In this document: piece after piece, positions 1 to 64,000 of the stretch
Position numbering within the stretch: the stretch's first letter is position 1
How the letters are laid out: each line of letters begins with the position of its first letter
NCBI GenBank assembly: GCA_024225395.1
Contig: JAAEMR010000236.1
Location: 1 to 64,000, forward strand
Length of the DNA: 64,000 nt
From: Gammaproteobacteria bacterium
Lineage (GTDB): Bacteria > Pseudomonadota > Gammaproteobacteria > GCA-001735895
Direction of reading: 5' to 3'
Notes under the pieces: generated by a model
What the model was told of the DNA's origin: nothing
Database searches by the model: none
What the model saw: the letters and a program-made list of their open reading frames with translations, nothing else
Made by a program: the position numbers and the translations under genes

Positions 1-590
1 GATACAAAAATCAACCAGAATAGAGAAAACACATTGGGGGTTGGTCGATACTTTTACCGATTACTACCCGGAAGTAGACTTGAAGGCAAATGAAATTCTG
101 ATTAACGATATGATCAATGCAGGCGGCATGATTACCTGAGTAGGTCTGGGTTTGGAGTTAGTCGAACAATTTACCAGCCATGGCATTATGCGTCAGCTCA
201 GAAAAATACTGGTGATCGATACCGGTCAACGAAAACAGCGTTATTATCAACAGTTTTAACCCCGGCTCGCACATGCTGATGAGGTGATTTTGAATGTTCA
301 AAAAAAGATACAGACTGACTTTAAACAATCCATTAAAATTACCGGGCTTGCTCAATTCTTCTTTTTTGATGGAACGAACTGTTTTACGTCGTTTTGTGAA
401 AGCCACAGGTCAGAAATCCGGCGAATATCTACAGGGATTAAGAATTCAAAAAGCCTGTGAATACTTTGAAAATTCCCAGCACATCATTTGATGTAATCGC
501 TAACGAAGCAGGTTATGAAGATGCCGGTGCCGGCCAATAAATATATGTACGTTTGACTGGGCTCACTCCCGGGGGAGTTAAAAACGTTTG
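1..590 (+). pseudogene. Decayed GlxA-type AraC family regulator (DJ-1/PfpI plus AraC HTH)
   Basis: The translated remnants follow the GlxA family in order. First come the end of the amidotransferase-like domain (THWGLVDTF, then an AGGMIT segment) and the linker (LELVEQFTSHGIMRQLRKILVID). Then come the AraC helix-turn-helix pieces (ERTVLRRFVKATGQKSGEYL) and a final ANEAGYEDAGA segment. The frame is broken several times: a TGA stands at 138-140 where the family has Trp, a TAA follows the RQRYYQQF-like segment near 258, and frameshifts lie near 350-370 and 480-490. The 5' end lies outside the window. It cannot make a full regulator. The motif match is clear, but no target can be named. Confidence 0.75.
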
Positions 591-628
591 GTAGTAGCAG
601 AAATTAACAGTGTTTAGAAAATACCTTT

Positions 629-1858
629 ATGATTTATAAAAACAAACAGCTTTGTAAAATTAGAACCGTCACTACTTTTGTGGTCATGGATAAAGATAAA
701 TCCAGCTGGCAGGATTCAATTTTACAGGCAGCTCAATTTTGTGCCGGATTATCCCAAAAGTTTTTATTACAGGATTATGAAGTTCAGTCGATTCGCATAG
801 TAACCAATCCATTTGGTGAGTATTTAAATACAGCAACTTTGCATGATGCTAAAGCTGATTTAGAAACTATTACGCAATTACTCAATGAGCAGGATATACC
901 GGGTTTAAGAATCAGGTTCGCAATCGGTGAGGCACGAACTAAACATGAGATAGCGCTATTACCGGAATTAATAAAAGACTACGGTGATTTATGCAATGCT
1001 TGCGTAAATATCGGAATCGATGAATTCTCGGTACTGGATAATGAGTTGATTACCGAAGCTGCACTGGCCGTTCATCAAATCAGTAAAATTACACCACGTG
1101 GAGAAGGTAACTTTAATTTTACCGTTAATTTTAACTGTAACCCGCTAATTCCCTATTTTCCAGCCAGTTATCATCGACGTGAGCTGGGTAAGCGTTTTGT
1201 CATTGGCCTGGAAACGCCTGATTTGCTGGTACAGGTTCTGGATGATTTTAATAGTTCAAACCCTGATGAAAATCATAATGATCTTTTTAAAGGTTATTAT
1301 GAAGTCATGCGTGAAGGGCTTCAATATCATGTCGATAATGTTAAACAGATTGTAGAGAGTATAAATAATGAAGACTTTATATTTTCCGGTATTGACAGTT
1401 CGGCTGCTCCCTCAAAAGATTGTTCAAGCATGGTGGAGGTTTATAAAAGACTGGGTGTGGAATATTTTGGAGCTTCGGGTACGGTTGAAGCATCGTCACT
1501 ATTAACTCAAGTTTTTAAGTCAATACAGCATGTTGAACTGGTTGGATTTTCCGGTTTAATGCTGGCACTCACCGAGGACACGGGGTTGGCCGAAGGTACA
1601 GTAAATAATGACTTCGATATTCGTGCCCTGTTGACCTATAGTGCTGTGTGTGGAATTGGACTGGATACCGTGCCTGTTCCGGGTGATACGTCCATAGAAA
1701 AAATCTCTGCGTTAATGCGTGATACCGGCACCATGGCATTTCGATTAAACAAACCCTTAACCGTTAGGTTGTTTCCAGTGCCGGGATTAAAAGCGGGAGA
1801 AATGACGATATTTGAAAGTGATGATCTGTGTAATTGTGCAGTTTTATCTGTTCCATAA
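629..1858 (+). CDS. DUF711 family protein
   Basis: This 409-residue protein starts at ATG 629 with no strong Shine-Dalgarno. It matches the DUF711 (UPF0210-like) family: an N-terminal KIRTVT strand, a central GIDSSAAPS motif near residue 255, an FGASGTVEASSLL block, GFSGLMLALTEDTGLA, and the C-terminal CGIGLDTVPVPGDTS and LTVRLFPVPGLKAGE motifs. The molecular function of the family is not established; it is structurally related to glycyl-radical-like barrel proteins. It lies 18 bases upstream of ybaK on the same strand, so the two may be co-transcribed. No signal peptide or membrane segment is visible, so it is probably cytoplasmic. Family assignment is firm; the role is unknown. Confidence 0.85.
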   Translation: MIYKNKQLCKIRTVTTFVVMDKDKSSWQDSILQAAQFCAGLSQKFLLQDYEVQSIRIVTNPFGEYLNTATLHDAKADLETITQLLNEQDIPGLRIRFAIGEARTKHEIALLPELIKDYGDLCNACVNIGIDEFSVLDNELITEAALAVHQISKITPRGEGNFNFTVNFNCNPLIPYFPASYHRRELGKRFVIGLETPDLLVQVLDDFNSSNPDENHNDLFKGYYEVMREGLQYHVDNVKQIVESINNEDFIFSGIDSSAAPSKDCSSMVEVYKRLGVEYFGASGTVEASSLLTQVFKSIQHVELVGFSGLMLALTEDTGLAEGTVNNDFDIRALLTYSAVCGIGLDTVPVPGDTSIEKISALMRDTGTMAFRLNKPLTVRLFPVPGLKAGEMTIFESDDLCNCAVLSVP

Positions 1859-1876
1859 GTTTGGCATTTATTGATT

Positions 1877-2344
1877 ATGACCCCGGCAATTAATTCAGCT
1901 AAAAAATCAAAAATAAAATTTAATACACATGAATATGAACATGATGTTGCAGCTGAATCCTATGGTACCGAAGCCGCTGAAAAAATAGGGGTGCCTGCAG
2001 AGCAGGTCTTTAAAACACTGGTGGTTCAGCTGGATAATAATAGCTTTGCAGTTGGACTGGTTCCCGTTTCCCGTATGTTAAATATGAAACGTATTGCGAA
2101 AGCGACCATGGCTAAAAAAGCGGTCATGGCTGATAAACAGGATGTGCAGCGTTTAACCGGTTATGTGCTGGGAGGAGTAAGCCCGATAGGGCAGAAAAAA
2201 CGGCTTAAAACAATCATAGACAGTTCTGCTGAAGCATTTTCATCAATTTATGTCAGTGCCGGACGGCGAGGCCTGGAAATTGAACTAAGCCCTGAAAATT
2301 TAAAAAAATTGACCGGCGGGCAGTATGCAGAAATAAGCCAGTAG
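1877..2344 (+). CDS. ybaK: Cys-tRNA(Pro)/Cys-tRNA(Cys) deacylase YbaK
   Basis: This 155-residue YbaK/EbsC-type editing protein hydrolyses Cys-tRNA(Pro) misacylated by prolyl-tRNA synthetase. Visible family features are the N-terminal KFNTHEYEHD segment, AEKIGVPAEQVFKTLVV, and the conserved lysine and glycine-rich part YVLGGVSPIGQKKRLKTIID followed by SAGRRGLEIELSPENL. The length is normal for the family. The frame is open from a TTG six bases upstream (1871), but ATG 1877 is the likelier start. It follows the DUF711 gene closely and is separated from uspA by a regulated intergenic region. Confidence 0.9.
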   Translation: MTPAINSAKKSKIKFNTHEYEHDVAAESYGTEAAEKIGVPAEQVFKTLVVQLDNNSFAVGLVPVSRMLNMKRIAKATMAKKAVMADKQDVQRLTGYVLGGVSPIGQKKRLKTIIDSSAEAFSSIYVSAGRRGLEIELSPENLKKLTGGQYAEISQ

Positions 2345-2353
2345 AGATAATAT

Positions 2354-2367
2354 TTGATTTAAATCAT
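2354..2367. promoter_or_regulatory. FNR/Anr-like box upstream of uspA
   Basis: TTGAT-TTAA-ATCAT fits the FNR/Anr consensus TTGATNNNNATCAA except for the last base. It lies about 100 bases before the uspA start codon. Universal stress protein genes are common FNR/Anr targets in other Gammaproteobacteria. I could not place a convincing -10 at the spacing of a class II site. Confidence 0.45.
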
Positions 2368-2464
2368 TGATGGTTTTAGGCTATTGACGTACAACAAATA
2401 TAACAAATGGAATTACTGGTCACCTTGTGACCCACTTTTTAACTCTTACTGAGGAGGTGGAATC

Positions 2465-2932
2465 ATGAAAATTTTAGTCGCCATCGATTTTTCTGACATT
2501 ACTGAAAAGGTTCTTTTTCAATCCAGAACGCTGGCTAAAACCATGGCGGCAGAAGTTTGTTTGCTGCACGTGGCCGAGCCTAACCCTGATCATATAACTT
2601 ATGATTATGATCCAGCGGCAATGTATGCCATTGATCCTTCTGAAATACGTGACCAGATTGCACAGCGTTTCCACAAGGAGCACAAGACACTGCAAAATTA
2701 TGCAGAAGATTTTCGTGAAAATGGATTGAACTGCAAAGCACTGATGGTGCAGGGTGAAACAGTTCAAATGGTTCTCAATGGGATTGAAAAACTAGGCATA
2801 GATTTTATTGTTGTCGGTTCACATGGGAAAGGTGTCATCAGTAAAATTCTACTTGGAAGTACCAGTGCAGAATTAATTAAAAAAACGCCTGTTCCTGTTT
2901 ATTTGATACCAGTTGATAAAGCCGGTTCATAA
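2465..2932 (+). CDS. Universal stress protein, UspA family
   Basis: This 155-residue single-domain Usp protein starts at ATG 2465 behind a strong GAGGAGG Shine-Dalgarno. The N-terminal strand KILVAIDFSD and the C-terminal ATP-binding signature G-x2-G-x9-G-S/T (GSHGKGVISKILLGST, about residues 117-132) are intact, so it is expected to bind ATP like MJ0577-type Usps. It has no membrane segment and is probably cytoplasmic. An FNR/Anr-like box upstream suggests induction when oxygen falls. It is transcribed alone, convergent with the histidine kinase gene. The exact physiological role cannot be read from the sequence. Confidence 0.9.
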   Translation: MKILVAIDFSDITEKVLFQSRTLAKTMAAEVCLLHVAEPNPDHITYDYDPAAMYAIDPSEIRDQIAQRFHKEHKTLQNYAEDFRENGLNCKALMVQGETVQMVLNGIEKLGIDFIVVGSHGKGVISKILLGSTSAELIKKTPVPVYLIPVDKAGS

Positions 2933-2994
2933 AAATGACTTCGTCATAGTGGTATGCTCTGTGCCGGTATCCATTTTGAATGATGGCTGTTGCT

Positions 2995-4347
2995 TTAAAC
3001 AATGGAGCTATCTTGCTGATTGCCCTGGTCTTTAACGGGTATAGTCAGTTCGGCGATGGTTCCACCACCGCTTCGGGATTTTAATTGAACCGACCACTTA
3101 TTGGCATCAGCTAGTTGTTTAACGATGGCCAGGCCTAACCCACTGCCTCCCGTTCCGCTACCACGAGATTTTTCGAGTCGATAAAATGGTCTGAATATGG
3201 CTTCGCTATGTTCATCTGGAATACCGGGGCCTTCATCCATGATCTGAATGGTTATATTTTCCTCGTCACACAGGTAAGTGATCGTCACCGGTTTCTTATC
3301 ACCATAACGAATTGCATTGACTAGAAAATTGGTCAAAATTCTACGCAGTGCCAATGGATGCAATACCTGGCAGGGAGTTTGTGTCGGAGACCAGTTAATC
3401 TCAACCCCATTTGTTTGAATGGTATTAATCAGCTTTTCTATTTCCTGCCCAATATCGGTGGGAGCATCCTGTTCTTCTTCCAGTTCCATGCTGATGCTGA
3501 GCGTTTCACCAATTAATCTGTTTATGATACTCAGGTCATCATGGATGCTGTTCATCAATTCTGCGTCGCCACCTTTGTTTGGCAGCATAGCCAACGCAAG
3601 CTGAATCTGGGTAAGAGGTGTTCTCAAGTCGTGAGCGATACCGGCGAGTAATGTTGTGCGGTTCGATAGCAATTCCTTTACCTGAATATTCATCCGGTTG
3701 AATTCCCGCGTCAGCACAGCCAGTTCCTCGGGGCCATCGATTTTGATGGGCTCCGGCCAGTGTCCTTTACCCATTTTTTTAGATGCCTGGTAGAGACGTT
3801 CTATCGGAACGGTAAGCCTCTGTGTGAGTAAGGTCGCAGTAATAATGGTTAGAAAACTGCCGATGGTTAAAAGTAAAAAGAAGGCGGTCGGAGGGTTAAC
3901 CCCGATTCTGGAATACGGAAATCCAAAACGTATTAGTGCTCCGGATATAGGTATATCAACCCAGAACCAGTCCTGCCCATCCTCGCCTGGCGTTTGTTTT
4001 ATATGAATGGTTGTCCCCAATTCCTTGTTAAGAGAGGTTTCTAAAAAAAATAGATAAGGTAGCAAGCTGGTTGATGCAGGAAGTTTATTTTTTTTATTTG
4101 AAATTAATAACTCATGTTTGCTGAACATACGTTCGCCGAACTTAAGTCTGTCGCCCGCTGGAAGGTTGTGCCAGGTTTCTGCGGCATGGGTAATCACACT
4201 GGCAAGATCTTCAGCAGCTCTCTGACCCAGTGGAACCACCATGTAATAGGCGAGGGTAGACAGGGTGATAATCTGGAAACCTACCGAGACGACCCCGATA
4301 GTGATAATAATCTTCCAGAAATAACTTTTGGGTTTAAACAGCTGCAT
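2995..4347 (-). CDS. Sensor histidine kinase, EnvZ/RstB-like
   Basis: This 450-residue inner-membrane kinase has TM1 at about residues 12-37, a periplasmic sensor region of about 110 residues, TM2 at about 152-174 and a HAMP linker to about 226. The HisKA domain has the phospho-acceptor H239 in AHDLRTPL, and the HATPase domain has an N box (NFLVNAIRYG), a DEGPGIP box and a GSGLGLAIV G2 box. All catalytic motifs are present. It starts 14 bases after the stop of the OmpR-type regulator gene and is certainly its partner. The ligand is unknown. The divergent cytochrome/outer-membrane operon is the obvious candidate target. Confidence 0.92.
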   Translation of the reverse strand: MQLFKPKSYFWKIIITIGVVSVGFQIITLSTLAYYMVVPLGQRAAEDLASVITHAAETWHNLPAGDRLKFGERMFSKHELLISNKKNKLPASTSLLPYLFFLETSLNKELGTTIHIKQTPGEDGQDWFWVDIPISGALIRFGFPYSRIGVNPPTAFFLLLTIGSFLTIITATLLTQRLTVPIERLYQASKKMGKGHWPEPIKIDGPEELAVLTREFNRMNIQVKELLSNRTTLLAGIAHDLRTPLTQIQLALAMLPNKGGDAELMNSIHDDLSIINRLIGETLSISMELEEEQDAPTDIGQEIEKLINTIQTNGVEINWSPTQTPCQVLHPLALRRILTNFLVNAIRYGDKKPVTITYLCDEENITIQIMDEGPGIPDEHSEAIFRPFYRLEKSRGSGTGGSGLGLAIVKQLADANKWSVQLKSRSGGGTIAELTIPVKDQGNQQDSSIV

Positions 4348-4361
4348 CCGGGGCTTGAGCT

Positions 4362-5072
4362 TTACTCGTCGCTAGTAAATAAATAACCAGCACCCCAGAT
4401 GGTTCTAAGATAGACAGGTTCGGCAGGATCATCCTCAATTTTCTTGCGTAATCGACCGACACACACATCAACACTTCGATCATAGGGGGAATGATCATAT
4501 CCTTTGGTTTTTTCAAGCAGAGTGTCGCGGTTGAGTACTCTATTAGCATTTTCCAGAAATACGCGTAACAGGGTAAATTCACCGGTGGTGAGGGGAATGT
4601 GCTGTTGTCCTTTCTTCAACTGGTGTTTTTCTACATCCAGGCTATAAGGTCCGAAGCATATCTCGGGGATTAACTCAGTGTGCTTTGTGGCCTCGTTAAC
4701 GACACAACGACGAAGAACCGAACGCACACGAGCTAATAACTCCCGGGGATTAAATGGTTTACTTAAATAATCATCAGCGCCCATCTCGAGACCGATAATT
4801 CTATCCAGTTCTTCGCCTCTGGCTGACAGGATTATGATGGGTAGATTCTTTTGTTGGCTTAAGCGGCGACCTATCGACAGGCCATCTTCACCCGGTAGCA
4901 TCAGGTCCAGAATAACCAGATCGACATCATTTTCAGAGAGGTACCGGTCTGCGCTGATTCCATCTTCTACGGCTTCAACAATATACCCTTCTTTTGACAG
5001 ATAAGCCTTTACCAGCTCCCTTAGTTTAGGTTCATCGTCTACAACCAGTATTCGTTGAGGTAAGGAGTTCAT
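4362..5072 (-). CDS. OmpR family response regulator
   Basis: This 236-residue two-domain regulator has a receiver domain with acidic pair D12-D13, phospho-acceptor D56 in VILDLMLPG and K105 in YLSKPF. A winged-helix C-terminal DNA-binding domain follows, ending YLRTIWGAGYLF. It is the first gene of a two-gene unit with the downstream histidine kinase. It is divergent from the cytochrome c/outer-membrane operon across a 200-base region that contains repeated TTACA motifs. It therefore probably controls that operon and itself, by inference from position. The sequence is close to OmpR and RstA types, and I cannot choose between them. Confidence 0.93.
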   Translation of the reverse strand: MNSLPQRILVVDDEPKLRELVKAYLSKEGYIVEAVEDGISADRYLSENDVDLVILDLMLPGEDGLSIGRRLSQQKNLPIIILSARGEELDRIIGLEMGADDYLSKPFNPRELLARVRSVLRRCVVNEATKHTELIPEICFGPYSLDVEKHQLKKGQQHIPLTTGEFTLLRVFLENANRVLNRDTLLEKTKGYDHSPYDRSVDVCVGRLRKKIEDDPAEPVYLRTIWGAGYLFTSDE

Positions 5073-5100
5073 TCAGTTTCCAGGTCAATTTTAGTCATTG

Positions 5101-5137
5101 TTACAATTTTGAAACAATTTAATTACAGCTTGTTACA
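5101..5137 (+). promoter_or_regulatory. Repeated TTACA motifs, RstA/OmpR-like operator candidate
   Basis: TTACA occurs at 5101-5105 and 5123-5127, and GTTACA at 5132-5137, with helical-turn-like spacing between the last two. The segment TACAGCTTGTTACA (5124-5137) matches the RstA box TACATNTNGTTACA at all specified positions but one. The region lies between a divergent OmpR-family regulator gene and a cytochrome operon. Binding by the adjacent regulator is inferred. Confidence 0.4.
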
Positions 5138-5274
5138 GGCTGGATATTAAATAGACAAATAGTTTTTTTAATATTTAAGGCATACCGAAGCAATAGCTTC
5201 AGTTGAACCTGGATTTTCCAGGTTTAAAGATAACAGAAAACGCACGACTAAAAAAAGTCTTAGGAGAAAAATAT

Positions 5275-5892
5275 ATGTCACAACGTAGCACTACAACTTT
5301 ATCAAAAATTTACAAGCCGTTTGGTCAGCTAATGATTGGACTGTTAGTCGGCGGTAGCTTAATGGTTTCCGCTACTGCAACGGCTGATGATGGCATGGCA
5401 GAGCTGAAAAAAGTATTGCAAGGCCAGATCAAATTGATGAAGCCTGAGTTACAGCAAAAAGTAAAAGCGTTATCGACAGATACAAAAATGTCTTTGATGG
5501 CTATTCTGGCCATGCACAGCCGTTACAGCGACCAGGCGACATTACGTCAGGTCATGCTAGAAGTGTTATCCGATTACCAGAGTATGGCTATGGGTATCAT
5601 GACAGACAGCGTTGAAATGACGGCTGATAGTGCACGTCGTCTCGCAAATCATCGTATTCCTGTAGGTGGATTGTTGCCTTACATGGGAATGGAAAATGTT
5701 ACTGATGATCGCCTGGCCGTTCTTGAAGGTTTTAATGACAGTGTAGAAGGCAATGCCAACAAACTGGCCGATGCAGCTGAAGCGGGTGATATGGGTACTG
5801 CAGCTTCTCTTTTAGGTCAAATCACTTCAGGTTGTGTCGGCTGCCATGCGGTGTTCCGCACATTGCCGGGCAAATCTGACCTGCTGAAATAA
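5275..5892 (+). CDS. Periplasmic cytochrome c, c'-like with C-terminal CxxCH
   Basis: The start chosen is ATG 5275, preceded by AGGAG; the open frame extends upstream to 5203 but lacks a ribosome-binding site there. The 205-residue product has a Sec signal peptide cleaved after about residue 37 (ATATADDG). It is otherwise helical, with a single heme-binding site CVGCH at about residues 187-191, next to the C-terminus. One CxxCH at the end of a helical protein is the layout of cytochrome c' (four-helix bundle), but I cannot show homology. It is the first gene of an operon with an outer-membrane protein and a second cytochrome of the same layout. Electron partner and substrate are unknown. Confidence 0.8.
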   Translation: MSQRSTTTLSKIYKPFGQLMIGLLVGGSLMVSATATADDGMAELKKVLQGQIKLMKPELQQKVKALSTDTKMSLMAILAMHSRYSDQATLRQVMLEVLSDYQSMAMGIMTDSVEMTADSARRLANHRIPVGGLLPYMGMENVTDDRLAVLEGFNDSVEGNANKLADAAEAGDMGTAASLLGQITSGCVGCHAVFRTLPGKSDLLK

Positions 5893-5922
5893 TCACATCA
5901 TAATAACAACCTGGAGAATGTT

Positions 5923-7083
5923 ATGAATTACAGTTCACTTTTAGTTTCAGCCGGAATTGCTTTATCCCTTGTAATGCCCACACAGGCATTTGCCGCGACT
6001 AATAAAGATAAAGCAGCTGCCGATGCCGCTTATAAAAAGCGTGTAGAGCTGTCTAGGAAAATTAAAAAAATGAGGGCGATGCGTAAAAAATTGCCAATTC
6101 CACCACCAGCAGGAATGTTTGGTGTTTATGCCTTTCCTGATAAAGGTCAATTTGTGACTGGTGTCAATTATCAGAATCATCAATTCAGTGGCCTGTTGCA
6201 AGGCAGTGAATCAATATCAACACAGGAAGCAGTACTGACAGCCCCGAATGCTTTCGCTGGTCAGCCGATGCAACCACCCACTTTGCGTGTAGTACCGGTA
6301 AGTGCAGAAGCAGATGTTATTTTTCCTTTTATTAACTATGCAGTGAGTGAAAAAGTAGCACTGGTTGCTCTGGCCCCCCTGATCAAAAAGAAGACAGTGC
6401 TGGAAACTTTTGCGGGTGGAAATCCAAATATGAGTCTGGGCACTAATGCAGTGACATCAAATGGATTAGGTGATATTAAATTTGGTGCTTTATATAAGTT
6501 GATGAACACGGAAGGTAACAAACACAATGTGATTATCGATGCAGTGTTAAGTGCCCCAACGGGTGATATTGAAGTAGAAGACACCCAGTTGACACCGATG
6601 AATACCAGAATGGATGCACGCCTGGCTTACGGTATGCAATTAGGTTCAGGTACCTGGGATGCACTGGTCGGTGTTGCTTACTGGGGTAAACAGAAAAAAT
6701 GGGGCTGGGGTCTTCAATATCTTGGAACCATTCCACTGGAAGATGAAAACAGCGAAGGCTGGGCTTATGGTGATAAACATGAAGGGACTGCCTGGTTAAG
6801 TTATGCCTGGGAACCGACCGTTAATGGTTCTGTGCGAGTAAGAACAGAACAGCAGGGAACAATAAAAGGTATTGATCCAAAAATTTATGGCCCTGGATTA
6901 GGTGCAAATACCGATAACTACGGTGGTACCAGAACAGAAATGGCGGTTGGCGTTAACTGGATGTATGCACCTGCACATAATATCAGTTTTGAATATGCCC
7001 AACCGCTTTCACAGGATCGTAATGGCGTTCAGGCTGAGCATGACCAAAGTTTAATGGTCAGCTGGCGTAATGCATTTTTCTAG
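5923..7083 (+). CDS. Outer-membrane beta-barrel protein, phenol MetA/transporter-like
   Basis: This 386-residue exported protein has a signal peptide ending in QAFAA (about residue 25). A lysine-rich, possibly coiled stretch follows (about residues 27-58), then a PIPPP hinge. The rest shows alternating aromatic beta strands and ends in the terminal phenylalanine typical of outer-membrane barrels (WRNAFF). Strand patterns resemble the MetA-pathway/transporter family of porin-like proteins, but this is a fold-level guess. A clear GGAG ribosome-binding site stands 9 bases before ATG 5923. It sits between two cytochrome c genes, which suggests a porin or conduit for a redox substrate or metal (inference). 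Confidence 0.75.
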   Translation: MNYSSLLVSAGIALSLVMPTQAFAATNKDKAAADAAYKKRVELSRKIKKMRAMRKKLPIPPPAGMFGVYAFPDKGQFVTGVNYQNHQFSGLLQGSESISTQEAVLTAPNAFAGQPMQPPTLRVVPVSAEADVIFPFINYAVSEKVALVALAPLIKKKTVLETFAGGNPNMSLGTNAVTSNGLGDIKFGALYKLMNTEGNKHNVIIDAVLSAPTGDIEVEDTQLTPMNTRMDARLAYGMQLGSGTWDALVGVAYWGKQKKWGWGLQYLGTIPLEDENSEGWAYGDKHEGTAWLSYAWEPTVNGSVRVRTEQQGTIKGIDPKIYGPGLGANTDNYGGTRTEMAVGVNWMYAPAHNISFEYAQPLSQDRNGVQAEHDQSLMVSWRNAFF

Positions 7084-7106
7084 ACATTAACGTCTATAAG
7101 CAGTTA

Positions 7107-7168
7107 TCGCGGATAAACCTTTCTCCTATTGGATTTTCAAGGAGTGAGGTTTATCTCGCGAATTTTTT
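7107..7168 (+). terminator. Intergenic stem-loop with T-run between porin and second cytochrome gene
   Basis: CGCG-GATAAACCT (about 7108-7120) pairs with AGGTTTATC-TCGCG (7147-7160) with a single bulge, and an inner CTCC/GGAG pair extends the stem. A T6 tract follows at 7163-7168. It may be a terminator, or a partial terminator that lowers expression of the downstream cytochrome. Confidence 0.6.
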
Positions 7169-7196
7169 ACTGGAAAAAATATAAAGAGGAATTTAG

Positions 7197-7658
7197 GTGA
7201 ATAACATATTAACAGCCATCATCATTTTGTTGTTACTGATCATAGGTGGTGGGTTTTATAAATTCATGATTCAGGGAAGTACCGTGGAAAGCTCAGACGG
7301 GCGATTAGCTATTCAGTTGAATGCCGGTGAAAGAGATATGGTGTTAGGTGAGATGAGAACATTTCTGGAAACTGTTCAAAGTATCATTAGAGGTGTTACC
7401 GAAGATGATATGAAACTTGTCGCTGAAAGTGCCAGAAAAGTCGGCATGGCAGCTCAGGGTGAAGTTCCGGGTTCACTTGTAGGAAAATTGCCGATTGAGT
7501 TTAAGAAACTGGGTTTTGATACTCACTCAAAATTTGATCAGTTAGCCCTTGATGCATCCGATATGGGTGACAAGGATAATGTATTAATTCAGTTATCTGT
7601 ATTAATGCAGAACTGTGTGGGCTGTCATGCAGCCTATCGAATTGAGTTAGATACTTAA
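7197..7658 (+). CDS. Membrane-anchored cytochrome c with C-terminal CxxCH
   Basis: GTG 7197 is the start, supported by AAAGAGGA upstream. The 153-residue protein begins with an uncleaved-looking hydrophobic segment (about residues 4-24). It then has a helical domain with one heme site CVGCH at about residues 140-144, followed by AAYRIE. Its layout and heme environment (C-V-G-C-H-A then aromatic/Arg) mirror the cytochrome at 5275, so the two are probably distant paralogues. It is separated from the outer-membrane gene by a strong stem-loop and ends before a clear terminator. It probably passes electrons between the inner membrane and the soluble cytochrome (inference). Confidence 0.78.
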   Translation: MNNILTAIIILLLLIIGGGFYKFMIQGSTVESSDGRLAIQLNAGERDMVLGEMRTFLETVQSIIRGVTEDDMKLVAESARKVGMAAQGEVPGSLVGKLPIEFKKLGFDTHSKFDQLALDASDMGDKDNVLIQLSVLMQNCVGCHAAYRIELDT

Positions 7659-7689
7659 AACCAGGGAGAATCAACTTTCGCCCTGGTTT
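7657..7689 (+). other. Stem-loop after the cytochrome gene
   Basis: AACCAGGG and CCCTGGTT form an 8-bp stem with a 14-base loop directly after the stop codon. It has no T-run of its own and lies just before a second hairpin that has one. Confidence 0.5.
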
Positions 7690-7704
7690 GGTTGAAGTGG
7701 TCTT

Positions 7705-7753
7705 TACCTGCCACGGAGAATCCTAAATGTTTTTAATGTGGCAGGTATTTTTT
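7705..7753 (+). terminator. Rho-independent terminator of the cytochrome operon
   Basis: TACCTGCCAC (7705-7714) pairs perfectly with GTGGCAGGTA (7738-7747), followed by T6 (7748-7753). Confidence 0.85.
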
Positions 7754-7878
7754 ATAAAGCAGGGTGTGTCTTACACACTAAAAGAAAATTTTAATTGAAC
7801 CTTGAAGTAGAATTTACTTTTTAACAATAGTTGTTAAAGTAACTGATTTAAGTATCCCGGCTTGAATTAGATTTTACA

Positions 7879-8295
7879 ATGATTATCTCCACCAATGTCA
7901 GCATTGCTGATTCAGAAATTGAGCTCAGTGCCATCCGTTCTCAGGGTGCCGGTGGTCAGAATGTCAATAAAGTATCCACAGCCATTCACTGTCGCTTTGA
8001 TATCAAAAAATCTTCACTCCCCGAATTTTATAAGACCCGTTTATTAAACCTTTCTGATAATCGCATTACAAAAGAGGGTGTCATTATTATAAAGGCACAA
8101 AGTTTTAGAACTCAGGAAAAAAATCGTGAAAATGCGTTGGAAAGGTTACAGGCCTTAATTAAATCTGTAGCTAAGGTGAGGAAAAAAAGAGTGGCAACCA
8201 AACCCGGTACAAATGCCCGCAAAAAAAGAATGGACAGTAAAACTCGTGAAGGAAAGAAAAAAATTTTACGTTCAAAAGTGAGTTGGGATAGTTGA
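7879..8295 (+). CDS. arfB: Alternative ribosome-rescue factor / peptidyl-tRNA hydrolase ArfB
   Basis: This 138-residue ArfB (YaeJ) protein releases peptides from ribosomes stalled without a stop codon. The catalytic GGQ lies at residues 25-27 in RSQGAGGQNVNKVSTA. The C-terminal tail is strongly basic (KKRVATKPGTNARKKRMDSK and beyond), as needed to occupy the empty mRNA channel. Length is typical (about 140). It ends 10 bases before the anion symporter gene and may be co-transcribed with it. Start at ATG 7879. Confidence 0.95.
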   Translation: MIISTNVSIADSEIELSAIRSQGAGGQNVNKVSTAIHCRFDIKKSSLPEFYKTRLLNLSDNRITKEGVIIIKAQSFRTQEKNRENALERLQALIKSVAKVRKKRVATKPGTNARKKRMDSKTREGKKKILRSKVSWDS

Positions 8296-8305
8296 AGTTA
8301 TTTAA

Positions 8306-9637
8306 ATGAAAACATCCTTAACTTTATTACTTTCTATCCTGTTAGCATCCGTAGTTTTCGGGTTGACCGACCAGGTTTATGAGTTACGCATAGGTTTGTC
8401 TTTATTAACCCTGATTGCCGTTTTATGGATGACAGAAACTTTTCATGTTTCCGTAACGGCTTTACTGGTTCCACTACTGGCTGTTGTGACCGGTATTTTT
8501 GACGTTAAACAGGCTTTTAGCCAGTTTGCGCATCCAATTATTTATTTGTTTCTGGGAGGCTTTGCACTGGCCAGTGCTTTGCATAAACAAAACCTGGATC
8601 GGCGCATTGCCAGTTTAATCATTGTGTTAGCCAAAGGGCGGGTCGGGTTGGCTATCTGGATGCTATTCATATCTACTGCTTTTACTTCGATGTGGATTTC
8701 TAATACGGCAACGGCTGCCATGATGCTGCCTTTAGCTCTGGGACTTTTATCAAAACTTAATTATGAAAAAAACAAATCCAGTTACTGGTTTGTGTTACTG
8801 GGCATTGCCTATTCAGCAAATATCGGTGGCATAGGTACTCTGGTAGGTAGTCCACCCAATGCTATCGCTGCTGCCAATACGGGTATCAGTTTTGTCGAAT
8901 GGTTACAGTTTGGATTGCCGACCGTAATCGTGATGTTTCCACTGGTGATTTTTATATTATTTTGGGTTTTTGAACCGGATTTAAACTTCAGTTTTGACAG
9001 TGATACCGATATTGCTCCTTTAAGCATTCAGCAGAAACTGACTTTACTGGTATTTTTAATTACCGTGTGTGGCTGGCTATTCAGCAAGCCTTTGTCAGCC
9101 TGGTTTGGTATACAAAAAGATTTTGATTCTTTAGTGGCATTGTTTGCCATTATCCAGTTAGCTGTATTTCACCTGATAAGCTGGAAAGACTTACAACAAA
9201 GTGCTGACTGGGGAGTGTTAATCTTATTCGGTGGTGGATTAACCTTATCTGCAATTTTACAAACCACCGGTGCCAGTCAGTTTTTGGGGCAGCAAATGAT
9301 TATTGGAATGCAACATGCCCCATTAATACTCTTTTTGCTGGCACTGACCGGTATGGTGGTGATGTTAACGGAAGTTGCCAGTAATACGGCCAGCAGTGCG
9401 TTGCTAATACCGGTGTTTATAGCTGTTGCTCCATCATTTGGTATGCAGCCGGAGTTAATTTCATTTTTGATAGCAGTTGCTGCTTCCTGTGCATTTATGC
9501 TACCGGTAGCAACACCGCCTAATGCGATTGTTTTTGGCTCGGGATTAGTACCCCAGCAGCAAATGATGAAAGCAGGGTTAGTACTCAATCTAATCATGAC
9601 TCTACTAATTGCATCGGGCATCTGGATTCTGGCGTAG
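8306..9637 (+). CDS. SLC13/DASS family sodium:anion symporter
   Basis: This 443-residue inner-membrane protein with about a dozen hydrophobic segments belongs to the divalent anion:sodium symporter family. The two diagnostic SNT motifs that bind sodium and substrate carboxylates are present: SNTATAAMMLP near residue 132 and SNTASSALLIP near residue 361. The matching hairpin glycine/proline motifs (IGTLVGSPPNAIAA; VATPPNAIVFGSG) are also present. The substrate could be a dicarboxylate, sulfate or a related anion; the sequence alone does not decide. It closely follows arfB on the same strand. Confidence 0.9.
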   Translation: MKTSLTLLLSILLASVVFGLTDQVYELRIGLSLLTLIAVLWMTETFHVSVTALLVPLLAVVTGIFDVKQAFSQFAHPIIYLFLGGFALASALHKQNLDRRIASLIIVLAKGRVGLAIWMLFISTAFTSMWISNTATAAMMLPLALGLLSKLNYEKNKSSYWFVLLGIAYSANIGGIGTLVGSPPNAIAAANTGISFVEWLQFGLPTVIVMFPLVIFILFWVFEPDLNFSFDSDTDIAPLSIQQKLTLLVFLITVCGWLFSKPLSAWFGIQKDFDSLVALFAIIQLAVFHLISWKDLQQSADWGVLILFGGGLTLSAILQTTGASQFLGQQMIIGMQHAPLILFLLALTGMVVMLTEVASNTASSALLIPVFIAVAPSFGMQPELISFLIAVAASCAFMLPVATPPNAIVFGSGLVPQQQMMKAGLVLNLIMTLLIASGIWILA

Positions 9638-9750
9638 ATTATTCTGGAACAAAATCACAAATATCAACAAACAAGTTGTTGTCAACAATGTCGTCTCTGA
9701 TTACAGTATGATTACAACAAAAATATTAAGTAAGGCATAGATTTAATAAC

Positions 9751-10545
9751 ATGGTTACTGTCATTGCTCACAGAGGGGCGAGAAGCCTCGCGCCAGAAAA
9801 TACCCTGGCTTCAGCGCGAAAAGCACATGCTCTTGGTGCTGATTTATGGGAGACAGATTTAGCCGTCACAGCAGATCAGCAACTGGTATTGATGCATGAT
9901 GATGCCATGACGCGTACCACAAACGTTGCCGATGTATTCCCAGATCGTGTACCCGCCGCTTTTTCCACTTATACTCTGGCAGAAATCCGTTCGCTTGACG
10001 CGGGCTCCTGGTTTGAACGTGATGATCCGTTTGGCCAGGTGGCAGCCGGTGCGGTTGATGGTCAGCAACTGGCAGCTTATGTTGGTGAAAAAGTGCCAAT
10101 GCTACGGGAAGCTTTCGAACTAACGCTTGAACTCAACTGGTTTCTGAACCTGGAGTTAAAAGCTCAGCCTGCGCCTAATGATCATGTTGATGTGGTCAGT
10201 GCGGTTCTGAATCTTGCAGATGAAGTGGGAATAGGAGCTGATCACCTGTTATTTTCATCCGCTCAGTTTGACTGGTTAAAAATCCTTAAACAGCGCAGGC
10301 CAGAATTTGAAGTGCAGGCCATCCTGGGACTTTTTCCGCAAGATCCGGTGGACTTCAATGATTCATTTTTCGAAACCTTTAATCCACGTTATACCCGTCT
10401 ATCACTTGAGCAGTTGCAACTGCAGATAAATCTGGGGCTGAAGATTAATCCTTATACCGTCAATGATGAAGATTTGATCACTCGTTTTATAGAAATGGGT
10501 GTAACGGGTCTTATTACCGATTTTCCACAGCGAGTACTAAAATAA
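9751..10545 (+). CDS. Glycerophosphodiester phosphodiesterase family protein
   Basis: This 264-residue single-domain GDPD enzyme hydrolyses glycerophosphodiesters to glycerol 3-phosphate and an alcohol. The N-terminal HRGARSLAPENTLAS motif carries the catalytic His, and ETDLAVTADQQLVLMHDD carries the metal-binding acidic residues and second His. Further blocks are LNLELKAQP and the C-terminal VTGLITDFP. It has no signal peptide and is probably cytoplasmic, like UgpQ. Its stop overlaps the start of the amidotransferase gene (TAATG). A second GDPD gene lies at 12122 and a ugp importer at 21.7 kb, so this strain is well equipped for glycerophosphodiester use. Confidence 0.92.
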   Translation: MVTVIAHRGARSLAPENTLASARKAHALGADLWETDLAVTADQQLVLMHDDAMTRTTNVADVFPDRVPAAFSTYTLAEIRSLDAGSWFERDDPFGQVAAGAVDGQQLAAYVGEKVPMLREAFELTLELNWFLNLELKAQPAPNDHVDVVSAVLNLADEVGIGADHLLFSSAQFDWLKILKQRRPEFEVQAILGLFPQDPVDFNDSFFETFNPRYTRLSLEQLQLQINLGLKINPYTVNDEDLITRFIEMGVTGLITDFPQRVLK

Positions 10546-11420
10546 TGCAATCTCCAGTCACAACAGCGAAACTTCGTTTGTGTATAGTTAATTGCTACCC
10601 AAAGGCCAGTCGCAAAAATTTTGAGCTGTCTAATGTGGGGCAACCGCATGATCTTTTTCGTGAATTTTTAAGTCAGCAGGCACCCAATACGAGCAGCGAA
10701 ATAGTTTTCGTTGCAGATCCTGATTTTTCATTGCCGGAGGGTAAAAGTATCGGTGACTTCGATGGTTTTATCTGGACCGGCTCGGACCTGACAGTTTATC
10801 ATGTGGATGATCCGCGCGTATCCGGGCAGATTGAATTTGCCCGCACATTAATGAATTCAGGGGCCGCCAGTTTTGGCAGTTGCTGGGGAATTCAGATGGC
10901 CGCACAGGTAGGTGGTGGTGAAGTGGCGGTTAATCCTAATGGACGTGAATGGGGCATTGCCCGCGATATTGAACTGAATGATGCGGCTAAAGACTCACCG
11001 ATGCTGGCAGGTAAGCCGACTAAATTTGATGCTTTTATCATGCATCTGGATGAAGTTAAAAGTTTGCCGCAAGGCACGTTGTCACTCGGTGGTAACGCAC
11101 ATACCAATATTCAGGCAGCGGTTTTTGAAAACGGAAATGCTACTTTCTGGGGAACTCAATACCACCCGGAATATAACCTGCATGAAATGGGTCGTTTGAT
11201 TGCAGCCAGGGCTGTGGCACTGGTAAAAGAAGGGCATTTTGCAGATGAAGACGCAGTTGCGAGTTATGCGGCAGACATGCAAGCCCTGTATGCAAATCCT
11301 GATTCAAAAGAACTGCGTGAGCGACTTAATGTGGGTGATGATATTATCGATCCGCAAATACGCCAGGTGGAATTACGTAACTGGTTGAGATTTATTGAAT
11401 CACGAGTGGGACGGACATGA
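10545..11420 (+). CDS. Type 1 glutamine amidotransferase (GATase1 domain)
   Basis: This 291-residue protein has a class I glutamine amidotransferase fold with the triad nucleophile C113 in GSCWGIQ and H207/E209 in TQYHPEY. It resembles the stand-alone amidotransferases annotated as GMP-synthase-like, with no synthetase domain. It starts within the TAATG overlap of the GDPD gene, and its own stop overlaps the next start (ATGA), so the three genes are translationally coupled. The ammonia acceptor is unknown. An unusual C-terminal extension (about residues 215-291) is rich in acidic residues. Confidence 0.85.
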   Translation: MQSPVTTAKLRLCIVNCYPKASRKNFELSNVGQPHDLFREFLSQQAPNTSSEIVFVADPDFSLPEGKSIGDFDGFIWTGSDLTVYHVDDPRVSGQIEFARTLMNSGAASFGSCWGIQMAAQVGGGEVAVNPNGREWGIARDIELNDAAKDSPMLAGKPTKFDAFIMHLDEVKSLPQGTLSLGGNAHTNIQAAVFENGNATFWGTQYHPEYNLHEMGRLIAARAVALVKEGHFADEDAVASYAADMQALYANPDSKELRERLNVGDDIIDPQIRQVELRNWLRFIESRVGRT

Positions 11421-11998
11421 ATCACCAAATATTTTTAATGACTAATCGTTTAATGAATACCTTCATTGCTGCATTCTTCACTGGTTTATTGCTAGTTACG
11501 AATGTCTGGGCCGAACAACAGGTAAAAAATCGTTATCAAGTTCAGGGATATGTACTCGATGAAAATGATAAGGGTCTTGTTAACCAGCAGGTAAAGATAT
11601 TTAAAGGTAGAATATTACTGGAAATGGGTAAAACCAATGCAGAAGGTTTCTACTCATTGCAATTCAAATTACGTGACTCAGATAACCAGAAGCTTCTTAA
11701 GCTGACTGCTGGATCTAACCAGGCAGAACTTCGAGTGACTTTTGACGATAAAGGCAGTAATGCATTACGTGTACACAAAGCCAATTTTATTGATGGAAAA
11801 TTTGTTGAAGGTGGTCTCAATGGTTTTCGTTTTCCGACCTGGATATACCCGATAGTCGGTTTGATAGTGATTAGCCTGCTCGCGGTAAAACTTGAGAAAC
11901 GACGCAAAAAGAAAATTCAGCAAAAGAAAGACAAGTTATCGGGAAGGCAATCGACCAGCAGTCACCATGCAAAGAAAAAACGCCGTAAAAAACATTAG
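11417..11998 (+). CDS. Exported single-span membrane protein with carboxypeptidase-regulatory-like domain
   Basis: This 193-residue protein has an N-terminal hydrophobic signal (about residues 12-32, ending VWAEQ). One beta-sandwich domain of the carboxypeptidase regulatory type follows (QVQGYVLDENDKGLVNQQVKIF, NAEGFYSLQF). A transmembrane helix lies at about residues 142-158, then a very basic cytoplasmic tail (EKRRKKKIQQKKDK and KKKRRKKH). The sandwich would sit in the periplasm. It is the third gene of a coupled set with a GDPD and an amidotransferase. Function unknown. Confidence 0.65.
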   Translation: MNHQIFLMTNRLMNTFIAAFFTGLLLVTNVWAEQQVKNRYQVQGYVLDENDKGLVNQQVKIFKGRILLEMGKTNAEGFYSLQFKLRDSDNQKLLKLTAGSNQAELRVTFDDKGSNALRVHKANFIDGKFVEGGLNGFRFPTWIYPIVGLIVISLLAVKLEKRRKKKIQQKKDKLSGRQSTSSHHAKKKRRKKH

Positions 11999-12121
11999 TA
12001 ATCAAATAATTATTGATAATTCAATTGTTACAGATCCGGTCTAAAAATCTGAATATCATCACTGTGAATTGATACTCACTACTCTATACTTTAAAAATTA
12101 CATATCAGGTAGATAACTGTC

Positions 12122-12877
12122 ATGACAGGTCGAGTTTCACTGGTTGCTCATCGCGGCCAGCCTTTATCTTTTCCCGAAAATAGTCTCGAAGGGTTTAGTC
12201 ATGTGCTTAAAAGCGGAGGATGTTATTTGGAAACTGATGTGCATATTACTTCCGATGGCATTCCCGTGTTAAGCCATGATGCGAACCTGTTAAAGCTAAC
12301 CGGAAAACAAATCATCGTAGCTGATCATAGTTATGATGAAATTAAATATATGTCAGCGGGTTACAGTGAAAGGTTTGGAGATCAATTTAACCACTGTCGT
12401 ATTGCCACCGTAGAGCAATTTTCAGAATTATTAAAAGGCTGGCCGGACGTCACCTGTTTTATAGAAATTAAGGATGCCTGTTTAAACTACTTTGGTTTAA
12501 AAGCGGTTGATTTAGTAATCGATGCGTTACAGGAAATTCATTCCCAGGTCGTTGTGATCTCATTTAATTATGATGCACTGGAATATGCTAAAAATAATTA
12601 TGATTTATCGACAGGCTGGGTTTTGCCGGATTGGTCGGAACAAAATCGATTAAAATCCACTGTCCTGGACCCCGACTATTTACTGGTTAGCACAGAATTA
12701 TGCCCCCAGGAAACAGTAGAGATCTGGACGGGTAGCTGGGAATGGATTGTTTACACTATTAATTCAGCAGATGATGTAGGACATTATTCGGGATTAGGAT
12801 TTGAGCTCATTGAAACTAATCGTTTTAGTGAGCTGAAACAGGAAAGTAAAATTGTCGATAAAAGCAATGATTTTTAG
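12122..12877 (+). CDS. Second glycerophosphodiester phosphodiesterase family protein
   Basis: This 251-residue GDPD-fold protein has HRGQPLSFPENSLEGF, LETDVHITSDGIPVLSHDAN and CFIEIKDACLNYFGL, carrying the catalytic histidines and metal-binding acidic residues. Low similarity to the first GDPD beyond these motifs suggests a different lineage, not a recent duplication. There is no signal peptide. It is transcribed alone, with a 120-base gap upstream. A TCAGCC/GGCTGA stem (12894-12913) lies just after the stop, but no T-run follows. The substrate may differ from glycerophosphodiesters. Confidence 0.85.
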   Translation: MTGRVSLVAHRGQPLSFPENSLEGFSHVLKSGGCYLETDVHITSDGIPVLSHDANLLKLTGKQIIVADHSYDEIKYMSAGYSERFGDQFNHCRIATVEQFSELLKGWPDVTCFIEIKDACLNYFGLKAVDLVIDALQEIHSQVVVISFNYDALEYAKNNYDLSTGWVLPDWSEQNRLKSTVLDPDYLLVSTELCPQETVEIWTGSWEWIVYTINSADDVGHYSGLGFELIETNRFSELKQESKIVDKSNDF

Positions 12878-13107
12878 CTGGTCGGGTTTTCCGTCAGCCG
12901 ATTTACGGGCTGAAATCCTAAGTAACAGCTTTTGGGAATCTACGCTGAGTAGTACTATCGACTTACTACAATATCCTCTATAATCAAATCACCACTTATA
13001 TCCATATTATCAAAAAATAAGTAGGAATTTACTGGTATTCCAGTTCCTTTTGATACTAATACCCTGCAGCCCTGTATATTTAATTTTAAGTAAAGTTTAA
13101 GAAAATT

Positions 13108-14922
13108 ATGAGCTTTAAACCTAAGGAAGTGCATTGGTTTGAAACGAAAACGCCAAGAAATTTTACTGTTTATGCTATTGAGGCATTAGCACAGACAAGT
13201 ATCGTTGAGTTCTTCCATCAGGACTGGGATGCAAGCGCTTATGATACCGAGCTTATAAGGTCACAAGTTGATGAATTTGCGAGTTTGTCAAACAGGTTTA
13301 ACAAGGAATTACCTGCATCTTTATCTCCTCCAGAAACTCATGAAGAATCACCCGAACATTTAGCCGAAGCAGCATTAAAAACTTTAAGGAAATGGTGCGC
13401 TGATTTATTGTGTCTCCAAAAAGAGTTTAACAGTGTATTTAAAGAAATTGATGAGCTTGAAATACTGAAAGCCCTGCTAGAGGCAATACCTGATCATGAT
13501 ATAGATTTTAGCTGGATCGATCAGACTAGTGACATCCTCTATAAAAAACTATATTCATGTCCAACAGGAGCATTCAACCACCCTTCTGGAAAGAACATTG
13601 TGGTTGAAATTTTTCCGGCTGTAGAACAGGACTTTATTCTGATGATAGGGACTCCTGATCATCTGCAAATAGTAGAAGCTGCTTCAACCCTGGTCGGCTG
13701 CAAAAAAGTTAATATACCCTCCTGGCTTACCAGCCAGCCAACTCACAGGGTAGATGATATTATCAAAAGGATTAGCTCTCTCAGGCAAAAGCTTCAGAAT
13801 ATAGAGACCCGACTAACCGCACATAAAGAAGATGAAAAACTAAAGCAGTCACTCTCTTCTGTTCGTTTACTTCTCTGGATAATAGAAAACCCTCAGGCGA
13901 ATTCTGCTAAAAAGGAATTCTGTCATATTAGTGGTTGGACATCCGCAGAATCTCCCAAAGATTTAGAGGAAGCTCTTAACAAAGCCGGAATAGAAACAGA
14001 AGTATCATTTTCAGAAAAACCTGTCTCGCAACATCCACCCGTTCATATGCCTCATGCCTGGTGGATACAGCCATTTAGTCTTTTTGTTGATTTTGCCGGA
14101 ACGCCAGCGAGTGATGAAATAGATCCCACTCCTTTGCTGGCCCTGATAGTCCCGTTACTTTTTGGCTACATGTTCCCGGATGTTGGTCATGGTCTGGTAC
14201 TGGTTATTGCCGGTTTAGTTTTTAATAAAAAAATTCCACAAGCCGGTATTTTAATACCCTGTGGCCTGGCATCAGCCGGGTTTGGTTTCATTTTTGGAGA
14301 TGTTTTTGGGCGGCATGACATCATTGATGCTATCTGGTTAAACCCCCTGGATGACCCGTTAAAAGTGATAGCAGCTCCACTCGTGCTGGGTGCTTTAATA
14401 TTAACCACAGGATTAATTTTTTCAGGTATTGAAGCCCATTGGCGGGGTGAATTAAAAAAATGGTTTCAGACTGAAGCCCCCGTGCTTTTACTCTATCTTG
14501 TTTTAATACCGAGTATTTTCTGGATAGAAATTTTATGGTTAACGGGACCCGTTCTGATCTGGTTTAGTGTAGGTAATTTATTCTATTGCACTACCAGTAA
14601 AGCATTATGTTTACTCTATAGTTTTGGTAATTTATTCGAGAGCATATTAAGACTAGGGTTAAATTCGATCTCATTCATGCGTGTAGGGGTATTCGCATTG
14701 GCACATTCGGGGGCTTCTCACGCAGCGAATATGATTGCAGATATGATTGATAATACTCTTCTGTTCATCATTTTCTTAATATTTAGCCATGCATTCATCA
14801 TAGGCTTTGAAGGCTTAATTGTTTTTATTCAAACGACCAGGCTTATATTATTTGAGTTCTTTTCACGGTTTTTGAAGGCTGAGGGTCGCGTCTTTAAGCC
14901 GGTGCATGGCTTGACTCAATAA
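13108..14922 (+). CDS. Orphan V-type ATPase subunit I (a/I subunit)
   Basis: This 604-residue protein is a V/A-type ATPase subunit I. A soluble N-terminal half of about 320 residues (coiled segments such as RISSLRQKLQNIETRL) is followed by seven or eight membrane helices. Signatures are PTPLLALIVPLLFGYMFPDV at the first helix and SISFMRVGVFALAHSG, with the conserved proton-path Arg at about residue 525. The C-terminal EGLIVFIQTTRLILFEFFSR is also typical. In complete enzymes it forms the half-channels and stator contact. No A, B, D, E, F, C or K subunit gene is near, so its partner is unclear. It converges on the next gene with only 7 bases between the stops. Confidence 0.85.
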   Translation: MSFKPKEVHWFETKTPRNFTVYAIEALAQTSIVEFFHQDWDASAYDTELIRSQVDEFASLSNRFNKELPASLSPPETHEESPEHLAEAALKTLRKWCADLLCLQKEFNSVFKEIDELEILKALLEAIPDHDIDFSWIDQTSDILYKKLYSCPTGAFNHPSGKNIVVEIFPAVEQDFILMIGTPDHLQIVEAASTLVGCKKVNIPSWLTSQPTHRVDDIIKRISSLRQKLQNIETRLTAHKEDEKLKQSLSSVRLLLWIIENPQANSAKKEFCHISGWTSAESPKDLEEALNKAGIETEVSFSEKPVSQHPPVHMPHAWWIQPFSLFVDFAGTPASDEIDPTPLLALIVPLLFGYMFPDVGHGLVLVIAGLVFNKKIPQAGILIPCGLASAGFGFIFGDVFGRHDIIDAIWLNPLDDPLKVIAAPLVLGALILTTGLIFSGIEAHWRGELKKWFQTEAPVLLLYLVLIPSIFWIEILWLTGPVLIWFSVGNLFYCTTSKALCLLYSFGNLFESILRLGLNSISFMRVGVFALAHSGASHAANMIADMIDNTLLFIIFLIFSHAFIIGFEGLIVFIQTTRLILFEFFSRFLKAEGRVFKPVHGLTQ

Positions 14923-14929
14923 ATGTACA

Positions 14930-15304
14930 CTAATCTTCTGGCACAATTTCGATCCTTTCGATATCCGCGATATAAACAGTGCGTCCTTCCAGCGTTTTAA
15001 AGCTGTTTGATTTGATATCTTTCTGTTCGGCTCTGTAAGTCATCTTGTGACCGGTCTGTGTGTTGACAACATGAACATTAACTGTTGCGTACTTGTCACC
15101 AATTTCCAGGAAAAAGACAGCCAGTGCGCTGAGCACCATAAATAGCATAAAAAGGTAGGCACCCTGACGAAACATTTTTTCATTTTCAGTCAATTCTTTT
15201 TTGGGTTGAGAGCCCCGCTGCTGTTGAGGAGCCACTCTTTTAGTTCTGAAGAACAGGATAACGCCAACTATAACCGTGAGCGTAAAAAGGATTTTGGTGA
15301 TCAT
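14930..15304 (-). CDS. Small membrane protein of unknown function
   Basis: This 124-residue protein has two hydrophobic segments (about residues 3-20 and 50-68) separated by a basic, glutamine-rich loop. A C-terminal domain of about 50 residues is likely beta-rich (KYATVNVHVVNTQTGHKMTYRA, VYIADIERIEIV). I do not recognise the family. It is convergent with the V-ATPase subunit gene and divergent from modA. Confidence 0.55.
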   Translation of the reverse strand: MITKILFTLTVIVGVILFFRTKRVAPQQQRGSQPKKELTENEKMFRQGAYLFMLFMVLSALAVFFLEIGDKYATVNVHVVNTQTGHKMTYRAEQKDIKSNSFKTLEGRTVYIADIERIEIVPED

Positions 15305-15378
15305 TAATGCTGGATGAGTTTAAGTAAGTGGCAATGATACCGTATAATGTTTTAACTTAGTCAGGAAATTACTGTTTT

Positions 15379-16125
15379 ATGCGGGTAGTGAAGAAACTGT
15401 TTATCATCGTTTTGTTATTTATAACGGTTTCTCCGGTTTATGCGGGCGTCATTCGAGTGGCTGTTGCCAGTAATTTTGCCAATACCTTGAAACAGATTTC
15501 CGCCTCATTTGAGAAAGAGACCGGCCACCAGGTAAAACTAAGCGTCGGTTCAACCGGCAAACATTATGCTCAAATAAAAAATGCAGCCCCGTTCGATGTA
15601 TTTTTTGCGGCAGATGCCCGGCGACCTGAATTGCTGGACAAACAGGGTTTAGCGATCGCTGGAAGCCGTTTTACCTACGCCCGGGGAAAGCTAATTTTAT
15701 GGAGCCCTGATCAAAATCTGGTCGATACTGGTGGGTTAGTGCTTAATTCAGAAGACTTTGATTTTCTGGCTGTCGCCAATCCCAAGTTGGCTCCTTACGG
15801 CAAAGCGGCTCAGCAAGTTTTACGCAAAAGAGGTTTATGGAAACCTCTTAGGCAACGAATGGTTCGAGGTGAAAATATCGGACAAACTTTCCAGTTTGTA
15901 AAAAGTGGTAATGCTCAACTGGGTTTTATTGCGGCTTCTCAGGTTTTTGAAGATGGTGTTATTAAAAAAGGTTCTTCCTGGCAAGTCCCTGAAGAGGATT
16001 ACAGTGCCATTAACCAGCAGGCAGTTTTATTGAATAATAATGAAATAGCACAGGCATTTGTAGCTTATCTGCGCAGTGATGAAATGTTGAAAATCATCCG
16101 TAATTCTGGATATGAAACCCCGTAA
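15379..16125 (+). CDS. modA: Molybdate ABC transporter, periplasmic binding protein
   Basis: This 248-residue type II solute-binding protein has a signal peptide ending VYAG (about residue 23). Family motifs are VAVASNFANTLKQI, VGSTGKHYAQIKNAAPFDVFFAADARRPELL and LGFIAASQV. It matches ModA in length and motif order and delivers molybdate or tungstate to ModB. Its stop overlaps the modB start (TAATG), giving translational coupling. I see no MoeE-type mod box upstream. Confidence 0.93.
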   Translation: MRVVKKLFIIVLLFITVSPVYAGVIRVAVASNFANTLKQISASFEKETGHQVKLSVGSTGKHYAQIKNAAPFDVFFAADARRPELLDKQGLAIAGSRFTYARGKLILWSPDQNLVDTGGLVLNSEDFDFLAVANPKLAPYGKAAQQVLRKRGLWKPLRQRMVRGENIGQTFQFVKSGNAQLGFIAASQVFEDGVIKKGSSWQVPEEDYSAINQQAVLLNNNEIAQAFVAYLRSDEMLKIIRNSGYETP

Positions 16126-16811
16126 TGTTAAATGAATCGGATCTATTAGCGCTGGGTATTACCTTAAAGCTTGCGCTGCTGACGACTTGTATTCTGCTGT
16201 TAATTGGTACACCGCTGGCCTGGTGGTTGTCTAAATCACGCTGGAAATACAAATTTTTACTGGAAGCGATTATTGCGTTGCCGCTGGTGTTGCCCCCAAC
16301 CGTGTTAGGTTTTTACCTGTTACTGCTGTTAGGCCCGAATGGTCCTTTGGGTGGATTGATGATCGCGATGGGTGGACGACCGCTGGCATTTACCTTTACC
16401 GGGCTGGTGATTGGCTCGGTGGTGTACTCGATGCCATTTGTTATTCAGCCGTTACAAAATGCATTCAGTGCAATCGGAAGCCGCCCGCTGGAAGTAGCGG
16501 CGACTCTACGGGCTTCTCCGCTGGATCGATTTTTCACCATCGCCATTCCACTGGCACGTCCCGGATTCCTGACCGCGGCAGTTTTGGGTTTTGCGCATAC
16601 GGTCGGTGAGTTTGGTGTGGTGCTGATGATTGGCGGAAATATTCCGGGCGAAACTCAGGTGCTGTCCATTGCTATTTACGATCATGTCGAAGGGCTGGAA
16701 TATGCCCATGCTCACTGGTTATCGGGTGGTTTACTACTGATGTCTTTCCTGTTGTTGATTGCAGTTTATGCTTTCAATCGTCGCTCTAAAGTGGTCAGCA
16801 ATGGATTCTAA
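16125..16811 (+). CDS. modB: Molybdate ABC transporter permease
   Basis: This 228-residue inner-membrane permease has five hydrophobic helices and the ModB signatures LPLVLPPTVLGFYLL and the EAA loop (EVAATLRASPLDRFFTIAIPLARPG), which contacts ModC. HTVGEFGVVLMIGG is also typical. It is coupled to modA upstream and overlaps modC downstream by 11 bases. Confidence 0.94.
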   Translation: MLNESDLLALGITLKLALLTTCILLLIGTPLAWWLSKSRWKYKFLLEAIIALPLVLPPTVLGFYLLLLLGPNGPLGGLMIAMGGRPLAFTFTGLVIGSVVYSMPFVIQPLQNAFSAIGSRPLEVAATLRASPLDRFFTIAIPLARPGFLTAAVLGFAHTVGEFGVVLMIGGNIPGETQVLSIAIYDHVEGLEYAHAHWLSGGLLLMSFLLLIAVYAFNRRSKVVSNGF

Positions 16812-17874
16812 AGTAACCGCTAATTTTCGTATTCAACAGGACGATTTCATGCTGGATTCAGCATTTTCAATTCCAGCCACAGGCGTTACAGCATTATTTG
16901 GTTCATCGGGCTGTGGTAAAACAACGCTTCTTCGGGCCATAGCAGGTCTTGAAAATACGCAGTCGGGTTATCTAAAAGTAGGTGACAGGGTGTGGCAGGA
17001 TGACAATAGTTTTGTGCCCCCGCATCTTCGGTCTATCGGTTATGTTTTTCAGGAATCGAGTCTGTTTGAGCATATGAATGTCAAACGTAATCTGGAGTAT
17101 GGTCTAAAGCGGGTTGCTCCAGTGGACCAAAAAGTGTCGCTGGATCGAGTCATCGAATTACTCGGACTTGGAGGTTTGTTACTACGCAAACCGGAAAGTT
17201 TATCCGGTGGTGAACGACAGCGAGTGGCAATAGCTCGTGCATTAGCCGTCAGTCCGAGTTTATTATTGATGGATGAGCCGCTTGCAGCGCTGGATCATAG
17301 TCGAAAACAGGAAGTGCTGCCCTATATCGAATCGCTGCATAAAGAGCTGGAAATTCCGGTGATTTATGTCAGCCATTCACTGGAAGAAGTAGCTCAACTG
17401 GCCGATCATCTTATCCTAATGGAACACGGAAAGGTGGTGGATTCGGGGGATATTCACGACATGTTTACACGGCTTGATCTGCCGTTAGCGCATGAGCTGG
17501 ATGCTTCAGCCATTATCAATGCCACGGTCACCGGTTTTGATGAACTCTATCACCTGATGTTTCTGCAGTTTGCAGGTGGAACCATCACAGTAGCCGGGCA
17601 GAACCTGAATAAAGGCGATGCAGTTAGATTAAGGCTGGTTGCCCGTGATGTCAGCCTGACACTGGAACATCAGTCCAGCACCAGTATTTTAAATATATTT
17701 CCGGTGACCGTTGATGAGATTTTACAGACAGGTCCTGCTCAATTGATTGTTCGTCTGATGGCAGGGGGCGTACCGATGTTATCCAAGATTACCCGTAAGT
17801 CAGCTTCCGAACTCAATCTGGAACCCGGCAAAAAAGTGTTTGCTCAGGTGAAAAGCGTGGCGTTGCTGTCATAA
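16801..17874 (+). CDS. modC: Molybdate ABC transporter ATPase
   Basis: The start chosen is ATG 16801, inside the end of modB; the frame is open further upstream, but that would be a long overlap. The 357-residue protein has Walker A GSSGCGKTTLL, signature LSGGERQRVAIARAL, Walker B LLLMDEPLAALD and the switch His in VSHSLEEV. A C-terminal MOP/TOBE domain (about residues 230-357) could bind molybdate and regulate transport. It completes a normal modABC operon that supplies molybdenum-cofactor enzymes. Confidence 0.94.
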   Translation: MDSKVTANFRIQQDDFMLDSAFSIPATGVTALFGSSGCGKTTLLRAIAGLENTQSGYLKVGDRVWQDDNSFVPPHLRSIGYVFQESSLFEHMNVKRNLEYGLKRVAPVDQKVSLDRVIELLGLGGLLLRKPESLSGGERQRVAIARALAVSPSLLLMDEPLAALDHSRKQEVLPYIESLHKELEIPVIYVSHSLEEVAQLADHLILMEHGKVVDSGDIHDMFTRLDLPLAHELDASAIINATVTGFDELYHLMFLQFAGGTITVAGQNLNKGDAVRLRLVARDVSLTLEHQSSTSILNIFPVTVDEILQTGPAQLIVRLMAGGVPMLSKITRKSASELNLEPGKKVFAQVKSVALLS

Positions 17875-18112
17875 TAATTACCGTCAAAATAGTTTATTTA
17901 ATAAGTTTAATCTATTTTATAGAGCCTTTTAGTCAATTAATATGCCATTTTCCAGTTTGATCTTTAACGGCATTAAAATGTTGATCCATTAAGAGAATTA
18001 GAATCTATCGATTTTGTAAAATATTTCTTGCAGTGAAATTAATGGTAAGTTGTATTATTCTCAACGTCCAAAAAATACTATTACCAAAAAATAACCAAAA
18101 GAGGAGAAAAAT

Positions 18113-19384
18113 ATGAAGCTGGAATCCCTGGCACTACATCATGGCTATGAATCAGAAGCGACTACCAAGGCTGCTGCTGTTCCCATTTATCAAACCACAT
18201 CATATACCTTCGATGATACTCAGCATGGTGCGGATCTGTTCGACCTGAAAGTAGCGGGTAATATTTACACAAGAATAATGAATCCGACCACGGCCGTGCT
18301 GGAGCAGCGACTAGCCGAAATGGAAGGTGGCATAGGGGCACTCGCGGTGGCGTCAGGCATGTCAGCGATTACTTACTCGATTCAGGCAATTGCCAGTGCA
18401 GGAGATAATATCGTCAGTACGACACAGTTATATGGTGGAACCTATAACCTGTTTGCGCACACTTTTCCGAAGCAGGGCATTGAAGTTCGTATGGCTTCAT
18501 TTGATGATTATGCTGCTCTGGAAAATCATATAGACGACAAAACCAAGGCCCTGTTCTGTGAATCAATTGGTAACCCCGCCGGTAACGTGGTTGATATTGA
18601 AAAGCTGGCGGAGATTGCTCATAAACACGGGGTTCCCTTAATCGTTGATAATACGGTTGCTACGCCATACCTGTGCCGCGCTTTTGATCATGGAGCCGAT
18701 ATCATTGTCCATTCACTGACCAAGTACATTGGTGGGCATGGTACTACTATCGGTGGCATCATTATTGATTCGGGTAAATTTGACTGGGCCGGAAATAAAC
18801 AACGCTTTCCGGTACTCAATGAGCCTGACCCTTCCTACCATGGCGTAGTTTACACCGAAGCACTGGGCGAAGCGGCCTATATTGGACGTTGCCGGGTTGT
18901 TCCCCTTCGTAATACCGGTTCAGCTATTGCACCACACAGTGCTTTCTTGCTGTTACAGGGTCTGGAAACACTGGGTCTGCGCATGGAGAGGCATTGTGAG
19001 AATGCACTCAAGGTCGCTCAGCATATGCAGCAACATCCAAAGGTGGAGTGGGTGAGTTATGCGGGACTTGAAGACAGTGAGTTCTATGATACCTGCCAGA
19101 AAATTTGTGCGGGTCGGGCTTCCGGCATACTCAGTTTTGGCATTAAGGGTGGCAAAGAAAATGGTGGGCGGTTTATCGATGCCTTGTCGATGATTTTACG
19201 ACTGGTAAATATTGGTGATGCGAAATCGCTGGCCTGTCATCCTGCAACTACGACTCATCGGCAGTTAAGTCCAGAAGAACTGGCAACGGCAGGTGTTTCA
19301 GAAGACCTGGTCAGAATTTCTGTGGGCATCGAACATGTCGATGACATCATTGCAGATATCGATCAGGCGCTGGAGAAAGTGTAG
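18113..19384 (+). CDS. metY: O-acetylhomoserine (thiol)-lyase, MetY type
   Basis: This 423-residue Cys/Met-metabolism PLP enzyme begins at ATG 18113 with a GAGGAG ribosome-binding site. The PLP lysine lies in SLTKYIGGHGTTIGG, and the YTRIMNPT and ASGMSAIT motifs are typical. The length and the insert after the lysine (about residues 215-265) are those of O-acetylhomoserine sulfhydrylases, not of MetB/MetC (about 390). It would make homocysteine from O-acetylhomoserine and sulfide. It is transcribed alone; a terminator follows. No S-box or other riboswitch was recognised in the 238 bases upstream. Confidence 0.92.
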   Translation: MKLESLALHHGYESEATTKAAAVPIYQTTSYTFDDTQHGADLFDLKVAGNIYTRIMNPTTAVLEQRLAEMEGGIGALAVASGMSAITYSIQAIASAGDNIVSTTQLYGGTYNLFAHTFPKQGIEVRMASFDDYAALENHIDDKTKALFCESIGNPAGNVVDIEKLAEIAHKHGVPLIVDNTVATPYLCRAFDHGADIIVHSLTKYIGGHGTTIGGIIIDSGKFDWAGNKQRFPVLNEPDPSYHGVVYTEALGEAAYIGRCRVVPLRNTGSAIAPHSAFLLLQGLETLGLRMERHCENALKVAQHMQQHPKVEWVSYAGLEDSEFYDTCQKICAGRASGILSFGIKGGKENGGRFIDALSMILRLVNIGDAKSLACHPATTTHRQLSPEELATAGVSEDLVRISVGIEHVDDIIADIDQALEKV

Positions 19385-19399
19385 TAGTTAGTAATAATT

Positions 19400-19428
19400 G
19401 GCTGGTGCGCCATGCGCACCGGCTTTTA
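19400..19428 (+). terminator. Terminator after metY
   Basis: GGCTGGTGCGC and GCGCACCGGC form a strong stem around a CAT loop, followed by TTTTAT. Confidence 0.75.
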
Positions 19429-19519
19429 TATCAGGTGTGTTTAATTACCTGCAGGAATTAGCTTAATAAAAGTGCTCTTTGCCTAAATATGGAATAAAAA
19501 AATTACCCAATAGTTATTT

Positions 19520-19541
19520 ACCTTCGTGTTCTTCGTGGTGA
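19520..19541. repeat. CACCAC-type dispersed repeat copy
   Basis: CTTCGTGTTCTTCGTGGTG resembles the two copies near 56.1-56.3 kb. It is a short, probably genome-wide dispersed sequence. Confidence 0.4.
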
Positions 19542-19557
19542 ATATCTTTTGACTCTT

Positions 19558-20766
19558 TTACTTACTAATAAAAGGCGTTAAAAAATTCTTCAAATGATTT
19601 TTTGTCATCAGCTTTTGCTGAATAGCCCACTTGACCGGCGGGAAATTATTGCTCAGGCGTAAAGCGGCTTTACGCAGGATAGTTGCCGGTAAACTGTCGT
19701 TGGTGAATAAACCGACGATGGCATTGGTTCCATGATAAAGCGGCCGGGTAGCGATCATGTGATTGTGCTGGTAACGTTTCAGCAGGGCAGGACTCCAGAA
19801 GTCGATACCTTTACTAATTGCGGTCAATATTTCTGTTGCGAGTAAATCCTGTCCACTTAATCCCAGGTTAAAACCATGTGCCGTCACCGGGTGCATACCG
19901 ACGGCAGCATCTCCGATCAGTGCGAACCGCCTGGTGGCAAACTGGTTGGCGTGTACACCTACCAGCGGGTAACTGTGTCTTTTTCCTATTTGTTTCATTT
20001 TCCCCAGACGACCATGCAGTCGCTGTTCGATATCAGCATTAAATGCCTCTTCACTCATGCTCAGTACATCACTCGCCTGATTAGAAGGAACGGTGATCAC
20101 CGCTGAAGATATATTGCCGGGCATGGGTAAAATTGCCAGCGTTCGACCGTAATGAAAACATTCAAATGCAGTATGTTCATGGCTTAACTGATGCTCCATC
20201 CAGCCAACAATAGCGGTTCGCCCGAAGTCGTGTGAATCTGCAGAGATACCCATTTGACGACGGGTAGAGGAAAAGCGGGTATCTGCCGCAATAATCAGTG
20301 AGGCGGTCAGTGACTCCCCGGAGGCTAACTTGACTGTTCCGCAATCATCGTCGGTATTCACCGAAGTAACTTCCTGCTGATCCATTAACGTGACATTTTG
20401 TAGAGTTTCAAACTGTTTATAAATGGCTTTACGAATCAGATGGTTAGAGATTAAAAATCCAAGCGCATCGGTGCCATCGTCGGGTGTATTAAAACTGAGG
20501 GTATAGGGAGAATCACCATCAATCACTTCTGCCCGTTGAATCGGAGAAATATTTTCATCCCCGACCTGTTGCCAGCTGCCATGCTGTTGCATCAGTTTGC
20601 GGGACAGGTGAGTAAGCGCGATATCGCGTCCATCGACGGGTGGGTCGGCCAGTTCCTTACGGGATAACTTTTCGATGATTGCTATGTTAAGCCCGCTATC
20701 ACGTAGAGAGCAGGCAAAACTTAATCCGGCAGGGCCGGCACCAATAATGGCAATATCGTAATCCAT
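19558..20766 (-). CDS. ubiM: FAD-dependent ubiquinone-biosynthesis hydroxylase, UbiM/UbiH-like
   Basis: This 402-residue class A flavin monooxygenase has the N-terminal dinucleotide fold (IAIIGAGPAGLSFACSL) and a DGRDIALTHLSRKLM motif. The FAD/ribityl motif is RFALIGDAAVGMHPVTAHGFN, followed by LGLSGQDLL. The DG and GD motifs and the ALTH sequence point to the UbiH/UbiF/UbiM group that hydroxylates the ubiquinone ring. The GMHPVTAHGFN form is what I associate with UbiM, so the symbol is a best guess. It is transcribed alone, with no other ubi genes nearby. Confidence 0.8.
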   Translation of the reverse strand: MDYDIAIIGAGPAGLSFACSLRDSGLNIAIIEKLSRKELADPPVDGRDIALTHLSRKLMQQHGSWQQVGDENISPIQRAEVIDGDSPYTLSFNTPDDGTDALGFLISNHLIRKAIYKQFETLQNVTLMDQQEVTSVNTDDDCGTVKLASGESLTASLIIAADTRFSSTRRQMGISADSHDFGRTAIVGWMEHQLSHEHTAFECFHYGRTLAILPMPGNISSAVITVPSNQASDVLSMSEEAFNADIEQRLHGRLGKMKQIGKRHSYPLVGVHANQFATRRFALIGDAAVGMHPVTAHGFNLGLSGQDLLATEILTAISKGIDFWSPALLKRYQHNHMIATRPLYHGTNAIVGLFTNDSLPATILRKAALRLSNNFPPVKWAIQQKLMTKNHLKNFLTPFISK

Positions 20767-20916
20767 AAGATCTCCAGATCTATAAAGGGTTATAGAGTCA
20801 AATCAACTAGTTGAACTGACAGGATCGTATTTCAGTATACTTCTGAAATACATCAAAGAGGTAATAATAATCGGCTAATGGGTTAATTGGACTGTCTTAT
20901 CGCAATGCAGTTGCCC

Positions 20917-21534
20917 CTAGGTTCTGGTGCCTATAAATACGCCGGCTGACATCATGATAGAGCCGGCCACCCTGTTCAAACCGGTCATGGCTTTCTCTGA
21001 GCGAAAATAACGTCTGGCCCAGGATGCACTGAAAGCAATGGCCATTAAACCCGTCATTAAGCCCGCAAAGCAAAGCAAAGAAGCGACAGCAATATCTTTA
21101 GTAGACAGGGCAGTTAAATCCATAAAGGTAGGCAGAAAAGCAATATAAAACAGGATGACTTTTGGGTTAGAAGCAGAGATCAGAAAGCCCTGAATAAAAC
21201 TCATGTATTCAGGCTGCTTAGTGGTAACTTGAGATTCACTGGTCAAGTGTGAACGATCTCGCCACATTTTCCAGCCGAGGTAGATGAGATAGATGGCACC
21301 CACAATTCTAATAATAGTAAAAACACCACCCCAGTTTTCAGCAATAACGGACAGTCCAAAACAGGCCAGAACGAGGTAAATAATATCGCTGATTGCCATG
21401 CCCACAGACATTGAAAAGCAGAACATGGCACCCTGAGTCATGGCTCTGGCAAGAAGTGCAAAAACGCCGGGGCCGGGTGTCACAGCAAAAACTATAATGG
21501 CTATAAAAAAAGCCAGCCCGCTGTCGAAAGTCAT
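20917..21534 (-). CDS. LysE/RhtB family amino-acid exporter
   Basis: The start chosen is the ATG at 21534 (MTFDSGLAFF); the frame extends upstream without support. The 205-residue protein has about six hydrophobic segments and the family motifs VTPGPGVFALLARAMTQG near the N-terminus and NPKVILFYIAFLPTF in the middle. It exports amino acids or small amines across the inner membrane. It is divergent from ugpB across about 190 bases. Substrate unknown. Confidence 0.9.
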   Translation of the reverse strand: MTFDSGLAFFIAIIVFAVTPGPGVFALLARAMTQGAMFCFSMSVGMAISDIIYLVLACFGLSVIAENWGGVFTIIRIVGAIYLIYLGWKMWRDRSHLTSESQVTTKQPEYMSFIQGFLISASNPKVILFYIAFLPTFMDLTALSTKDIAVASLLCFAGLMTGLMAIAFSASWARRYFRSEKAMTGLNRVAGSIMMSAGVFIGTRT

Positions 21535-21724
21535 GTTATTTATCCGATTAAAATGTTTAAAGTAATAATAAGTTACAGTAGTAATACTGACAAGCCACAA
21601 CTTGAAAAGTTTGTGTTGCGATCAAAATTCAGAGGAGTAGTATTGTCGCCAATACCTGACTTCTGGTGTAATTTAAAAAAGGACTCAGGTCTAAAAAATA
21701 AAAAAACCATAAAGGAGATTTACC

Positions 21725-23038
21725 ATGATTAAAATTTCTACCCGATTAAAAACGCTCTCACTTGCTATTACCTTATCACTTCCATTATCTGCACTTGCCC
21801 AAACTGAAATTCAATGGTGGCATGCGATGGGGGGTGTCAATGGTGAACGAGTTGAAAAAATTTCTAATGATTTCAATGCTACGCAAAGTGAATTTAAAGT
21901 CGTACCGGTTAATAAAGGTAACTATACAGAAACCATGACTGCTGCTGTTGCCGCTTTTCGTGCTAAAAAACAACCGCATATCGTGCAGGTTTTTGAAGTG
22001 GGTACGGCCACTATGATGGCGGCAAAAGGCGCTGTTTATCCCGTCGAAGAGCTGATGCTTGATAGTGGCGAAGCATTTGATAAATCAGATTATTTACCTG
22101 CGGTAATCAGTTATTACCAGAAACCCGATGGCACCTTACTATCGATGCCATTCAACAGTTCTACCCCGGTGTTGTGGTACAACAAGGACGCTTTCAGCAA
22201 GGCCGGTATAAACAAGGTGCCTGAAACCTGGCCACAGGTGGAAGATGCTTCAAAAAAACTTCAGGCATCAGGCATGAAATGTGGCTTTAGTTTTGGATGG
22301 CAATCCTGGGTTATGCTTGAAAATTTTAATGCATGGCACAACCTGCCTTCTGGCACTAAAGAAAATGGTTTTGCCGGATTTGATACCGAGTTCAACTTCA
22401 ACAATAAAGCGCTAGTGAAACATATGGAGAATCTGGGTAACTGGCAAAAGAGTAAGGTTTTTGATTACGGCGGACGTCGAGGTGACAGCCTGCCCAAGTT
22501 TGTTAATGAGGAATGCGGAATGTGGTTGAACTCCTCTGCATATTATGGTTCCATCAAAAAGCAGGCTAAATTCGAGTTTGCACAAACTATGCTACCTTTC
22601 TACCCCGATGTGATCAGTAAACCCCAAAACTCCATTATTGGTGGAGCGACTTTATGGGCGCTTAAAGGTCATCCGAAAAATGATTACAAAGGTGTGGCCA
22701 AGTTTATGACTTATCTTTCATCTCCTGAAGTACAGGCCTGGTGGCATCAGGAAACCGGTTATGTGCCTATTACCACTGCAGCTTATGAGTTGAGTAAAAA
22801 GCAGGGTTTCTATGGCTCCAACCCCGGTACTGATACCGCCATCAAACAACTCAGTTTGAATACGCCAACGGCTAATTCACGAGGTGTTCGTTTTGGTAAT
22901 TTTGTTCAGGTACGGGATGTTTTCAATGAAGAAATGGAAGCGATCTGGAATGGTTCAAAAAGTGCTAAAAAGGCAACCGATGAAATGGTTAAACGTGGCA
23001 ATAAACTGTTGCGTAAATTTGAAAAAGCCAACAGGTAA
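21725..23038 (+). CDS. ugpB: Glycerol-3-phosphate ABC transporter, binding protein
   Basis: This 437-residue periplasmic protein has a signal peptide ending ALAQ (about residue 25). Its first mature residues, IQWWHAMGGVNGERVEKI, are diagnostic of UgpB. It starts at ATG 21725 with AGGAGA upstream. UgpB binds sn-glycerol 3-phosphate or glycerophosphodiesters. It is the first of four ugp genes in the order B-A-E-C. No convincing Pho box was seen upstream. A strong hairpin directly after its stop may favour ugpB mRNA over the permease genes. Confidence 0.94.
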   Translation: MIKISTRLKTLSLAITLSLPLSALAQTEIQWWHAMGGVNGERVEKISNDFNATQSEFKVVPVNKGNYTETMTAAVAAFRAKKQPHIVQVFEVGTATMMAAKGAVYPVEELMLDSGEAFDKSDYLPAVISYYQKPDGTLLSMPFNSSTPVLWYNKDAFSKAGINKVPETWPQVEDASKKLQASGMKCGFSFGWQSWVMLENFNAWHNLPSGTKENGFAGFDTEFNFNNKALVKHMENLGNWQKSKVFDYGGRRGDSLPKFVNEECGMWLNSSAYYGSIKKQAKFEFAQTMLPFYPDVISKPQNSIIGGATLWALKGHPKNDYKGVAKFMTYLSSPEVQAWWHQETGYVPITTAAYELSKKQGFYGSNPGTDTAIKQLSLNTPTANSRGVRFGNFVQVRDVFNEEMEAIWNGSKSAKKATDEMVKRGNKLLRKFEKANR

Positions 23039-23047
23039 TTGTTGCTA

Positions 23048-23077
23048 AAAGCAGGGCGGATAAATTCGCCCTGCTTT
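23048..23077 (+). other. Intercistronic hairpin between ugpB and ugpA
   Basis: AAAGCAGGGCG and CGCCCTGCTTT form a perfect 11-bp stem with an 8-base loop, ending 14 bases before the ugpA ATG. It could be an attenuator or an mRNA-stabilising stem of the type common after binding-protein genes. Confidence 0.7.
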
Positions 23078-23091
23078 ACTGCTAACTCAGC

Positions 23092-23976
23092 ATGCTGTTA
23101 AAACAAGTCCATTTTAAATCCTCTGCGTTGCCCTATCTATTAGTGGCACCTCAAATTATTATTACCCTCATTTTTTTTATCTGGCCAGCCAGTCAGGCGC
23201 TTTTTCAGTCTCTGTTATTAGAAGATGCATTTGGGCTCAGCTCTGAATTTGTATGGCTGGATAATTTTAAAGAACTGTTTGAAGATGAACACTACATAAA
23301 TGCCTTTGGCAGAACCCTGTTTTTTTCAGGTATGGTTGCTGCCACGTCATTAAGTTTTTCACTGGTTCTGGCGGCTATGGCAGATCGGGTCATTAAAGGT
23401 ACCGGTATTTATCGTACCCTGTTGATCTGGCCCTACGCGGTTGCCCCGGTGGTTGCCGGAGCGCTGTGGGTATTTATGTTTTATCCAACCACGGGCATTA
23501 TTTCAACGACATTAAATAGCATGGGTTATGAATGGAATCATCAGCTCAAAGGTGATCAGGCGATGTTTCTGGTGATTATGGCTGCAGCCTGGAAACAGGT
23601 CAGTTATAACTTCCTGTTTTTCCTGGCGGCGATGCAGGCCATCCCCAAATCTCTGATTGAGGCGGCTGCCATCGACGGGGCGAGTCCCGTCAAACGTTTC
23701 TGGACGATTATTTTTCCACTTATTACACCGACAACTTTCTTTTTACTGGTAATCAACGTGGTGTATGCCTTTTTCGAAACTTTCGGCATTATTCATGTAG
23801 TGACCAAAGGGGGACCGGCCAAGGCGACAGAAATTCTGGTTTATAAAGTTTTTAACGATGGTTTTGTCGGACTTGATCTGGGCGGGTCTGCGGCGCAATC
23901 GGTTATTCTGATGGTTGTGGTAATTGCATTGACGACTTTTCAGTTCAAATATATAGAACGAAAGGTTGAGTATTAG
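23092..23976 (+). CDS. ugpA: Glycerol-3-phosphate ABC transporter permease UgpA
   Basis: This 294-residue inner-membrane permease has six hydrophobic segments and the EAA loop [24 protein letters not shown] at about residues 191-214. N-terminal [19 protein letters not shown] and the [14 protein letters not shown] region match UgpA. No clear ribosome-binding site precedes the start, which lies just past the strong hairpin. It is followed after 2 bases by ugpE. Confidence 0.94.
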
Positions 23977-23978
23977 GC

Positions 23979-24821
23979 ATGATTGAAAACCGGCCCATCG
24001 ATACTTTTGTTTCTCATGCAGTGCTGTTGGCAGGAATTGCCATTGTAATGTTCCCTGTGTGGATCACGCTGGTAGCGGCATCGCATGATGCGGCACGTTT
24101 ATTACAGATTCCATTGCCGTTAGGACTGGGAGATCAATTTTTTGACAACCTTAAACACGTGATTGGAGAGGGTGTTAACAATTCTGTATCCCTCGGCATT
24201 ATGTTGTTTAACAGTCTGGTGATGGCATTGATGATTGCATTTGGCAAAATTGCTATTTCATTGTTGTCAGCTTATGCGCTGGTGTATTTTGATTTTCGAT
24301 TTCGCATGATGTTTTTCTGGATGATTTTTATCACCCTGATGTTACCCGTCGAAGTACGAATATTACCCACCTACGAAGTCGTCGCGCAGCTAAATATGCT
24401 GGATAGTTACTGGGGCTTGAGCATTCCGTTAATTGCTTCGGCTACAGCTACCTTTATGTTTCGTCAGACTTTTCTATCGGTACCGGATGAATTGCTGGAA
24501 GCAGCACGCATAGATGGTGCAGGACCGATGCGTTTTTTCTTCGATATCCTGCTGCCTATTTCACGTACCAGCATAGCCGCCATGTTTGTTATCCTGTTTA
24601 TCTACGGCTGGAACCAGTATCTGTGGCCATTGCTTATCACGACCGATAAAAACATGTACACCATTGTCATGGCGATTAAACAAATGATGGAAGCACTCGA
24701 GGAAACACCACAGTGGCACTATATTATGATGACGGCTTTTCTGGCCATGATTCCGCCGGTCATTGTTGTCATCACGATGCAAAAGCTGTTCGTTAAAGGT
24801 TTGACCGAAACAGAGAAATAA
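23979..24821 (+). CDS. ugpE: Glycerol-3-phosphate ABC transporter permease UgpE
   Basis: This 280-residue second permease has six membrane helices, the EAA loop [20 protein letters not shown] and a [12 protein letters not shown] segment typical of UgpE. It pairs with UgpA to form the membrane channel. The genes are packed with 2 bases between ugpA and ugpE and 2 between ugpE and ugpC. Confidence 0.94.
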
Positions 24822-24823
24822 AT

Positions 24824-25891
24824 ATGAGTCATGTGATACTGAAAGCAATTGAAAAAACCTATCCAAATGGTTACAAGGCTATTCATGGTGTGGACCTGGA
24901 AGTTGAAGATGGAGAATTCATCGTGCTGGTGGGGCCTTCAGGCTGTGGAAAATCGACCTTGTTGCGTATGGTGGCCGGGTTGGAAACCATTACCGATGGT
25001 GAAGTACATATAGCCGGGCGTAAGGTGAATGAACTGGAACCTTCACAGCGTGATATTGCCATGGTGTTTCAGAATTATGCATTGTATCCGCACATGACGG
25101 TGTATAAAAACATGGCCTATGGTTTAAAAAACCTGGGGACTCCCAAGGATGAAATTGAACAACGCGTCAATGATGCAGCCAGGTTACTGGAAATTGATGG
25201 TCTGTTAGACAGGCGGCCTAAACAACTCTCTGGTGGACAGCGTCAGCGTGTCGCCATGGGGCGAGCGATCGTAAGGAAACCCACGGTATTTCTATTTGAT
25301 GAGCCACTTTCCAATCTGGATGCAAAGCTACGTGTTCAGATGCGCCTGATGATAAAAACGCTGCAAACCGACCTGGAGACAACAACCTTGTATGTGACGC
25401 ATGACCAGGTGGAGGCCATGACCATGGCAGACAGACTGGTTGTTATGAATGATGGAATTGCCGAGCAGATTGGAACACCGACAGAGCTTTACGATAAACC
25501 GGCCACGTTGTTTGTTGCCGGGTTTATTGGTTCACCAGCGATGAACTTTGTTGATAGTCAATTTGCTGAAGAAGGAAAAAGTGTTTTACTGAATAATTTA
25601 AATCTGCCTGTTATTCAAAAAATTGAAACTGATGTGACAGAGATTGTGTTGGGGTTCCGCCCTGAGCATATTGAGTTGAATGACCAGGGGCCCATTGAAT
25701 TAGTCGTGGATATCATCGAAAACCTGGGGGTCGAGTCGATCATTCATGCCCACCTGAAAGATTCCAGTATTAGTATCGTTGTGCGTCAGACTGAATCTCT
25801 TATTGTGCCAAAAGGTGAAATCATCAGAGCACATATTCCTGCTCAAAAACTACATTTTTTTGATAAAAATACGGGTAAATCTCTGGAATAA
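24824..25891 (+). CDS. ugpC: Glycerol-3-phosphate ABC transporter ATPase UgpC
   Basis: This 355-residue ATPase has Walker [17 protein letters not shown], the Q-loop region [18 protein letters not shown], signature [14 protein letters not shown], Walker [17 protein letters not shown] and switch [16 protein letters not shown]-terminal OB/TOBE region (about residues 240-355) is typical of the MalK/UgpC subfamily and may carry regulatory contacts. It completes ugpBAEC. No ugpQ gene is attached, but two GDPD genes lie at 9.8 and 12.1 kb. Confidence 0.94.
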
Positions 25892-25967
25892 ATATAATTG
25901 AATGCTGCTGCAGGATCATGCACTTTAAACTGGTTTTATTTTGCCTGTTATTCACTTTGTTCCACAA

Positions 25968-26849
25968 CTAATCAATCCAGTAATCAACTTCCTGTAACTT
26001 TAAAAACTGTTCTGCTTTTTCTCCCTGCAACATGGCAAGGGTTGATAACATGCCGGCTTCGATGCAGGTGGGGGCTGTGATGCTGACGGTATGTGGCGCC
26101 CCGATAACCGGCCAGCCTGTTGTTGGATTTAATACATGGCTGTATCGAATACCATCTTTTATTAAATAACGATGTGCATCACCACTGGTTGCGATTGCGC
26201 CTTTGCGCAACTGAAACAGGGCGACTGAATGTTCCTTGCCGGTAATTAATCGACCCACTGACCAGAAACCATTCCTACGCCTTGGACATGTTGTAGCCAG
26301 GTCACCTCCAAAATTGACCAAAACACTTTCTGCAGTCATGTCACGTACTATCTGAATGCAGCGATCGACGGCATATTCCTTTCCTACACCGCCCAGGTCG
26401 ATTTCCATACCGGGTTTCATTTTGAGTTGTTGATCCTTCCAGGTGACTTTATTCCAGCCAACCGTCAATAATATTTTCTTTACCCGTTCCGACTCCGGCA
26501 CATTATCGCTGCCATCGAATTTCCAGGCTTTTCTCAATACGCCGGAAGTTATATCGAATAATCCTTCACTCATTCGATATAGATTATCTGAAAAGTCTAT
26601 TAATCGTGTTGTTTCATCATCAACAGAAATTGTTTTTCCGGACGCATTATTTATTTTAAAAATAATATTATTATCACGGTATCGACTGAATTTTTGTTCG
26701 ATACGTTTTGCTTCGGCTGATACGGCTTTGAGTATATTTTCAGCCAGAGACTGATCATCAACTTCCATTAAAATTTCACAGGGACTGGCCATCACTTCAA
26801 AGCTACCGCGCCAGCAATCCTGTTCTTTTTTTAATCGGGTTTCAGTCAT
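25968..26849 (-). CDS. apbE: FAD:protein FMN transferase ApbE
   Basis: This 293-residue ApbE-family flavin transferase attaches FMN from FAD to Ser/Thr of exported proteins using Mg2+. Motifs present are FDITSGVLRKAWKFDG, the GGVGKEYAVDRC segment, NFGGDLATTCP, ATSGDAHRY and SHVLNPTTGWPV. No signal peptide or lipobox is visible, which is odd for an enzyme that normally works in the periplasm. It is the last gene of a TlpA-DUF4266-DUF3570-ApbE unit. A perfect hairpin with a T-run stands directly before its ATG and holds its likely ribosome-binding site GAGG. Confidence 0.9.
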   Translation of the reverse strand: MTETRLKKEQDCWRGSFEVMASPCEILMEVDDQSLAENILKAVSAEAKRIEQKFSRYRDNNIIFKINNASGKTISVDDETTRLIDFSDNLYRMSEGLFDITSGVLRKAWKFDGSDNVPESERVKKILLTVGWNKVTWKDQQLKMKPGMEIDLGGVGKEYAVDRCIQIVRDMTAESVLVNFGGDLATTCPRRRNGFWSVGRLITGKEHSVALFQLRKGAIATSGDAHRYLIKDGIRYSHVLNPTTGWPVIGAPHTVSITAPTCIEAGMLSTLAMLQGEKAEQFLKLQEVDYWID

Positions 26850-26853
26850 AAAA

Positions 26854-26875
26854 AAGGCCTCAATATTGAGGCCTT
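26854..26875 (-). terminator. Perfect palindrome masking the apbE ribosome-binding site
   Basis: AAGGCCTC-AATATT-GAGGCCTT is a perfect inverted repeat. Read on the minus strand it is followed by a T-run and then at once by the apbE ATG. It may terminate DUF3570 transcription or act as an RNA switch, because GAGG in its 3' arm is the only visible ribosome-binding site of apbE. Confidence 0.7.
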
Positions 26876-26904
26876 ACTTTACTATCATTAATGGGATATC
26901 GCCA

Positions 26905-28203
26905 TTACCAGACAAATGAGTAATTAACCTGCAATATCACCGCGTCTAAATCGGGTATTTCTTCACCTGCCGGTACATTGTCATCAGTAACTGCCTGGCT
27001 GATGATTTCAGCACGCATCGACAATTCACTGTTATCGCCCATTGGAATACCATACTTAAGACCCAGCGTCAGCGTTTCAGATTCTGCGAGCCGGTAATCG
27101 TTACTGGCATAATCAACCTGAACTTTTCCGGTCGTCTGATTGACATCTGTACCCAGTGCCAGGTTATGAGTATGAAATTCGGCAGCTGACTGCATGTAAT
27201 AACGAATATGCGGTTGCAGATAACTGCTTTCCATCTGGTAACGATATTTTAAATCGAAAGTATGTGAGTTTATATCCCAGTCATCCCAGTAATAACGATA
27301 TGAAAAATTGATGACATCCTCTTCAAGGTGACGAACAGTTTTAACGTACAGGTTCTGGCGCTGACGTGAATCCGGGCGTTTTTCATACACATAGGGTAAA
27401 TCCCCTGTATTAAATGCATCAAAAGCACCTGTTGCAGGTAACCCGGCAGCATCGACCACGGTTATAATTTTAAACGGATCGTTCTGGTATCCATCGGTTA
27501 TTCCAAATGAATAATTCAGCTGCACAATAGTTTTGCGATCCACTATCTGGGTAATACCTACCAGAAAATCGGTAATGGTTTTGGTTTCGGTATCGCTCTC
27601 ACGATTTTGTGCAAAACCTTTGTTCACCATTGGCATGAACTCGGATGGAATACTGCCTTCAGGAGAAATCGAATCACTATTAAATCCCAGGCTCGTGGTC
27701 AGGGTGGTATTTCGATTATTAAAATCATGGGCGTAGCTGGCGCTAATACCCAGCGAGGTATAATCATACTCTTTAGAGAAATTAGCACCCAGAGCCAGCC
27801 TGGATAAACGATCCATCTCCATGGTCCAGTCTGCACCCAGAGAAACCCGTGTATCTCGAAAAGTTTCATCCAGCGGCGTTTCCCCGGCTTTTGTGGTGTA
27901 ACTGCTGTTACCTGAAGGGGTGGTAAATGTCTGAGCGACCGATGATGCATGAGCACCATTTGGAGAAGCACCGGTTAAGGCATCTACAACCACTCTTAAG
28001 TCAATACGGTCACCATCTTCAAGGTCTCGTCCGGCATAAATTGCGGGTTCAAATGCGCTCACCCGGCCATCACCTTCACTGTAAAAAAGTACCGCTGAAT
28101 CAACGTCCCATTGATTGTCTTCGGCTTGAGCCGTCGGGCTTGTTACCTGTAACAAGGCACAGGCTGCCAGACTTATCTGGCCTTTAATTTTCTTTAATTG
28201 CAT
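26905..28203 (-). CDS. DUF3570 family exported beta-barrel-like protein
   Basis: This 432-residue protein has a signal peptide (about residues 1-27, ending AQAED) and a repeated amphipathic beta-strand pattern to a terminal aromatic (QVNYSFVW), as in outer-membrane barrels. It matches DUF3570, with FYSEGDGRVSAFEPAIYAGRDLEDGDRI near the N-terminus. It carries DALTGAS at about residues 73-79, close to the D-x-x-[S/T]-G-A-[S/T] motif that ApbE flavinylates in other families. Its start overlaps the DUF4266 stop by 10 bases. A covalent FMN here is inference. Confidence 0.85.
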   Translation of the reverse strand: MQLKKIKGQISLAACALLQVTSPTAQAEDNQWDVDSAVLFYSEGDGRVSAFEPAIYAGRDLEDGDRIDLRVVVDALTGASPNGAHASSVAQTFTTPSGNSSYTTKAGETPLDETFRDTRVSLGADWTMEMDRLSRLALGANFSKEYDYTSLGISASYAHDFNNRNTTLTTSLGFNSDSISPEGSIPSEFMPMVNKGFAQNRESDTETKTITDFLVGITQIVDRKTIVQLNYSFGITDGYQNDPFKIITVVDAAGLPATGAFDAFNTGDLPYVYEKRPDSRQRQNLYVKTVRHLEEDVINFSYRYYWDDWDINSHTFDLKYRYQMESSYLQPHIRYYMQSAAEFHTHNLALGTDVNQTTGKVQVDYASNDYRLAESETLTLGLKYGIPMGDNSELSMRAEIISQAVTDDNVPAGEEIPDLDAVILQVNYSFVW

Positions 28204-28409
28204 CCGCAGCCACCTCCACCAACGCCCTGGCCACCCGAAGTCGCTTCTTTACTGAAATAAATATGCTCATCATAATAATTATCCAGATAATCAGCATTTA
28301 ATCGCATGGATTTCTTCGCTAGCAAGTCTCGCTCCCAGGGTTCTACACCCATGCTCGAGCAACCTGTACCTGAAATACCTATCGCAAATAATAAACAAAT
28401 AATTCTCAT
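28194..28409 (-). CDS. DUF4266 small lipoprotein with Cys/Gly-rich C-terminus
   Basis: This 71-residue protein has a short signal and a lipobox-like cleavage site (GISGTGC, Cys about residue 17), then VEPWERDLLAKKSMRL, the DUF4266 signature. The C-terminus ends in a run of glycines with the two cysteines of CGC. It probably sits on the periplasmic side of a membrane. It lies between a TlpA-like thioredoxin gene and DUF3570, overlapping the latter. Metal or heme binding by the terminal CGC is possible but not shown. Confidence 0.8.
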   Translation of the reverse strand: MRIICLLFAIGISGTGCSSMGVEPWERDLLAKKSMRLNADYLDNYYDEHIYFSKEATSGGQGVGGGGCGCN

Positions 28410-28424
28410 AATAACCCCCTCAAC

Positions 28425-28910
28425 CTATTGTTTGAGTAATTGCTGAATAGCCTGTTCCAAAATTGGTTTATCTTTTTCACGGAAACCAATATGAGAAGCA
28501 TATAGTTTTCCATCACGACCGATCAGGTAAGTGCCTGGCATGCCGCGTAATTTATAAGCTTTAGCGGAATCCCCTTGCTGGTCGAAGGCGATGGTAAAAT
28601 GGGCTTCAACTTTTTGTAGAAACGCATCTGCCAGCTTTTTATCCTTGTCCAGGTTTACTGCGACGATCTCCAGCCCCTGATCTTTATAAGTTGCGGCCAT
28701 TTTATTCATCCATGGAAAAGATTTTCTACAGGGAATACACCAGGAAGCCCAGAAATCCAGGTACACAACTTTGCCATGCAGTTTCCGCAGATCAACTTCA
28801 CCCTGTAAAGTGGGTAGTTTAATGGGGGGAGCTTCGGACACGGTTGCCGCTGAAGCCAGGTTATTGAATACAAGAGTTGCCACTAAGCAGATGGTCTGAA
28901 AAAATTTCAT
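28425..28910 (-). CDS. TlpA-like periplasmic thioredoxin
   Basis: The start chosen is ATG 28910; a GTG 12 bases upstream is also possible. The 161-residue protein has a signal peptide (ending ASAATV) and a thioredoxin fold with active site WCIPC in FWASWCIPCRKSFPWM and a cis-Pro motif RGMPGTYLIG. It is likely a thiol reductant or oxidant in the periplasm and probably acts on cysteines of the neighbouring DUF4266 lipoprotein (inference from the operon). It is the first gene of the TlpA-DUF4266-DUF3570-ApbE unit and divergent from a two-component system. Confidence 0.9.
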   Translation of the reverse strand: MKFFQTICLVATLVFNNLASAATVSEAPPIKLPTLQGEVDLRKLHGKVVYLDFWASWCIPCRKSFPWMNKMAATYKDQGLEIVAVNLDKDKKLADAFLQKVEAHFTIAFDQQGDSAKAYKLRGMPGTYLIGRDGKLYASHIGFREKDKPILEQAIQQLLKQ

Positions 28911-28958
28911 GAAATAATCCACTGTATTAAATTAATAAATCAAGCTTAGAGCTTTAAT

Positions 28959-29013
28959 CTTAAACAAACCTTAACAGGTCATTCTTTTATAGCGTTGTTA
29001 AGAAAGCCTTAAG
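28959..29013. promoter_or_regulatory. Two QseB/PmrA-like direct-repeat boxes
   Basis: CTTAAA-N5-CTTAAC (28959-28975) and GTTAAG-N5-CTTAAG (28997-29013) both fit the YTTAAK-N5-YTTAAK direct-repeat box used by PmrA/QseB-type regulators (11-base period; the first box departs at K). They lie between the divergent TlpA operon and a regulator gene of that subfamily, so autoregulation and control of both units is likely. Confidence 0.6.
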
Positions 29014-29093
29014 CAGGGCAAGGACAATTAAAGTGCTTGTTTTGACCTGCCTGACAAGGCAACCTATGACACTGGAAATGGCGGGTATTATAT

Positions 29094-29756
29094 GTGCGAA
29101 TATTATTAGTTGAAGATGACACCTTGCTCGGAGAAGGTTTGTATGCCGGGTTACAGCGTGAAAATTATTCACTGGACTGGATAAAAAATGGAGAAACAGC
29201 GTTAATTGCGATGCTGGAAACTGCCTATGATGCGGTTATTCTGGATATAGGCTTACCTAAAATGAGCGGGCTGGATGTTTTAAGGCAGGCTCGAAGTGAA
29301 GGCAATAAATTACCTGTACTTATTTTGACTGCACGTGATGCAGTATCGGACCGGGTCGATGGCCTGGATGCCGGAGCAGATGACTATCTGGTAAAACCCT
29401 TCGAGTTTTCCGAGTTATGCGCTCGATTGCGAGCCTTGACCCGCCGTGCCCGTGGATTAACCGAACAGTTAATCCGTTATAAAAATATTCAAATAGATCC
29501 GGCAGCACACAGTGTGAAACTGAATAATCAGCAGGTGGAATTATCAAGACGAGAGTTTTCTCTACTGGAGGAATTACTGTCAAATATTGGCAGGGTATTG
29601 TCTAAAGCACAGCTGGAAGAAAAATTGTACAGCTGGGGTGATGAAATAGGTAGCAACACAATCGAAGTACATATCCATCATTTACGCAAAAAATTTGGCA
29701 GCGAATTTATAAAAACAGTACGCGGTGTTGGCTACATCGTTGCTAAAGAGTCTTAG
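29094..29756 (+). CDS. QseB/PmrA-type response regulator
   Basis: This 220-residue OmpR-family regulator starts at GTG 29094 (MRILLVEDD in frame). The receiver domain has D8/D9, phospho-acceptor D51 in AVILDIGLP and K101 in YLVKPFEF. The winged-helix domain has the short loop and IEVHIHHLRKKF motif of the QseB/PmrA branch. It ends 4 bases before the partner kinase gene. The boxes upstream match this branch. It is divergent from the TlpA-DUF4266-DUF3570-ApbE operon, which is probably its target. Confidence 0.92.
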   Translation: MRILLVEDDTLLGEGLYAGLQRENYSLDWIKNGETALIAMLETAYDAVILDIGLPKMSGLDVLRQARSEGNKLPVLILTARDAVSDRVDGLDAGADDYLVKPFEFSELCARLRALTRRARGLTEQLIRYKNIQIDPAAHSVKLNNQQVELSRREFSLLEELLSNIGRVLSKAQLEEKLYSWGDEIGSNTIEVHIHHLRKKFGSEFIKTVRGVGYIVAKES

Positions 29757-29760
29757 CAAC

Positions 29761-31185
29761 ATGTCTATTCGTTATCACTTAATGTTGCGATTGTTCCTGG
29801 TGTTTCTACTGCTGGTCGGTGGTAGCGTGATTATCGGTTATCAAGATTTGCAGCATGAATCAAGAGAACTATTTGATGCGCAACTGGCGCGTTCGGCTAG
29901 ATTGATTTTGAGTATGGTTCAGGCAGATGTTGATAAAAATAATTTTTCCAGTATTCAACAGTTTTTGAATGAAAATCAGTTACAGACACCTGAAGAAGTA
30001 ATTGATGAAGAACAACAGGAAGATAATGAAGAGCTGAGTACGGGACATATGTATGAAACAAAACTTGGTTTCCAGATCTGGGATAATTTGGGGAACCTGG
30101 TTCTCAAATCATCGAATATTCCATTGACCCCGGTTAGCAATATTGAAAATGGTTTCAGCAATAATAATTTTTTGAACAATGACTGGCGCATCTTTAGTCT
30201 GACCAGTCAGGACTCACGTTACCGCTGTATTACGGCAGAGCGAATCGATGTACGAAATGACCTGATTGGGAAAATTAGCTCTAATCTGTTTATTTTATTC
30301 ATCATTCTGATACCGGTTTTATCCATCACCATGTGGTTTGCGATAAGCCAGGGGTTATCTTCGCTGCAAAATCTGGCATCACAGATACAGCGCCGGGGAA
30401 CGGAAAAACTGGATGCAGTGTCTGAAGATAATGCACCGAGTGAAATTAAAACGATCACCGGGGCGCTGAATCAATTACTATCAAAATTAAGTCATGCACT
30501 GACACGGGAAAAAAGAATTACTTCTGATGCAGCTCATGAACTACGAACGCCGCTTGCTGCAGTCAAAATTCATGCCGAGCTGGCAAAAACGGCAACCAGC
30601 AAAGAAGACCGTATCGACTCGATTAATCATGTACTGCTGGGCATAGACCGAACCACTCATCTGGTCGATCAAATATTAACCCTGGCCAGGCTTGAACCCG
30701 ATAATTTGAGTAATAAATTACAGCCGGTCAGCCTGACTAATCTTGTTATCGATGAAGTGGCAATGTTAGTGCCATTGGCTAATGAAAAACAGATTGAAAT
30801 TTCGGTTTGTAAAAGTGAGGATTTAACTATCCTGGCTGAAGATACTTCGTTGAGGCTGCTTATCAGGAACCTGTTAAATAATGCAGTTTCCTATACTCAC
30901 CAGGCGGGAGAAGTCGACATATTTATTGAAACTATTGATGATCAAGCCTGCCTTATTATTCAGGATAACGGCCCGGGAATTTCTACTGAAGATAGAGAGC
31001 GTGTGTTACAAAGATTCTATCGGGTAGAGAATCATCAAACTCCCGGTTGTGGTATTGGTTTGTCGATTGTCATGTCTGTGGTAGAACTGCTGAATGCCAA
31101 TTTTAAAATGGAAGATTCGACAGCAGAGAGTGGTCTTAAAGTGACGGTGTGTTTTGATAAATTACATAGCAAATCTCTCTGCTGA
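29761..31185 (+). CDS. QseC/PmrB-type sensor histidine kinase
   Basis: The start chosen is ATG 29761. The 474-residue inner-membrane kinase has TM1 at about residues 9-30, a periplasmic sensor of about 145 residues (very acidic: DEEQQEDNEE) and TM2 at about 177-196. HisKA motif DAAHELRTPLAAVK and the ATPase motifs NLLNNAVSYTHQ, DNGPGIS and GCGIGLSIV are intact. It is encoded directly after its regulator gene. The stimulus is unknown; the acidic sensor stretch could bind metal cations, as in PmrB-like proteins (inference). Confidence 0.92.
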   Translation: MSIRYHLMLRLFLVFLLLVGGSVIIGYQDLQHESRELFDAQLARSARLILSMVQADVDKNNFSSIQQFLNENQLQTPEEVIDEEQQEDNEELSTGHMYETKLGFQIWDNLGNLVLKSSNIPLTPVSNIENGFSNNNFLNNDWRIFSLTSQDSRYRCITAERIDVRNDLIGKISSNLFILFIILIPVLSITMWFAISQGLSSLQNLASQIQRRGTEKLDAVSEDNAPSEIKTITGALNQLLSKLSHALTREKRITSDAAHELRTPLAAVKIHAELAKTATSKEDRIDSINHVLLGIDRTTHLVDQILTLARLEPDNLSNKLQPVSLTNLVIDEVAMLVPLANEKQIEISVCKSEDLTILAEDTSLRLLIRNLLNNAVSYTHQAGEVDIFIETIDDQACLIIQDNGPGISTEDRERVLQRFYRVENHQTPGCGIGLSIVMSVVELLNANFKMEDSTAESGLKVTVCFDKLHSKSLC

Positions 31186-31223
31186 TCTACTACAACAGGG
31201 GTATTTAATAAAGGTACAATTAA

Positions 31224-31391
31224 ATGACTTCAAATAAAAATAATGACAAAAAAGGGTTTGAGCAAAACATGATGGGGGCAGGTATTGCCATAGGGATCGC
31301 TGCTGGAACAGCGATTGGTCTTGCCATAGGCATAGCGACGGGATCAACTTTGCAGAATAAAAACAAATCGAAGGAAAAAGATGATGAATAA
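31224..31391 (+). CDS. Small glycine-zipper membrane peptide
   Basis: This 55-residue ORF begins at ATG 31224 with AAAGG upstream. It has a charged N-terminus, then a hydrophobic helix full of small residues at regular spacing (GAGIAIGIAAGTAIGLAIGI), then a basic/acidic tail. The G-x3-G pattern is that of glycine-zipper transmembrane helices that pack tightly or form oligomers. It follows the sensor kinase gene on the same strand and could be part of its operon or a small membrane regulator. Function unknown. Confidence 0.6.
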   Translation: MTSNKNNDKKGFEQNMMGAGIAIGIAAGTAIGLAIGIATGSTLQNKNKSKEKDDE

Positions 31392-31412
31392 TCTAATATC
31401 GACAGTTAATAA

Positions 31413-31631
31413 ATAAAATTACTACTTTCATTCTTAGAATTTGATCATGAGTGGATCCATGTTGATATACTCGCAGGTGAAACAAAGCAGCAATCTTTTT
31501 TAGCAAGCAATCCAAATGGTCAGATTCCTTTGCTTGAACTTGATGATGCTCGTTATCCTGGTGAATCAAATGCCATTATGAATTATCTGGCAGCTGGAAG
31601 CCGCTTTCTACCGGTATTTACATTTCGTTGA
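31413..31631 (+). pseudogene. N-terminal fragment of a glutathione S-transferase
   Basis: The frame is open with no start codon. It reads as the thioredoxin-like half of a GST: KLLLSFLEFDHEWIHVDILA, then NPNGQIPLLELDD, then GESNAIMNYLA. It ends at the TGA at 31629-31631, with the C-terminal helical domain missing. The 3' end overlaps the converging hemG by 14 bases. The fragment is clear; it is not functional as a GST. Confidence 0.7.
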
Positions 31632-32151
31632 TCACTTTTCCGAATTCTTCAACCTGAGTCCAGTTGGTAAAATCAATATTTGTTTTCGGATCAGTCGGAC
31701 CATGGGTTATTCGCATGATTAGCCTGATAATAAAACGATCCCAGAAGCTGTATTTTTGATAATCAATTTTTCCCGCAAAAACAGCTAGTCTTTTTGGTTT
31801 CCATGCAATCTGCCTTAGAAATTTTTTCAAATAGGGATTTGTGTCAGGGCTATTTTTTTCAGGTTTTCGCGCAACCACGTTGACCGAGAAAAAAGCATTG
31901 GATTTGCGGTCTAAAATTTGTAGATTTTGCTGTATAAATTGATAAACCTCAGGATTATGTTTGCCATATCGAATACTTGCACCAATGATGATCTTATCAA
32001 AGCCATTCAGGTCAACAGTACTTTCAGTTTCTATGGAAATTAATGTGACCTGGTTATGGCCTTTTTCAATAACTTGCTTTAAACGTAAGCAGATATCCCT
32101 GGTGTGACCATCGGTAGTCGAATAAATAAGTAAAATATTATTCATCATCAT
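31618..32151 (-). CDS. hemG: Menaquinone-dependent protoporphyrinogen IX dehydrogenase HemG
   Basis: This 177-residue flavodoxin-fold enzyme oxidises protoporphyrinogen IX to protoporphyrin IX, passing electrons to quinones, and so allows heme synthesis without oxygen. Visible are the FMN P-loop YSTTDGHTRDIC, GASIRYGKHNPEVYQFI and the HemG-specific IRLIMRITHGPTDPKTNIDFTNW near the C-terminus. It starts ATGATGATG at 32151, divergent from a TerB-like gene. A perfect FNR/Anr box lies between them, in keeping with a role when oxygen is low. Confidence 0.92.
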   Translation of the reverse strand: MMMNNILLIYSTTDGHTRDICLRLKQVIEKGHNQVTLISIETESTVDLNGFDKIIIGASIRYGKHNPEVYQFIQQNLQILDRKSNAFFSVNVVARKPEKNSPDTNPYLKKFLRQIAWKPKRLAVFAGKIDYQKYSFWDRFIIRLIMRITHGPTDPKTNIDFTNWTQVEEFGKVINEM

Positions 32152-32226
32152 TTAGATTTTAACTGGATTAACTAGCATTAAACTGAGGCTTATAGCTCCT
32201 CATTGCAAGTAGATCCGTAAGCAATT

Positions 32227-32240
32227 TTGATTTAAATCAA
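32227..32240. promoter_or_regulatory. Perfect FNR/Anr box between hemG and the TerB-like gene
   Basis: TTGATTTAAATCAA is an exact match to the FNR/Anr palindrome. A -10-like TATACT lies at 32264-32269 on the plus strand, which would place the box centre about 42 bases before the start point, as in class II FNR promoters. Activation of the plus-strand gene is the likely outcome; an effect on hemG is possible. Confidence 0.7.
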
Positions 32241-32332
32241 TACCGCCAAAAGAGACATGGGAATATACTGTTTATGTGACTTATACGGAAAGGTCAGTCA
32301 GGCCCAATATATAAAATAGAGAGGCACACATT

Positions 32333-32752
32333 ATGTTTGAATCGATAACGCACTGGTTTGAATCATCAGGAAAAGAAAGCAAGTTATTTAACAATCCGGA
32401 AGATGAGGTTCTGCATAGCGCACTTGCATCGGTGTTGTATCACATGATTAGCGTTGATAAACATGTTGCAGATAAAGAGAAGCATAAATTTATCAGTATT
32501 CTAAAGCAGGAGTTTGATCTGCAGGACGATCAGGTTAATCACCTTTATCTGGCAGCAAAATCTTCAACGTCAGATCCTCATACAGACCTGGAAATAGTTA
32601 ATCAGCATTTAAAGAAAAAGCCACAACTGCGCATGAATTTCATGAAAAAACTGAATCAGTTAATGGACCTTGATGGTGTTCAGGATGGAGAGCTGGATAT
32701 TTTTTATGAAGCGTTGAATCTGGTATTTCCAGGCATCAAGCAAAAACAGTAG
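32333..32752 (+). CDS. TerB-like domain protein
   Basis: This 139-residue all-helical protein has a TerB-type domain: an N-terminal part LHSALASVLYHMISVDKHVADKEKHKF, then KKLNQLMDLDGVQDGELD. The acidic positions that bind metal in TerB (VDKHVADKE; DLDGVQDGE) are retained. Proteins of this type are linked to tellurite resistance or membrane stress, but many have unknown roles. It is divergent from hemG, with a perfect FNR/Anr box upstream at activating distance. Confidence 0.8.
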   Translation: MFESITHWFESSGKESKLFNNPEDEVLHSALASVLYHMISVDKHVADKEKHKFISILKQEFDLQDDQVNHLYLAAKSSTSDPHTDLEIVNQHLKKKPQLRMNFMKKLNQLMDLDGVQDGELDIFYEALNLVFPGIKQKQ

Positions 32753-33084
32753 TGCTATTGAAATTGTGGTGAGCACGAGTTTTACCTTTAACGGTTTCTC
32801 TGTCCGTTCCATAACAGGAATTATCTATCATAAATGTCAATTCAAACTACTTTTATTAAAGCTACTCCAGCACTCAATTAAACTGTGCTGACTAAGACTT
32901 GACAATTGGTCTGCTATTACATTTTTTGTGAATCTTGAAGTAAAAAAACATTAATGCCAATAGGTGATTAATATCTAAACAGGTAACATTTTTAACATAT
33001 TTATATGAAATTTTTAAAATTATTAGATGAAAGCATACAAAGTGCTCAATAACGTTTAATTAATACTTAAATGGGTTAAGCCAT
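32753..33084. other. Intergenic region without recognised gene
   Basis: These 332 AT-rich bases lie between the TerB-like gene and the DUF4956 gene. I see no ORF of note, no strong hairpin and no convincing promoter pair. TTGACA at 32899 has no -10 hexamer at the right distance. Confidence 0.6.
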
Positions 33085-33486
33085 ATGGAATTCCCATCAT
33101 TTTCAGTAGCAATTTTAACTGTACTTCTAGCCTTAGTGCTTAGTACAGGAATAGCATTAACCTATAAATTTACGTTTCAGAAAGAGCATTTCCCCGCTAA
33201 ACTTTTTCAGACTCTTGTCTTTAGTTCAACCGCCGCTGCAATTGTTATGATGTTATTTAGTGATAATGTGGTGGTTGGCTTTGCGGTACTTGGTGCCGTT
33301 TTGATCATTCGCTATAGAGCACTTTTTCGATATCCTCGCAATATAATATTTATTTTTGCCTCGCTATCGATAGGTATAGCGACGGGGAAATTTAGCTATG
33401 CTATAGCAATAAGCGGTACAACTATATTTTGTTACATTATGTTTTTACTGTATTACACGCCATTTGAAAGTGGGCAAAAAAAATAA
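33085..33486 (+). CDS. DUF4956-like membrane protein
   Basis: This 133-residue protein has three to four hydrophobic segments. The middle block GFAVLGAVLIIRYRALFRYPRNIIFIFASLSIGIATG matches the DUF4956 core. Full DUF4956 proteins are about 200 residues, so this one is short at the C-terminus. Relatives are often near polyphosphate-polymerase (VTC) or CotH genes, but none is here. A stem-loop follows the gene. Function unknown. Confidence 0.7.
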   Translation: MEFPSFSVAILTVLLALVLSTGIALTYKFTFQKEHFPAKLFQTLVFSSTAAAIVMMLFSDNVVVGFAVLGAVLIIRYRALFRYPRNIIFIFASLSIGIATGKFSYAIAISGTTIFCYIMFLLYYTPFESGQKK

Positions 33487-33591
33487 ATGGCTTACCCCAT
33501 TTTTTGATCAAATTATATGGAGGATAAAGAAAGGCTAATCATGGGCGTGCATAAAATCATTGAATACACGCATCCTTACTATTTCTTGGAC

Positions 33592-33625
33592 GGCTATCCT
33601 TTCAATGGATAGCAGTTTCTAGTTT
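33592..33625 (+). terminator. Stem-loop after the DUF4956-like gene
   Basis: GCTATCC (33593-33599) pairs with GGATAGC (33607-33613), followed by a loose T-rich tail. It lies between convergent genes and could serve either strand, though only the plus strand has a T-rich tail. Confidence 0.4.
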
Positions 33626-33631
33626 TTCCAG

Positions 33632-35044
33632 CTACTTATTCGGAATCTCTTTCCATTCATTTCCAGCATCGACTTCGTGACAGGGAACATCCGTTACGGG
33701 GTGTTTCATGGTAACCAGTTCTTCTGCACTGCCGGGATGAATAGCGACAGTATTATCAAAATCTGCCTTGGTGGCACCCATTTTTACCGCGACGGCAAAA
33801 CCCTGCATCATTTCATCGGCGCTGTCACCAATGATATGTATGCCCACCACTTTCTCATCTTTATCGGCACATACCAGCTTTAATGCGGTTGTGGTGCCGT
33901 GATCAGACAGTGCATAGCGCATTGGAGTGAAGTCACTTTGGTAAATGCTGCAGCAACAGTATTTTTCCAGTGTCTGCTGCTCTGTTAATCCAATGGTTGC
34001 AATGGGAGGATGGGAAAACACGACGCTGGGGATATTTTCATAATCCATTTTCATGTCTGGTTTATTGTTAAATAAGCGTTCAGCCAGTCGTCGCCCGGCC
34101 GCAATAGCAACCGGTGTAAGTTGTGGTCGCCCGGTTATGTCACCAATCGCATACACACCATCTACGCTGGTATTTTCGAATTCATCGACATCAATGACAC
34201 CATTTTTCTGCGTATTAATATCGGTAGAACCCAGCTTCAGGTTTAGTGTGTTGGCATAGCGCCCAACAGCCCAGATAACCTTGTCAAAATGTAGTAAATC
34301 CCCATTGGGGCTATTTACCGTTAATCCCGATTCAGTGCTGGATAACCCTGTGACCTGAAAATCGGTATGAACCTGGATGCCCTGTTTAATCATTTCCCGG
34401 TGCAAGATATCACTAATCATCGGATCGAACAGATTAAGAATTCGATCATCGAGTGTGACAATGGTCACTTCCGATCCCAGTGCCCGTAACACACCGGATA
34501 ATTCAACACCGATGTAACCGCCACCAATCACAGCCACTCGTTCAGGTCGTTGTTGTAACTGAAAAAAGCCATCTGATGTAATTCCCAGTTCTGCTCCGGG
34601 AACAGGGGGTACGATGGGGGCGGCACCTGTAGCAATAACGATATGCTCAGCCGAATAGTGCTTGCCGTTGGCTTCTACGGTTTTGTTATTGATGAAATGG
34701 CCAAAACCGTCGATGCGGGTAATGTTTAAATCGTTAACATAACCATCCCAGAAGTTATTGATATTGGTGATATAATTTTCCCGGCCGTTAATCAACTTCA
34801 TCCAGTCCACTTCTCCACGCTCAACAGCAATACCAAAATCAGATGCATCGTCAACGGCATGAGCCAGGTTAGCGGCATACCACATGACTTTTTTGGGTAC
34901 ACAGCCGTTATTAACGCAGGTACCTCCGAGTTTAGAGTTTTCGATAATGGCTACCTTTTTACCAAATTCGGCCGCTTTTTCTGCAACAGCCAGGCCGCCA
35001 CTGCCGCCACCGATAACTAATAAATCAAATGTGGAATCATTCAT
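33632..35044 (-). CDS. gor: Glutathione-disulfide reductase
   Basis: The start chosen is ATG 35044 ([17 protein letters not shown]); an upstream ATG at 35134 would add 30 unsupported residues. The 470-residue flavoenzyme keeps the redox motif [13 protein letters not shown], a second Rossmann [11 protein letters not shown] for NADPH, and the C-terminal catalytic [11 protein letters not shown]. It regenerates glutathione in the cytoplasm. It lies 113 bases downstream of the peroxiredoxin-glutaredoxin gene on the same strand and would supply the GSH that enzyme uses. An OxyR-like site precedes the pair. Confidence 0.93.
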
Positions 35045-35157
35045 TTGTGTAATCCAGGGTGAAAATGCCACTGACCATTTCAGGTCAATGGCGAAAAGTT
35101 TTTCAAGTGTACTCAGACCAGGGCTGGTCTTCAAAATATATTCTTATTTAGAATGCC

Positions 35158-35907
35158 CTATGCAGCGATATCATCTATTACATTGAGGAATCGCTCAAGG
35201 TCTTCAGAACCACCGATGCGAACGCCATCGATAAAAATTTGTGGAACCGTCGTTTCGCCGGAAATAGCTCTAATAGTCGATTCATTAAAGTCATCATTTA
35301 ATACCAGCTCATCGTAATCCATGCCCGCATCATTTAATAAACCTTTGGCTTTGACGCAAAATGGACAACCGTTACGCGAGAAGATGGTGACATTTTTTGG
35401 TGCTTCGGCTTCAGGGTTAATGTATTTAAGCATTGTGTCGGCATCGGATACTTCGAAAGGGTCGCCGGGTAAATCGGGCTCGATAAACATTTTTTCGATG
35501 ACACCATCTTTTACCAGCATCGAGTAACGCCATGAGCGATCACCAAATCCCAGGTCATTTTTGGCAATCAACATGCCCATACCGCGAGTAAAATCTGTAT
35601 TTCCATCCGCCAGGAAAGTGATGTTGTCGGCTTGCTGTTCCGCTTTCCACTGATTCATGACAAAGGTATCGTTAACCGATACACAAACAACTTCATCTAC
35701 ACCGTGTTGTTTGAATGTTTTGCTCAGCTGGTTGTAGCGGGGTACATGAGTTGATGAACAAGTTGGTGTGAAAGCGCCGGGTAATGAAAAAACGATTACG
35801 GTTTTCCCCTTGAAGATATCGTCGCTGCTGATATTGATCCATTGATGATTCTGACGAGTTGGAAATGAAACTTGGGGTACGTTCTGACCTTCTATATTTT
35901 TAAACAT
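35158..35907 (-). CDS. Hybrid peroxiredoxin 5-glutaredoxin (GSH-dependent peroxidase)
   Basis: The start chosen is ATG 35907 behind TTGGAG. This 249-residue fusion has an N-terminal Prx5 domain (about residues 1-160) with peroxidatic Cys in [14 protein letters not shown]. Its C-terminal glutaredoxin domain (about 172-249) has CPFC in [11 protein letters not shown] and TVPQIFIDG. Such fusions in Haemophilus and relatives reduce H2O2 and alkyl peroxides with glutathione, the Grx domain recycling the Prx domain. Gor downstream completes the cycle. An OxyR-like double site lies about 70-105 bases upstream. Confidence 0.95.
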
Positions 35908-35975
35908 AAGATGCTCCAATTGAGTGTTTAGTTACAAGATGGGAGTATTATGCTGACAGGTTGGTAATAATTAAA

Positions 35976-36012
35976 ATCGTTTAATACTATCCTGTTAATA
36001 GGTTAATCCTAT
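35976..36012. promoter_or_regulatory. OxyR-like double operator upstream of the Prx-Grx gene
   Basis: Two 15-mers, ATCGTTTAATACTAT (35976-35990) and ATAGGTTAATCCTAT (35998-36012), are separated by exactly 7 bases, as in the OxyR consensus ATAGNTNNNANCTAT-N7-ATAGNTNNNANCTAT. The second misses one specified base, the first two. Confidence 0.55.
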
Positions 36013-36061
36013 TAAATCAATTTTAGAGGTGGGCTTGGTTTTAAATGTAATCAGGGGAGTA

Positions 36062-36535
36062 TTAAAGCAGAAATTCTTCTTTGACCGGGTGGTAAATGCT
36101 GGCTGACTCGATCAGTGAATTGGCCGTTAATGCCGGTACGCCATAAACCTCGGTTTTAACACCATAGTCCGCATTGATTTTTTGCAGCAGTAAATCAAAG
36201 TCACCATCACCTGAAAGTAATATCACAGTATCAACTTGAGGTGCAGTTTGCATAATATCGATGGTAATGCCGACATCCCAGTCACCTTTGGCTGAACCGT
36301 CACTACGTTGAATATAAGGTTTTAGTTTGACGTTGAAGCCGATATGTTTGAGGGCATCCTGAAACTTTTGCTGCTGGTTATCCCCGCGATCGATGGCGTA
36401 GGCATTGGCGGTGACGATAATTCCTTTTGTTTTTAATTTATCCCACAGCTTTCGATAATTAAACTGACGACCATAAGTATGTCGAGTGGTGTAGTAGATG
36501 TTCTGCACATCGACAAAAATTGCCATTTTATTCAT
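36062..36535 (-). CDS. NYN domain (LabA/DUF88-like) protein
   Basis: This 157-residue PIN-like NYN protein is probably a metal-dependent ribonuclease. The acidic active-site residues are visible: D9 in IFVDVQNI, the two Asp in KGDWDVGITID and the SGDGDF motif near residue 109. The start at 36535 has a GAGGT ribosome-binding site. It is transcribed alone towards the Prx-Grx gene. RNA target unknown. Confidence 0.87.
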   Translation of the reverse strand: MNKMAIFVDVQNIYYTTRHTYGRQFNYRKLWDKLKTKGIIVTANAYAIDRGDNQQQKFQDALKHIGFNVKLKPYIQRSDGSAKGDWDVGITIDIMQTAPQVDTVILLSGDGDFDLLLQKINADYGVKTEVYGVPALTANSLIESASIYHPVKEEFLL

Positions 36536-36769
36536 GGGTTACCTCGCCTGATTTTCTCAATGGCTAGTTTTCTAGTTCGATGAAAATTACTGGCCGGATT
36601 ATACATGGATTCAGCAAGTCTTATGCCTGGTAGTGTTACCCGATGTTACCCCTGATATCATTGTGTTGAAAAAATAAGGATATGATAAGTTAGTTATGCT
36701 ATTTGCCATGACTCGTGGCAAGATGCCTGCCCCGTAATAATATTCAATTTGTTGAGTTAGTAATTATTT

Positions 36770-38059
36770 ATGAATAACCACACTCTTCCTCCTGCCCGTC
36801 TTGCCTGGACAATGTGGGGGCTGGGAGCAGCTCTGTATCTTTATGCTTTTTTTCAGCGGGTTGCCCCGGGCGTGATGACGGTTGAGCTGAGTGAGGATTT
36901 TGCATTATCAGCGTCAGCACTGGGTAACCTCTCGGCTTTTTACTTTTACAGTTATGTGGCGATGCAAATTCCTACTGGTATTTTGGCCGATGTCTGGGGA
37001 CCACGACGATTACTCACTGCAGGTGCGTTGATGGCTGGACTAGGGGCACTGTTTTTTGCCTTTTCACACAGTTTAGCGTTGGCTGCAACAGGCCGGTTTT
37101 TGATTGGTGGATCGGTAGCGGTAGCGTTTGTGTGCATGCTTAAACTAGCTCATCACTGGTTTGTTCCGCGCCAGTTTGCGCTGGCTACAGGTTTGGCATT
37201 GTTAACCGGTATTATCGGAGCCGTGTTTGCAGGAGTACCGTTGCACTTACTGGTCGACAGTTATGGCTGGCGTAATGTGATGGCTGTATCGGCTGTTTTC
37301 CCCATTATTATCGGTCTGGTTATCTGGTTTTTTGTTAGAGATGATCCGGGTGAAAAAGGCTATCAGAGTTATATTAAACATGAGCCTGCTAAAGATAAAA
37401 ATCCCTGGGCACATGCTTTATCAGGTTTAATGGATGTGATGCGTTATCGAAACACCTGGTTGTTGTCCATAGTGCCGGGTGGTGTGGTTGGCAGCATACT
37501 GGCTTTTGCCGGTTTATGGGGAGTTCCTTTTTTAACCACGCAGCATGGGCTGACAACAGGTGATGCGGCTGCGGTGTGCTCTGCGATGCTAATTTCATGG
37601 GCTGTAGGTGGGCCGGTAATCGGTGCGCTCTCCGATCGAATAGGTTTAAGAAAGCCATTGTATGTTTTGGGCTGTGGTTTTATTGCTCTGGGCTGGAGTT
37701 TTATCGTGCTAATGCCTGACATGAATACGCTGTTGCTCATTATTTTATTGTTGATGATCGGTTTTGCTTCGGGTTGTATGATCGTTGGTTTTGCGTTTGC
37801 AAAAGAATCGCTACCCGGAAGACTGGCTGGTACGGTATCAGGAGTGGTCAACATGGGTGTTATGATGGGACCGATGATATTGCAACCTGCTGTCGGCTGG
37901 ATGTTAGACCGAAACTGGTCAGGTGAGCAGGGCGCTGGCATTAAAATGTATGGCATTGGTGCTTATCAGAATGGATTTATGCTGATGGCTGGCTGGGCTG
38001 TAGTTTCATTTGTACTTATTTTATTTACCACGGAAACGAGGAGTTTGCCAGATTCCTAA
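36770..38059 (+). CDS. Major facilitator superfamily transporter
   Basis: This 429-residue inner-membrane protein has about twelve hydrophobic segments. The motif A-like loops GILADVWGPRRLL (after helix 2) and GALSDRIGLRKPL (after helix 8) are those of MFS carriers. The N-terminal YLYAFFQRVAPGVM resembles the nitrate/oxalate-type and glycerol-phosphate-type subgroups, but the substrate cannot be assigned. It is transcribed alone, with 230 bases upstream and a hairpin region before the convergent uraA. Confidence 0.88.
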   Translation: MNNHTLPPARLAWTMWGLGAALYLYAFFQRVAPGVMTVELSEDFALSASALGNLSAFYFYSYVAMQIPTGILADVWGPRRLLTAGALMAGLGALFFAFSHSLALAATGRFLIGGSVAVAFVCMLKLAHHWFVPRQFALATGLALLTGIIGAVFAGVPLHLLVDSYGWRNVMAVSAVFPIIIGLVIWFFVRDDPGEKGYQSYIKHEPAKDKNPWAHALSGLMDVMRYRNTWLLSIVPGGVVGSILAFAGLWGVPFLTTQHGLTTGDAAAVCSAMLISWAVGGPVIGALSDRIGLRKPLYVLGCGFIALGWSFIVLMPDMNTLLLIILLLMIGFASGCMIVGFAFAKESLPGRLAGTVSGVVNMGVMMGPMILQPAVGWMLDRNWSGEQGAGIKMYGIGAYQNGFMLMAGWAVVSFVLILFTTETRSLPDS

Positions 38060-38216
38060 AGCACAGAGTTCAGCAGAGTTGTAATTTTCCAGTAGCTTCA
38101 TGAGAAACTAATAATGGATGTTTAATCACTCCATAAGTCGCTATTTTTCCGCTGGCTGTGTCCCTCGTGTTGTTGATTATTATAAAACTGACAGCTTGTT
38201 CTCAACTGAGAAAATA

Positions 38217-38245
38217 TCGTAGGGTGCGTATGCCACACCCTACGA
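38217..38245. terminator. Stem-loop between MFS gene and uraA
   Basis: TCGTAGGGTG pairs with CACCCTACGA around a short loop. On the minus strand (uraA direction) it is followed by a modest T-rich stretch, so it may terminate upp-uraA. Confidence 0.5.
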
Positions 38246-38256
38246 ACTGATAGGAA

Positions 38257-39504
38257 TTAAACTTCTTCAGTAGCTTTTTCTTTAGGAAGAATAATATTAA
38301 GCAGGATAGCTGCAATGGCTGCTAACCCGATTCCTTTCAGGGTAAATTCTCCAAGCCCTAGCTGCATTCCACCCAGACCAAATACCAGTACCAGCGATAC
38401 GATTATCATGTTTCTGGTTTTAGATAGGTCTTCACCGGAACGAACCAGCGTATTCAAACCAATAGCGGCAATCGCACCAAACATCAGGGTCATGATGCCA
38501 CCCATAACAGGGGTAGGAATAGTTTGTAAGACAGCACCAGTTTTACCGGATAATGACAGTAAGATGGCGAAACCAGCTGCCCAGGTCATGATGACCGGGT
38601 TAAAGGCTTTGGTCAGTGCAACAGCACCGGTGACTTCAGAATATGTAGTATTAGGAGGTCCACCAAACATTGCTGCTGCTGATGTCGCCACGCCATCGCC
38701 TAATAGTGTTCGATGCAGGCCGGGCTTTTTAATGAAATCTTTACCGGTTACCGCACTGATTGCGACCATATCACCAACATGTTCTATGGCGGGTGCAATG
38801 GCTATTGGAACGATAAACAGAATGGCTTCCAGGTTAAATTCTGGAGTGGTGAAATTGGGTATTGCAAACCACGGTGCAGCCGTTACAGCATCAAAGCTAA
38901 CCAGGCCATATGCCAGAGATGTAATATATCCAACCAGAATACCGATAAGGATAGGGATTAATTTGAAGATCCCCTTACCCAGAAATGAAGTTGCAATGGT
39001 TGCCAGTAATGTCAGCATGGAAATAACCAGTGCCGTATCACGTGTCACCAGTTCTGCAGCGCCATCACCTGTTTGCCCTACGGCCAGATTTATACCGACC
39101 GGCGCCAGGCTTAAGCCAATCACAATAATGACCGGACCAACAACAACCGGTGGTAGATAACGATCGATAAACTCTTTTCCGCGAATATAAATCATTCCGC
39201 TCAATAGCATGTAAAGGATTCCTGCCGCAAATAAGCCGGACATGGTGGAAGCTATTCCCCAGGTTTGTACGCCATAGATAATCGGGGCGATAAAGGCAAA
39301 AGAAGAAGCCAGGAATATCGGGACCTGTCGTTTGGTGATCAGCTGAAAGATCAGTGTTCCGATACCAGCAGTGAAGAGTGCAACATTGGGATCGAGTCCC
39401 GTTAAAATGGGTACTAAAACCAGTGCGCCAAATGCTACAAACAACATCTGGGCACCAACAATGGCGTTCTGTAAAGGTGATTGGTTCATGCTATTTTCAT
39501 TCAT
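38257..39504 (-). CDS. uraA: Uracil permease, NCS2 family
   Basis: This 415-residue inner-membrane protein has about fourteen hydrophobic segments. The NCS2 signatures QLITKRQVPIFLASSFAF, the IEHVGDMVAISAVTG motif with the proton-coupling Glu, and GGPPNTTYSEVTGAV are present. It imports uracil by proton symport. It lies 20 bases downstream of upp on the same strand, giving the standard upp-uraA salvage operon. Confidence 0.94.
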   Translation of the reverse strand: MNENSMNQSPLQNAIVGAQMLFVAFGALVLVPILTGLDPNVALFTAGIGTLIFQLITKRQVPIFLASSFAFIAPIIYGVQTWGIASTMSGLFAAGILYMLLSGMIYIRGKEFIDRYLPPVVVGPVIIVIGLSLAPVGINLAVGQTGDGAAELVTRDTALVISMLTLLATIATSFLGKGIFKLIPILIGILVGYITSLAYGLVSFDAVTAAPWFAIPNFTTPEFNLEAILFIVPIAIAPAIEHVGDMVAISAVTGKDFIKKPGLHRTLLGDGVATSAAAMFGGPPNTTYSEVTGAVALTKAFNPVIMTWAAGFAILLSLSGKTGAVLQTIPTPVMGGIMTLMFGAIAAIGLNTLVRSGEDLSKTRNMIIVSLVLVFGLGGMQLGLGEFTLKGIGLAAIAAILLNIILPKEKATEEV

Positions 39505-39524
39505 ACTGTTTTCACTCGGGTTTA

Positions 39525-40151
39525 TTATTTTGTTCCAAAAAGTTTGTCACCGGCATCGCCAAGTCCGGGTATGATATAACCTTGACCATTCAAATGATCA
39601 TCGACCGCTGCTATGTGGATGTCCACGTCAGGGTGCTGTTTTTGAACTGCCTCAATGCCTTCCGGAGCAGCCACCAGAAATAGTCCGCGAATGTTAGTAC
39701 AGCCTGCTTTTTTAACCATGTCGACGGCGGCGTTAAACGATCCACCGGTGGCCAGCATGGGGTCAACGATGAGAGCCATTCGCTTGTCGATATCAGCTAC
39801 CAGTTTTTCAAAATAAGGTACTGGTTCAAGGGTTTCTTCATTGCGGTACAACCCGACTACACTGATACGGGCATTAGGAATCAGCTCGATCACGCCATCA
39901 AGCATGCCCAGGCCGGCTCTTAATATGGGTACGATGGTGATTTTTTTGCCTTTAATCTGTTTTACTTTTACCTCGCCATCCCATCCCTGAATAGTGGTGT
40001 CTTCAATGGGCAGATCACTGGTGGCTTCATAAGTCAGCAGCATGGATATTTCACTCGCGAGCTGTCGAAAGCTTTTGGTGCTAATACCATCTTTTCTTAA
40101 AAGTCCGAGTTTATGTTGGATTAACGGGTGACTAGCGACATAAATTGCCAT
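39525..40151 (-). CDS. upp: Uracil phosphoribosyltransferase
   Basis: The start chosen is ATG 40151 behind AGAGGA, giving the usual 208 residues; the frame stays open 114 bases upstream without support. Signatures are [14 protein letters not shown], the PRPP loop [19 protein letters not shown] and the C-terminal [18 protein letters not shown]. It converts uracil and PRPP to UMP. It is the first gene of the upp-uraA operon. Confidence 0.96.
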
Positions 40152-40425
40152 GGAGGATCCTCTGGTTGATAGTTTTCGAGTCGCTAAAACTGTTTGGGTA
40201 AGAGTCCATTCCGTTGAATATCCCTCTTTTTTAGTTAAGTGATAGAGAGTCGGTATAGGGGTCAATTTTACCTAGTTTGAGTTGCAGAAGAAAACTATTT
40301 TTTAGTTATTAAAATACAACTTGAAAATGACATTGCGCTAGTCAGTGTTCAGTTCCCTGTAGAGATAAATTCATCATTTAATAGCTGAGCGGGTTTTGAC
40401 CGTGGACTAATGTAGAAACAATAAT

Positions 40426-40454
40426 TTTACAATGGAATGAATATTCATTACAAT
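40426..40454 (+). promoter_or_regulatory. Predicted promoter of the gfa-oxidoreductase operon
   Basis: TTTACA (40426-40431), a 17-base spacer and TACAAT (40449-40454) form a good sigma-70 promoter. The spacer holds operator copy 1, and copy 2 covers the expected start point. The start codon of gfa is about 100 bases further on. Confidence 0.6.
40436..40449. promoter_or_regulatory. TetR operator candidate, copy 1 (gfa promoter)
   Basis: AATGAATATTCATT is a perfect 14-bp palindrome, placed between the -35 and -10 of the gfa promoter. It matches copies at 40457, 48382 and 49192. Confidence 0.7.
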
Positions 40455-40456
40455 GC

Positions 40457-40470
40457 AATGAACATTCATT
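40457..40470. promoter_or_regulatory. TetR operator candidate, copy 2 (gfa start region)
   Basis: AATGAACATTCATT, followed by CTA as in two other copies. It starts exactly 21 bases after copy 1, two helical turns, so both copies lie on the same DNA face. Confidence 0.7.
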
Positions 40471-40555
40471 CTACAAGCCTTACAGGTATATTTATACAGT
40501 CCGTGTTGCCCGTAATAACAAGGCAAACCAATTAATAGATGATTAAGGGGTATTT

Positions 40556-41164
40556 ATGAAAAAATCGATTCATCCAGCAGTTGATGCGGGGATTAAATCA
40601 AACCCGGCTAAAAGAAGTATTTGGGGTTATATTAACAACAGGCCAAAACCGGGAGGGACTCTTTCGTGCAAGTGTGACAACAACCCGGTAGTTATCAAAA
40701 TCACTTCTCAGGCCGCGCATAACCACCTTTGTGGTTGTACTCAGTGCTGGAAACCGGAAGGAGCTTTGTTTTCCCAGGTAGCAGTTGTACCTCGAGATAA
40801 GCTCAGCGTGATTAAAAATGCCGACAAACTCAAAATTCTTGATGAAAGCGTGCCTATTCAGCGTCATGTCTGTAGTGAATGTGGTACCCATATGTTTGGT
40901 CGTGTAGAGGATGAGAGACACCATTTCTACGGTCTGGATTTTATTCATCTAGAGCTCTCAAAAGATGACGGCTGGCCCCCCATACAGTTTGCAGGATTTG
41001 TTTCCTCAATTGTTGAGTCTGGAACTGATTCGGTTGAACTGGAGGAGATTCGAACTCAAATACGAGGTCTGGGACTGGAACCTTATGATGAGTTTTCGCC
41101 ACAGTTAAATGCCTATATTGCTTCAAGGGCATCCAAATTGAGTTACAAAAATCAGGTTTATTAA
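40556..41164 (+). CDS. gfa: S-(hydroxymethyl)glutathione synthase Gfa
   Basis: This 202-residue GFA/CENP-V domain enzyme speeds condensation of formaldehyde with glutathione. Zinc ligands are all visible: C38 and C40 in SCKC, C59, C61 and C64 in CGCTQC, and C106 and C109 in CSEC. Segments such as AHNHLCGCTQCWKPEGALFSQ and FYGLDFIHLELS match Paracoccus Gfa closely. A 10-15-residue insert before the first ligand pair (about residues 18-32) is unusual. It is the first gene of an operon with two heme-copper oxidoreductase genes. Two TetR operator candidates sit on its promoter. Confidence 0.93.
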   Translation: MKKSIHPAVDAGIKSNPAKRSIWGYINNRPKPGGTLSCKCDNNPVVIKITSQAAHNHLCGCTQCWKPEGALFSQVAVVPRDKLSVIKNADKLKILDESVPIQRHVCSECGTHMFGRVEDERHHFYGLDFIHLELSKDDGWPPIQFAGFVSSIVESGTDSVELEEIRTQIRGLGLEPYDEFSPQLNAYIASRASKLSYKNQVY

Positions 41165-41187
41165 AATTATTAAAAAAGGTGGGGTAA

Positions 41188-41742
41188 ATGATTGAATTTT
41201 TATATACAAACGCATGGGGAGCATTTATAGCTCTATTGATGTTCCAAATTCCTTTTCTTTTAGTCTTTTTTCATGTCGTCAATAAAAAGGCATTTGTAGA
41301 CTCGGAGCCAAGCAAAACCGATCCAGAAAAATATTCTTATTCCAGGTATGGCTGGATAGCTTTTGTAGTGGTTGCCTTTATTGTAGTCAATGCTGCCAGT
41401 ATTAAATACATGCCAACGATAGTAGAGGCTAATGCATCTACCTCACAGGATGTGAAGAATGTGAGTGTTACTGCCCGCTCATGGTTTTTTGAATTCAGTG
41501 AAATGGAATACAAGGTCGGTCAGACAGTTCGGTTCCAGGCTAAAAGTGTAGACACGGTGCATAGTTTTGCCCTGTTTCACCCGGATGGCAGTCAGTTGTT
41601 TACCTTGATGCTAGTGCCTGGAGCAGGTACGGAGAGTGCTGTGGTGCATACCTTTACGGAGCCAGGGGAATACACGGTCCGTTGCCTTGAGTATTGCGGT
41701 GTAGCGCACCACGCAATGAAAAATACTTTAACTGTACTTTAA
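41188..41742 (+). CDS. CuA subunit II of an atypical heme-copper oxidoreductase
   Basis: This 184-residue protein has two membrane segments (about residues 10-31 and 54-72) and a C-terminal periplasmic cupredoxin domain. All CuA ligands are present: H125 in TVHSFAL, and C166, E168, C170, H174 and M177 in CLEYCGVAHHAM. It is shorter than normal COX2 (over 220) and has no cytochrome c domain. It would pass electrons from a cytochrome c to the catalytic subunit encoded 26 bases downstream. It lies 23 bases after gfa. The compact CuA plus single large subunit resembles the sNOR-like pairs known from nitrifiers (inference). Confidence 0.88.
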   Translation: MIEFLYTNAWGAFIALLMFQIPFLLVFFHVVNKKAFVDSEPSKTDPEKYSYSRYGWIAFVVVAFIVVNAASIKYMPTIVEANASTSQDVKNVSVTARSWFFEFSEMEYKVGQTVRFQAKSVDTVHSFALFHPDGSQLFTLMLVPGAGTESAVVHTFTEPGEYTVRCLEYCGVAHHAMKNTLTVL

Positions 41743-41768
41743 ATAACTAATAGTTCGGGGAGAATACA

Positions 41769-43268
41769 ATGTCAGCTGCAATAAATATTATTGAGAAAGT
41801 CCCATTTTTTGGGGGCATGTTTAAAGTTGAAGATAATGAGTTAAATCCAGTTAACGCATGGCCATCGCTGATGGCAATGACAGCCTTTGTCTGGTTTGCC
41901 ATTGCCGCCGTTTTGGGTGTCTCCATGCCAACGATCCAGTTCCTGGATTTAGGGCCGAACTGGTATTATAAAAATATCACACTGCATGGTGCTGCAATGG
42001 CTTTTCCATTTGCTTTTCAGCTAATGGTTGCGATGAGCCTGCACCGGGCGGGGGCCTGTTTAGGTAAAAGAGCCGATGACCTGTTTGTGTCACTTTTTTA
42101 TATATTCATGAATGTCGGTGCACTGCTGCTGACCCTCGCCGTGTTATCTGGATTTCATGTGACCTATACGGTCATGTTCCCATTACCCGTCGTAGGTGTT
42201 GGCAATGGCCAGTGGAGTATGGCCACACTGGTTCTTGGATTTAGTGGTATCGCTTTAGTGCTTACCTCGATGATTTTTATCTATCCCATCAAAATTCTCA
42301 AAATGTCATTTTTTGAGAAAACAGATGATACCCTGCAGGTTGCAGAGCGTACGTTGAAAGACCCGGGAATGGTAGGCATGATAATGGGCGTGCTGATTCT
42401 GCTTGTGACTGGAACTCCATTAATGATTGTTGCGGGTTCTTTGCTGCTGCATTTGTATGGAATTTTTCCTGCAGCATGGATTGGCTGGGCTGCGGATCCT
42501 GTGGTGTTTGAATTTGTTTTCTATATCTTTGCACATAATTTGATGGAAGCCATGGCCATTATGATTATTGGTGCCGTGTACTCGACCCTGCCGCTTTGTC
42601 TGGCTGACGGTGCCCGAAAGTTATACAGCGATAAAATTGCAATGATAGCCTTGTGGATTTTACTAGTCACTTCGCTGACCTCATTCTTCCATCACTTTTA
42701 CACCATGTATCCAGCTCTACCTTCAACCTTTGCCTATCATGGAAATATCATGAGTTATGCCACAGCAGTTGGTGCAGCCCTGACGATATTTACCATTCTC
42801 GCAACGATCTGGAAACACGGCATAATTGCAACGCCAGCGTTATTTCTGATTTTAGGTGGTTTTGTCATGTATATCCTGGATGGAGTCTCGGCGATTGTGA
42901 TCAGTAATGTTGCGTGGAATTTTAAATTACACGGTACCATGTGGGCTGGCGGACATGCCATGGTGGTGCTGATAGCAATCAGTGCACTGTGGATGGGCAT
43001 GCTTTATTACCATTATCCACTAATGACCAATCGTACTATCGACGATAGCCTCGCCAGATCGAGTATTAAATATCTGTTCATTTCTTATCTGGGTTTATTT
43101 TATAGCTTTATGGCAGCTGGTGCCGCCGGTATGCCACGCAGAAACGGAGACTGGGAAGGTGACTGGTTTATCTATGGTGGATTTATATTTTTCTTTGGCA
43201 TGATGATGTTATATGCTTTTGTGCTGTACTTCCTTAGCCTGACCAGGTCCAAAGCAATTGATTATTAA
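41769..43268 (+). CDS. Catalytic subunit I of an atypical heme-copper oxidoreductase (oxidase or NO reductase)
   Basis: This 499-residue membrane protein has about 12 helices. H73 (TLHGAAM) is a low-spin heme ligand. H256 with H308-H309 are binuclear-metal ligands. H388 and H396 (HGTMWAGGHAM) align with the helix X pattern, H396 being the high-spin heme ligand. Where oxidases have a second low-spin His two residues on, this protein has M398. Helix VI reads AHNLMEA: no HPEVY cross-linked Tyr, but a Glu at H+4 as in NO reductases. It could be an NO reductase or an unusual oxidase. It is co-transcribed with gfa and the CuA subunit. Confidence 0.9.
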   Translation: MSAAINIIEKVPFFGGMFKVEDNELNPVNAWPSLMAMTAFVWFAIAAVLGVSMPTIQFLDLGPNWYYKNITLHGAAMAFPFAFQLMVAMSLHRAGACLGKRADDLFVSLFYIFMNVGALLLTLAVLSGFHVTYTVMFPLPVVGVGNGQWSMATLVLGFSGIALVLTSMIFIYPIKILKMSFFEKTDDTLQVAERTLKDPGMVGMIMGVLILLVTGTPLMIVAGSLLLHLYGIFPAAWIGWAADPVVFEFVFYIFAHNLMEAMAIMIIGAVYSTLPLCLADGARKLYSDKIAMIALWILLVTSLTSFFHHFYTMYPALPSTFAYHGNIMSYATAVGAALTIFTILATIWKHGIIATPALFLILGGFVMYILDGVSAIVISNVAWNFKLHGTMWAGGHAMVVLIAISALWMGMLYYHYPLMTNRTIDDSLARSSIKYLFISYLGLFYSFMAAGAAGMPRRNGDWEGDWFIYGGFIFFFGMMMLYAFVLYFLSLTRSKAIDY

Positions 43269-43559
43269 CGGTTAAATATTTTGACCTGACGTGAGCAGCG
43301 ATGCCGGATAATGTTTGTTATTTGAACAACCTTCCGGAGCGCTGTTCATCAGGGACAGGATAAAACCCATTCACAGAAGTAAATCGTCTTTTCCTCTTAC
43401 TTTCCAGTCATGCTTATGCAATGGTTACCTGTTAACCTTAGGATACAGTCAAAACAGGATTTTCAGGAATTAACATTAGTTTGAAAATCGCTCACTGGAT
43501 TTATCTGAAGTCCACATCTTAAGTCTGGGCTTACCAGCGATGGCAGAATTTTAGAAAAG
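43269..43559. other. Intergenic region after the oxidoreductase operon
   Basis: No ORF of note and no clear terminator is visible. It separates the operon from a small convergent hypothetical gene. Confidence 0.5.
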
Positions 43560-43790
43560 CTAAGCGATAATGAAAGCCTCCTCCTGGAAGGTAGATTTAT
43601 CATGGTATCTTTTGGTGCTCTCTTCTTTTAAAAACTTTAATTCTTTTTCCAGGAAAGCTATCTCTTCGAGCATATACTCAGGTTTTTTTGGTAATCCATA
43701 ATCATCTAAAAGTTGTATAAGGTTTTTAAGGTTATTTGAAACTCTTCTTTCTTCGGCTTCAAGGCTATAATATTTCGGTACATTATTCAT
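43560..43790 (-). CDS. Small hypothetical coiled-coil protein
   Basis: This 76-residue, highly charged and helical protein (EEIAFLEKELKFLKEESTK, a likely coiled coil at about residues 42-60) has GGAAAAG before its ATG. I do not recognise a family. It is isolated between the oxidoreductase operon and a gene-poor stretch. It could be real; its composition and ribosome-binding site support that moderately. Confidence 0.45.
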   Translation of the reverse strand: MNNVPKYYSLEAEERRVSNNLKNLIQLLDDYGLPKKPEYMLEEIAFLEKELKFLKEESTKRYHDKSTFQEEAFIIA

Positions 43791-44978
43791 AGCTTTTCCA
43801 AACTAACTAGATTTAAACTTCGATGTATATAATATAGAACTACATACAGGAATTAACTGTGAATCCAGTTCAATTTTCACTGTGACAAATTTGACAAAAA
43901 TAATGGAAAAGATACCCAGTTAAGTAGCCATCATCAATCCACCGGTACCGGCGCCAGCAGCAACCCGAGTTACCTGTCAGAAGTGCTGGCATACGGGTGA
44001 AATAGTCTTCAATGGCCGTTAACGCAGCCGACCACCCGCACTACCGATCGAATCAAGTTATTATCAGCAGTATTAATGATGACGCGCACCCCTTTAGAAA
44101 TGATTCACAATATTTTGACCCGGGTTTCACACCACTTTCACAGGTCGAGGTATTTAATATATTTCCTTGTAACCAACGCTGACCGTCGGGGCAGTTATCC
44201 CCGGCATATAGCAGGAATGAGTAAAATGATTGTATCGAAACAAACTGTTTTCAGTTCTCAGGACCTACGTCTGATTAGCATCTACTGTAGCATGCTGTTG
44301 TTGACACCCTTAGTGGTGATGTTTCTGGCTTCAGCCATTTCCAGTCTCTGAGAATGGCAAATGTCTGATAACCCTCTTGAGAAGCCGGTGTGGTAGCGCG
44401 CTATTACACCGGTGGACCAATTGTCCAGGTCGACCACCCATAATCTGTTCGCCCATCCTTATCACGAAGTACTGAGCTATTAAAATCTATCATGACCAGC
44501 ATCAATATGCATATACTTAATGACCAGCATTAATCGAGTAAAACACGATAGTGGACTAAGTGACGTTGAGTTTTGCTGTCAGTATGGTCTGCACATCAAA
44601 ATTTATTACTGGCATCGCATTTTCATGCGAACTCAAAGAAGCAGATAAATTAGCTGAAGTTATGGTCTCTAATTTTGTAGCAGTCTGAAGTTTAGGTGAT
44701 TATCCAGGTAAAGAGATTAAATTCCCACGATATACAGCTGTCCGAAACTTTACTGAAACCTGACTTTTACCGAACGTTTTGGGTAAATCTGAGGTACTCC
44801 GAAAGGTGATGATTGTGACAGTTGATATTTTATCGCGGGGCAGGGTAGCAATTTGGCTAACTCTTCATGACGGACTGCTACTGGCACTTTTCAGTCTAAA
44901 AGCTACTATCGGGTAATTTCTGCTTATATAGAAATATTCGATTTCCCATTTTAACTGCCGATGTTTCTGGCAAGCTTG
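43791..44978. other. Gene-poor stretch, probably decayed DNA
   Basis: About 1.2 kb lies between two units of the proposed regulon. Only short frames are open: 91 codons at 44076-44351 with a hydrophobic end, and 34 codons at 44584-44688. None has a recognisable domain. Minus-strand bits such as VAAGAGTGGLMMAT near 43930-43980 look protein-like, but the frame breaks at once. A CCGGTGT/ACACCGG stem lies at 44384-44411. It is probably one or more eroded genes. Confidence 0.5.
44384..44411. repeat. GC-rich inverted repeat
   Basis: CCGGTGTGGTAGCG pairs with CGCTATTACACCGG (two G-T wobbles in RNA). It is isolated in the gene-poor stretch. Confidence 0.45.
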
Positions 44979-47315
44979 TCAAACCTCTTTTAAGCTTGAA
45001 GAGTGCTGACCGGCCAGAGTATCTGGTGCCTCATCAGGAACGAGTTGCCGGGATGAATTCCAGATGACTAACAAACTGCTGGATGACATTGCCAGAGCGG
45101 CAAAAAGTGGATTGAGCATGCCAGAAACGGCAACCGGAATAGCGATAGCATTATATAGCAGTGCCCATACCAGATTTTGCCGGATGCGGTGCCGAATTGA
45201 TTGAAGTATCTCAAAGGTTACAAAGATGCGATCCAGCCGGTTACCGGGGATGATCACATCGGCTGCATCGGCGGCCAATGCGGTCGGTGCTCCGAATGCA
45301 ATACCAAGATCAGCTTCCGCGAGTGAGGGGGCATCGTTACTGCCGTCGCCAATCATCACGACAACCCCCTTATTTTTTAACTGTCTGATCACCGTGGCTT
45401 TGCCTTCCGGTGGTATGCCGGAAAATACATTATCAAATTTTTCTCTGAATGAGCCGGCTGTTTCTGCGCCGGTCAGCAACACGACGTGAGCCTGCTTACG
45501 CAGCCTGTCAACCACCTGGCTCCAGCCGGGTCGGGGTTGATCCTCTGTGGTAATCATGCCGTAAATTTTTCCATCCCAGCCCACATAGGAATTTACGGCC
45601 TGATCTGGACCGGGTGTGATCGGTATTTCCGGGATATCCCAGCCCAGTATGGTAAAAAGTGATTTACAGCCAACCGCAACAGAATGATTCTCAACCTGGG
45701 CTATGGCTCCTTTTCCGGGATAGTTTTTGATATTTTTTGCCTCGTATCGAGAATCAAGCCGGGCAATGGCTTCAGCAATCGGGTGTGGTGACAGCCTTTC
45801 GACCGCAGCGGCATATTCTATGATTTCAGGTGGCCCGACTACATTGCTGACGGACATGTTTGCAGTTGATAAAATACCGGTTTTGTCGATTGCAATCGTA
45901 TCAATCTGCTGGGCTTTTTCAAAAGCATCGGCGCTGGCGATGATGATACCGTTTTTTAGTGCAACACTGACCCCGATAGCAGAGGTCAGAGGGATGGCTA
46001 AACCGAAAGTACAGGGGCAGGAGACTATCAACGTAGCCATCCCCGCGAGCAATGCCGAGCCGAACGAGGCACCCCCGCTGTATAACCAGCAACTGACTCC
46101 GATGGCCAGAATCAGGACGGTGGGAACAAACAGGCGCGCCACCCTGTCACCCATACCGAGTGTGCCGGAGTTGGAACTTTGTGCATTCCATAATACGCGA
46201 GCCAGGTTGTCGAGTTGACTTGTGATGACGTGTCCGACTTCAATTTCAACTGTGCCTTCGACGTTGCGGGTACCACCCAGGATGCGCTCGCCAGCACTGC
46301 GGGTGACCGGGAAGGGTTCACCGGTCATCAGTGATTCATCGACTGCGCACTGCCCTGCAACAATGATACCGTCTGCCGGGATCATTTCTCCCTGGTGAAC
46401 AAAGATGTGTTCGGCCGGATGCAGTTCATCGATAGATATTATTTGAAGATCACCATCCCTGCGTACGCGAACAGTAGGAATCCATGCATCCATGATGCTG
46501 GCAAGGGCTTCAGTGGCTTTTTCCCGGGCTTCGCGTTCTAAATACCGGCCAATAGTCACCACGGCAATTATCGTGGCAGCGACATCGAAGTACAGTTCAA
46601 GTGTACCGATGATCATCTGCCCAATACTGAAACCATAAGCTGCAAGAATAGCAATCGCTAGCAAATTATCCATGTTTAGTACACCTGTACGAAGGCCCAC
46701 CCAGGCACCTCGGAAAATAGGTGCTGCGACATAGAAAATAAGTATGCTGGTAAGAAAAAGCAGCACCATCGGCACTGCTTCGTAAACAAGCCAGTGGACT
46801 GGTTCCAGTTCGACGATATCAATCAAACCGAGATGGATCGGGTAATAGAAAGCCAGATACATCATCATTATGGTTGCTGCCAGGCTTTCGGCAGTCACCA
46901 GGCGCAGCATTGGCATGCGATAGTCGTAATCTGGAGCCTTGTCCTGGCTGAAGCGGGCATGGTAGCCGGAACGGCTGATTAATCCGGGTAGTTCAGCTTC
47001 GTTAATCTGCTCCGGGTCGTAGATAATTTTTACCGCAGCGGTAGCGTAATTGGTTTTTGCAGCAACAATGCCTTTAACCTGAAGTGCGTGCCTCTCAATC
47101 AATAATTCACATGAAGAACAATGCATTCCGTCGATTCTAAGGTAAGCTTCGTTTCCTTCCGGCTCGACTACGGTTTCAGGAATTGTTGAGGCTGGTTCGG
47201 GTAGCGTGATAGAGCCGAAATGCAGGAATACCTCGCGACAGCCAATACAGCAGAATACATGACCGTCCTGTTGCAATTCTGCTGTAGCTGGAAGACCGCA
47301 AAGCTTACAATCCAT
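44979..47315 (-). CDS. CcoI/CtpA-like copper-translocating P-type ATPase
   Basis: The start chosen is ATG 47315; a TTG 18 bases upstream is also open. The 778-residue P1B-ATPase has an N-terminal Cys-rich domain (CKLCGLP, FCCIGC) and an HMA domain (GMHCSSC). Eight membrane helices, CPC in helix 6 (SCPCTFGLA), TGE (MTGEPFPV), an SPHP motif and MIGDGSNDAPSL follow. The phosphorylation site reads DKTGILS, not the near-universal DKTGTLT. This N-terminal layout is that of ATPases feeding copper to heme-copper oxidases from the periplasmic side. It lies 36 bases downstream of ctaB. Confidence 0.9.
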   Translation of the reverse strand: MDCKLCGLPATAELQQDGHVFCCIGCREVFLHFGSITLPEPASTIPETVVEPEGNEAYLRIDGMHCSSCELLIERHALQVKGIVAAKTNYATAAVKIIYDPEQINEAELPGLISRSGYHARFSQDKAPDYDYRMPMLRLVTAESLAATIMMMYLAFYYPIHLGLIDIVELEPVHWLVYEAVPMVLLFLTSILIFYVAAPIFRGAWVGLRTGVLNMDNLLAIAILAAYGFSIGQMIIGTLELYFDVAATIIAVVTIGRYLEREAREKATEALASIMDAWIPTVRVRRDGDLQIISIDELHPAEHIFVHQGEMIPADGIIVAGQCAVDESLMTGEPFPVTRSAGERILGGTRNVEGTVEIEVGHVITSQLDNLARVLWNAQSSNSGTLGMGDRVARLFVPTVLILAIGVSCWLYSGGASFGSALLAGMATLIVSCPCTFGLAIPLTSAIGVSVALKNGIIIASADAFEKAQQIDTIAIDKTGILSTANMSVSNVVGPPEIIEYAAAVERLSPHPIAEAIARLDSRYEAKNIKNYPGKGAIAQVENHSVAVGCKSLFTILGWDIPEIPITPGPDQAVNSYVGWDGKIYGMITTEDQPRPGWSQVVDRLRKQAHVVLLTGAETAGSFREKFDNVFSGIPPEGKATVIRQLKNKGVVVMIGDGSNDAPSLAEADLGIAFGAPTALAADAADVIIPGNRLDRIFVTFEILQSIRHRIRQNLVWALLYNAIAIPVAVSGMLNPLFAALAMSSSSLLVIWNSSRQLVPDEAPDTLAGQHSSSLKEV

Positions 47316-47351
47316 TCGACTATAACTATTCAACGATGTACTTAATTACAA

Positions 47352-48260
47352 TCATAACCGGATGATAATTCGTGCATAGTGGTCGAGAAGTAAAAAGCCG
47401 AACAACATGCTGAGGTAAAATATCGAGTATCCAAAAGTAGGCCCTGCGTGGCTGTCTCCATCTTCCCTGAAAAGATGGATTGCATGCCAGAGGAATCCGA
47501 TGCCCAGAGACAGCGCTCCAGATAGATAAATGATACCGCTCATCTGGATGGTGAATGGCAGTATACTGATGATCACCAGCATGATGGTATAGAGAAGGAC
47601 TTGTAACTTGGTGAATGCAATACCATGGGTAACCGGCAACATCGGCACCTCGGCTTTTGCGTATTCATCTCTGCGTTTTATGGCTAGTGCCCAGAAATGT
47701 GGAGGGGTCCAGATGAATATAATCAGGAATAATAGTAGTGCCTCGGTGTGAATTTCACCAGTGACTGCTGTCCAGCCCAGCAGTGGTGGTGTAGCCCCGG
47801 CTGCTCCGCCTAGTACGATGTTGTAGGGTGTAGCCGGTTTAAGGAAAACGGTATAGATAATCGCATAACCGATCATCGATATAAAAGTGAGCAGTGCAGT
47901 CAGCAAATTAACCTGGGTGACGAGTGCTATCATTGATGCTGTAGCCAGCAGAAGTGCAAAGCTGATAACTAGTAGCGGGGAAACCTGGTGTTGCGGTAAT
48001 GGCCGGTTTTGGGTCCGTGCCATAATGGCATCTATCCTCCGGTCAACCCAGTGATTGGCTGCAGCACCAGCCGCCGCCGCCAGGCCAATCCCCAAAATTG
48101 CAAAAAAGATGGTGCTCCAGGGTGGGCTGGTTGCCGAAGCCAGTAGCATTCCAGCAACTGCAGTAAAGACAATCAGTAAAACTACCCTGGGCTTACATAA
48201 AGCCAGATAAGTTTTCCAGGTAACATTGGCAATATTTGCTTCAACGACAGCTTCGTTCAT
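47352..48260 (-). CDS. ctaB: Protoheme IX farnesyltransferase (heme O synthase)
   Basis: This 302-residue UbiA-family prenyltransferase attaches a farnesyl group to heme b to give heme o. It has about nine membrane helices and the first Asp-rich motif NHWVDRRIDAIMARTQNRPL, with FIWTPPHFWALAIKRRDEY typical of CtaB. The ribosome-binding site is GGAGGA before ATG 48260. It is followed by the copper ATPase gene. A TetR operator candidate lies about 120 bases upstream. No ctaA (heme A synthase) is in the window, so the nearby oxidoreductase may use heme o (inference). Confidence 0.94.
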   Translation of the reverse strand: MNEAVVEANIANVTWKTYLALCKPRVVLLIVFTAVAGMLLASATSPPWSTIFFAILGIGLAAAAGAAANHWVDRRIDAIMARTQNRPLPQHQVSPLLVISFALLLATASMIALVTQVNLLTALLTFISMIGYAIIYTVFLKPATPYNIVLGGAAGATPPLLGWTAVTGEIHTEALLLFLIIFIWTPPHFWALAIKRRDEYAKAEVPMLPVTHGIAFTKLQVLLYTIMLVIISILPFTIQMSGIIYLSGALSLGIGFLWHAIHLFREDGDSHAGPTFGYSIFYLSMLFGFLLLDHYARIIIRL

Positions 48261-48381
48261 TGTTTATCCTCCGGGAGGTAATGTGGCTGTCTTTGCAGCC
48301 AGCTTATTATTTTACCGTTTATCTGTATTGTTCAGATTTTCAGCTGAATATTGTTTTGATCATACAGTAAATAAGCAAAAA

Positions 48382-48395
48382 AATGAATATTCATT
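48382..48395. promoter_or_regulatory. TetR operator candidate, copy 3 (ctaB upstream)
   Basis: AATGAATATTCATT followed by CTA lies in the 217 bases between tetR and ctaB. I could not see a good -35/-10 pair around it on the minus strand. Confidence 0.6.
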
Positions 48396-48477
48396 CTAGT
48401 CGATAATAAAAGATTATTCATGCACCAGTTGAGAAAGGTGAGGGGGTTACCGTATTCAGACGGCAATATGCTAGTTT

Positions 48478-49110
48478 TTACTCGTTGGAGGCTAGTTTCT
48501 GCGGCACGGAATCATCCTCGATTTTCATACCTTTCCAGGTCGCATCAATAAGTTGATCGTAAAGCTCTGGAAGTGGTCTATCGATGAGTCCATCGAGGCG
48601 CATATGGATTAATCGGAATGCGCCACCAAAAATGACTGAAGCCGCTACCAGGCAGTCGTAAGACTGAATTTCACCGCTATCCATACCGAGCTGCACCATG
48701 TCACGTATTTTCTGGAAAGGTTCCGCTGAACAGATCGGAGGTTTACTGGAGATGAATTCAGTGTGATTGGCGTGCAGAATAAAAGCGATGATTTCACAGC
48801 GGGTCTCAGTGTATTCGAATAGCAGCTCGATGATGTGATTACATTTTTCGATGATCGTCAGGTCCTGAGCAATAACAGAATCGACCATTTCATTCATTTC
48901 CACCAGCAGACGTTCGTGCAATGCCTTGGCGATACCTTCCTTGCCGCCAAAATGTTTATAAATTGAACCGATACTGACATCGGCAAGTTTCTGTACATCG
49001 TGTACCGAGACATTGTGATACCCATGGTTGACAAACAGCTTAAGTGCAGCAGTCAGGATACGGCAATCCATTGGCTTCGGATCGGGATCGGGGCGTGATA
49101 GATAGGGCAT
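48478..49110 (-). CDS. TetR/AcrR family regulator, probable local repressor
   Basis: This 210-residue protein has an N-terminal TetR helix-turn-helix (about residues 17-62: ILTAALKLFVNHGYHNVSVH, then VSIGSIYKHFGGKEGIAKAL). The C-terminal ligand domain is about 145 residues and contains several cysteines (such as ETRCEII and PPICSAEP) that could react with an aldehyde or NO. It is divergent from adhC; the shared 142-base region holds an operator candidate. Identical palindromes at gfa and ctaB make it the likely repressor of all these units (inference). Confidence 0.9.
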   Translation of the reverse strand: MPYLSRPDPDPKPMDCRILTAALKLFVNHGYHNVSVHDVQKLADVSIGSIYKHFGGKEGIAKALHERLLVEMNEMVDSVIAQDLTIIEKCNHIIELLFEYTETRCEIIAFILHANHTEFISSKPPICSAEPFQKIRDMVQLGMDSGEIQSYDCLVAASVIFGGAFRLIHMRLDGLIDRPLPELYDQLIDATWKGMKIEDDSVPQKLASNE

Positions 49111-49183
49111 ACGGTCAATAAATAATGAAGTTTAAATAATTAGCAAATAATAGCAGTAATTAACGCTAATTATAGAATACTAT

Positions 49184-49212
49184 TTGACAAAAATGAACAT
49201 TCATTCTAAATT
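49184..49212 (+). promoter_or_regulatory. Predicted adhC promoter with operator in the spacer
   Basis: TTGACA (49184-49189), a 17-base spacer and TAAATT (49207-49212). The 14-bp palindrome fills most of the spacer, the typical place for a TetR repressor to block polymerase. The start codon is 40 bases downstream of the -10. Confidence 0.7.
49192..49205. promoter_or_regulatory. TetR operator candidate, copy 4 (tetR/adhC region)
   Basis: AATGAACATTCATT followed by CTA, the same sequence as copy 2 at the gfa promoter. It lies in the divergent tetR-adhC region. Confidence 0.75.
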
Positions 49213-49252
49213 ATTTGAAATCTCTCAAACTAACAACCGATAGAGGAATTAC

Positions 49253-50362
49253 ATGAAAGCAAAAGCAGCTGTGGCCTGGGAGCCAAAAAAACCACTCGCA
49301 ATTGAAATGATCGATGTGGAAGGACCAAGGGAAGGCGAGGTACTATTAAAAGTCGTGGCTTCAGGTGTTTGTCATACCGATGCCTTTACCTTGTCCGGAG
49401 ATGACCCCGAGGGGGCTTTTCCCTGTGTATTAGGCCATGAAGGTGGTTGTGAGGTTGTTGAATGCGGGCCCGGGGTAAAAAATTTAAAACCGGGTGACCA
49501 CGTGATTCCACTGTATATTCCGGAGTGTGGTGAATGTGAGTATTGTCGCTCACCAAAAACAAACTTGTGTCAGTCAATAGCGGCAACGGTCTGGACGGGT
49601 TATATGCCGGATAACACTCGTCGTTTTTCGATGAACGGTTCACCCATTTATCACTACATGGGGTGTTCTACATTTTCAGAATACACCGTGGTACCTGAAA
49701 TTGCCCTGGCAAAGATCAATCCCGAAGCTCCGTTGGATAAAGCCTGCCTGTTAGGGTGTGGAGTGACTACCGGGATAGGTGCGGTTTTAAATACTGCCAA
49801 GGTTGAAGCGGGTTCTACTGTAGCCGTGTTCGGCCTGGGTGGTATTGGTCTGTCCTGTATCCAGGGTGCCGTCATGGCCAAAGCAGAACGCATTATTGCG
49901 ATTGATGTAAACCCGGATAAGTTTGAATTTGCACGCCAGCTTGGTGCCACCGATTTTGTTAATCCAAAAGAAATTGAGGGGTCGTTTGTCGAGTACATGC
50001 AAGACACCTACAACGGGGGGCCGGATTACTCATTTGAATGTATCGGTAATGTACATGTCATGCGCGATGCTCTTGAGTGCACCCACATGGGCTGGGGGGT
50101 ATCAACGGTAATCGGTGTGGCTGGTGCCGGTCAGGAAATTGCTACTCGGCCGTTCAACCTGGTTGTAGGTCGAACCTGGAAAGGCACGGCGTTTGGTGGA
50201 GTCAAGGGTCGTACCGAATTGCCGGGTTATGTCGATCGATACATGAACGGACAGATAGAGTTGGACATGATGGTGACTCACACCATGCCAATAGAAGAAA
50301 TAAATACAGCCTTCGACCTGATGCATGAAGGTAAAAGTATTCGTTCAGTGGTTACCTTTTGA
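49253..50362 (+). CDS. adhC: S-(hydroxymethyl)glutathione dehydrogenase / class III alcohol dehydrogenase (GSNO reductase)
   Basis: This 369-residue zinc MDR dehydrogenase oxidises S-hydroxymethylglutathione to S-formylglutathione. Enzymes of this class also reduce S-nitrosoglutathione. Catalytic zinc residues C40 and H62-E63 (GHEGG), structural zinc cysteines C92, C95, C98 and C106, and the NAD fold GLGGIGLS are visible. The class III pattern is clear ([18 protein letters not shown]). It is followed after 10 bases by fghA. An operator candidate sits inside its promoter. Confidence 0.96.
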
Positions 50363-50372
50363 GAGTGTCGTG

Positions 50373-51218
50373 ATGTCCAGTTTGACTAAAATTGAAACAA
50401 TCAAGGAGTTTGGTGGTTATCTAAACCGTTACCAGCACCAGTCTGATATTTGCCAGTGCCAAATGACTTTTTCTGTCTACCTGCCACCGCAGGCGCAACG
50501 CGAAAAGGTGCCTGTTGTGTACTGGTTATCCGGCCTGACCTGTACCGATGACAACGTGCGTACAAAAGCGGGAGCGCAACGTTATGCGGCTGAGCTAGGC
50601 ATTGCCCTGGTGATGCCGGATACAAGCCCTCGAGGTGAAAATGTCTCTGATGAACCTGAGCGTTACGATCTTGGTAAGGGAGCTGGATTTTATGTTAATG
50701 CGACCGTTGAACCCTGGGCGCAGCACTACCAGATGTACGATTATGTGACACGGGAATTACCGGAGCTTGTCGAAGCTGAATTACCCATTGTTCCCGGGGT
50801 AAAATCAATCACCGGGCATTCGATGGGTGGGCATGGCGCACTAATCTGTGGATTAAGGGAAAGCGGAGCTTATCGTTCGGTTTCAGCATTTTCGCCAATC
50901 TGTCATCCGACTATCTGTGGCTGGGGGGAAGGATGCTTCGGAGCCTATCTTGGTAATGACCAGAAAGACTGGAAGCAGTATGACGCTACCGAACTGGTTA
51001 AAAATGGAGCAGAGCCGATCCCGTTATTGATTGACCAGGGAACGGCGGATGAATTTCTTGCCGACCAGTTGCATCCGAAAGCATTGCTCGATGCCTGTTC
51101 CGAACGTGATTTTCCGATTGAGCTCCGGATGCAGGATGGCTACGACCACAGCTATCACTTCATCTCAACATTTATTGGTGAACATCTTGCTTATCACGCA
51201 AAAGCCCTGAAGGGCTGA
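50373..51218 (+). CDS. fghA: S-formylglutathione hydrolase
   Basis: The start chosen is ATG 50373 with GAGAGTG upstream; the frame opens 48 bases earlier inside adhC. The 281-residue alpha/beta hydrolase has nucleophile S150 in TGHSMGGHGAL, oxyanion region WLSGLTCTDDNV, the acid in QGTADEFL and the His in YDHSYHF. It hydrolyses S-formylglutathione to formate and glutathione. With gfa and adhC it completes the glutathione-dependent formaldehyde oxidation route. Formate dehydrogenase genes are not in the window. Confidence 0.96.
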   Translation: MSSLTKIETIKEFGGYLNRYQHQSDICQCQMTFSVYLPPQAQREKVPVVYWLSGLTCTDDNVRTKAGAQRYAAELGIALVMPDTSPRGENVSDEPERYDLGKGAGFYVNATVEPWAQHYQMYDYVTRELPELVEAELPIVPGVKSITGHSMGGHGALICGLRESGAYRSVSAFSPICHPTICGWGEGCFGAYLGNDQKDWKQYDATELVKNGAEPIPLLIDQGTADEFLADQLHPKALLDACSERDFPIELRMQDGYDHSYHFISTFIGEHLAYHAKALKG

Positions 51219-51402
51219 TTGTTGAGGCTTACCGGTTTGCTTAAAAATGGTGCCTTTGATTATTGAAAATCCTGGATAGTTGTTTTCGCTGGAGCTTATT
51301 GAAAATTTATTGACCAGTAAATTCTTTTGCAGAATTATTGAACATTAAATAAAGCTCAATTTGCAACTATACTCAGGTGAATTCGGGCTACCAATAATCA
51401 TA

Positions 51403-53085
51403 ATGCAGTTAGAAGGTTATAGTGATCTTGTTAAACTTACCCGCGGGGGTATGGCAACGGTTTATAAAGCTCAACAGAATTCGTTGAATAGAACGGTAGC
51501 TATAAAATTTTTATCTGCCGAGCTTCTATGGGATGACCAGGCAAAAAACTTCTTTGACCAGGAGTCGCTGGTTATTGCTCGTCTCAATCATCCCAATATT
51601 ATCCACATCATCGATAGAGGGCTTAGCGCTAAGGGGCGCCCTTATTTTGTCATGGATTATATCCAGGGAAGAGAGCTTTCCGAGATTACCAGGCACAGGA
51701 AGCTATCACTGAATGCCCGGGTGCAACTATTATTGCAAACCTGTAAAGGCATGGCCTTTGCGCATAAAAATGGAGTGGTTCATCGGGATATTAAACCCGC
51801 CAACATTCTCATTGACAACGAAGGGCATGTGTTCATTCTTGATTTTGGCATAGCCTGGCTGGAAGCAAGTGGCAAGCCTGAAGTTGAAGAGATTGTCGGT
51901 ACGCCGGATTATATGTCACCGGAACAATTTAGTAACCCGCAGTGTGTAAGCCCGTTGAGTGATATTTACTCCCTGGGCGCATTAATGTTTGAGTTGTTTA
52001 CGGGAAAACTTCCTGCAGAAAAACTGGATGATCTTGCAGGTAGTTTGACAGGCTTACCTGAAGCTTTAGCGGAATTAATTATTCGCTGTTTAAAAACTGA
52101 GCCGAACGAACGTCCCGAGTCGGCTGATGAAGTTGCCTTTAGCCTGCTTGAAATTTTAAATGGTGCACACCTCAAACAAAGTGATAAAAATGAAGCCAAA
52201 GCGGCCATAGGTAAAGCTTCAGATAAGTTTGAATTGCTCGATGTATTAAGCCGCAATCGTTTTGGTGCGGTTTATCTGTTTCAGGATAGCATCAGAAAAC
52301 AAATGATTGTGGTAAAGAAAAGCTTAAAAACACATGCCGGTTTTAAGCAGGCGACTCAACTCACGAAAATTCAACATAAAAATCTGGCCAGGGTGCTGGG
52401 TACGTCAAAAAATAGTAATGCCTTTATTGTGGTGATGGAGCACTTAGCGGGTGGCAGTTTGCAGGACCGGCTTTCGCGTGCTTTTACGTTACAAAAATTT
52501 GTGCCGGTTGCGCTGGAAATTTGCAGTGCTATGCAGCAGGCGCATCAAAATCATATTATGCACGGTGATTTACGCCCGAGTAATATTCTATTCAATAAAA
52601 GTGGAGAGTTGAAAATTACTGATTTTGGTTTTGAGAGGCATTACCAGCAAGTCAGCGATATTGACTGGTACCAACCTGAAAATAAAGCACCAGCATCGGT
52701 AAGCCGGGATATTTTCAGTGCCGGGATTATTTTTTATCAGATGTTAACCGCAAACAGGGCAAAGATGAAATTTGGCCTGTTGAAGGCTGCTAAAGAGTTT
52801 GATCGGCTGGATGTACATGTTCAAGAAATAATACAGAACATGCTGGAAATGCAGTCAGTTAATCGCTGGCAGAGTTTTGCTGAAATTTCGACTGCCCTGA
52901 AAGCCATTCCATTAATAAATGAGAGCAAAAAACAGCAGTGGTCGAGTCAGAAAACTGGCATAAGTATCAAATTAATTGTGCTGATTATAATGCTGATTAA
53001 TGTTGCCGGGCTAATAGCCTTTTATTTTTTGAATGAAGGTTTTCAACAGTTTGTAACCAGCTTATTGTCAGGATTTAGTGAATAA
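51403..53085 (+). CDS. Membrane-anchored Ser/Thr protein kinase with a second, degenerate kinase domain
   Basis: The start chosen is ATG 51403. This 560-residue protein has a Hanks-type kinase domain (about residues 5-260): ATP-loop RGGMATVYKA, K35 (VAIK), catalytic D129 (HRDIKPAN), DFG 147-149, and GTPDYMSPEQF. A second kinase-like domain follows (about 280-505). It keeps the ATP-site Lys and DFG, but the catalytic loop reads HGDLRPSN, losing the Arg and Lys, so it may be a pseudokinase. A C-terminal transmembrane helix lies at about 525-545. Substrates unknown. It is transcribed alone. Confidence 0.88.
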   Translation: MQLEGYSDLVKLTRGGMATVYKAQQNSLNRTVAIKFLSAELLWDDQAKNFFDQESLVIARLNHPNIIHIIDRGLSAKGRPYFVMDYIQGRELSEITRHRKLSLNARVQLLLQTCKGMAFAHKNGVVHRDIKPANILIDNEGHVFILDFGIAWLEASGKPEVEEIVGTPDYMSPEQFSNPQCVSPLSDIYSLGALMFELFTGKLPAEKLDDLAGSLTGLPEALAELIIRCLKTEPNERPESADEVAFSLLEILNGAHLKQSDKNEAKAAIGKASDKFELLDVLSRNRFGAVYLFQDSIRKQMIVVKKSLKTHAGFKQATQLTKIQHKNLARVLGTSKNSNAFIVVMEHLAGGSLQDRLSRAFTLQKFVPVALEICSAMQQAHQNHIMHGDLRPSNILFNKSGELKITDFGFERHYQQVSDIDWYQPENKAPASVSRDIFSAGIIFYQMLTANRAKMKFGLLKAAKEFDRLDVHVQEIIQNMLEMQSVNRWQSFAEISTALKAIPLINESKKQQWSSQKTGISIKLIVLIIMLINVAGLIAFYFLNEGFQQFVTSLLSGFSE

Positions 53086-53095
53086 AAAAATTATT

Positions 53096-53293
53096 TTAAC
53101 GTAATACTCGTGGAAGCCATGCAATCATAATTCCACAAAAAATAACCAGCCCGATGAAAAAGTAAATAAAATTGTTGCTATTGCCAGACAGGTTTTTCTT
53201 CTGTTGAGTCGGAGAGGGCGCATGACAGTATGGGCAATGGCTCAATTGCTCATCGTAGTTTTGTGAGCAGTGATGGCAGCGAATGTCACTCAT
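53096..53293 (-). CDS. Small zinc-ribbon membrane protein
   Basis: The start chosen is ATG 53293 (65 residues); an upstream ATG adds four residues. Two CxxC pairs (CHHC, CPYC) form a zinc ribbon in the N-terminal 30 residues, followed by a single transmembrane helix (about residues 40-60) and a basic end. It converges on the kinase gene, 10 bases between the stops. Function unknown. Confidence 0.6.
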   Translation of the reverse strand: MSDIRCHHCSQNYDEQLSHCPYCHAPSPTQQKKNLSGNSNNFIYFFIGLVIFCGIMIAWLPRVLR

Positions 53294-53499
53294 GATTTTA
53301 TACACAAACAGATTTTCTAAAGCGCAAGTGTAGTGCCCTGAGATTATTTGGTACAGACATATTTAAATAATACTGATGAGTAGAATAGCTGCACTCTGCA
53401 TAGGTTTATAAAATATCTGATTCAGTTGTAGAACCTGTGGCTTGCTCTTAAGCTTTGGTACAGAATAAGCCCTCTAAGAATTAACCCGGAAAGTAACCA

Positions 53500-56064
53500 T
53501 TGAAATTACCCTCTTTACCCATTAATGCTGTTTTAGATGATATTAAAAAAGGTCTAAAACAGCATCACCAACTGGTTCTACAGGCTCCACCGGGTGCCGG
53601 TAAAACCACCGTGGTGCCATTAGCACTTCTGGATGAAAGCTGGTTGGGCAGTCAAAAAATACTGATGCTGGAGCCTAGACGTATGGCTGCAAGAACGGCT
53701 GCCGAACGTATGGCGAGTTTGTTAGGTGAAAAGGTCGGTGAAACGGTGGGTTATAGAATTCGTCAGCAAAGCAGGATCAGTGCTAAAACTCGAATTGAAG
53801 TTATTACTGAAGGTGTGTTGATACGCCTGTTACAGAATGACCCTGAGCTTCAGGGCACAGGGTTGATCCTGTTTGATGAATTTCATGAGCGCAGTTTGAA
53901 TTCCGACCTGGGTCTGGCATTAAGCCTGCAAGCCCGTGAGCTGTTTCGTGAACAGCAGTGTCCTTTGAAGCTGGTGGTCATGTCTGCCACACTGGATGGA
54001 GCCGGTGCCGCAAAGCTACTGGGGAATGCGCCGCTAGTGAGCAGTGAAGGAAAAATGTATCCCATCGAAGTGTATTACGGTAAGACCTTTAAGGTGAGTG
54101 AGCCTGTCATCAAGCCAATGGTAGAGATGATTAAACGTGCGCTGGATGAAACAACGGGTTCTATTCTTGTGTTTCTGCCCGGTCAACGTGAAATATCCAC
54201 GCTGCAAAAAGAACTGGCTCAGACTATTGGCAGCGAGGTGTGTTTACTTCCTCTGTATGGAGCCCTGTCATTAGCCGCACAAATGCAGGCTATTTCACCG
54301 CTGGATAAAAATAGTTCTTATCAGCGAAAGGTCGTACTGTCCACGGATATAGCAGAAACCAGTTTAACCATCGCGGGTATTAGTACTGTCGTGGACAGTG
54401 GTTTAAGCCGACAACCACGTTTTGATCCGGCAACGGGAATGACCCGCCTGCATACACGCCGTATTTCACAGGCATCGAGTATTCAACGCATGGGCCGGGC
54501 AGGCCGGACGCAAGCCGGAACCTGTTATCGCCTGTGGAGCAGGGAGACGCAAAATACATTAGAAAAACAGTTACCTGCTGAAATACTACAGGCTGACTTA
54601 TGCCCGCTGGCTTTACAGTTATTACAGTGGGGAGTCAGTGATCCGGATGAATTGAAGTGGATGGATGAACCTCCCGGGGCAGCGTTTAATCAGGCGCTTG
54701 ATTTACTGGGCTCTCTGGGTGCTTTAAAGCAACAATCAAAACAGTTTGAAATCATGAGCCTGAGTGATCATGGTTTACAAATGGCAAAGTTTCCAACTCA
54801 TCCAAGACTCGCCCATATGTTAATAAAATCGGTGCAGATTAATCGAATAAAAACAGCAGCTGCATTGGCAGCGCTGTTATCGGACAAAGATCCATTGCGT
54901 CAATATGGAAGTGATATAAGTGCCAAAGTCGATGTGTTGCTGGGTCACATTCCCTGTGAACAGCAATTTAAAGGCTGGTTTAAACGCAGTCAGCATCAGC
55001 TGGGGATATTTGAAAAACTATGTCGGAGGATTAAAACTGAAAAGGTAGATATTATAGATGATTGTGATGTGCCGGGTTTTTTAATTTGCATGGCTTACCC
55101 GGATAGAGTCGCTCAGCGGCGAAACGAGAAAAGCGGGTTGTACCTGTTAAGCAATGGCAGAGCTGCTGCATTGAATAATACCGATAAGCTGGTCAAAAAT
55201 GAATATCTGGCTGTAGCCGAACTGGGTGGCCTGGTGTCACAAAGGGAGGATAAAATTTATGCAGCAGCACCTGTTAATTTTAAGTTATTTGGCACCTTGC
55301 TGGCTTCTTTTCAGACACAGAAAAATTTAATACACTGGAATAATCAAACAGATCGCCTGATTGCAGAGCAACAGCAAAAAATAGGTTCCATAGTTATAAA
55401 CAGAAAGCCATTAAAAGCTATTCCATCAGAGGAAAAAAATCAGGTTTTAATGAGTCTGATCCGCCAAAAAGGTCTGGCGTTGTTGCCCTGGGATGAAAAA
55501 ACAAGGCAATTACAGTCTCGTATTCTGTGTTTACGATCAGTTGAATCTATTGAAGGTAACAATGAATCTCAGTGGCCGGATGTATCAGACGAACATTTAC
55601 TGGAAACACTGGAGTTCTGGCTCCAGCCTTGTATTAATGGAATTAGCAAGCTTGAGGATTTTAAAAAACTGGACTTAAAATCCTGTCTGTCAACTTTGTT
55701 ACCCTGGCCGTTGCCTAAAAAATTAGATGAGCTGGCACCCTTAACTTTCAAGGTTCCTTCGGGTTCTGCTATCAAAATAGATTATGCGAATACACCGCCG
55801 GTATTGGCTGTTAAATTACAGGAAATGTTTGGTTGTTTGACAACACCTGCAATTGCAAATGGTAAAGTTCCTCTGTTGGTGCATTTGCTATCACCGGCGA
55901 GAAAACCGTTACAAATTACCCAGGATCTCACCGGTTTCTGGCAGGGTAGCTATCAGGATGTCAAAAAAGAAATGAAAGGTCGTTATCCTAAACACCCCTG
56001 GCCCGATGATCCTCTGCAAGCTCTGGCGACACGCTTCACTAAAAAAAAGAATGCCAGGACCTGA
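53500..56064 (+). CDS. hrpB: ATP-dependent helicase HrpB
   Basis: This 854-residue DEAH-family RNA helicase starts at TTG 53500 with GGAAAG upstream; the next Met is inside the helicase core. Motif I is APPGAGKTTVV, motif II DEFH (the DEAH box variant), motif III SAT, and the conserved QRMGRAGRTQAGTCYRLW motif VI lies near residue 330. The HrpB-specific C-terminal region follows, ending RYPKHPWPDDPLQALAT. Length is normal (about 820-850). It is probably involved in RNA metabolism. It is transcribed alone. Confidence 0.93.
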   Translation: MKLPSLPINAVLDDIKKGLKQHHQLVLQAPPGAGKTTVVPLALLDESWLGSQKILMLEPRRMAARTAAERMASLLGEKVGETVGYRIRQQSRISAKTRIEVITEGVLIRLLQNDPELQGTGLILFDEFHERSLNSDLGLALSLQARELFREQQCPLKLVVMSATLDGAGAAKLLGNAPLVSSEGKMYPIEVYYGKTFKVSEPVIKPMVEMIKRALDETTGSILVFLPGQREISTLQKELAQTIGSEVCLLPLYGALSLAAQMQAISPLDKNSSYQRKVVLSTDIAETSLTIAGISTVVDSGLSRQPRFDPATGMTRLHTRRISQASSIQRMGRAGRTQAGTCYRLWSRETQNTLEKQLPAEILQADLCPLALQLLQWGVSDPDELKWMDEPPGAAFNQALDLLGSLGALKQQSKQFEIMSLSDHGLQMAKFPTHPRLAHMLIKSVQINRIKTAAALAALLSDKDPLRQYGSDISAKVDVLLGHIPCEQQFKGWFKRSQHQLGIFEKLCRRIKTEKVDIIDDCDVPGFLICMAYPDRVAQRRNEKSGLYLLSNGRAAALNNTDKLVKNEYLAVAELGGLVSQREDKIYAAAPVNFKLFGTLLASFQTQKNLIHWNNQTDRLIAEQQQKIGSIVINRKPLKAIPSEEKNQVLMSLIRQKGLALLPWDEKTRQLQSRILCLRSVESIEGNNESQWPDVSDEHLLETLEFWLQPCINGISKLEDFKKLDLKSCLSTLLPWPLPKKLDELAPLTFKVPSGSAIKIDYANTPPVLAVKLQEMFGCLTTPAIANGKVPLLVHLLSPARKPLQITQDLTGFWQGSYQDVKKEMKGRYPKHPWPDDPLQALATRFTKKKNART

Positions 56065-56108
56065 GTTTGAGTCGGTAATATAAATTTTTAAGACCCTCTA
56101 AAAAAACT

Positions 56109-56257
56109 CACCACAGAGGGCACGGAGGTCACAGGGAAAAACAGTGAATATGGTTATGACCTGGTGAAATGATCAGCCTGCTTTGGGTTTTGTGAAACCT
56201 TCTGAACATTAAAACATATACATTTTAACTTCCTTGTTTTGTGTGCCTTCCGTGGTG
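56109..56257. repeat. Inverted pair of CACCAC-type repeats
   Basis: CACCACAGAGGGCACGGAGG (56109-56128) and the inverted form ending GTGCCTTCCGTGGTG (to 56257) face each other across about 100 bases. A third, similar copy stands at 19520. It may be a non-coding mobile or REP-like element. Confidence 0.45.
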
Positions 56258-56315
56258 AAAAAACTGTAACGATTGAAATGACCGGGTTCCAGCTAGTCAA
56301 TCACTTTTTGATTGA

Positions 56316-56942
56316 TTATTTCGGTGTTTGTTTTCCCAGTCCACTGACATAAAGCGCGACAGCTTCACGTTCCAACTCTGTCAGTTTTGATGCGACTGAA
56401 TGCATAATGGCATTGTCATTGGTTCTTTTGCGGCTGTTAAATTCAGCAAGTTGAGAGCTGACATAACGCTTATGCTGACCAGCCAGTCGAGGTAAATCAT
56501 CGGTCCCGGATCCATCTTCTCCATGGCAGGTGGCACAGGCAGGAAGGTCATTGTAAGGGTTTCCTTTACTGAAAATATATTTTCCTACGGCGGCTAAATC
56601 TTTATTGCGTACTTTGTGGGTGAGTACGGGTTTGGCGCTGAAATAGTCGGCTAAGCCGTCTATTTCGGTATCTGTCAGATTTTCGGCCATTTCGCTCATA
56701 GTGCCGAGACGACGCTTTTCTCGAAAATCGGTAAGCTGTTTAACGATGTAGTTTTTATGCTGCCCAGCTAATCGCGGGTAAATGGCGTTAGATCCTTCAC
56801 CTTCACTGCCGTGACAATATTTACAAACCTCTTCAACAATATCCAGAGTTCGTTGCTGAAGTTCTGCATAAACAGTTGTGACAGGGAAAAAAGTGACTGT
56901 GCTGGCTAGCAGAAATGCTTTGGTGATGGTATTTGGTTTCAT
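56316..56942 (-). CDS. Cytochrome c4 (diheme)
   Basis: The start chosen is ATG 56942 (208 residues). A signal peptide (ending VYAEL) leads to two homologous cytochrome domains with heme sites CKYCHG (about residue 39) and CATCHG (about residue 134). Each is followed by a RLAGQHKNY/RLAGQHKRY motif; the Met ligands lie in TMSEMAENL and NAIMHSVA. Cytochrome c4 shuttles electrons in the periplasm to terminal oxidases, so it could feed the CuA oxidoreductase at 41-43 kb (inference). It is transcribed alone, after the CACCAC repeat pair. Confidence 0.92.
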   Translation of the reverse strand: MKPNTITKAFLLASTVTFFPVTTVYAELQQRTLDIVEEVCKYCHGSEGEGSNAIYPRLAGQHKNYIVKQLTDFREKRRLGTMSEMAENLTDTEIDGLADYFSAKPVLTHKVRNKDLAAVGKYIFSKGNPYNDLPACATCHGEDGSGTDDLPRLAGQHKRYVSSQLAEFNSRKRTNDNAIMHSVASKLTELEREAVALYVSGLGKQTPK

Positions 56943-57239
56943 GAATAGTCTCAATGGTTTGAAGCGCTATAACTTGCCAAAGTGCGCAGCAAGATAAGTG
57001 AAATCCGCAAATAAAAGAATAATCTAATATTCTAACATATCTCCCCCTGGGAAAATGGTCCTGTAGGCGTATATGGGCGGTGGTAAATTCAAATAACGCG
57101 TTTATCCATGAATCATCAACGTTAAAGGTTAAAAAAAGTGGCATTTTCGTGGATTCGATCTATAACTATCTATAAATGAATGACTTTCTCTTTCAGAAGG
57201 AAAGCATTGAATATCTAAATTACAAAGGTACAGGGTAAA

Positions 57240-57473
57240 ATGAGCATTCCAAATCCAGATAATGTAACACCAAAAGGTAAAGATAATTTACGAAATTTTG
57301 ACTTATCCGTTGATGAAATACGGCTCATAAAATCCATTGATGAATTGAAAATCACGGTGAGCAGAATTGAGCAACTGGATCCTAATTCCACAAGATTAAA
57401 ATATATACGTTTAGAGATTAAAAACTTAAATCAGCAACTGGAAGAGCTCAGAGACAATACCCTGATTAGTTGA
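57240..57473 (+). CDS. Small hypothetical helical protein
   Basis: This 77-residue ORF starts at ATG 57240, with a purine-rich ACAGGG upstream. The second half is a likely coiled coil (IRLEIKNLNQQLEELRDN). No family was recognised. Amino-acid composition and the upstream sequence make it plausible. It stands before a decayed stretch. Confidence 0.5.
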   Translation: MSIPNPDNVTPKGKDNLRNFDLSVDEIRLIKSIDELKITVSRIEQLDPNSTRLKYIRLEIKNLNQQLEELRDNTLIS

Positions 57474-57639
57474 TTCCATAGAGTTTTGGCTATTTGAAAC
57501 TTTACTCTTCAGCCTGAGGAGTTTTCAGCAAAAAACTGCTCTTCCTGCGCTAACTCCTTTAAGCTTATTGGCTTCTTCATGCCATCAAGTATCGATTATA
57601 TTTCAATGTTAAAAATTTGAGATGCTGTTAAAGGTGAGC

Positions 57640-57812
57640 TGGGTGGAAATTGAGCAATGAGCTGAAGAAATGAAAGTGGATGAGTTAAGGCCTGGGGTTA
57701 TGGAATTTAATGATAAAGCTCAACTCTTTATAAGTCACTCGGTTATGAAACTCAATTACGAACGTTGTCAAAGCCCTTAAAAGAGTTAGTTGAAATGAAA
57801 AAAACCGAGTGG
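57640..57812 (+). pseudogene. GNAT-type acetyltransferase C-terminal remnant
   Basis: LYKSLGYETQLRTLSKPL (about 57723-57780) has the form of the last strand of a GNAT fold, Y-x-SLGY-E. Upstream frames are broken and no intact acetyl-CoA motif is seen. Assignment is tentative. Confidence 0.4.
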
Positions 57813-58310
57813 CATTGAAAGAGTTAAATACAATCCTGACTGGCCTTCAATCTTAGAAAAAGAAAATAATTTTTTCAAAATAAATAGGTCAATGGTTTTA
57901 CGGAAATATTCAACATATTGGCAGGACAGCGGTGCATGATCTGATGGCAAAGCCAGATAGACATCATGTCTGGCGTCGAATCGTTACAAATATCCAGGCC
58001 TGCAATTGAATTACTGCAGGAAAATGGATACTGCTATTTCCCTTAAAAGCAAGATGCTATGCACTGGTTTTGCAAACCTTCAGATAATCTTAGAACGCAT
58101 CACCTTCACCTGGTGCCGTTTAACAGTTCATTGTGGAACGAGAGGCTTAGATTTAAAGATATTTTACGCTCAGATAAAAATATAGTTTGGAGTATCAACA
58201 GCTAAAACAAAAACTGGCGAAAGAGTATGCAACTGATGGTGAATCTTACACCGGAATGAAATGGCCGTTTATTCAAAGAGTGATAACTGGTGGGGTGCTG
58301 TTAATTCATC
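57812..58310 (+). pseudogene. GrpB family protein remnant
   Basis: GrpB pieces follow one another in different frames: an N-terminal IERVKYNPDWPSILEKE, NIQHIG followed after a shift by a TAVHDLMAKP-like piece, SGVESLQ, ENGYCYF, a segment containing HLHLVPFNSSLWNERLRF, then EYQQLKQKLAKEYATDGE and YTGMKWPFI. At least three frameshifts separate them. GrpB proteins are nucleotidyltransferase-like. This copy cannot be expressed as a whole. Confidence 0.65.
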
Positions 58311-58444
58311 GGGCAATATGGTCTGGTTCCAGTGTCTCTCGATTTCCTGGCACTTATGATATTGTACCCCATCTGATTGTGTGTAAATTATAACCATTCA
58401 GCTTTAGTACTGAGTGAGCAATACTTATAAAAATGAGGAGCACA

Positions 58445-59314
58445 ATGAACACACCTGCTGATCAATTACGTAAGTTACTGGAGCGCCCGGGCATATTATT
58501 AATGCCGGGTTGTCACGATGCCATGTCGGCTAAACTGATACAGGAAGCCGGTTTTGAACTGGGTTTTATGAGTGGGTTTGCAGTCTCTGCCGCACGTCTC
58601 GCCATGCCCGATACCGGTCTTATTTCTTATGCTGAAATGATTGATCAGGGGCGTAATATTAATAATGCGGTCTCCATTCCGATGTTTGGTGATGGCGATA
58701 CCGGCTTTGGAAATGCATTGAATATAAAGCGAACTGTGAAGGGTTATGCTCGTGCGGGATTTGGCTGCATCATGCTGGAAGATCAGGTGATGCCTAAACG
58801 TTGTGGTCACACCAAGGGCAAGGCAGTGGTTTCGATGGATGAAGCTTGCTCTCGTATTCAGGCCGGTGTCGATGCACGTAACGAAGATGACGATATTCTC
58901 ATCATGGCTCGAACAGACGCCCGTGGCACACATGGGCTGGATGAAGCCATCAACCGTTGTAGGGAGTTTACCAAAATTGGTGCGGATATCACCTTTCTTG
59001 AAGCGCCTTTGTCAGAAGAAGAGATGATCGAATACTGCAGTTCTGTTCCCGGCTATAAAATGGCCAACATGGTCGAGCATGGTAACACACCAATTCTTCC
59101 AACAGCACGGCTGGAAGAAATCGGTTACAAATTATCTGTATTTCCATTAACGCTGATTAATGCATCAATCAAGGCGATGCGGGAATCACTGGCAACGCTG
59201 AAACAGGGTAATACAGCGGAAAATATCCTCGACTTCGAGGGTTTGAAATCTGCTGTCGGATTTCCTGAATACTATCAAGGTGAAGAAAAATACTCACTGG
59301 ATGATGAAAAATAA
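58445..59314 (+). CDS. Isocitrate lyase/PEP mutase family enzyme
   Basis: The start chosen is ATG 58445 with GAGGAG upstream. This 289-residue TIM-barrel enzyme has active-site Asp residues in MFGDGDTGFGN, the loop MPKRCGH with the catalytic Cys, IMARTDARGTHGLDEAI and TFLEAP. The KRCGH loop marks the lyase side of the superfamily (methylisocitrate lyase, dimethylmalate lyase, oxaloacetate decarboxylase-like), not the phosphonate mutases. No prp genes are adjacent, so the substrate is open. It is transcribed alone. Confidence 0.87.
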   Translation: MNTPADQLRKLLERPGILLMPGCHDAMSAKLIQEAGFELGFMSGFAVSAARLAMPDTGLISYAEMIDQGRNINNAVSIPMFGDGDTGFGNALNIKRTVKGYARAGFGCIMLEDQVMPKRCGHTKGKAVVSMDEACSRIQAGVDARNEDDDILIMARTDARGTHGLDEAINRCREFTKIGADITFLEAPLSEEEMIEYCSSVPGYKMANMVEHGNTPILPTARLEEIGYKLSVFPLTLINASIKAMRESLATLKQGNTAENILDFEGLKSAVGFPEYYQGEEKYSLDDEK

Positions 59315-59400
59315 TACCTGATCCATAAGTAGGTTAGGTAGTCAGGGTGAGGTAACTGATCTCACTCTGCGATGTTATTCTTTGTTACAGTTAAATATTT

Positions 59401-59514
59401 ATGCGAGATAGACTGGTGACCGAAAAACAGACATTGATAGTTAAATTACTGGCAGCCTGTGGAATGTGTATAGGTTTTGTTATAACAGTCGTGTGGATTA
59501 TCCAGTCTTTTTAG
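59401..59514 (+). CDS. Possible 37-residue membrane peptide
   Basis: ATG 59401 opens a short frame: a charged start (MRDRLVTEKQ), then one hydrophobic helix (LIVKLLAACGMCIGFVITVV), ending at TAG 59512-59514. No good ribosome-binding site is seen. Its stop overlaps the convergent oxidoreductase gene by 4 bases. Confidence 0.35.
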   Translation: MRDRLVTEKQTLIVKLLAACGMCIGFVITVVWIIQSF

Positions 59515-60554
59515 TTCTGGGTTATGCTTTCAGCCATTGATACGGTCCTTCCTTGCTGACTACTTATTTCAGCTAATTCAATAATTTTTATTACGCTCAC
59601 TATTTCTTCACAGTCTACCGGGCTAGAACCTCCATTATTGATCGCATCAACCATTTTAAGATAAAACTGCTGATAACAACCTGTTTCAGTGTCAATTTGA
59701 TATTTACTGTTTTCCAGGTAAAGTGTTCCGAACTGGTTGATTTGTTCAGCACCAAACAGTATATCTGAAGGTGATAAGCCTTTATGTAATTGAGCCTCCT
59801 GCGGATCTAATCCATATTTATCGTAACTTCCTTTAGTGCCTTCAAGGCGAAATCGCCTGTTAGGGCCGGCCGAGAATGTACTGGCATGAAGAGCTACTTC
59901 TAAAGCTTCATAGTGCAGTAGGATATGAAAATAATCTGTGATCTCTGAATTATTACGTAATGCCAGGCATCTTGAAGTTATTGAATCTGGTGAACCGAAA
60001 AGGCATAAAGCCTGATCAATTAAATGCGGACCCAGATCGAACAAAAAACCTGCTCCCGGTCCGGGTTGCTCTCTCCATCGTTGACGAACCAGCGGGCGGA
60101 AACGATCAAAGTGAGATTCAAAAAAGCGTATCTCCCCGAGAGCTTTTTGTTTTAACAATTTCTTAATGGTTAAAAAATCACCATCCCAGCGCCTATTTTG
60201 AAATACAGATAATACCAGTGACCTGGTTTTGGCCAGCTGGATTAATTCTTCCGCTTCAGAACTTTTTGTCACCATAGGCTTTTCAACGATGACATGGAGT
60301 CCTTGTTCCAGAGCCTGTTTAGCCAGTGAATAATGAACATGGTTTGGTGCTGTTATAATGACCAGTTCAATTCCAGAGTTGAGTATTAAATCGTCAGCGC
60401 TGTCGAAAATTGAAATAGTGGGGTATCTTTCTTTGATGGCTTCGGTTTGAGAACTGCTGATCGCAACTAATTCTAATGATTCATTCGAAGTTATAAATGG
60501 TAAATGAAATGTTTGAGCCGAATTTCCATAGCCGATAATACCTACTTTTATCAT
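59511..60554 (-). CDS. Gfo/Idh/MocA family oxidoreductase
   Basis: This 347-residue NAD(P)-dependent dehydrogenase has an N-terminal Rossmann GIIGYGNSAQTFHLPF, the VEKPM motif with the catalytic Lys (about residue 94), and an FDLGPHLIDQAL segment holding the family GxHxxD-like active-site His and Asp. It most resembles YdgJ/YhhX-type sugar or inositol dehydrogenases. The substrate is unknown. The next unit upstream is a cupin remnant in the same direction. Confidence 0.88.
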   Translation of the reverse strand: MIKVGIIGYGNSAQTFHLPFITSNESLELVAISSSQTEAIKERYPTISIFDSADDLILNSGIELVIITAPNHVHYSLAKQALEQGLHVIVEKPMVTKSSEAEELIQLAKTRSLVLSVFQNRRWDGDFLTIKKLLKQKALGEIRFFESHFDRFRPLVRQRWREQPGPGAGFLFDLGPHLIDQALCLFGSPDSITSRCLALRNNSEITDYFHILLHYEALEVALHASTFSAGPNRRFRLEGTKGSYDKYGLDPQEAQLHKGLSPSDILFGAEQINQFGTLYLENSKYQIDTETGCYQQFYLKMVDAINNGGSSPVDCEEIVSVIKIIELAEISSQQGRTVSMAESITQN

Positions 60555-60611
60555 TGTTAATTTCCCTGCTGTTTTGCAATATTGCAGTAATGCCGGTAGT
60601 TGAATAGACAG

Positions 60612-60836
60612 CTAGTCTATTCGGTCACCAGGCTCGGTTCTAATAGAATCAGTTTCAAAATGTTCGGTTGAAAATTCCATGATTTCAGATTTTTCAGCGA
60701 TGCCTTCAAATTGATGCTTAAAACCTCTGGTAATTTCCAGTACATAGCCAGCCTCCATTTCAAACTTTGATTCATTTCCATCTTCATCTACCGTGAGCAT
60801 CAAAATCAATCCACTCTGCACATAGAAGGTTTCTTA
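60612..60836 (-). pseudogene. Truncated cupin-fold protein
   Basis: The frame reads ETFYVQSGLILMLTVD, then GYVLEITRGFKHQFEGI, a cupin second-half pattern. A TAA stands directly before the first Glu, so the N-terminal strands and metal-binding motif are missing. The remaining 69-residue frame could start only at an internal GTG. Confidence 0.6.
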
Positions 60837-61015
60837 TGTTAATTCACAAATTGTAGTCAGGCTATGGCTTAATATAAATTAGGATATAATTTTTCGTTAA
60901 ACCGGTAGAGTTGAAAATAAACTGAACTTTATACATCAGTCTATTATTAGATGTTGAGAAAATAGTAGAATAATAAAAAATTTGAATCGACTTTAAATAA
61001 AGGAAATAGTGCCGA

Positions 61016-62005
61016 GTGAAAAACGACAGCTTTGAAAAAATTATCCAAAAAGTAACAGGCGCAACTGAGATTTTTAAAATAACGGTTATACAGAGTTTAT
61101 GGAGCGGTTATGGAAATATCGTTCGTTATGGTTTGAGAGGCTGTGAGCGCAAAACCATTATTGTAAAACATGTGCTTTTACCCGATCAGGCTCATCATCC
61201 ACGGGGTTGGAATACAGATATATCACACCAGAGAAAAATAAAATCTTACCAGGTTGAAATGGCCTGGTACCGGGAATTTGCTGATGCCTGTGATGACAGT
61301 TGTCGAATTCCACACTGCCTTGCCGTTGAATCAGCAGAAAATGAAATGTTGATGGTGCTTGAAGACCTGGATGAAAGTGGTTTTCCTGCACGGAAGAATT
61401 CGGTGTCAATGGCTGAATTGAAAGTATGCCTGTCCTGGTTAGCGAATTTTCATGCAACTTATCTGAATAGAAAACCGGCTGAATTGTGGGAAACAGGTAC
61501 CTACTGGCACCTAGAGACACGTCCGGATGAATTACAGGTTCTGGATGATTTCCCGCTTAAAAATGCAGCTTCAAAAATAGATCAAAAGCTGAAACATAGT
61601 CCCTATCAAACACTTGTTCATGGTGATGCAAAACTGGCGAACTTCTGTTTTTCCAAAAATGGAAAAGAAGTGGCTGCGGTTGATTTTCAATATGTGGGAG
61701 CAGGTTGCGGAATGAAGGATGTGGCATACTTTATTAGTAGTTGTCTTTATGAAAATGAGTGTGAAAGACATGAAGTAGAGCTTTTAGATTTTTATTTTTC
61801 TGAGCTTAAACAGGCACTAATGAGTAAACAGGCATCAGTAGACCCGGAAGCTGTAGAGCAAGATTGGCGAGCACTCTACCCTCTGGCCTGGACTGACTTC
61901 CATCGTTTTATAAAAGGCTGGAGTCCGGGGCACTGGAAAATTCATGGCTATAGTGAACGGATATCTCAGAAAGTCATCAACCAGCTCAATGTTGTTTCCA
62001 GTTAA
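61016..62005 (+). CDS. Phosphotransferase family protein (aminoglycoside phosphotransferase/EcKinase-like)
   Basis: This 329-residue protein starts at GTG 61016. It has a kinase-like fold of the APH/choline-kinase/EcKinase group: [11 protein letters not shown] (catalytic Asp, about residue 204) and the metal-binding [20 protein letters not shown] (about residues 218-237). [12 protein letters not shown] segment forms the hinge. It probably phosphorylates a small hydroxyl compound. It lies 22 bases before an inositol-phosphatase-type gene, so the two may act on one metabolite, one adding and one removing phosphate (inference). Confidence 0.82.
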
Positions 62006-62027
62006 TATGAGGCAGGATAATTAGAAC

Positions 62028-62933
62028 ATGCAACTCTCAAGTTACGATCTATTAGATTTGTGCAAAATAGCAATCTCAGCGGCATATGAAGCAGGTGCAG
62101 TAATTCGTGAGCAATCTAAGTTGCAGGTCGCAGTTCAGAACAAAAAGGGAGGTGATAGCCTTGCTTCGCAAGTCGTGACGGAAGTTGATTTTATGTGTCA
62201 GGATATTATTCTAAAATCTCTTATTCCTACCTGTGATAAATTTGACCTGGCTCTGTTAAGCGAAGAGAGAACGGATGATGGAACGCGCCTTGAAAAGGAT
62301 TATTTCTGGTGTATCGACCCACTCGATGGAACGCTGTCTTTTATTGATCAGCTTCCAGGTTATGCCGTATCCATTGCATTAGTGTCACGTTCAGGTATTC
62401 CACAAATCGGTGTCATTTACGATCCAGTGGAGCAAACCTTATATCATGCGATTATTGACCAGGGAGCCTGTCGTAATGAACAGTCATGGTCTTTAAAGCC
62501 TTCCTCAGATAAAAATCAAACATCTCTTACCGTGGTCTGTGATCGTAGCTTTGTAAAACATAAATATTATGAAAAAGTTATGAATGAACTGGAAAATGTC
62601 GTAACAGAATTCGGCTATGATGGTGTTAATCAAATCCCGTTTGGAGGCGCTGTCATGAATGCCTGCCTGGTGTTAGAGAATACTCCAGCCTGTTATTTTA
62701 AATTTCCGAAGCCACTGCAGGGTGGAGGAAGCTTTTGGGACTTTTCAGCAACAGCATGCCTGTTCACTGAAATAGGTGCCAGTGTCAGTGATATCTATGG
62801 GAATGATCTTGAGCTTAATAGAGAAGGTTCCGGTTTTATGAATGCACAGGGAGTTATCTATGCCAGTAGTCAGGAACTTGCAGAGAAAATCAGGGAGATT
62901 TATAAATGTTTAAGCATGCCTGAAGGAAATTGA
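62028..62933 (+). CDS. Inositol monophosphatase family protein (CysQ-like)
   Basis: This 301-residue Mg-dependent phosphatase has metal motifs SEERTD and CIDPLDGTLSFIDQLPGYAVS, and a C-terminal WDFSATACLFTEIGASV. The order is that of the IMPase/FBPase/CysQ superfamily. No lipoprotein signal is seen; it is cytoplasmic. The substrate may be inositol phosphate, 3'-phosphoadenosine 5'-phosphate or a sugar phosphate. It follows the phosphotransferase gene closely and is likely co-transcribed. Confidence 0.88.
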   Translation: MQLSSYDLLDLCKIAISAAYEAGAVIREQSKLQVAVQNKKGGDSLASQVVTEVDFMCQDIILKSLIPTCDKFDLALLSEERTDDGTRLEKDYFWCIDPLDGTLSFIDQLPGYAVSIALVSRSGIPQIGVIYDPVEQTLYHAIIDQGACRNEQSWSLKPSSDKNQTSLTVVCDRSFVKHKYYEKVMNELENVVTEFGYDGVNQIPFGGAVMNACLVLENTPACYFKFPKPLQGGGSFWDFSATACLFTEIGASVSDIYGNDLELNREGSGFMNAQGVIYASSQELAEKIREIYKCLSMPEGN

Positions 62934-62962
62934 AAAAATTTGTAAATTTTCTTATTTTGAGC

Positions 62963-63840
62963 TTATGCCAGTTTAATGATTATTAGTCCTGCTGTTATGA
63001 CTATTCCACTAATTATTCTCGGTAATAGATCCTTCTCCTTAAATAAAATCACTCCAAAAACTATGGTCAGTAGCACGCTGGCTGATTTCACTGCTGAAAC
63101 ATAACCTACAAAAGCATCTTTTAAAGCGAGCAGGTATAAAGTCGTGTAAGCGAATATTATAAAACCTATTAAGAAGTATTCCTTATAGTATTTAAATACC
63201 TGGTGCAGATGGTGTTTTGACTTAAGTATTGCAATTGATAGCAGTGACAGGCTCATCAATACGTGAGAAACAAATGCATACATATACACATTGGCTGTTG
63301 AAATAGCGATTTTATCAATCACAGTTCCTATAGATATGAGTGTGGCAGTAATCAGCATATAACGAACCGCCAGGTTATTTTTTAATTGAATTAAGGGGGC
63401 AAAAAAACCATTGTGAACATGTTTTATTTTAAGCATGTAAATGCCCAGGGTAGTCACTATAACGCCGGTGACACCGAGTAAGTCAGGAACTTCATTGAGT
63501 ATAACTAAAGCCAGTACCAGCGTTATCACGGGGTGTATGCTGAGAATGGGCATGACAAGAGAGATATCCTCCTTTTGCATGGCTTTAAAATAGAATACAG
63601 TTTCAAGCGGGTAAGATAGTAAACCGATGTAGCAAACTAAAATCCAGAATTCAGTATTCAGGTCGGTAGGACGTATAAATAGATCAGGGTTAAACAAGAA
63701 TGGCAGAGCAAAAAAGGGAATCGAATAAAGCCTGATTGACAGCCCTAATATATTTTTATCAATCTTCTTTAGAGTAATTTTTCTATTACTCCTCGCAGTG
63801 AATAGATGACAGCTGAAGATATTGCTAACAGGAACCACAT
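62963..63840 (-). pseudogene. EamA-type DMT transporter with an N-terminal frameshift
   Basis: The main open frame gives about 270 residues of a ten-helix EamA carrier (AMQKEDISLVMPILSIHPV; GVIVTTLGIYMLKIK). The true start is probably ATG 63840: its frame reads MWFLLAISSAVIYSLRGVIE, a typical EamA first helix, with GGAAACT upstream. It meets the main frame at a run of five T (63778-63782), where six would restore one frame (GVIEKITLKK). One base is therefore missing, by mutation or sequencing error. If real, the gene makes only a truncated product. Confidence 0.8.
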
Positions 63841-64000
63841 ATCATGAGTTTCCAAAAATGAAAAAGCTGGATCAGGCTATATACCACAGCAATAGTAAAA
63901 AATTCAATGATGGATCAAAGCAGATAATTATTTCCGCATCAAAACATTAGCCTTACTATAGATAGTAGGCCTAAACACAATGCATAGTCACCGGCCTGTT

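Follow-up and report, generated by a model that had tools for sequence, protein, structure and literature searches.

A two-subunit heme-copper oxidoreductase (HCO) encoded in the window, the 64,000-nucleotide stretch of a gammaproteobacterial contig analysed here, represents a distinct, new family of the heme-copper superfamily, a conclusion we hold with very high confidence. The HCO genes lie in a regulon that in the window's genome (G000) comprises formaldehyde disposal, the HCO itself and copper and heme maturation genes. Judged from this regulon and from the gene neighbourhood, the likeliest role of the enzyme is the O2-dependent oxidation of methanethiol, or a close methyl compound, to formaldehyde by a membrane-bound complex that stands in for MtoX (SBP56), a methanethiol oxidase that is periplasmic and soluble, a reading to which we give a probability of roughly 0.38.

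Subunits, active-site residues and distribution of the family

A check of the open reading frames placed the two subunits in adjoining frames on the same strand, just where the earlier note had them:

41188..41742, + strand: HCO subunit II, 184 aa, with a cupredoxin domain and two N-terminal hydrophobic segments
41769..43268, + strand: HCO subunit I, 499 aa, recognised by its PF00115 match, a 12-helix model and alignment

Subunit I matches PF00115 (COX1) at 138.8 bits (E=3e-40, cut-off 34.8 bits); COX1 is the sole Pfam domain reported for it, and the SBP56 domain PF05694 is absent from the same scan. Its best named-family profile in NCBIfam is CoxA/CtaD, at 82 bits against a 671-bit cut-off, and all NCBIfam oxidase cut-offs lie far above its scores; annotation based on KEGG or on cut-offs would label it a cytochrome c oxidase or leave it without a name. 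In the AF2 model (pLDDT 75, pTM 0.82), built from 15 sequences and without metals, the protein takes the 12-helix fold of a heme-copper subunit I; pLDDT falls below 50 around H388 and H73, and the model is used for fold only. Foldseek and VIA comparisons likewise liken the model to heme-copper subunit I (VIA Z about 30, in a ranking of mostly A-type chains, absence from which rules out no family). The CuA site of subunit II is complete, as had been noted, with H125 and CLEYCGVAHHAM, and its ligands are invariant in the 15 family members compared.

Twelve diverse family members were compared in one alignment with 29 heme-copper proteins from outside the family (A, B-like, C, c/qNOR, sNOR and eNOR-like). 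H73, H256, H308, H309, H388, H396, M398 and E260 all stand at the places the earlier note gave them. At the low-spin heme H73 is kept and its partner histidine in helix X is replaced by M398, methionine in 12/12 family rows versus histidine in 29/29 of the others; all genome-contig members spanning helix X read H-[A/T]-M, no clade member keeps H-x-H, and no other histidine occupies the low-spin position. The methionine singled out earlier is thus clade-wide. A lone sequencing error or a pseudogene is ruled out by this conservation and by the open frames. Five of the six conserved histidines of heme-copper subunit I are therefore present, the second low-spin histidine being Met398 throughout, and despite this the fold, the CuA site and other features still place the family as a variant within the superfamily. 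In the alignment H396 takes the high-spin heme position, H256, H308 and H309 take the second-metal positions, and the helix-XI arginine pair is kept. H388 does not ligate heme; its counterpart in the alignment is the histidine eight residues before the high-spin heme ligand (HDT/HNT motif), and an equivalent histidine is present in other heme-copper families too. Read off the alignment, Met398 would ligate the low-spin heme, and it is reasonable to expect that the potential of this heme would be raised by His/Met ligation, as the earlier note predicted.

The second fixed change concerns the active-site tyrosine. At this position, helix VI H+4, tyrosine is found in all 12 A rows and in the B-like row, and the family has glutamate (E260) in 12/12 rows, which bears out both the NO reductase-like glutamate and the missing HPEVY tyrosine recorded before. 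Helix VII also lacks the tyrosine that cbb3 oxidases carry six residues ahead of HH (3/3 C rows); Ser302 takes its place in 12/12. The A-type D- and K-channel markers Glu(H+2) and Lys are replaced by Leu258 and Thr339, Tyr271 and Thr339 match B-type K-channel positions, and Thr332 stands at the position of the second cNOR glutamate in the helix VIII region. Loss of tyrosine, fixation of glutamate and methionine and retention of the metal sites together suggest a changed chemistry. C97, H92 and N326 of subunit I are family-invariant and differ in the other aligned heme-copper families, which makes them candidates for substrate or redox roles.

A scan of genome contigs found 17 loci at 54-98% identity, in sponge-symbiont, Saanich Inlet and ETNP Gammaproteobacteria MAGs, SAR324, a deltaproteobacterial MAG, a Halieaceae MAG and Rhodobacteraceae, the last including an isolate, Maritimibacter fusiformis HY14 (L031). 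Among 369 genomes of the class a profile search returned five members above 750 bits, the window's included, and then a gap from 752 down to 57 bits; in 398 genomes sampled across the phylum the HCO is present in the window's own genome only. A tblastn search of plasmids with subunit I brought up nothing closer than distant A-type relatives, at about 25%. All family members group on a single branch with 100/100 support in a tree of 41 sequences (LG+C20, PMSF). Its stem measures 2.1 changes per site, and A, C, c/qNOR, sNOR and the B/eNOR-like group all fall outside it; the stems are long and the deep branch order is unsure, and separateness alone is claimed. An earlier heme-copper collection discarded sequences lacking any of the six histidines (PMC3084760), and a family with five would have been filtered out because all six were required.

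Four other, ordinary oxidases are encoded in G000, together with a cNOR and an eNOR-like protein. Three divergent heme-copper or NOR-type genes lie within about 14 kb on its contig C149: the cNOR (L005); L006, which has glutamine at the tyrosine position, the eNOR signature, and a CuA-type open reading frame nearby; and L008 (G000:C149:47093-48322), a heme-copper-like protein of 494 aa in which H-Y-H of helix X and the equivalents of H73 and H256 are retained and the helix-VII histidine pair is lost (V, Y).

Gene neighbourhood and regulators

The following features surround the HCO genes:

40436..40449: palindrome AATGAATATTCATT upstream of gfa-HCO, a candidate TetR operator
40457..40470: second palindrome, AATGAACATTCATT, upstream of gfa-HCO
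40556..41164, + strand: gfa, glutathione-dependent formaldehyde-activating enzyme (NF003829, above cut-off)
44979..47333, - strand: copper-type P1B ATPase (HMA and E1-E2 ATPase), a conserved HCO partner
47352..48260, - strand: UbiA-family prenyltransferase by family match, a recurrent neighbour
48382..48395: palindrome AATGAATATTCATT upstream of cyoE-copA
48478..49110, - strand: TetR-family regulator, whose 60% identical ortholog adjoins mtoX in G007
49192..49205: palindrome AATGAACATTCATT in the tetR/frmA divergent promoter
49253..50362, + strand: frmA/adhC, S-(hydroxymethyl)glutathione dehydrogenase (class III ADH)
50325..51218, + strand: fghA, S-formylglutathione hydrolase (PF00756), operon mate of frmA in relatives

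The gfa gene ends 23 bp upstream of subunit II and is probably in one operon with it; the prenyltransferase is probably cyoE/ctaB (heme O synthase). The frmA product shares 85-86% identity with the one encoded behind mtoX in G004 and G007, two genomes of the same genus that are without the HCO. The first ATG of fghA overlaps frmA, and its true start probably lies just after 50362. Behind the HCO, positions 43269-44978 form 1.7 kb with no open reading frame longer than 91 aa; the near relative G001 (L107) has open reading frames between the copper ATPase and the next genes.

Within the stretches seen, the copper ATPase accompanies the HCO at 16/18 loci, gfa at 10/18, frmA at 9/18 and fghA at 5/18, and the ATPase is also found with the HCO in G049, G367 and G119. 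Formaldehyde genes occur with it in Gammaproteobacteria, SAR324 (L035), G049 and Maritimibacter (L031); the stretches seen of the distant members L027, L028, L030 and G367 hold none. The order is shuffled: L025, for instance, reads SafE-gfa-frmA-fghA-II-I-copA, L031 has II-I-gfa following iclR, and in SAR324 L035 II-I-copA is divergent from fghA and frmA. Such shuffling speaks for functional linkage and against inheritance as a single block. The G119 island (L100/L104) combines the HCO with mtoX (SBP56 by Pfam) and with SCO, a MauG-SCO fusion, formate dehydrogenase and formylmethanofuran-dehydrogenase-type genes, these latter named by sequence character. It also holds OsmC and a PAS kinase/FixJ-like regulator, and OsmC and a kinase/regulator lie near the HCO of G367 (L099) too.

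Four copies of the palindromic pattern AATGAAYRTTCATT are present in the whole of G000 (4.45 Mb), every one inside the HCO cluster, and the reversed-pattern control is absent from that genome; in the window 0.09 copies are expected and four observed, a number reached by 0/100 shuffles. G001 has three copies genome-wide, all in the equivalent cluster. Three copies each are also present in G004 and G007, where they precede mtoX-SCO/MauG-SCO, frmA-fghA, and gfa followed by formate-dehydrogenase genes. In relatives (L155, L157, L177) the palindrome stands before gfa followed by genes for an NAD-dependent formate dehydrogenase, and these copies suggest a TetR regulon spanning methanethiol to CO2. 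By its position, the TetR protein probably reads the palindrome. Even with two mismatches the palindrome was not found in L022-L025, L028, L030-L032, L035, G049 or G367, so that the evidence for TetR and its operator reaches no further than the window's family and a few relatives. Genomes without HCO and mtoX (G008, G015, G021, G044, G054) have TetR orthologs too, which rules out a private regulator of either gene; some of these orthologs (G044, G008) lie near formaldehyde/formate genes with the motif, and the protein is therefore best read as a C1 regulator, whose signal may be formaldehyde rather than methanethiol.

The Rhodobacteraceae have another, unrelated regulator. An IclR gene lies directly upstream of the HCO in L031 and L032, and among 72,556 plasmid records the best match of the L031 protein is SPO_RS21175 (35.9% identity, 8e-39), which in Ruegeria pomeroyi is directly upstream of mtoX-SCO-peroxidase-frmA; the second is a Phaeobacter IclR gene divergent from an SBP56 gene. 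IclR proteins are numerous, the identities are 32-36% and the search covered plasmid records; the match beside mtoX is a second regulatory line toward methanethiol that is supportive but not proof. The R. pomeroyi mtoX operon is induced by DMSP, by MMPA and most, about 14-fold, by methanethiol (PMC5739008).

SBP56 itself was not found in 18 of the 21 HCO-bearing genomes, many of them incomplete MAGs, so that the regulon there is without another recognised source of formaldehyde. One of the 18 is G000, and MtoX is thereby ruled out as a direct partner in the window's genome. The other three (G119, G242 and G367) have both proteins. This absence is by itself weak evidence because SBP56 is uncommon anyway, being present in 4/24 relatives without the HCO, and with both proteins in three genomes a general exclusion of mtoX and HCO cannot be claimed.

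A possible methanethiol oxidase and its rivals

On the simplest reading of the regulon, the HCO provides what in other genomes comes from MtoX. The four ordinary oxidases that G000 also encodes count in favour of this. In the mechanism we propose, a periplasmic cytochrome c would exchange electrons with CuA of subunit II, and the His/Met low-spin heme (H73/M398) would connect CuA to the high-spin heme (H396). Facing the latter, the second metal would be held by three histidines and probably E260, and could be copper or, as in cNOR, non-heme iron. The heme-metal site would bind O2. The His-Tyr cofactor gives the fourth electron for full O2 reduction, and without it the reaction might halt at two-electron-activated oxygen; loss of the tyrosine would fit such an intermediate and methyl oxygenation. 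The activated oxygen would attack the methyl group of CH3SH, giving HO-CH2-SH, which would break down to formaldehyde and H2S, and formaldehyde would pass through Gfa-FrmA-FghA to formate dehydrogenase, the gene set being switched on by TetR in Gammaproteobacteria or IclR in Rhodobacteraceae. Against methanethiol as substrate stands the fact that we know of no heme-copper enzyme that oxidises an organic substrate, O2 and NO being, to our knowledge, the only accepted substrates. We propose only tentatively that a C1-methyl oxidase of heme-copper fold, whose low-spin heme has His/Met ligands and whose second metal is bound by Glu, adds a third chemistry to the superfamily and an unrecognised methanethiol sink in marine bacteria that lack mtoX.

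Of the two readings in the earlier note, which had left gene context aside, the sNOR-like NO reductase is rejected and the unusual oxidase may still apply. The HCO could be a terminal oxidase that reduces O2 to water with cytochrome c electrons, is induced with formaldehyde disposal, and sustains respiration when methanethiol, H2S or formaldehyde poison ordinary heme-copper oxidases. The CuA subunit, the intact heme and metal ligands and the residues Y271 and T339 at B-type K-channel positions are all compatible with this, its co-occurrence with mtoX in three genomes would be understandable, and a formaldehyde signal for TetR would explain the same regulation. However, the redox tyrosine of O2 reductases is missing at both of its places (E260, S302), G004 and G007 carry mtoX yet do without the HCO, and in most HCO genomes the regulon has no known source of poison, and we consider this role rather unlikely. 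Less probable still is a new CuA-type NO reductase that turns two NO into N2O at a heme/non-heme-metal site with glutamate as in cNOR, beside an FrmA acting as S-nitrosoglutathione reductase. Class III ADH is indeed known as a GSNO reductase as well and E260 aligns with the glutamate of cNOR/qNOR, but the family falls outside the c/qNOR, sNOR and eNOR-like branches, Thr332 replaces the second cNOR glutamate, and G000 already has two proteins of the NOR kind. Absence of the tyrosine does distinguish NO reductases from O2 reductases (PMC3084760). The operator regulon of relatives, on the other hand, contains methanethiol oxidase, gfa and fghA, handlers of formaldehyde and not of GSNO, and this gene context points away from NO metabolism. 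As for a non-catalytic or sensor-like heme-copper relic retained beside formaldehyde genes, the sequence is divergent and function is assigned from sequence and context; yet conservation extends to every heme, metal and CuA ligand and to the helix-XI arginine pair, and several lineages keep the HCO with its own copper and heme maturation genes, which makes a relic highly improbable.

Heme-copper enzymes are among the best-studied enzymes, and a clade with methionine fixed at the low-spin heme and glutamate at the tyrosine site tests the roles of those residues. If the HCO does oxidise methanethiol, it would help to explain how marine bacteria without MtoX degrade this product of DMSP, and the ocean sulfur cycle may thus have an enzyme that has so far been overlooked. 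Methanethiol is reported to be turned into sulfide, by an unidentified route, even in Ruegeria lacuscaerulensis, a species without mtoX, and some methanethiol activity persists in R. pomeroyi after mutation of mtoX (PMC7157515).

Comparison with known systems

Like the new family, sNOR, an Asn-type NO reductase with CuA known from ammonia oxidisers and other organisms, has a subunit I of about 500 aa and a CuA subunit and is without the active-site tyrosine, and it is among the top-scoring outgroups of the family profile. It differs in its helix motifs, which are HxxxN (helix VI, with asparagine in 8/8 sNOR rows versus Glu260), HHLLMD (helix VII) and H-F-H (helix X), and in forming a separate 100/100 clade. 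Asparagine in place of tyrosine is the sNOR signature (PMC8756737). A CuA-type protein without the tyrosine from an ammonia-oxidiser-type genome group, found via amoA-family matches (L095), and its relatives read FFGHVVIN, HHLLMD and GHFHF. Active-site residue, helix X and tree thus rule out sNOR identity, and the sNOR-like assignment made earlier is not upheld.

Glutamine, aspartate and asparagine stand in place of tyrosine in eNOR, gNOR and CuANOR (bNOR), respectively (PMC8756737). None of these matches the glutamate found in 12/12 family rows, and the aligned eNOR-like protein has glutamine at helix VI H+4; from gNOR and bNOR the family is set apart by this residue alone. The cNOR/qNOR enzymes share the glutamate aligned with E260 but lie on a distant branch, and the HCO has neither a NorC-type cytochrome c partner, nor their second glutamate, nor their low-spin histidine. 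With A-type oxidases (aa3/caa3) the family has in common the fold, the GMPRR motif and a CuA subunit II with two N-terminal hydrophobic segments, whereas those enzymes have HPEVY and H-F-H where it has HNLME and H-A-M, and it is without their K-channel lysine and without a subunit III nearby. MtoX resembles the HCO in setting, through the TetR regulon of sister genomes, an IclR neighbour in Rhodobacteraceae and formaldehyde partners, but is of unrelated fold, a soluble copper protein with MauG/SCO partners (PMC5739008) in contrast to a 12-helix heme-copper protein.
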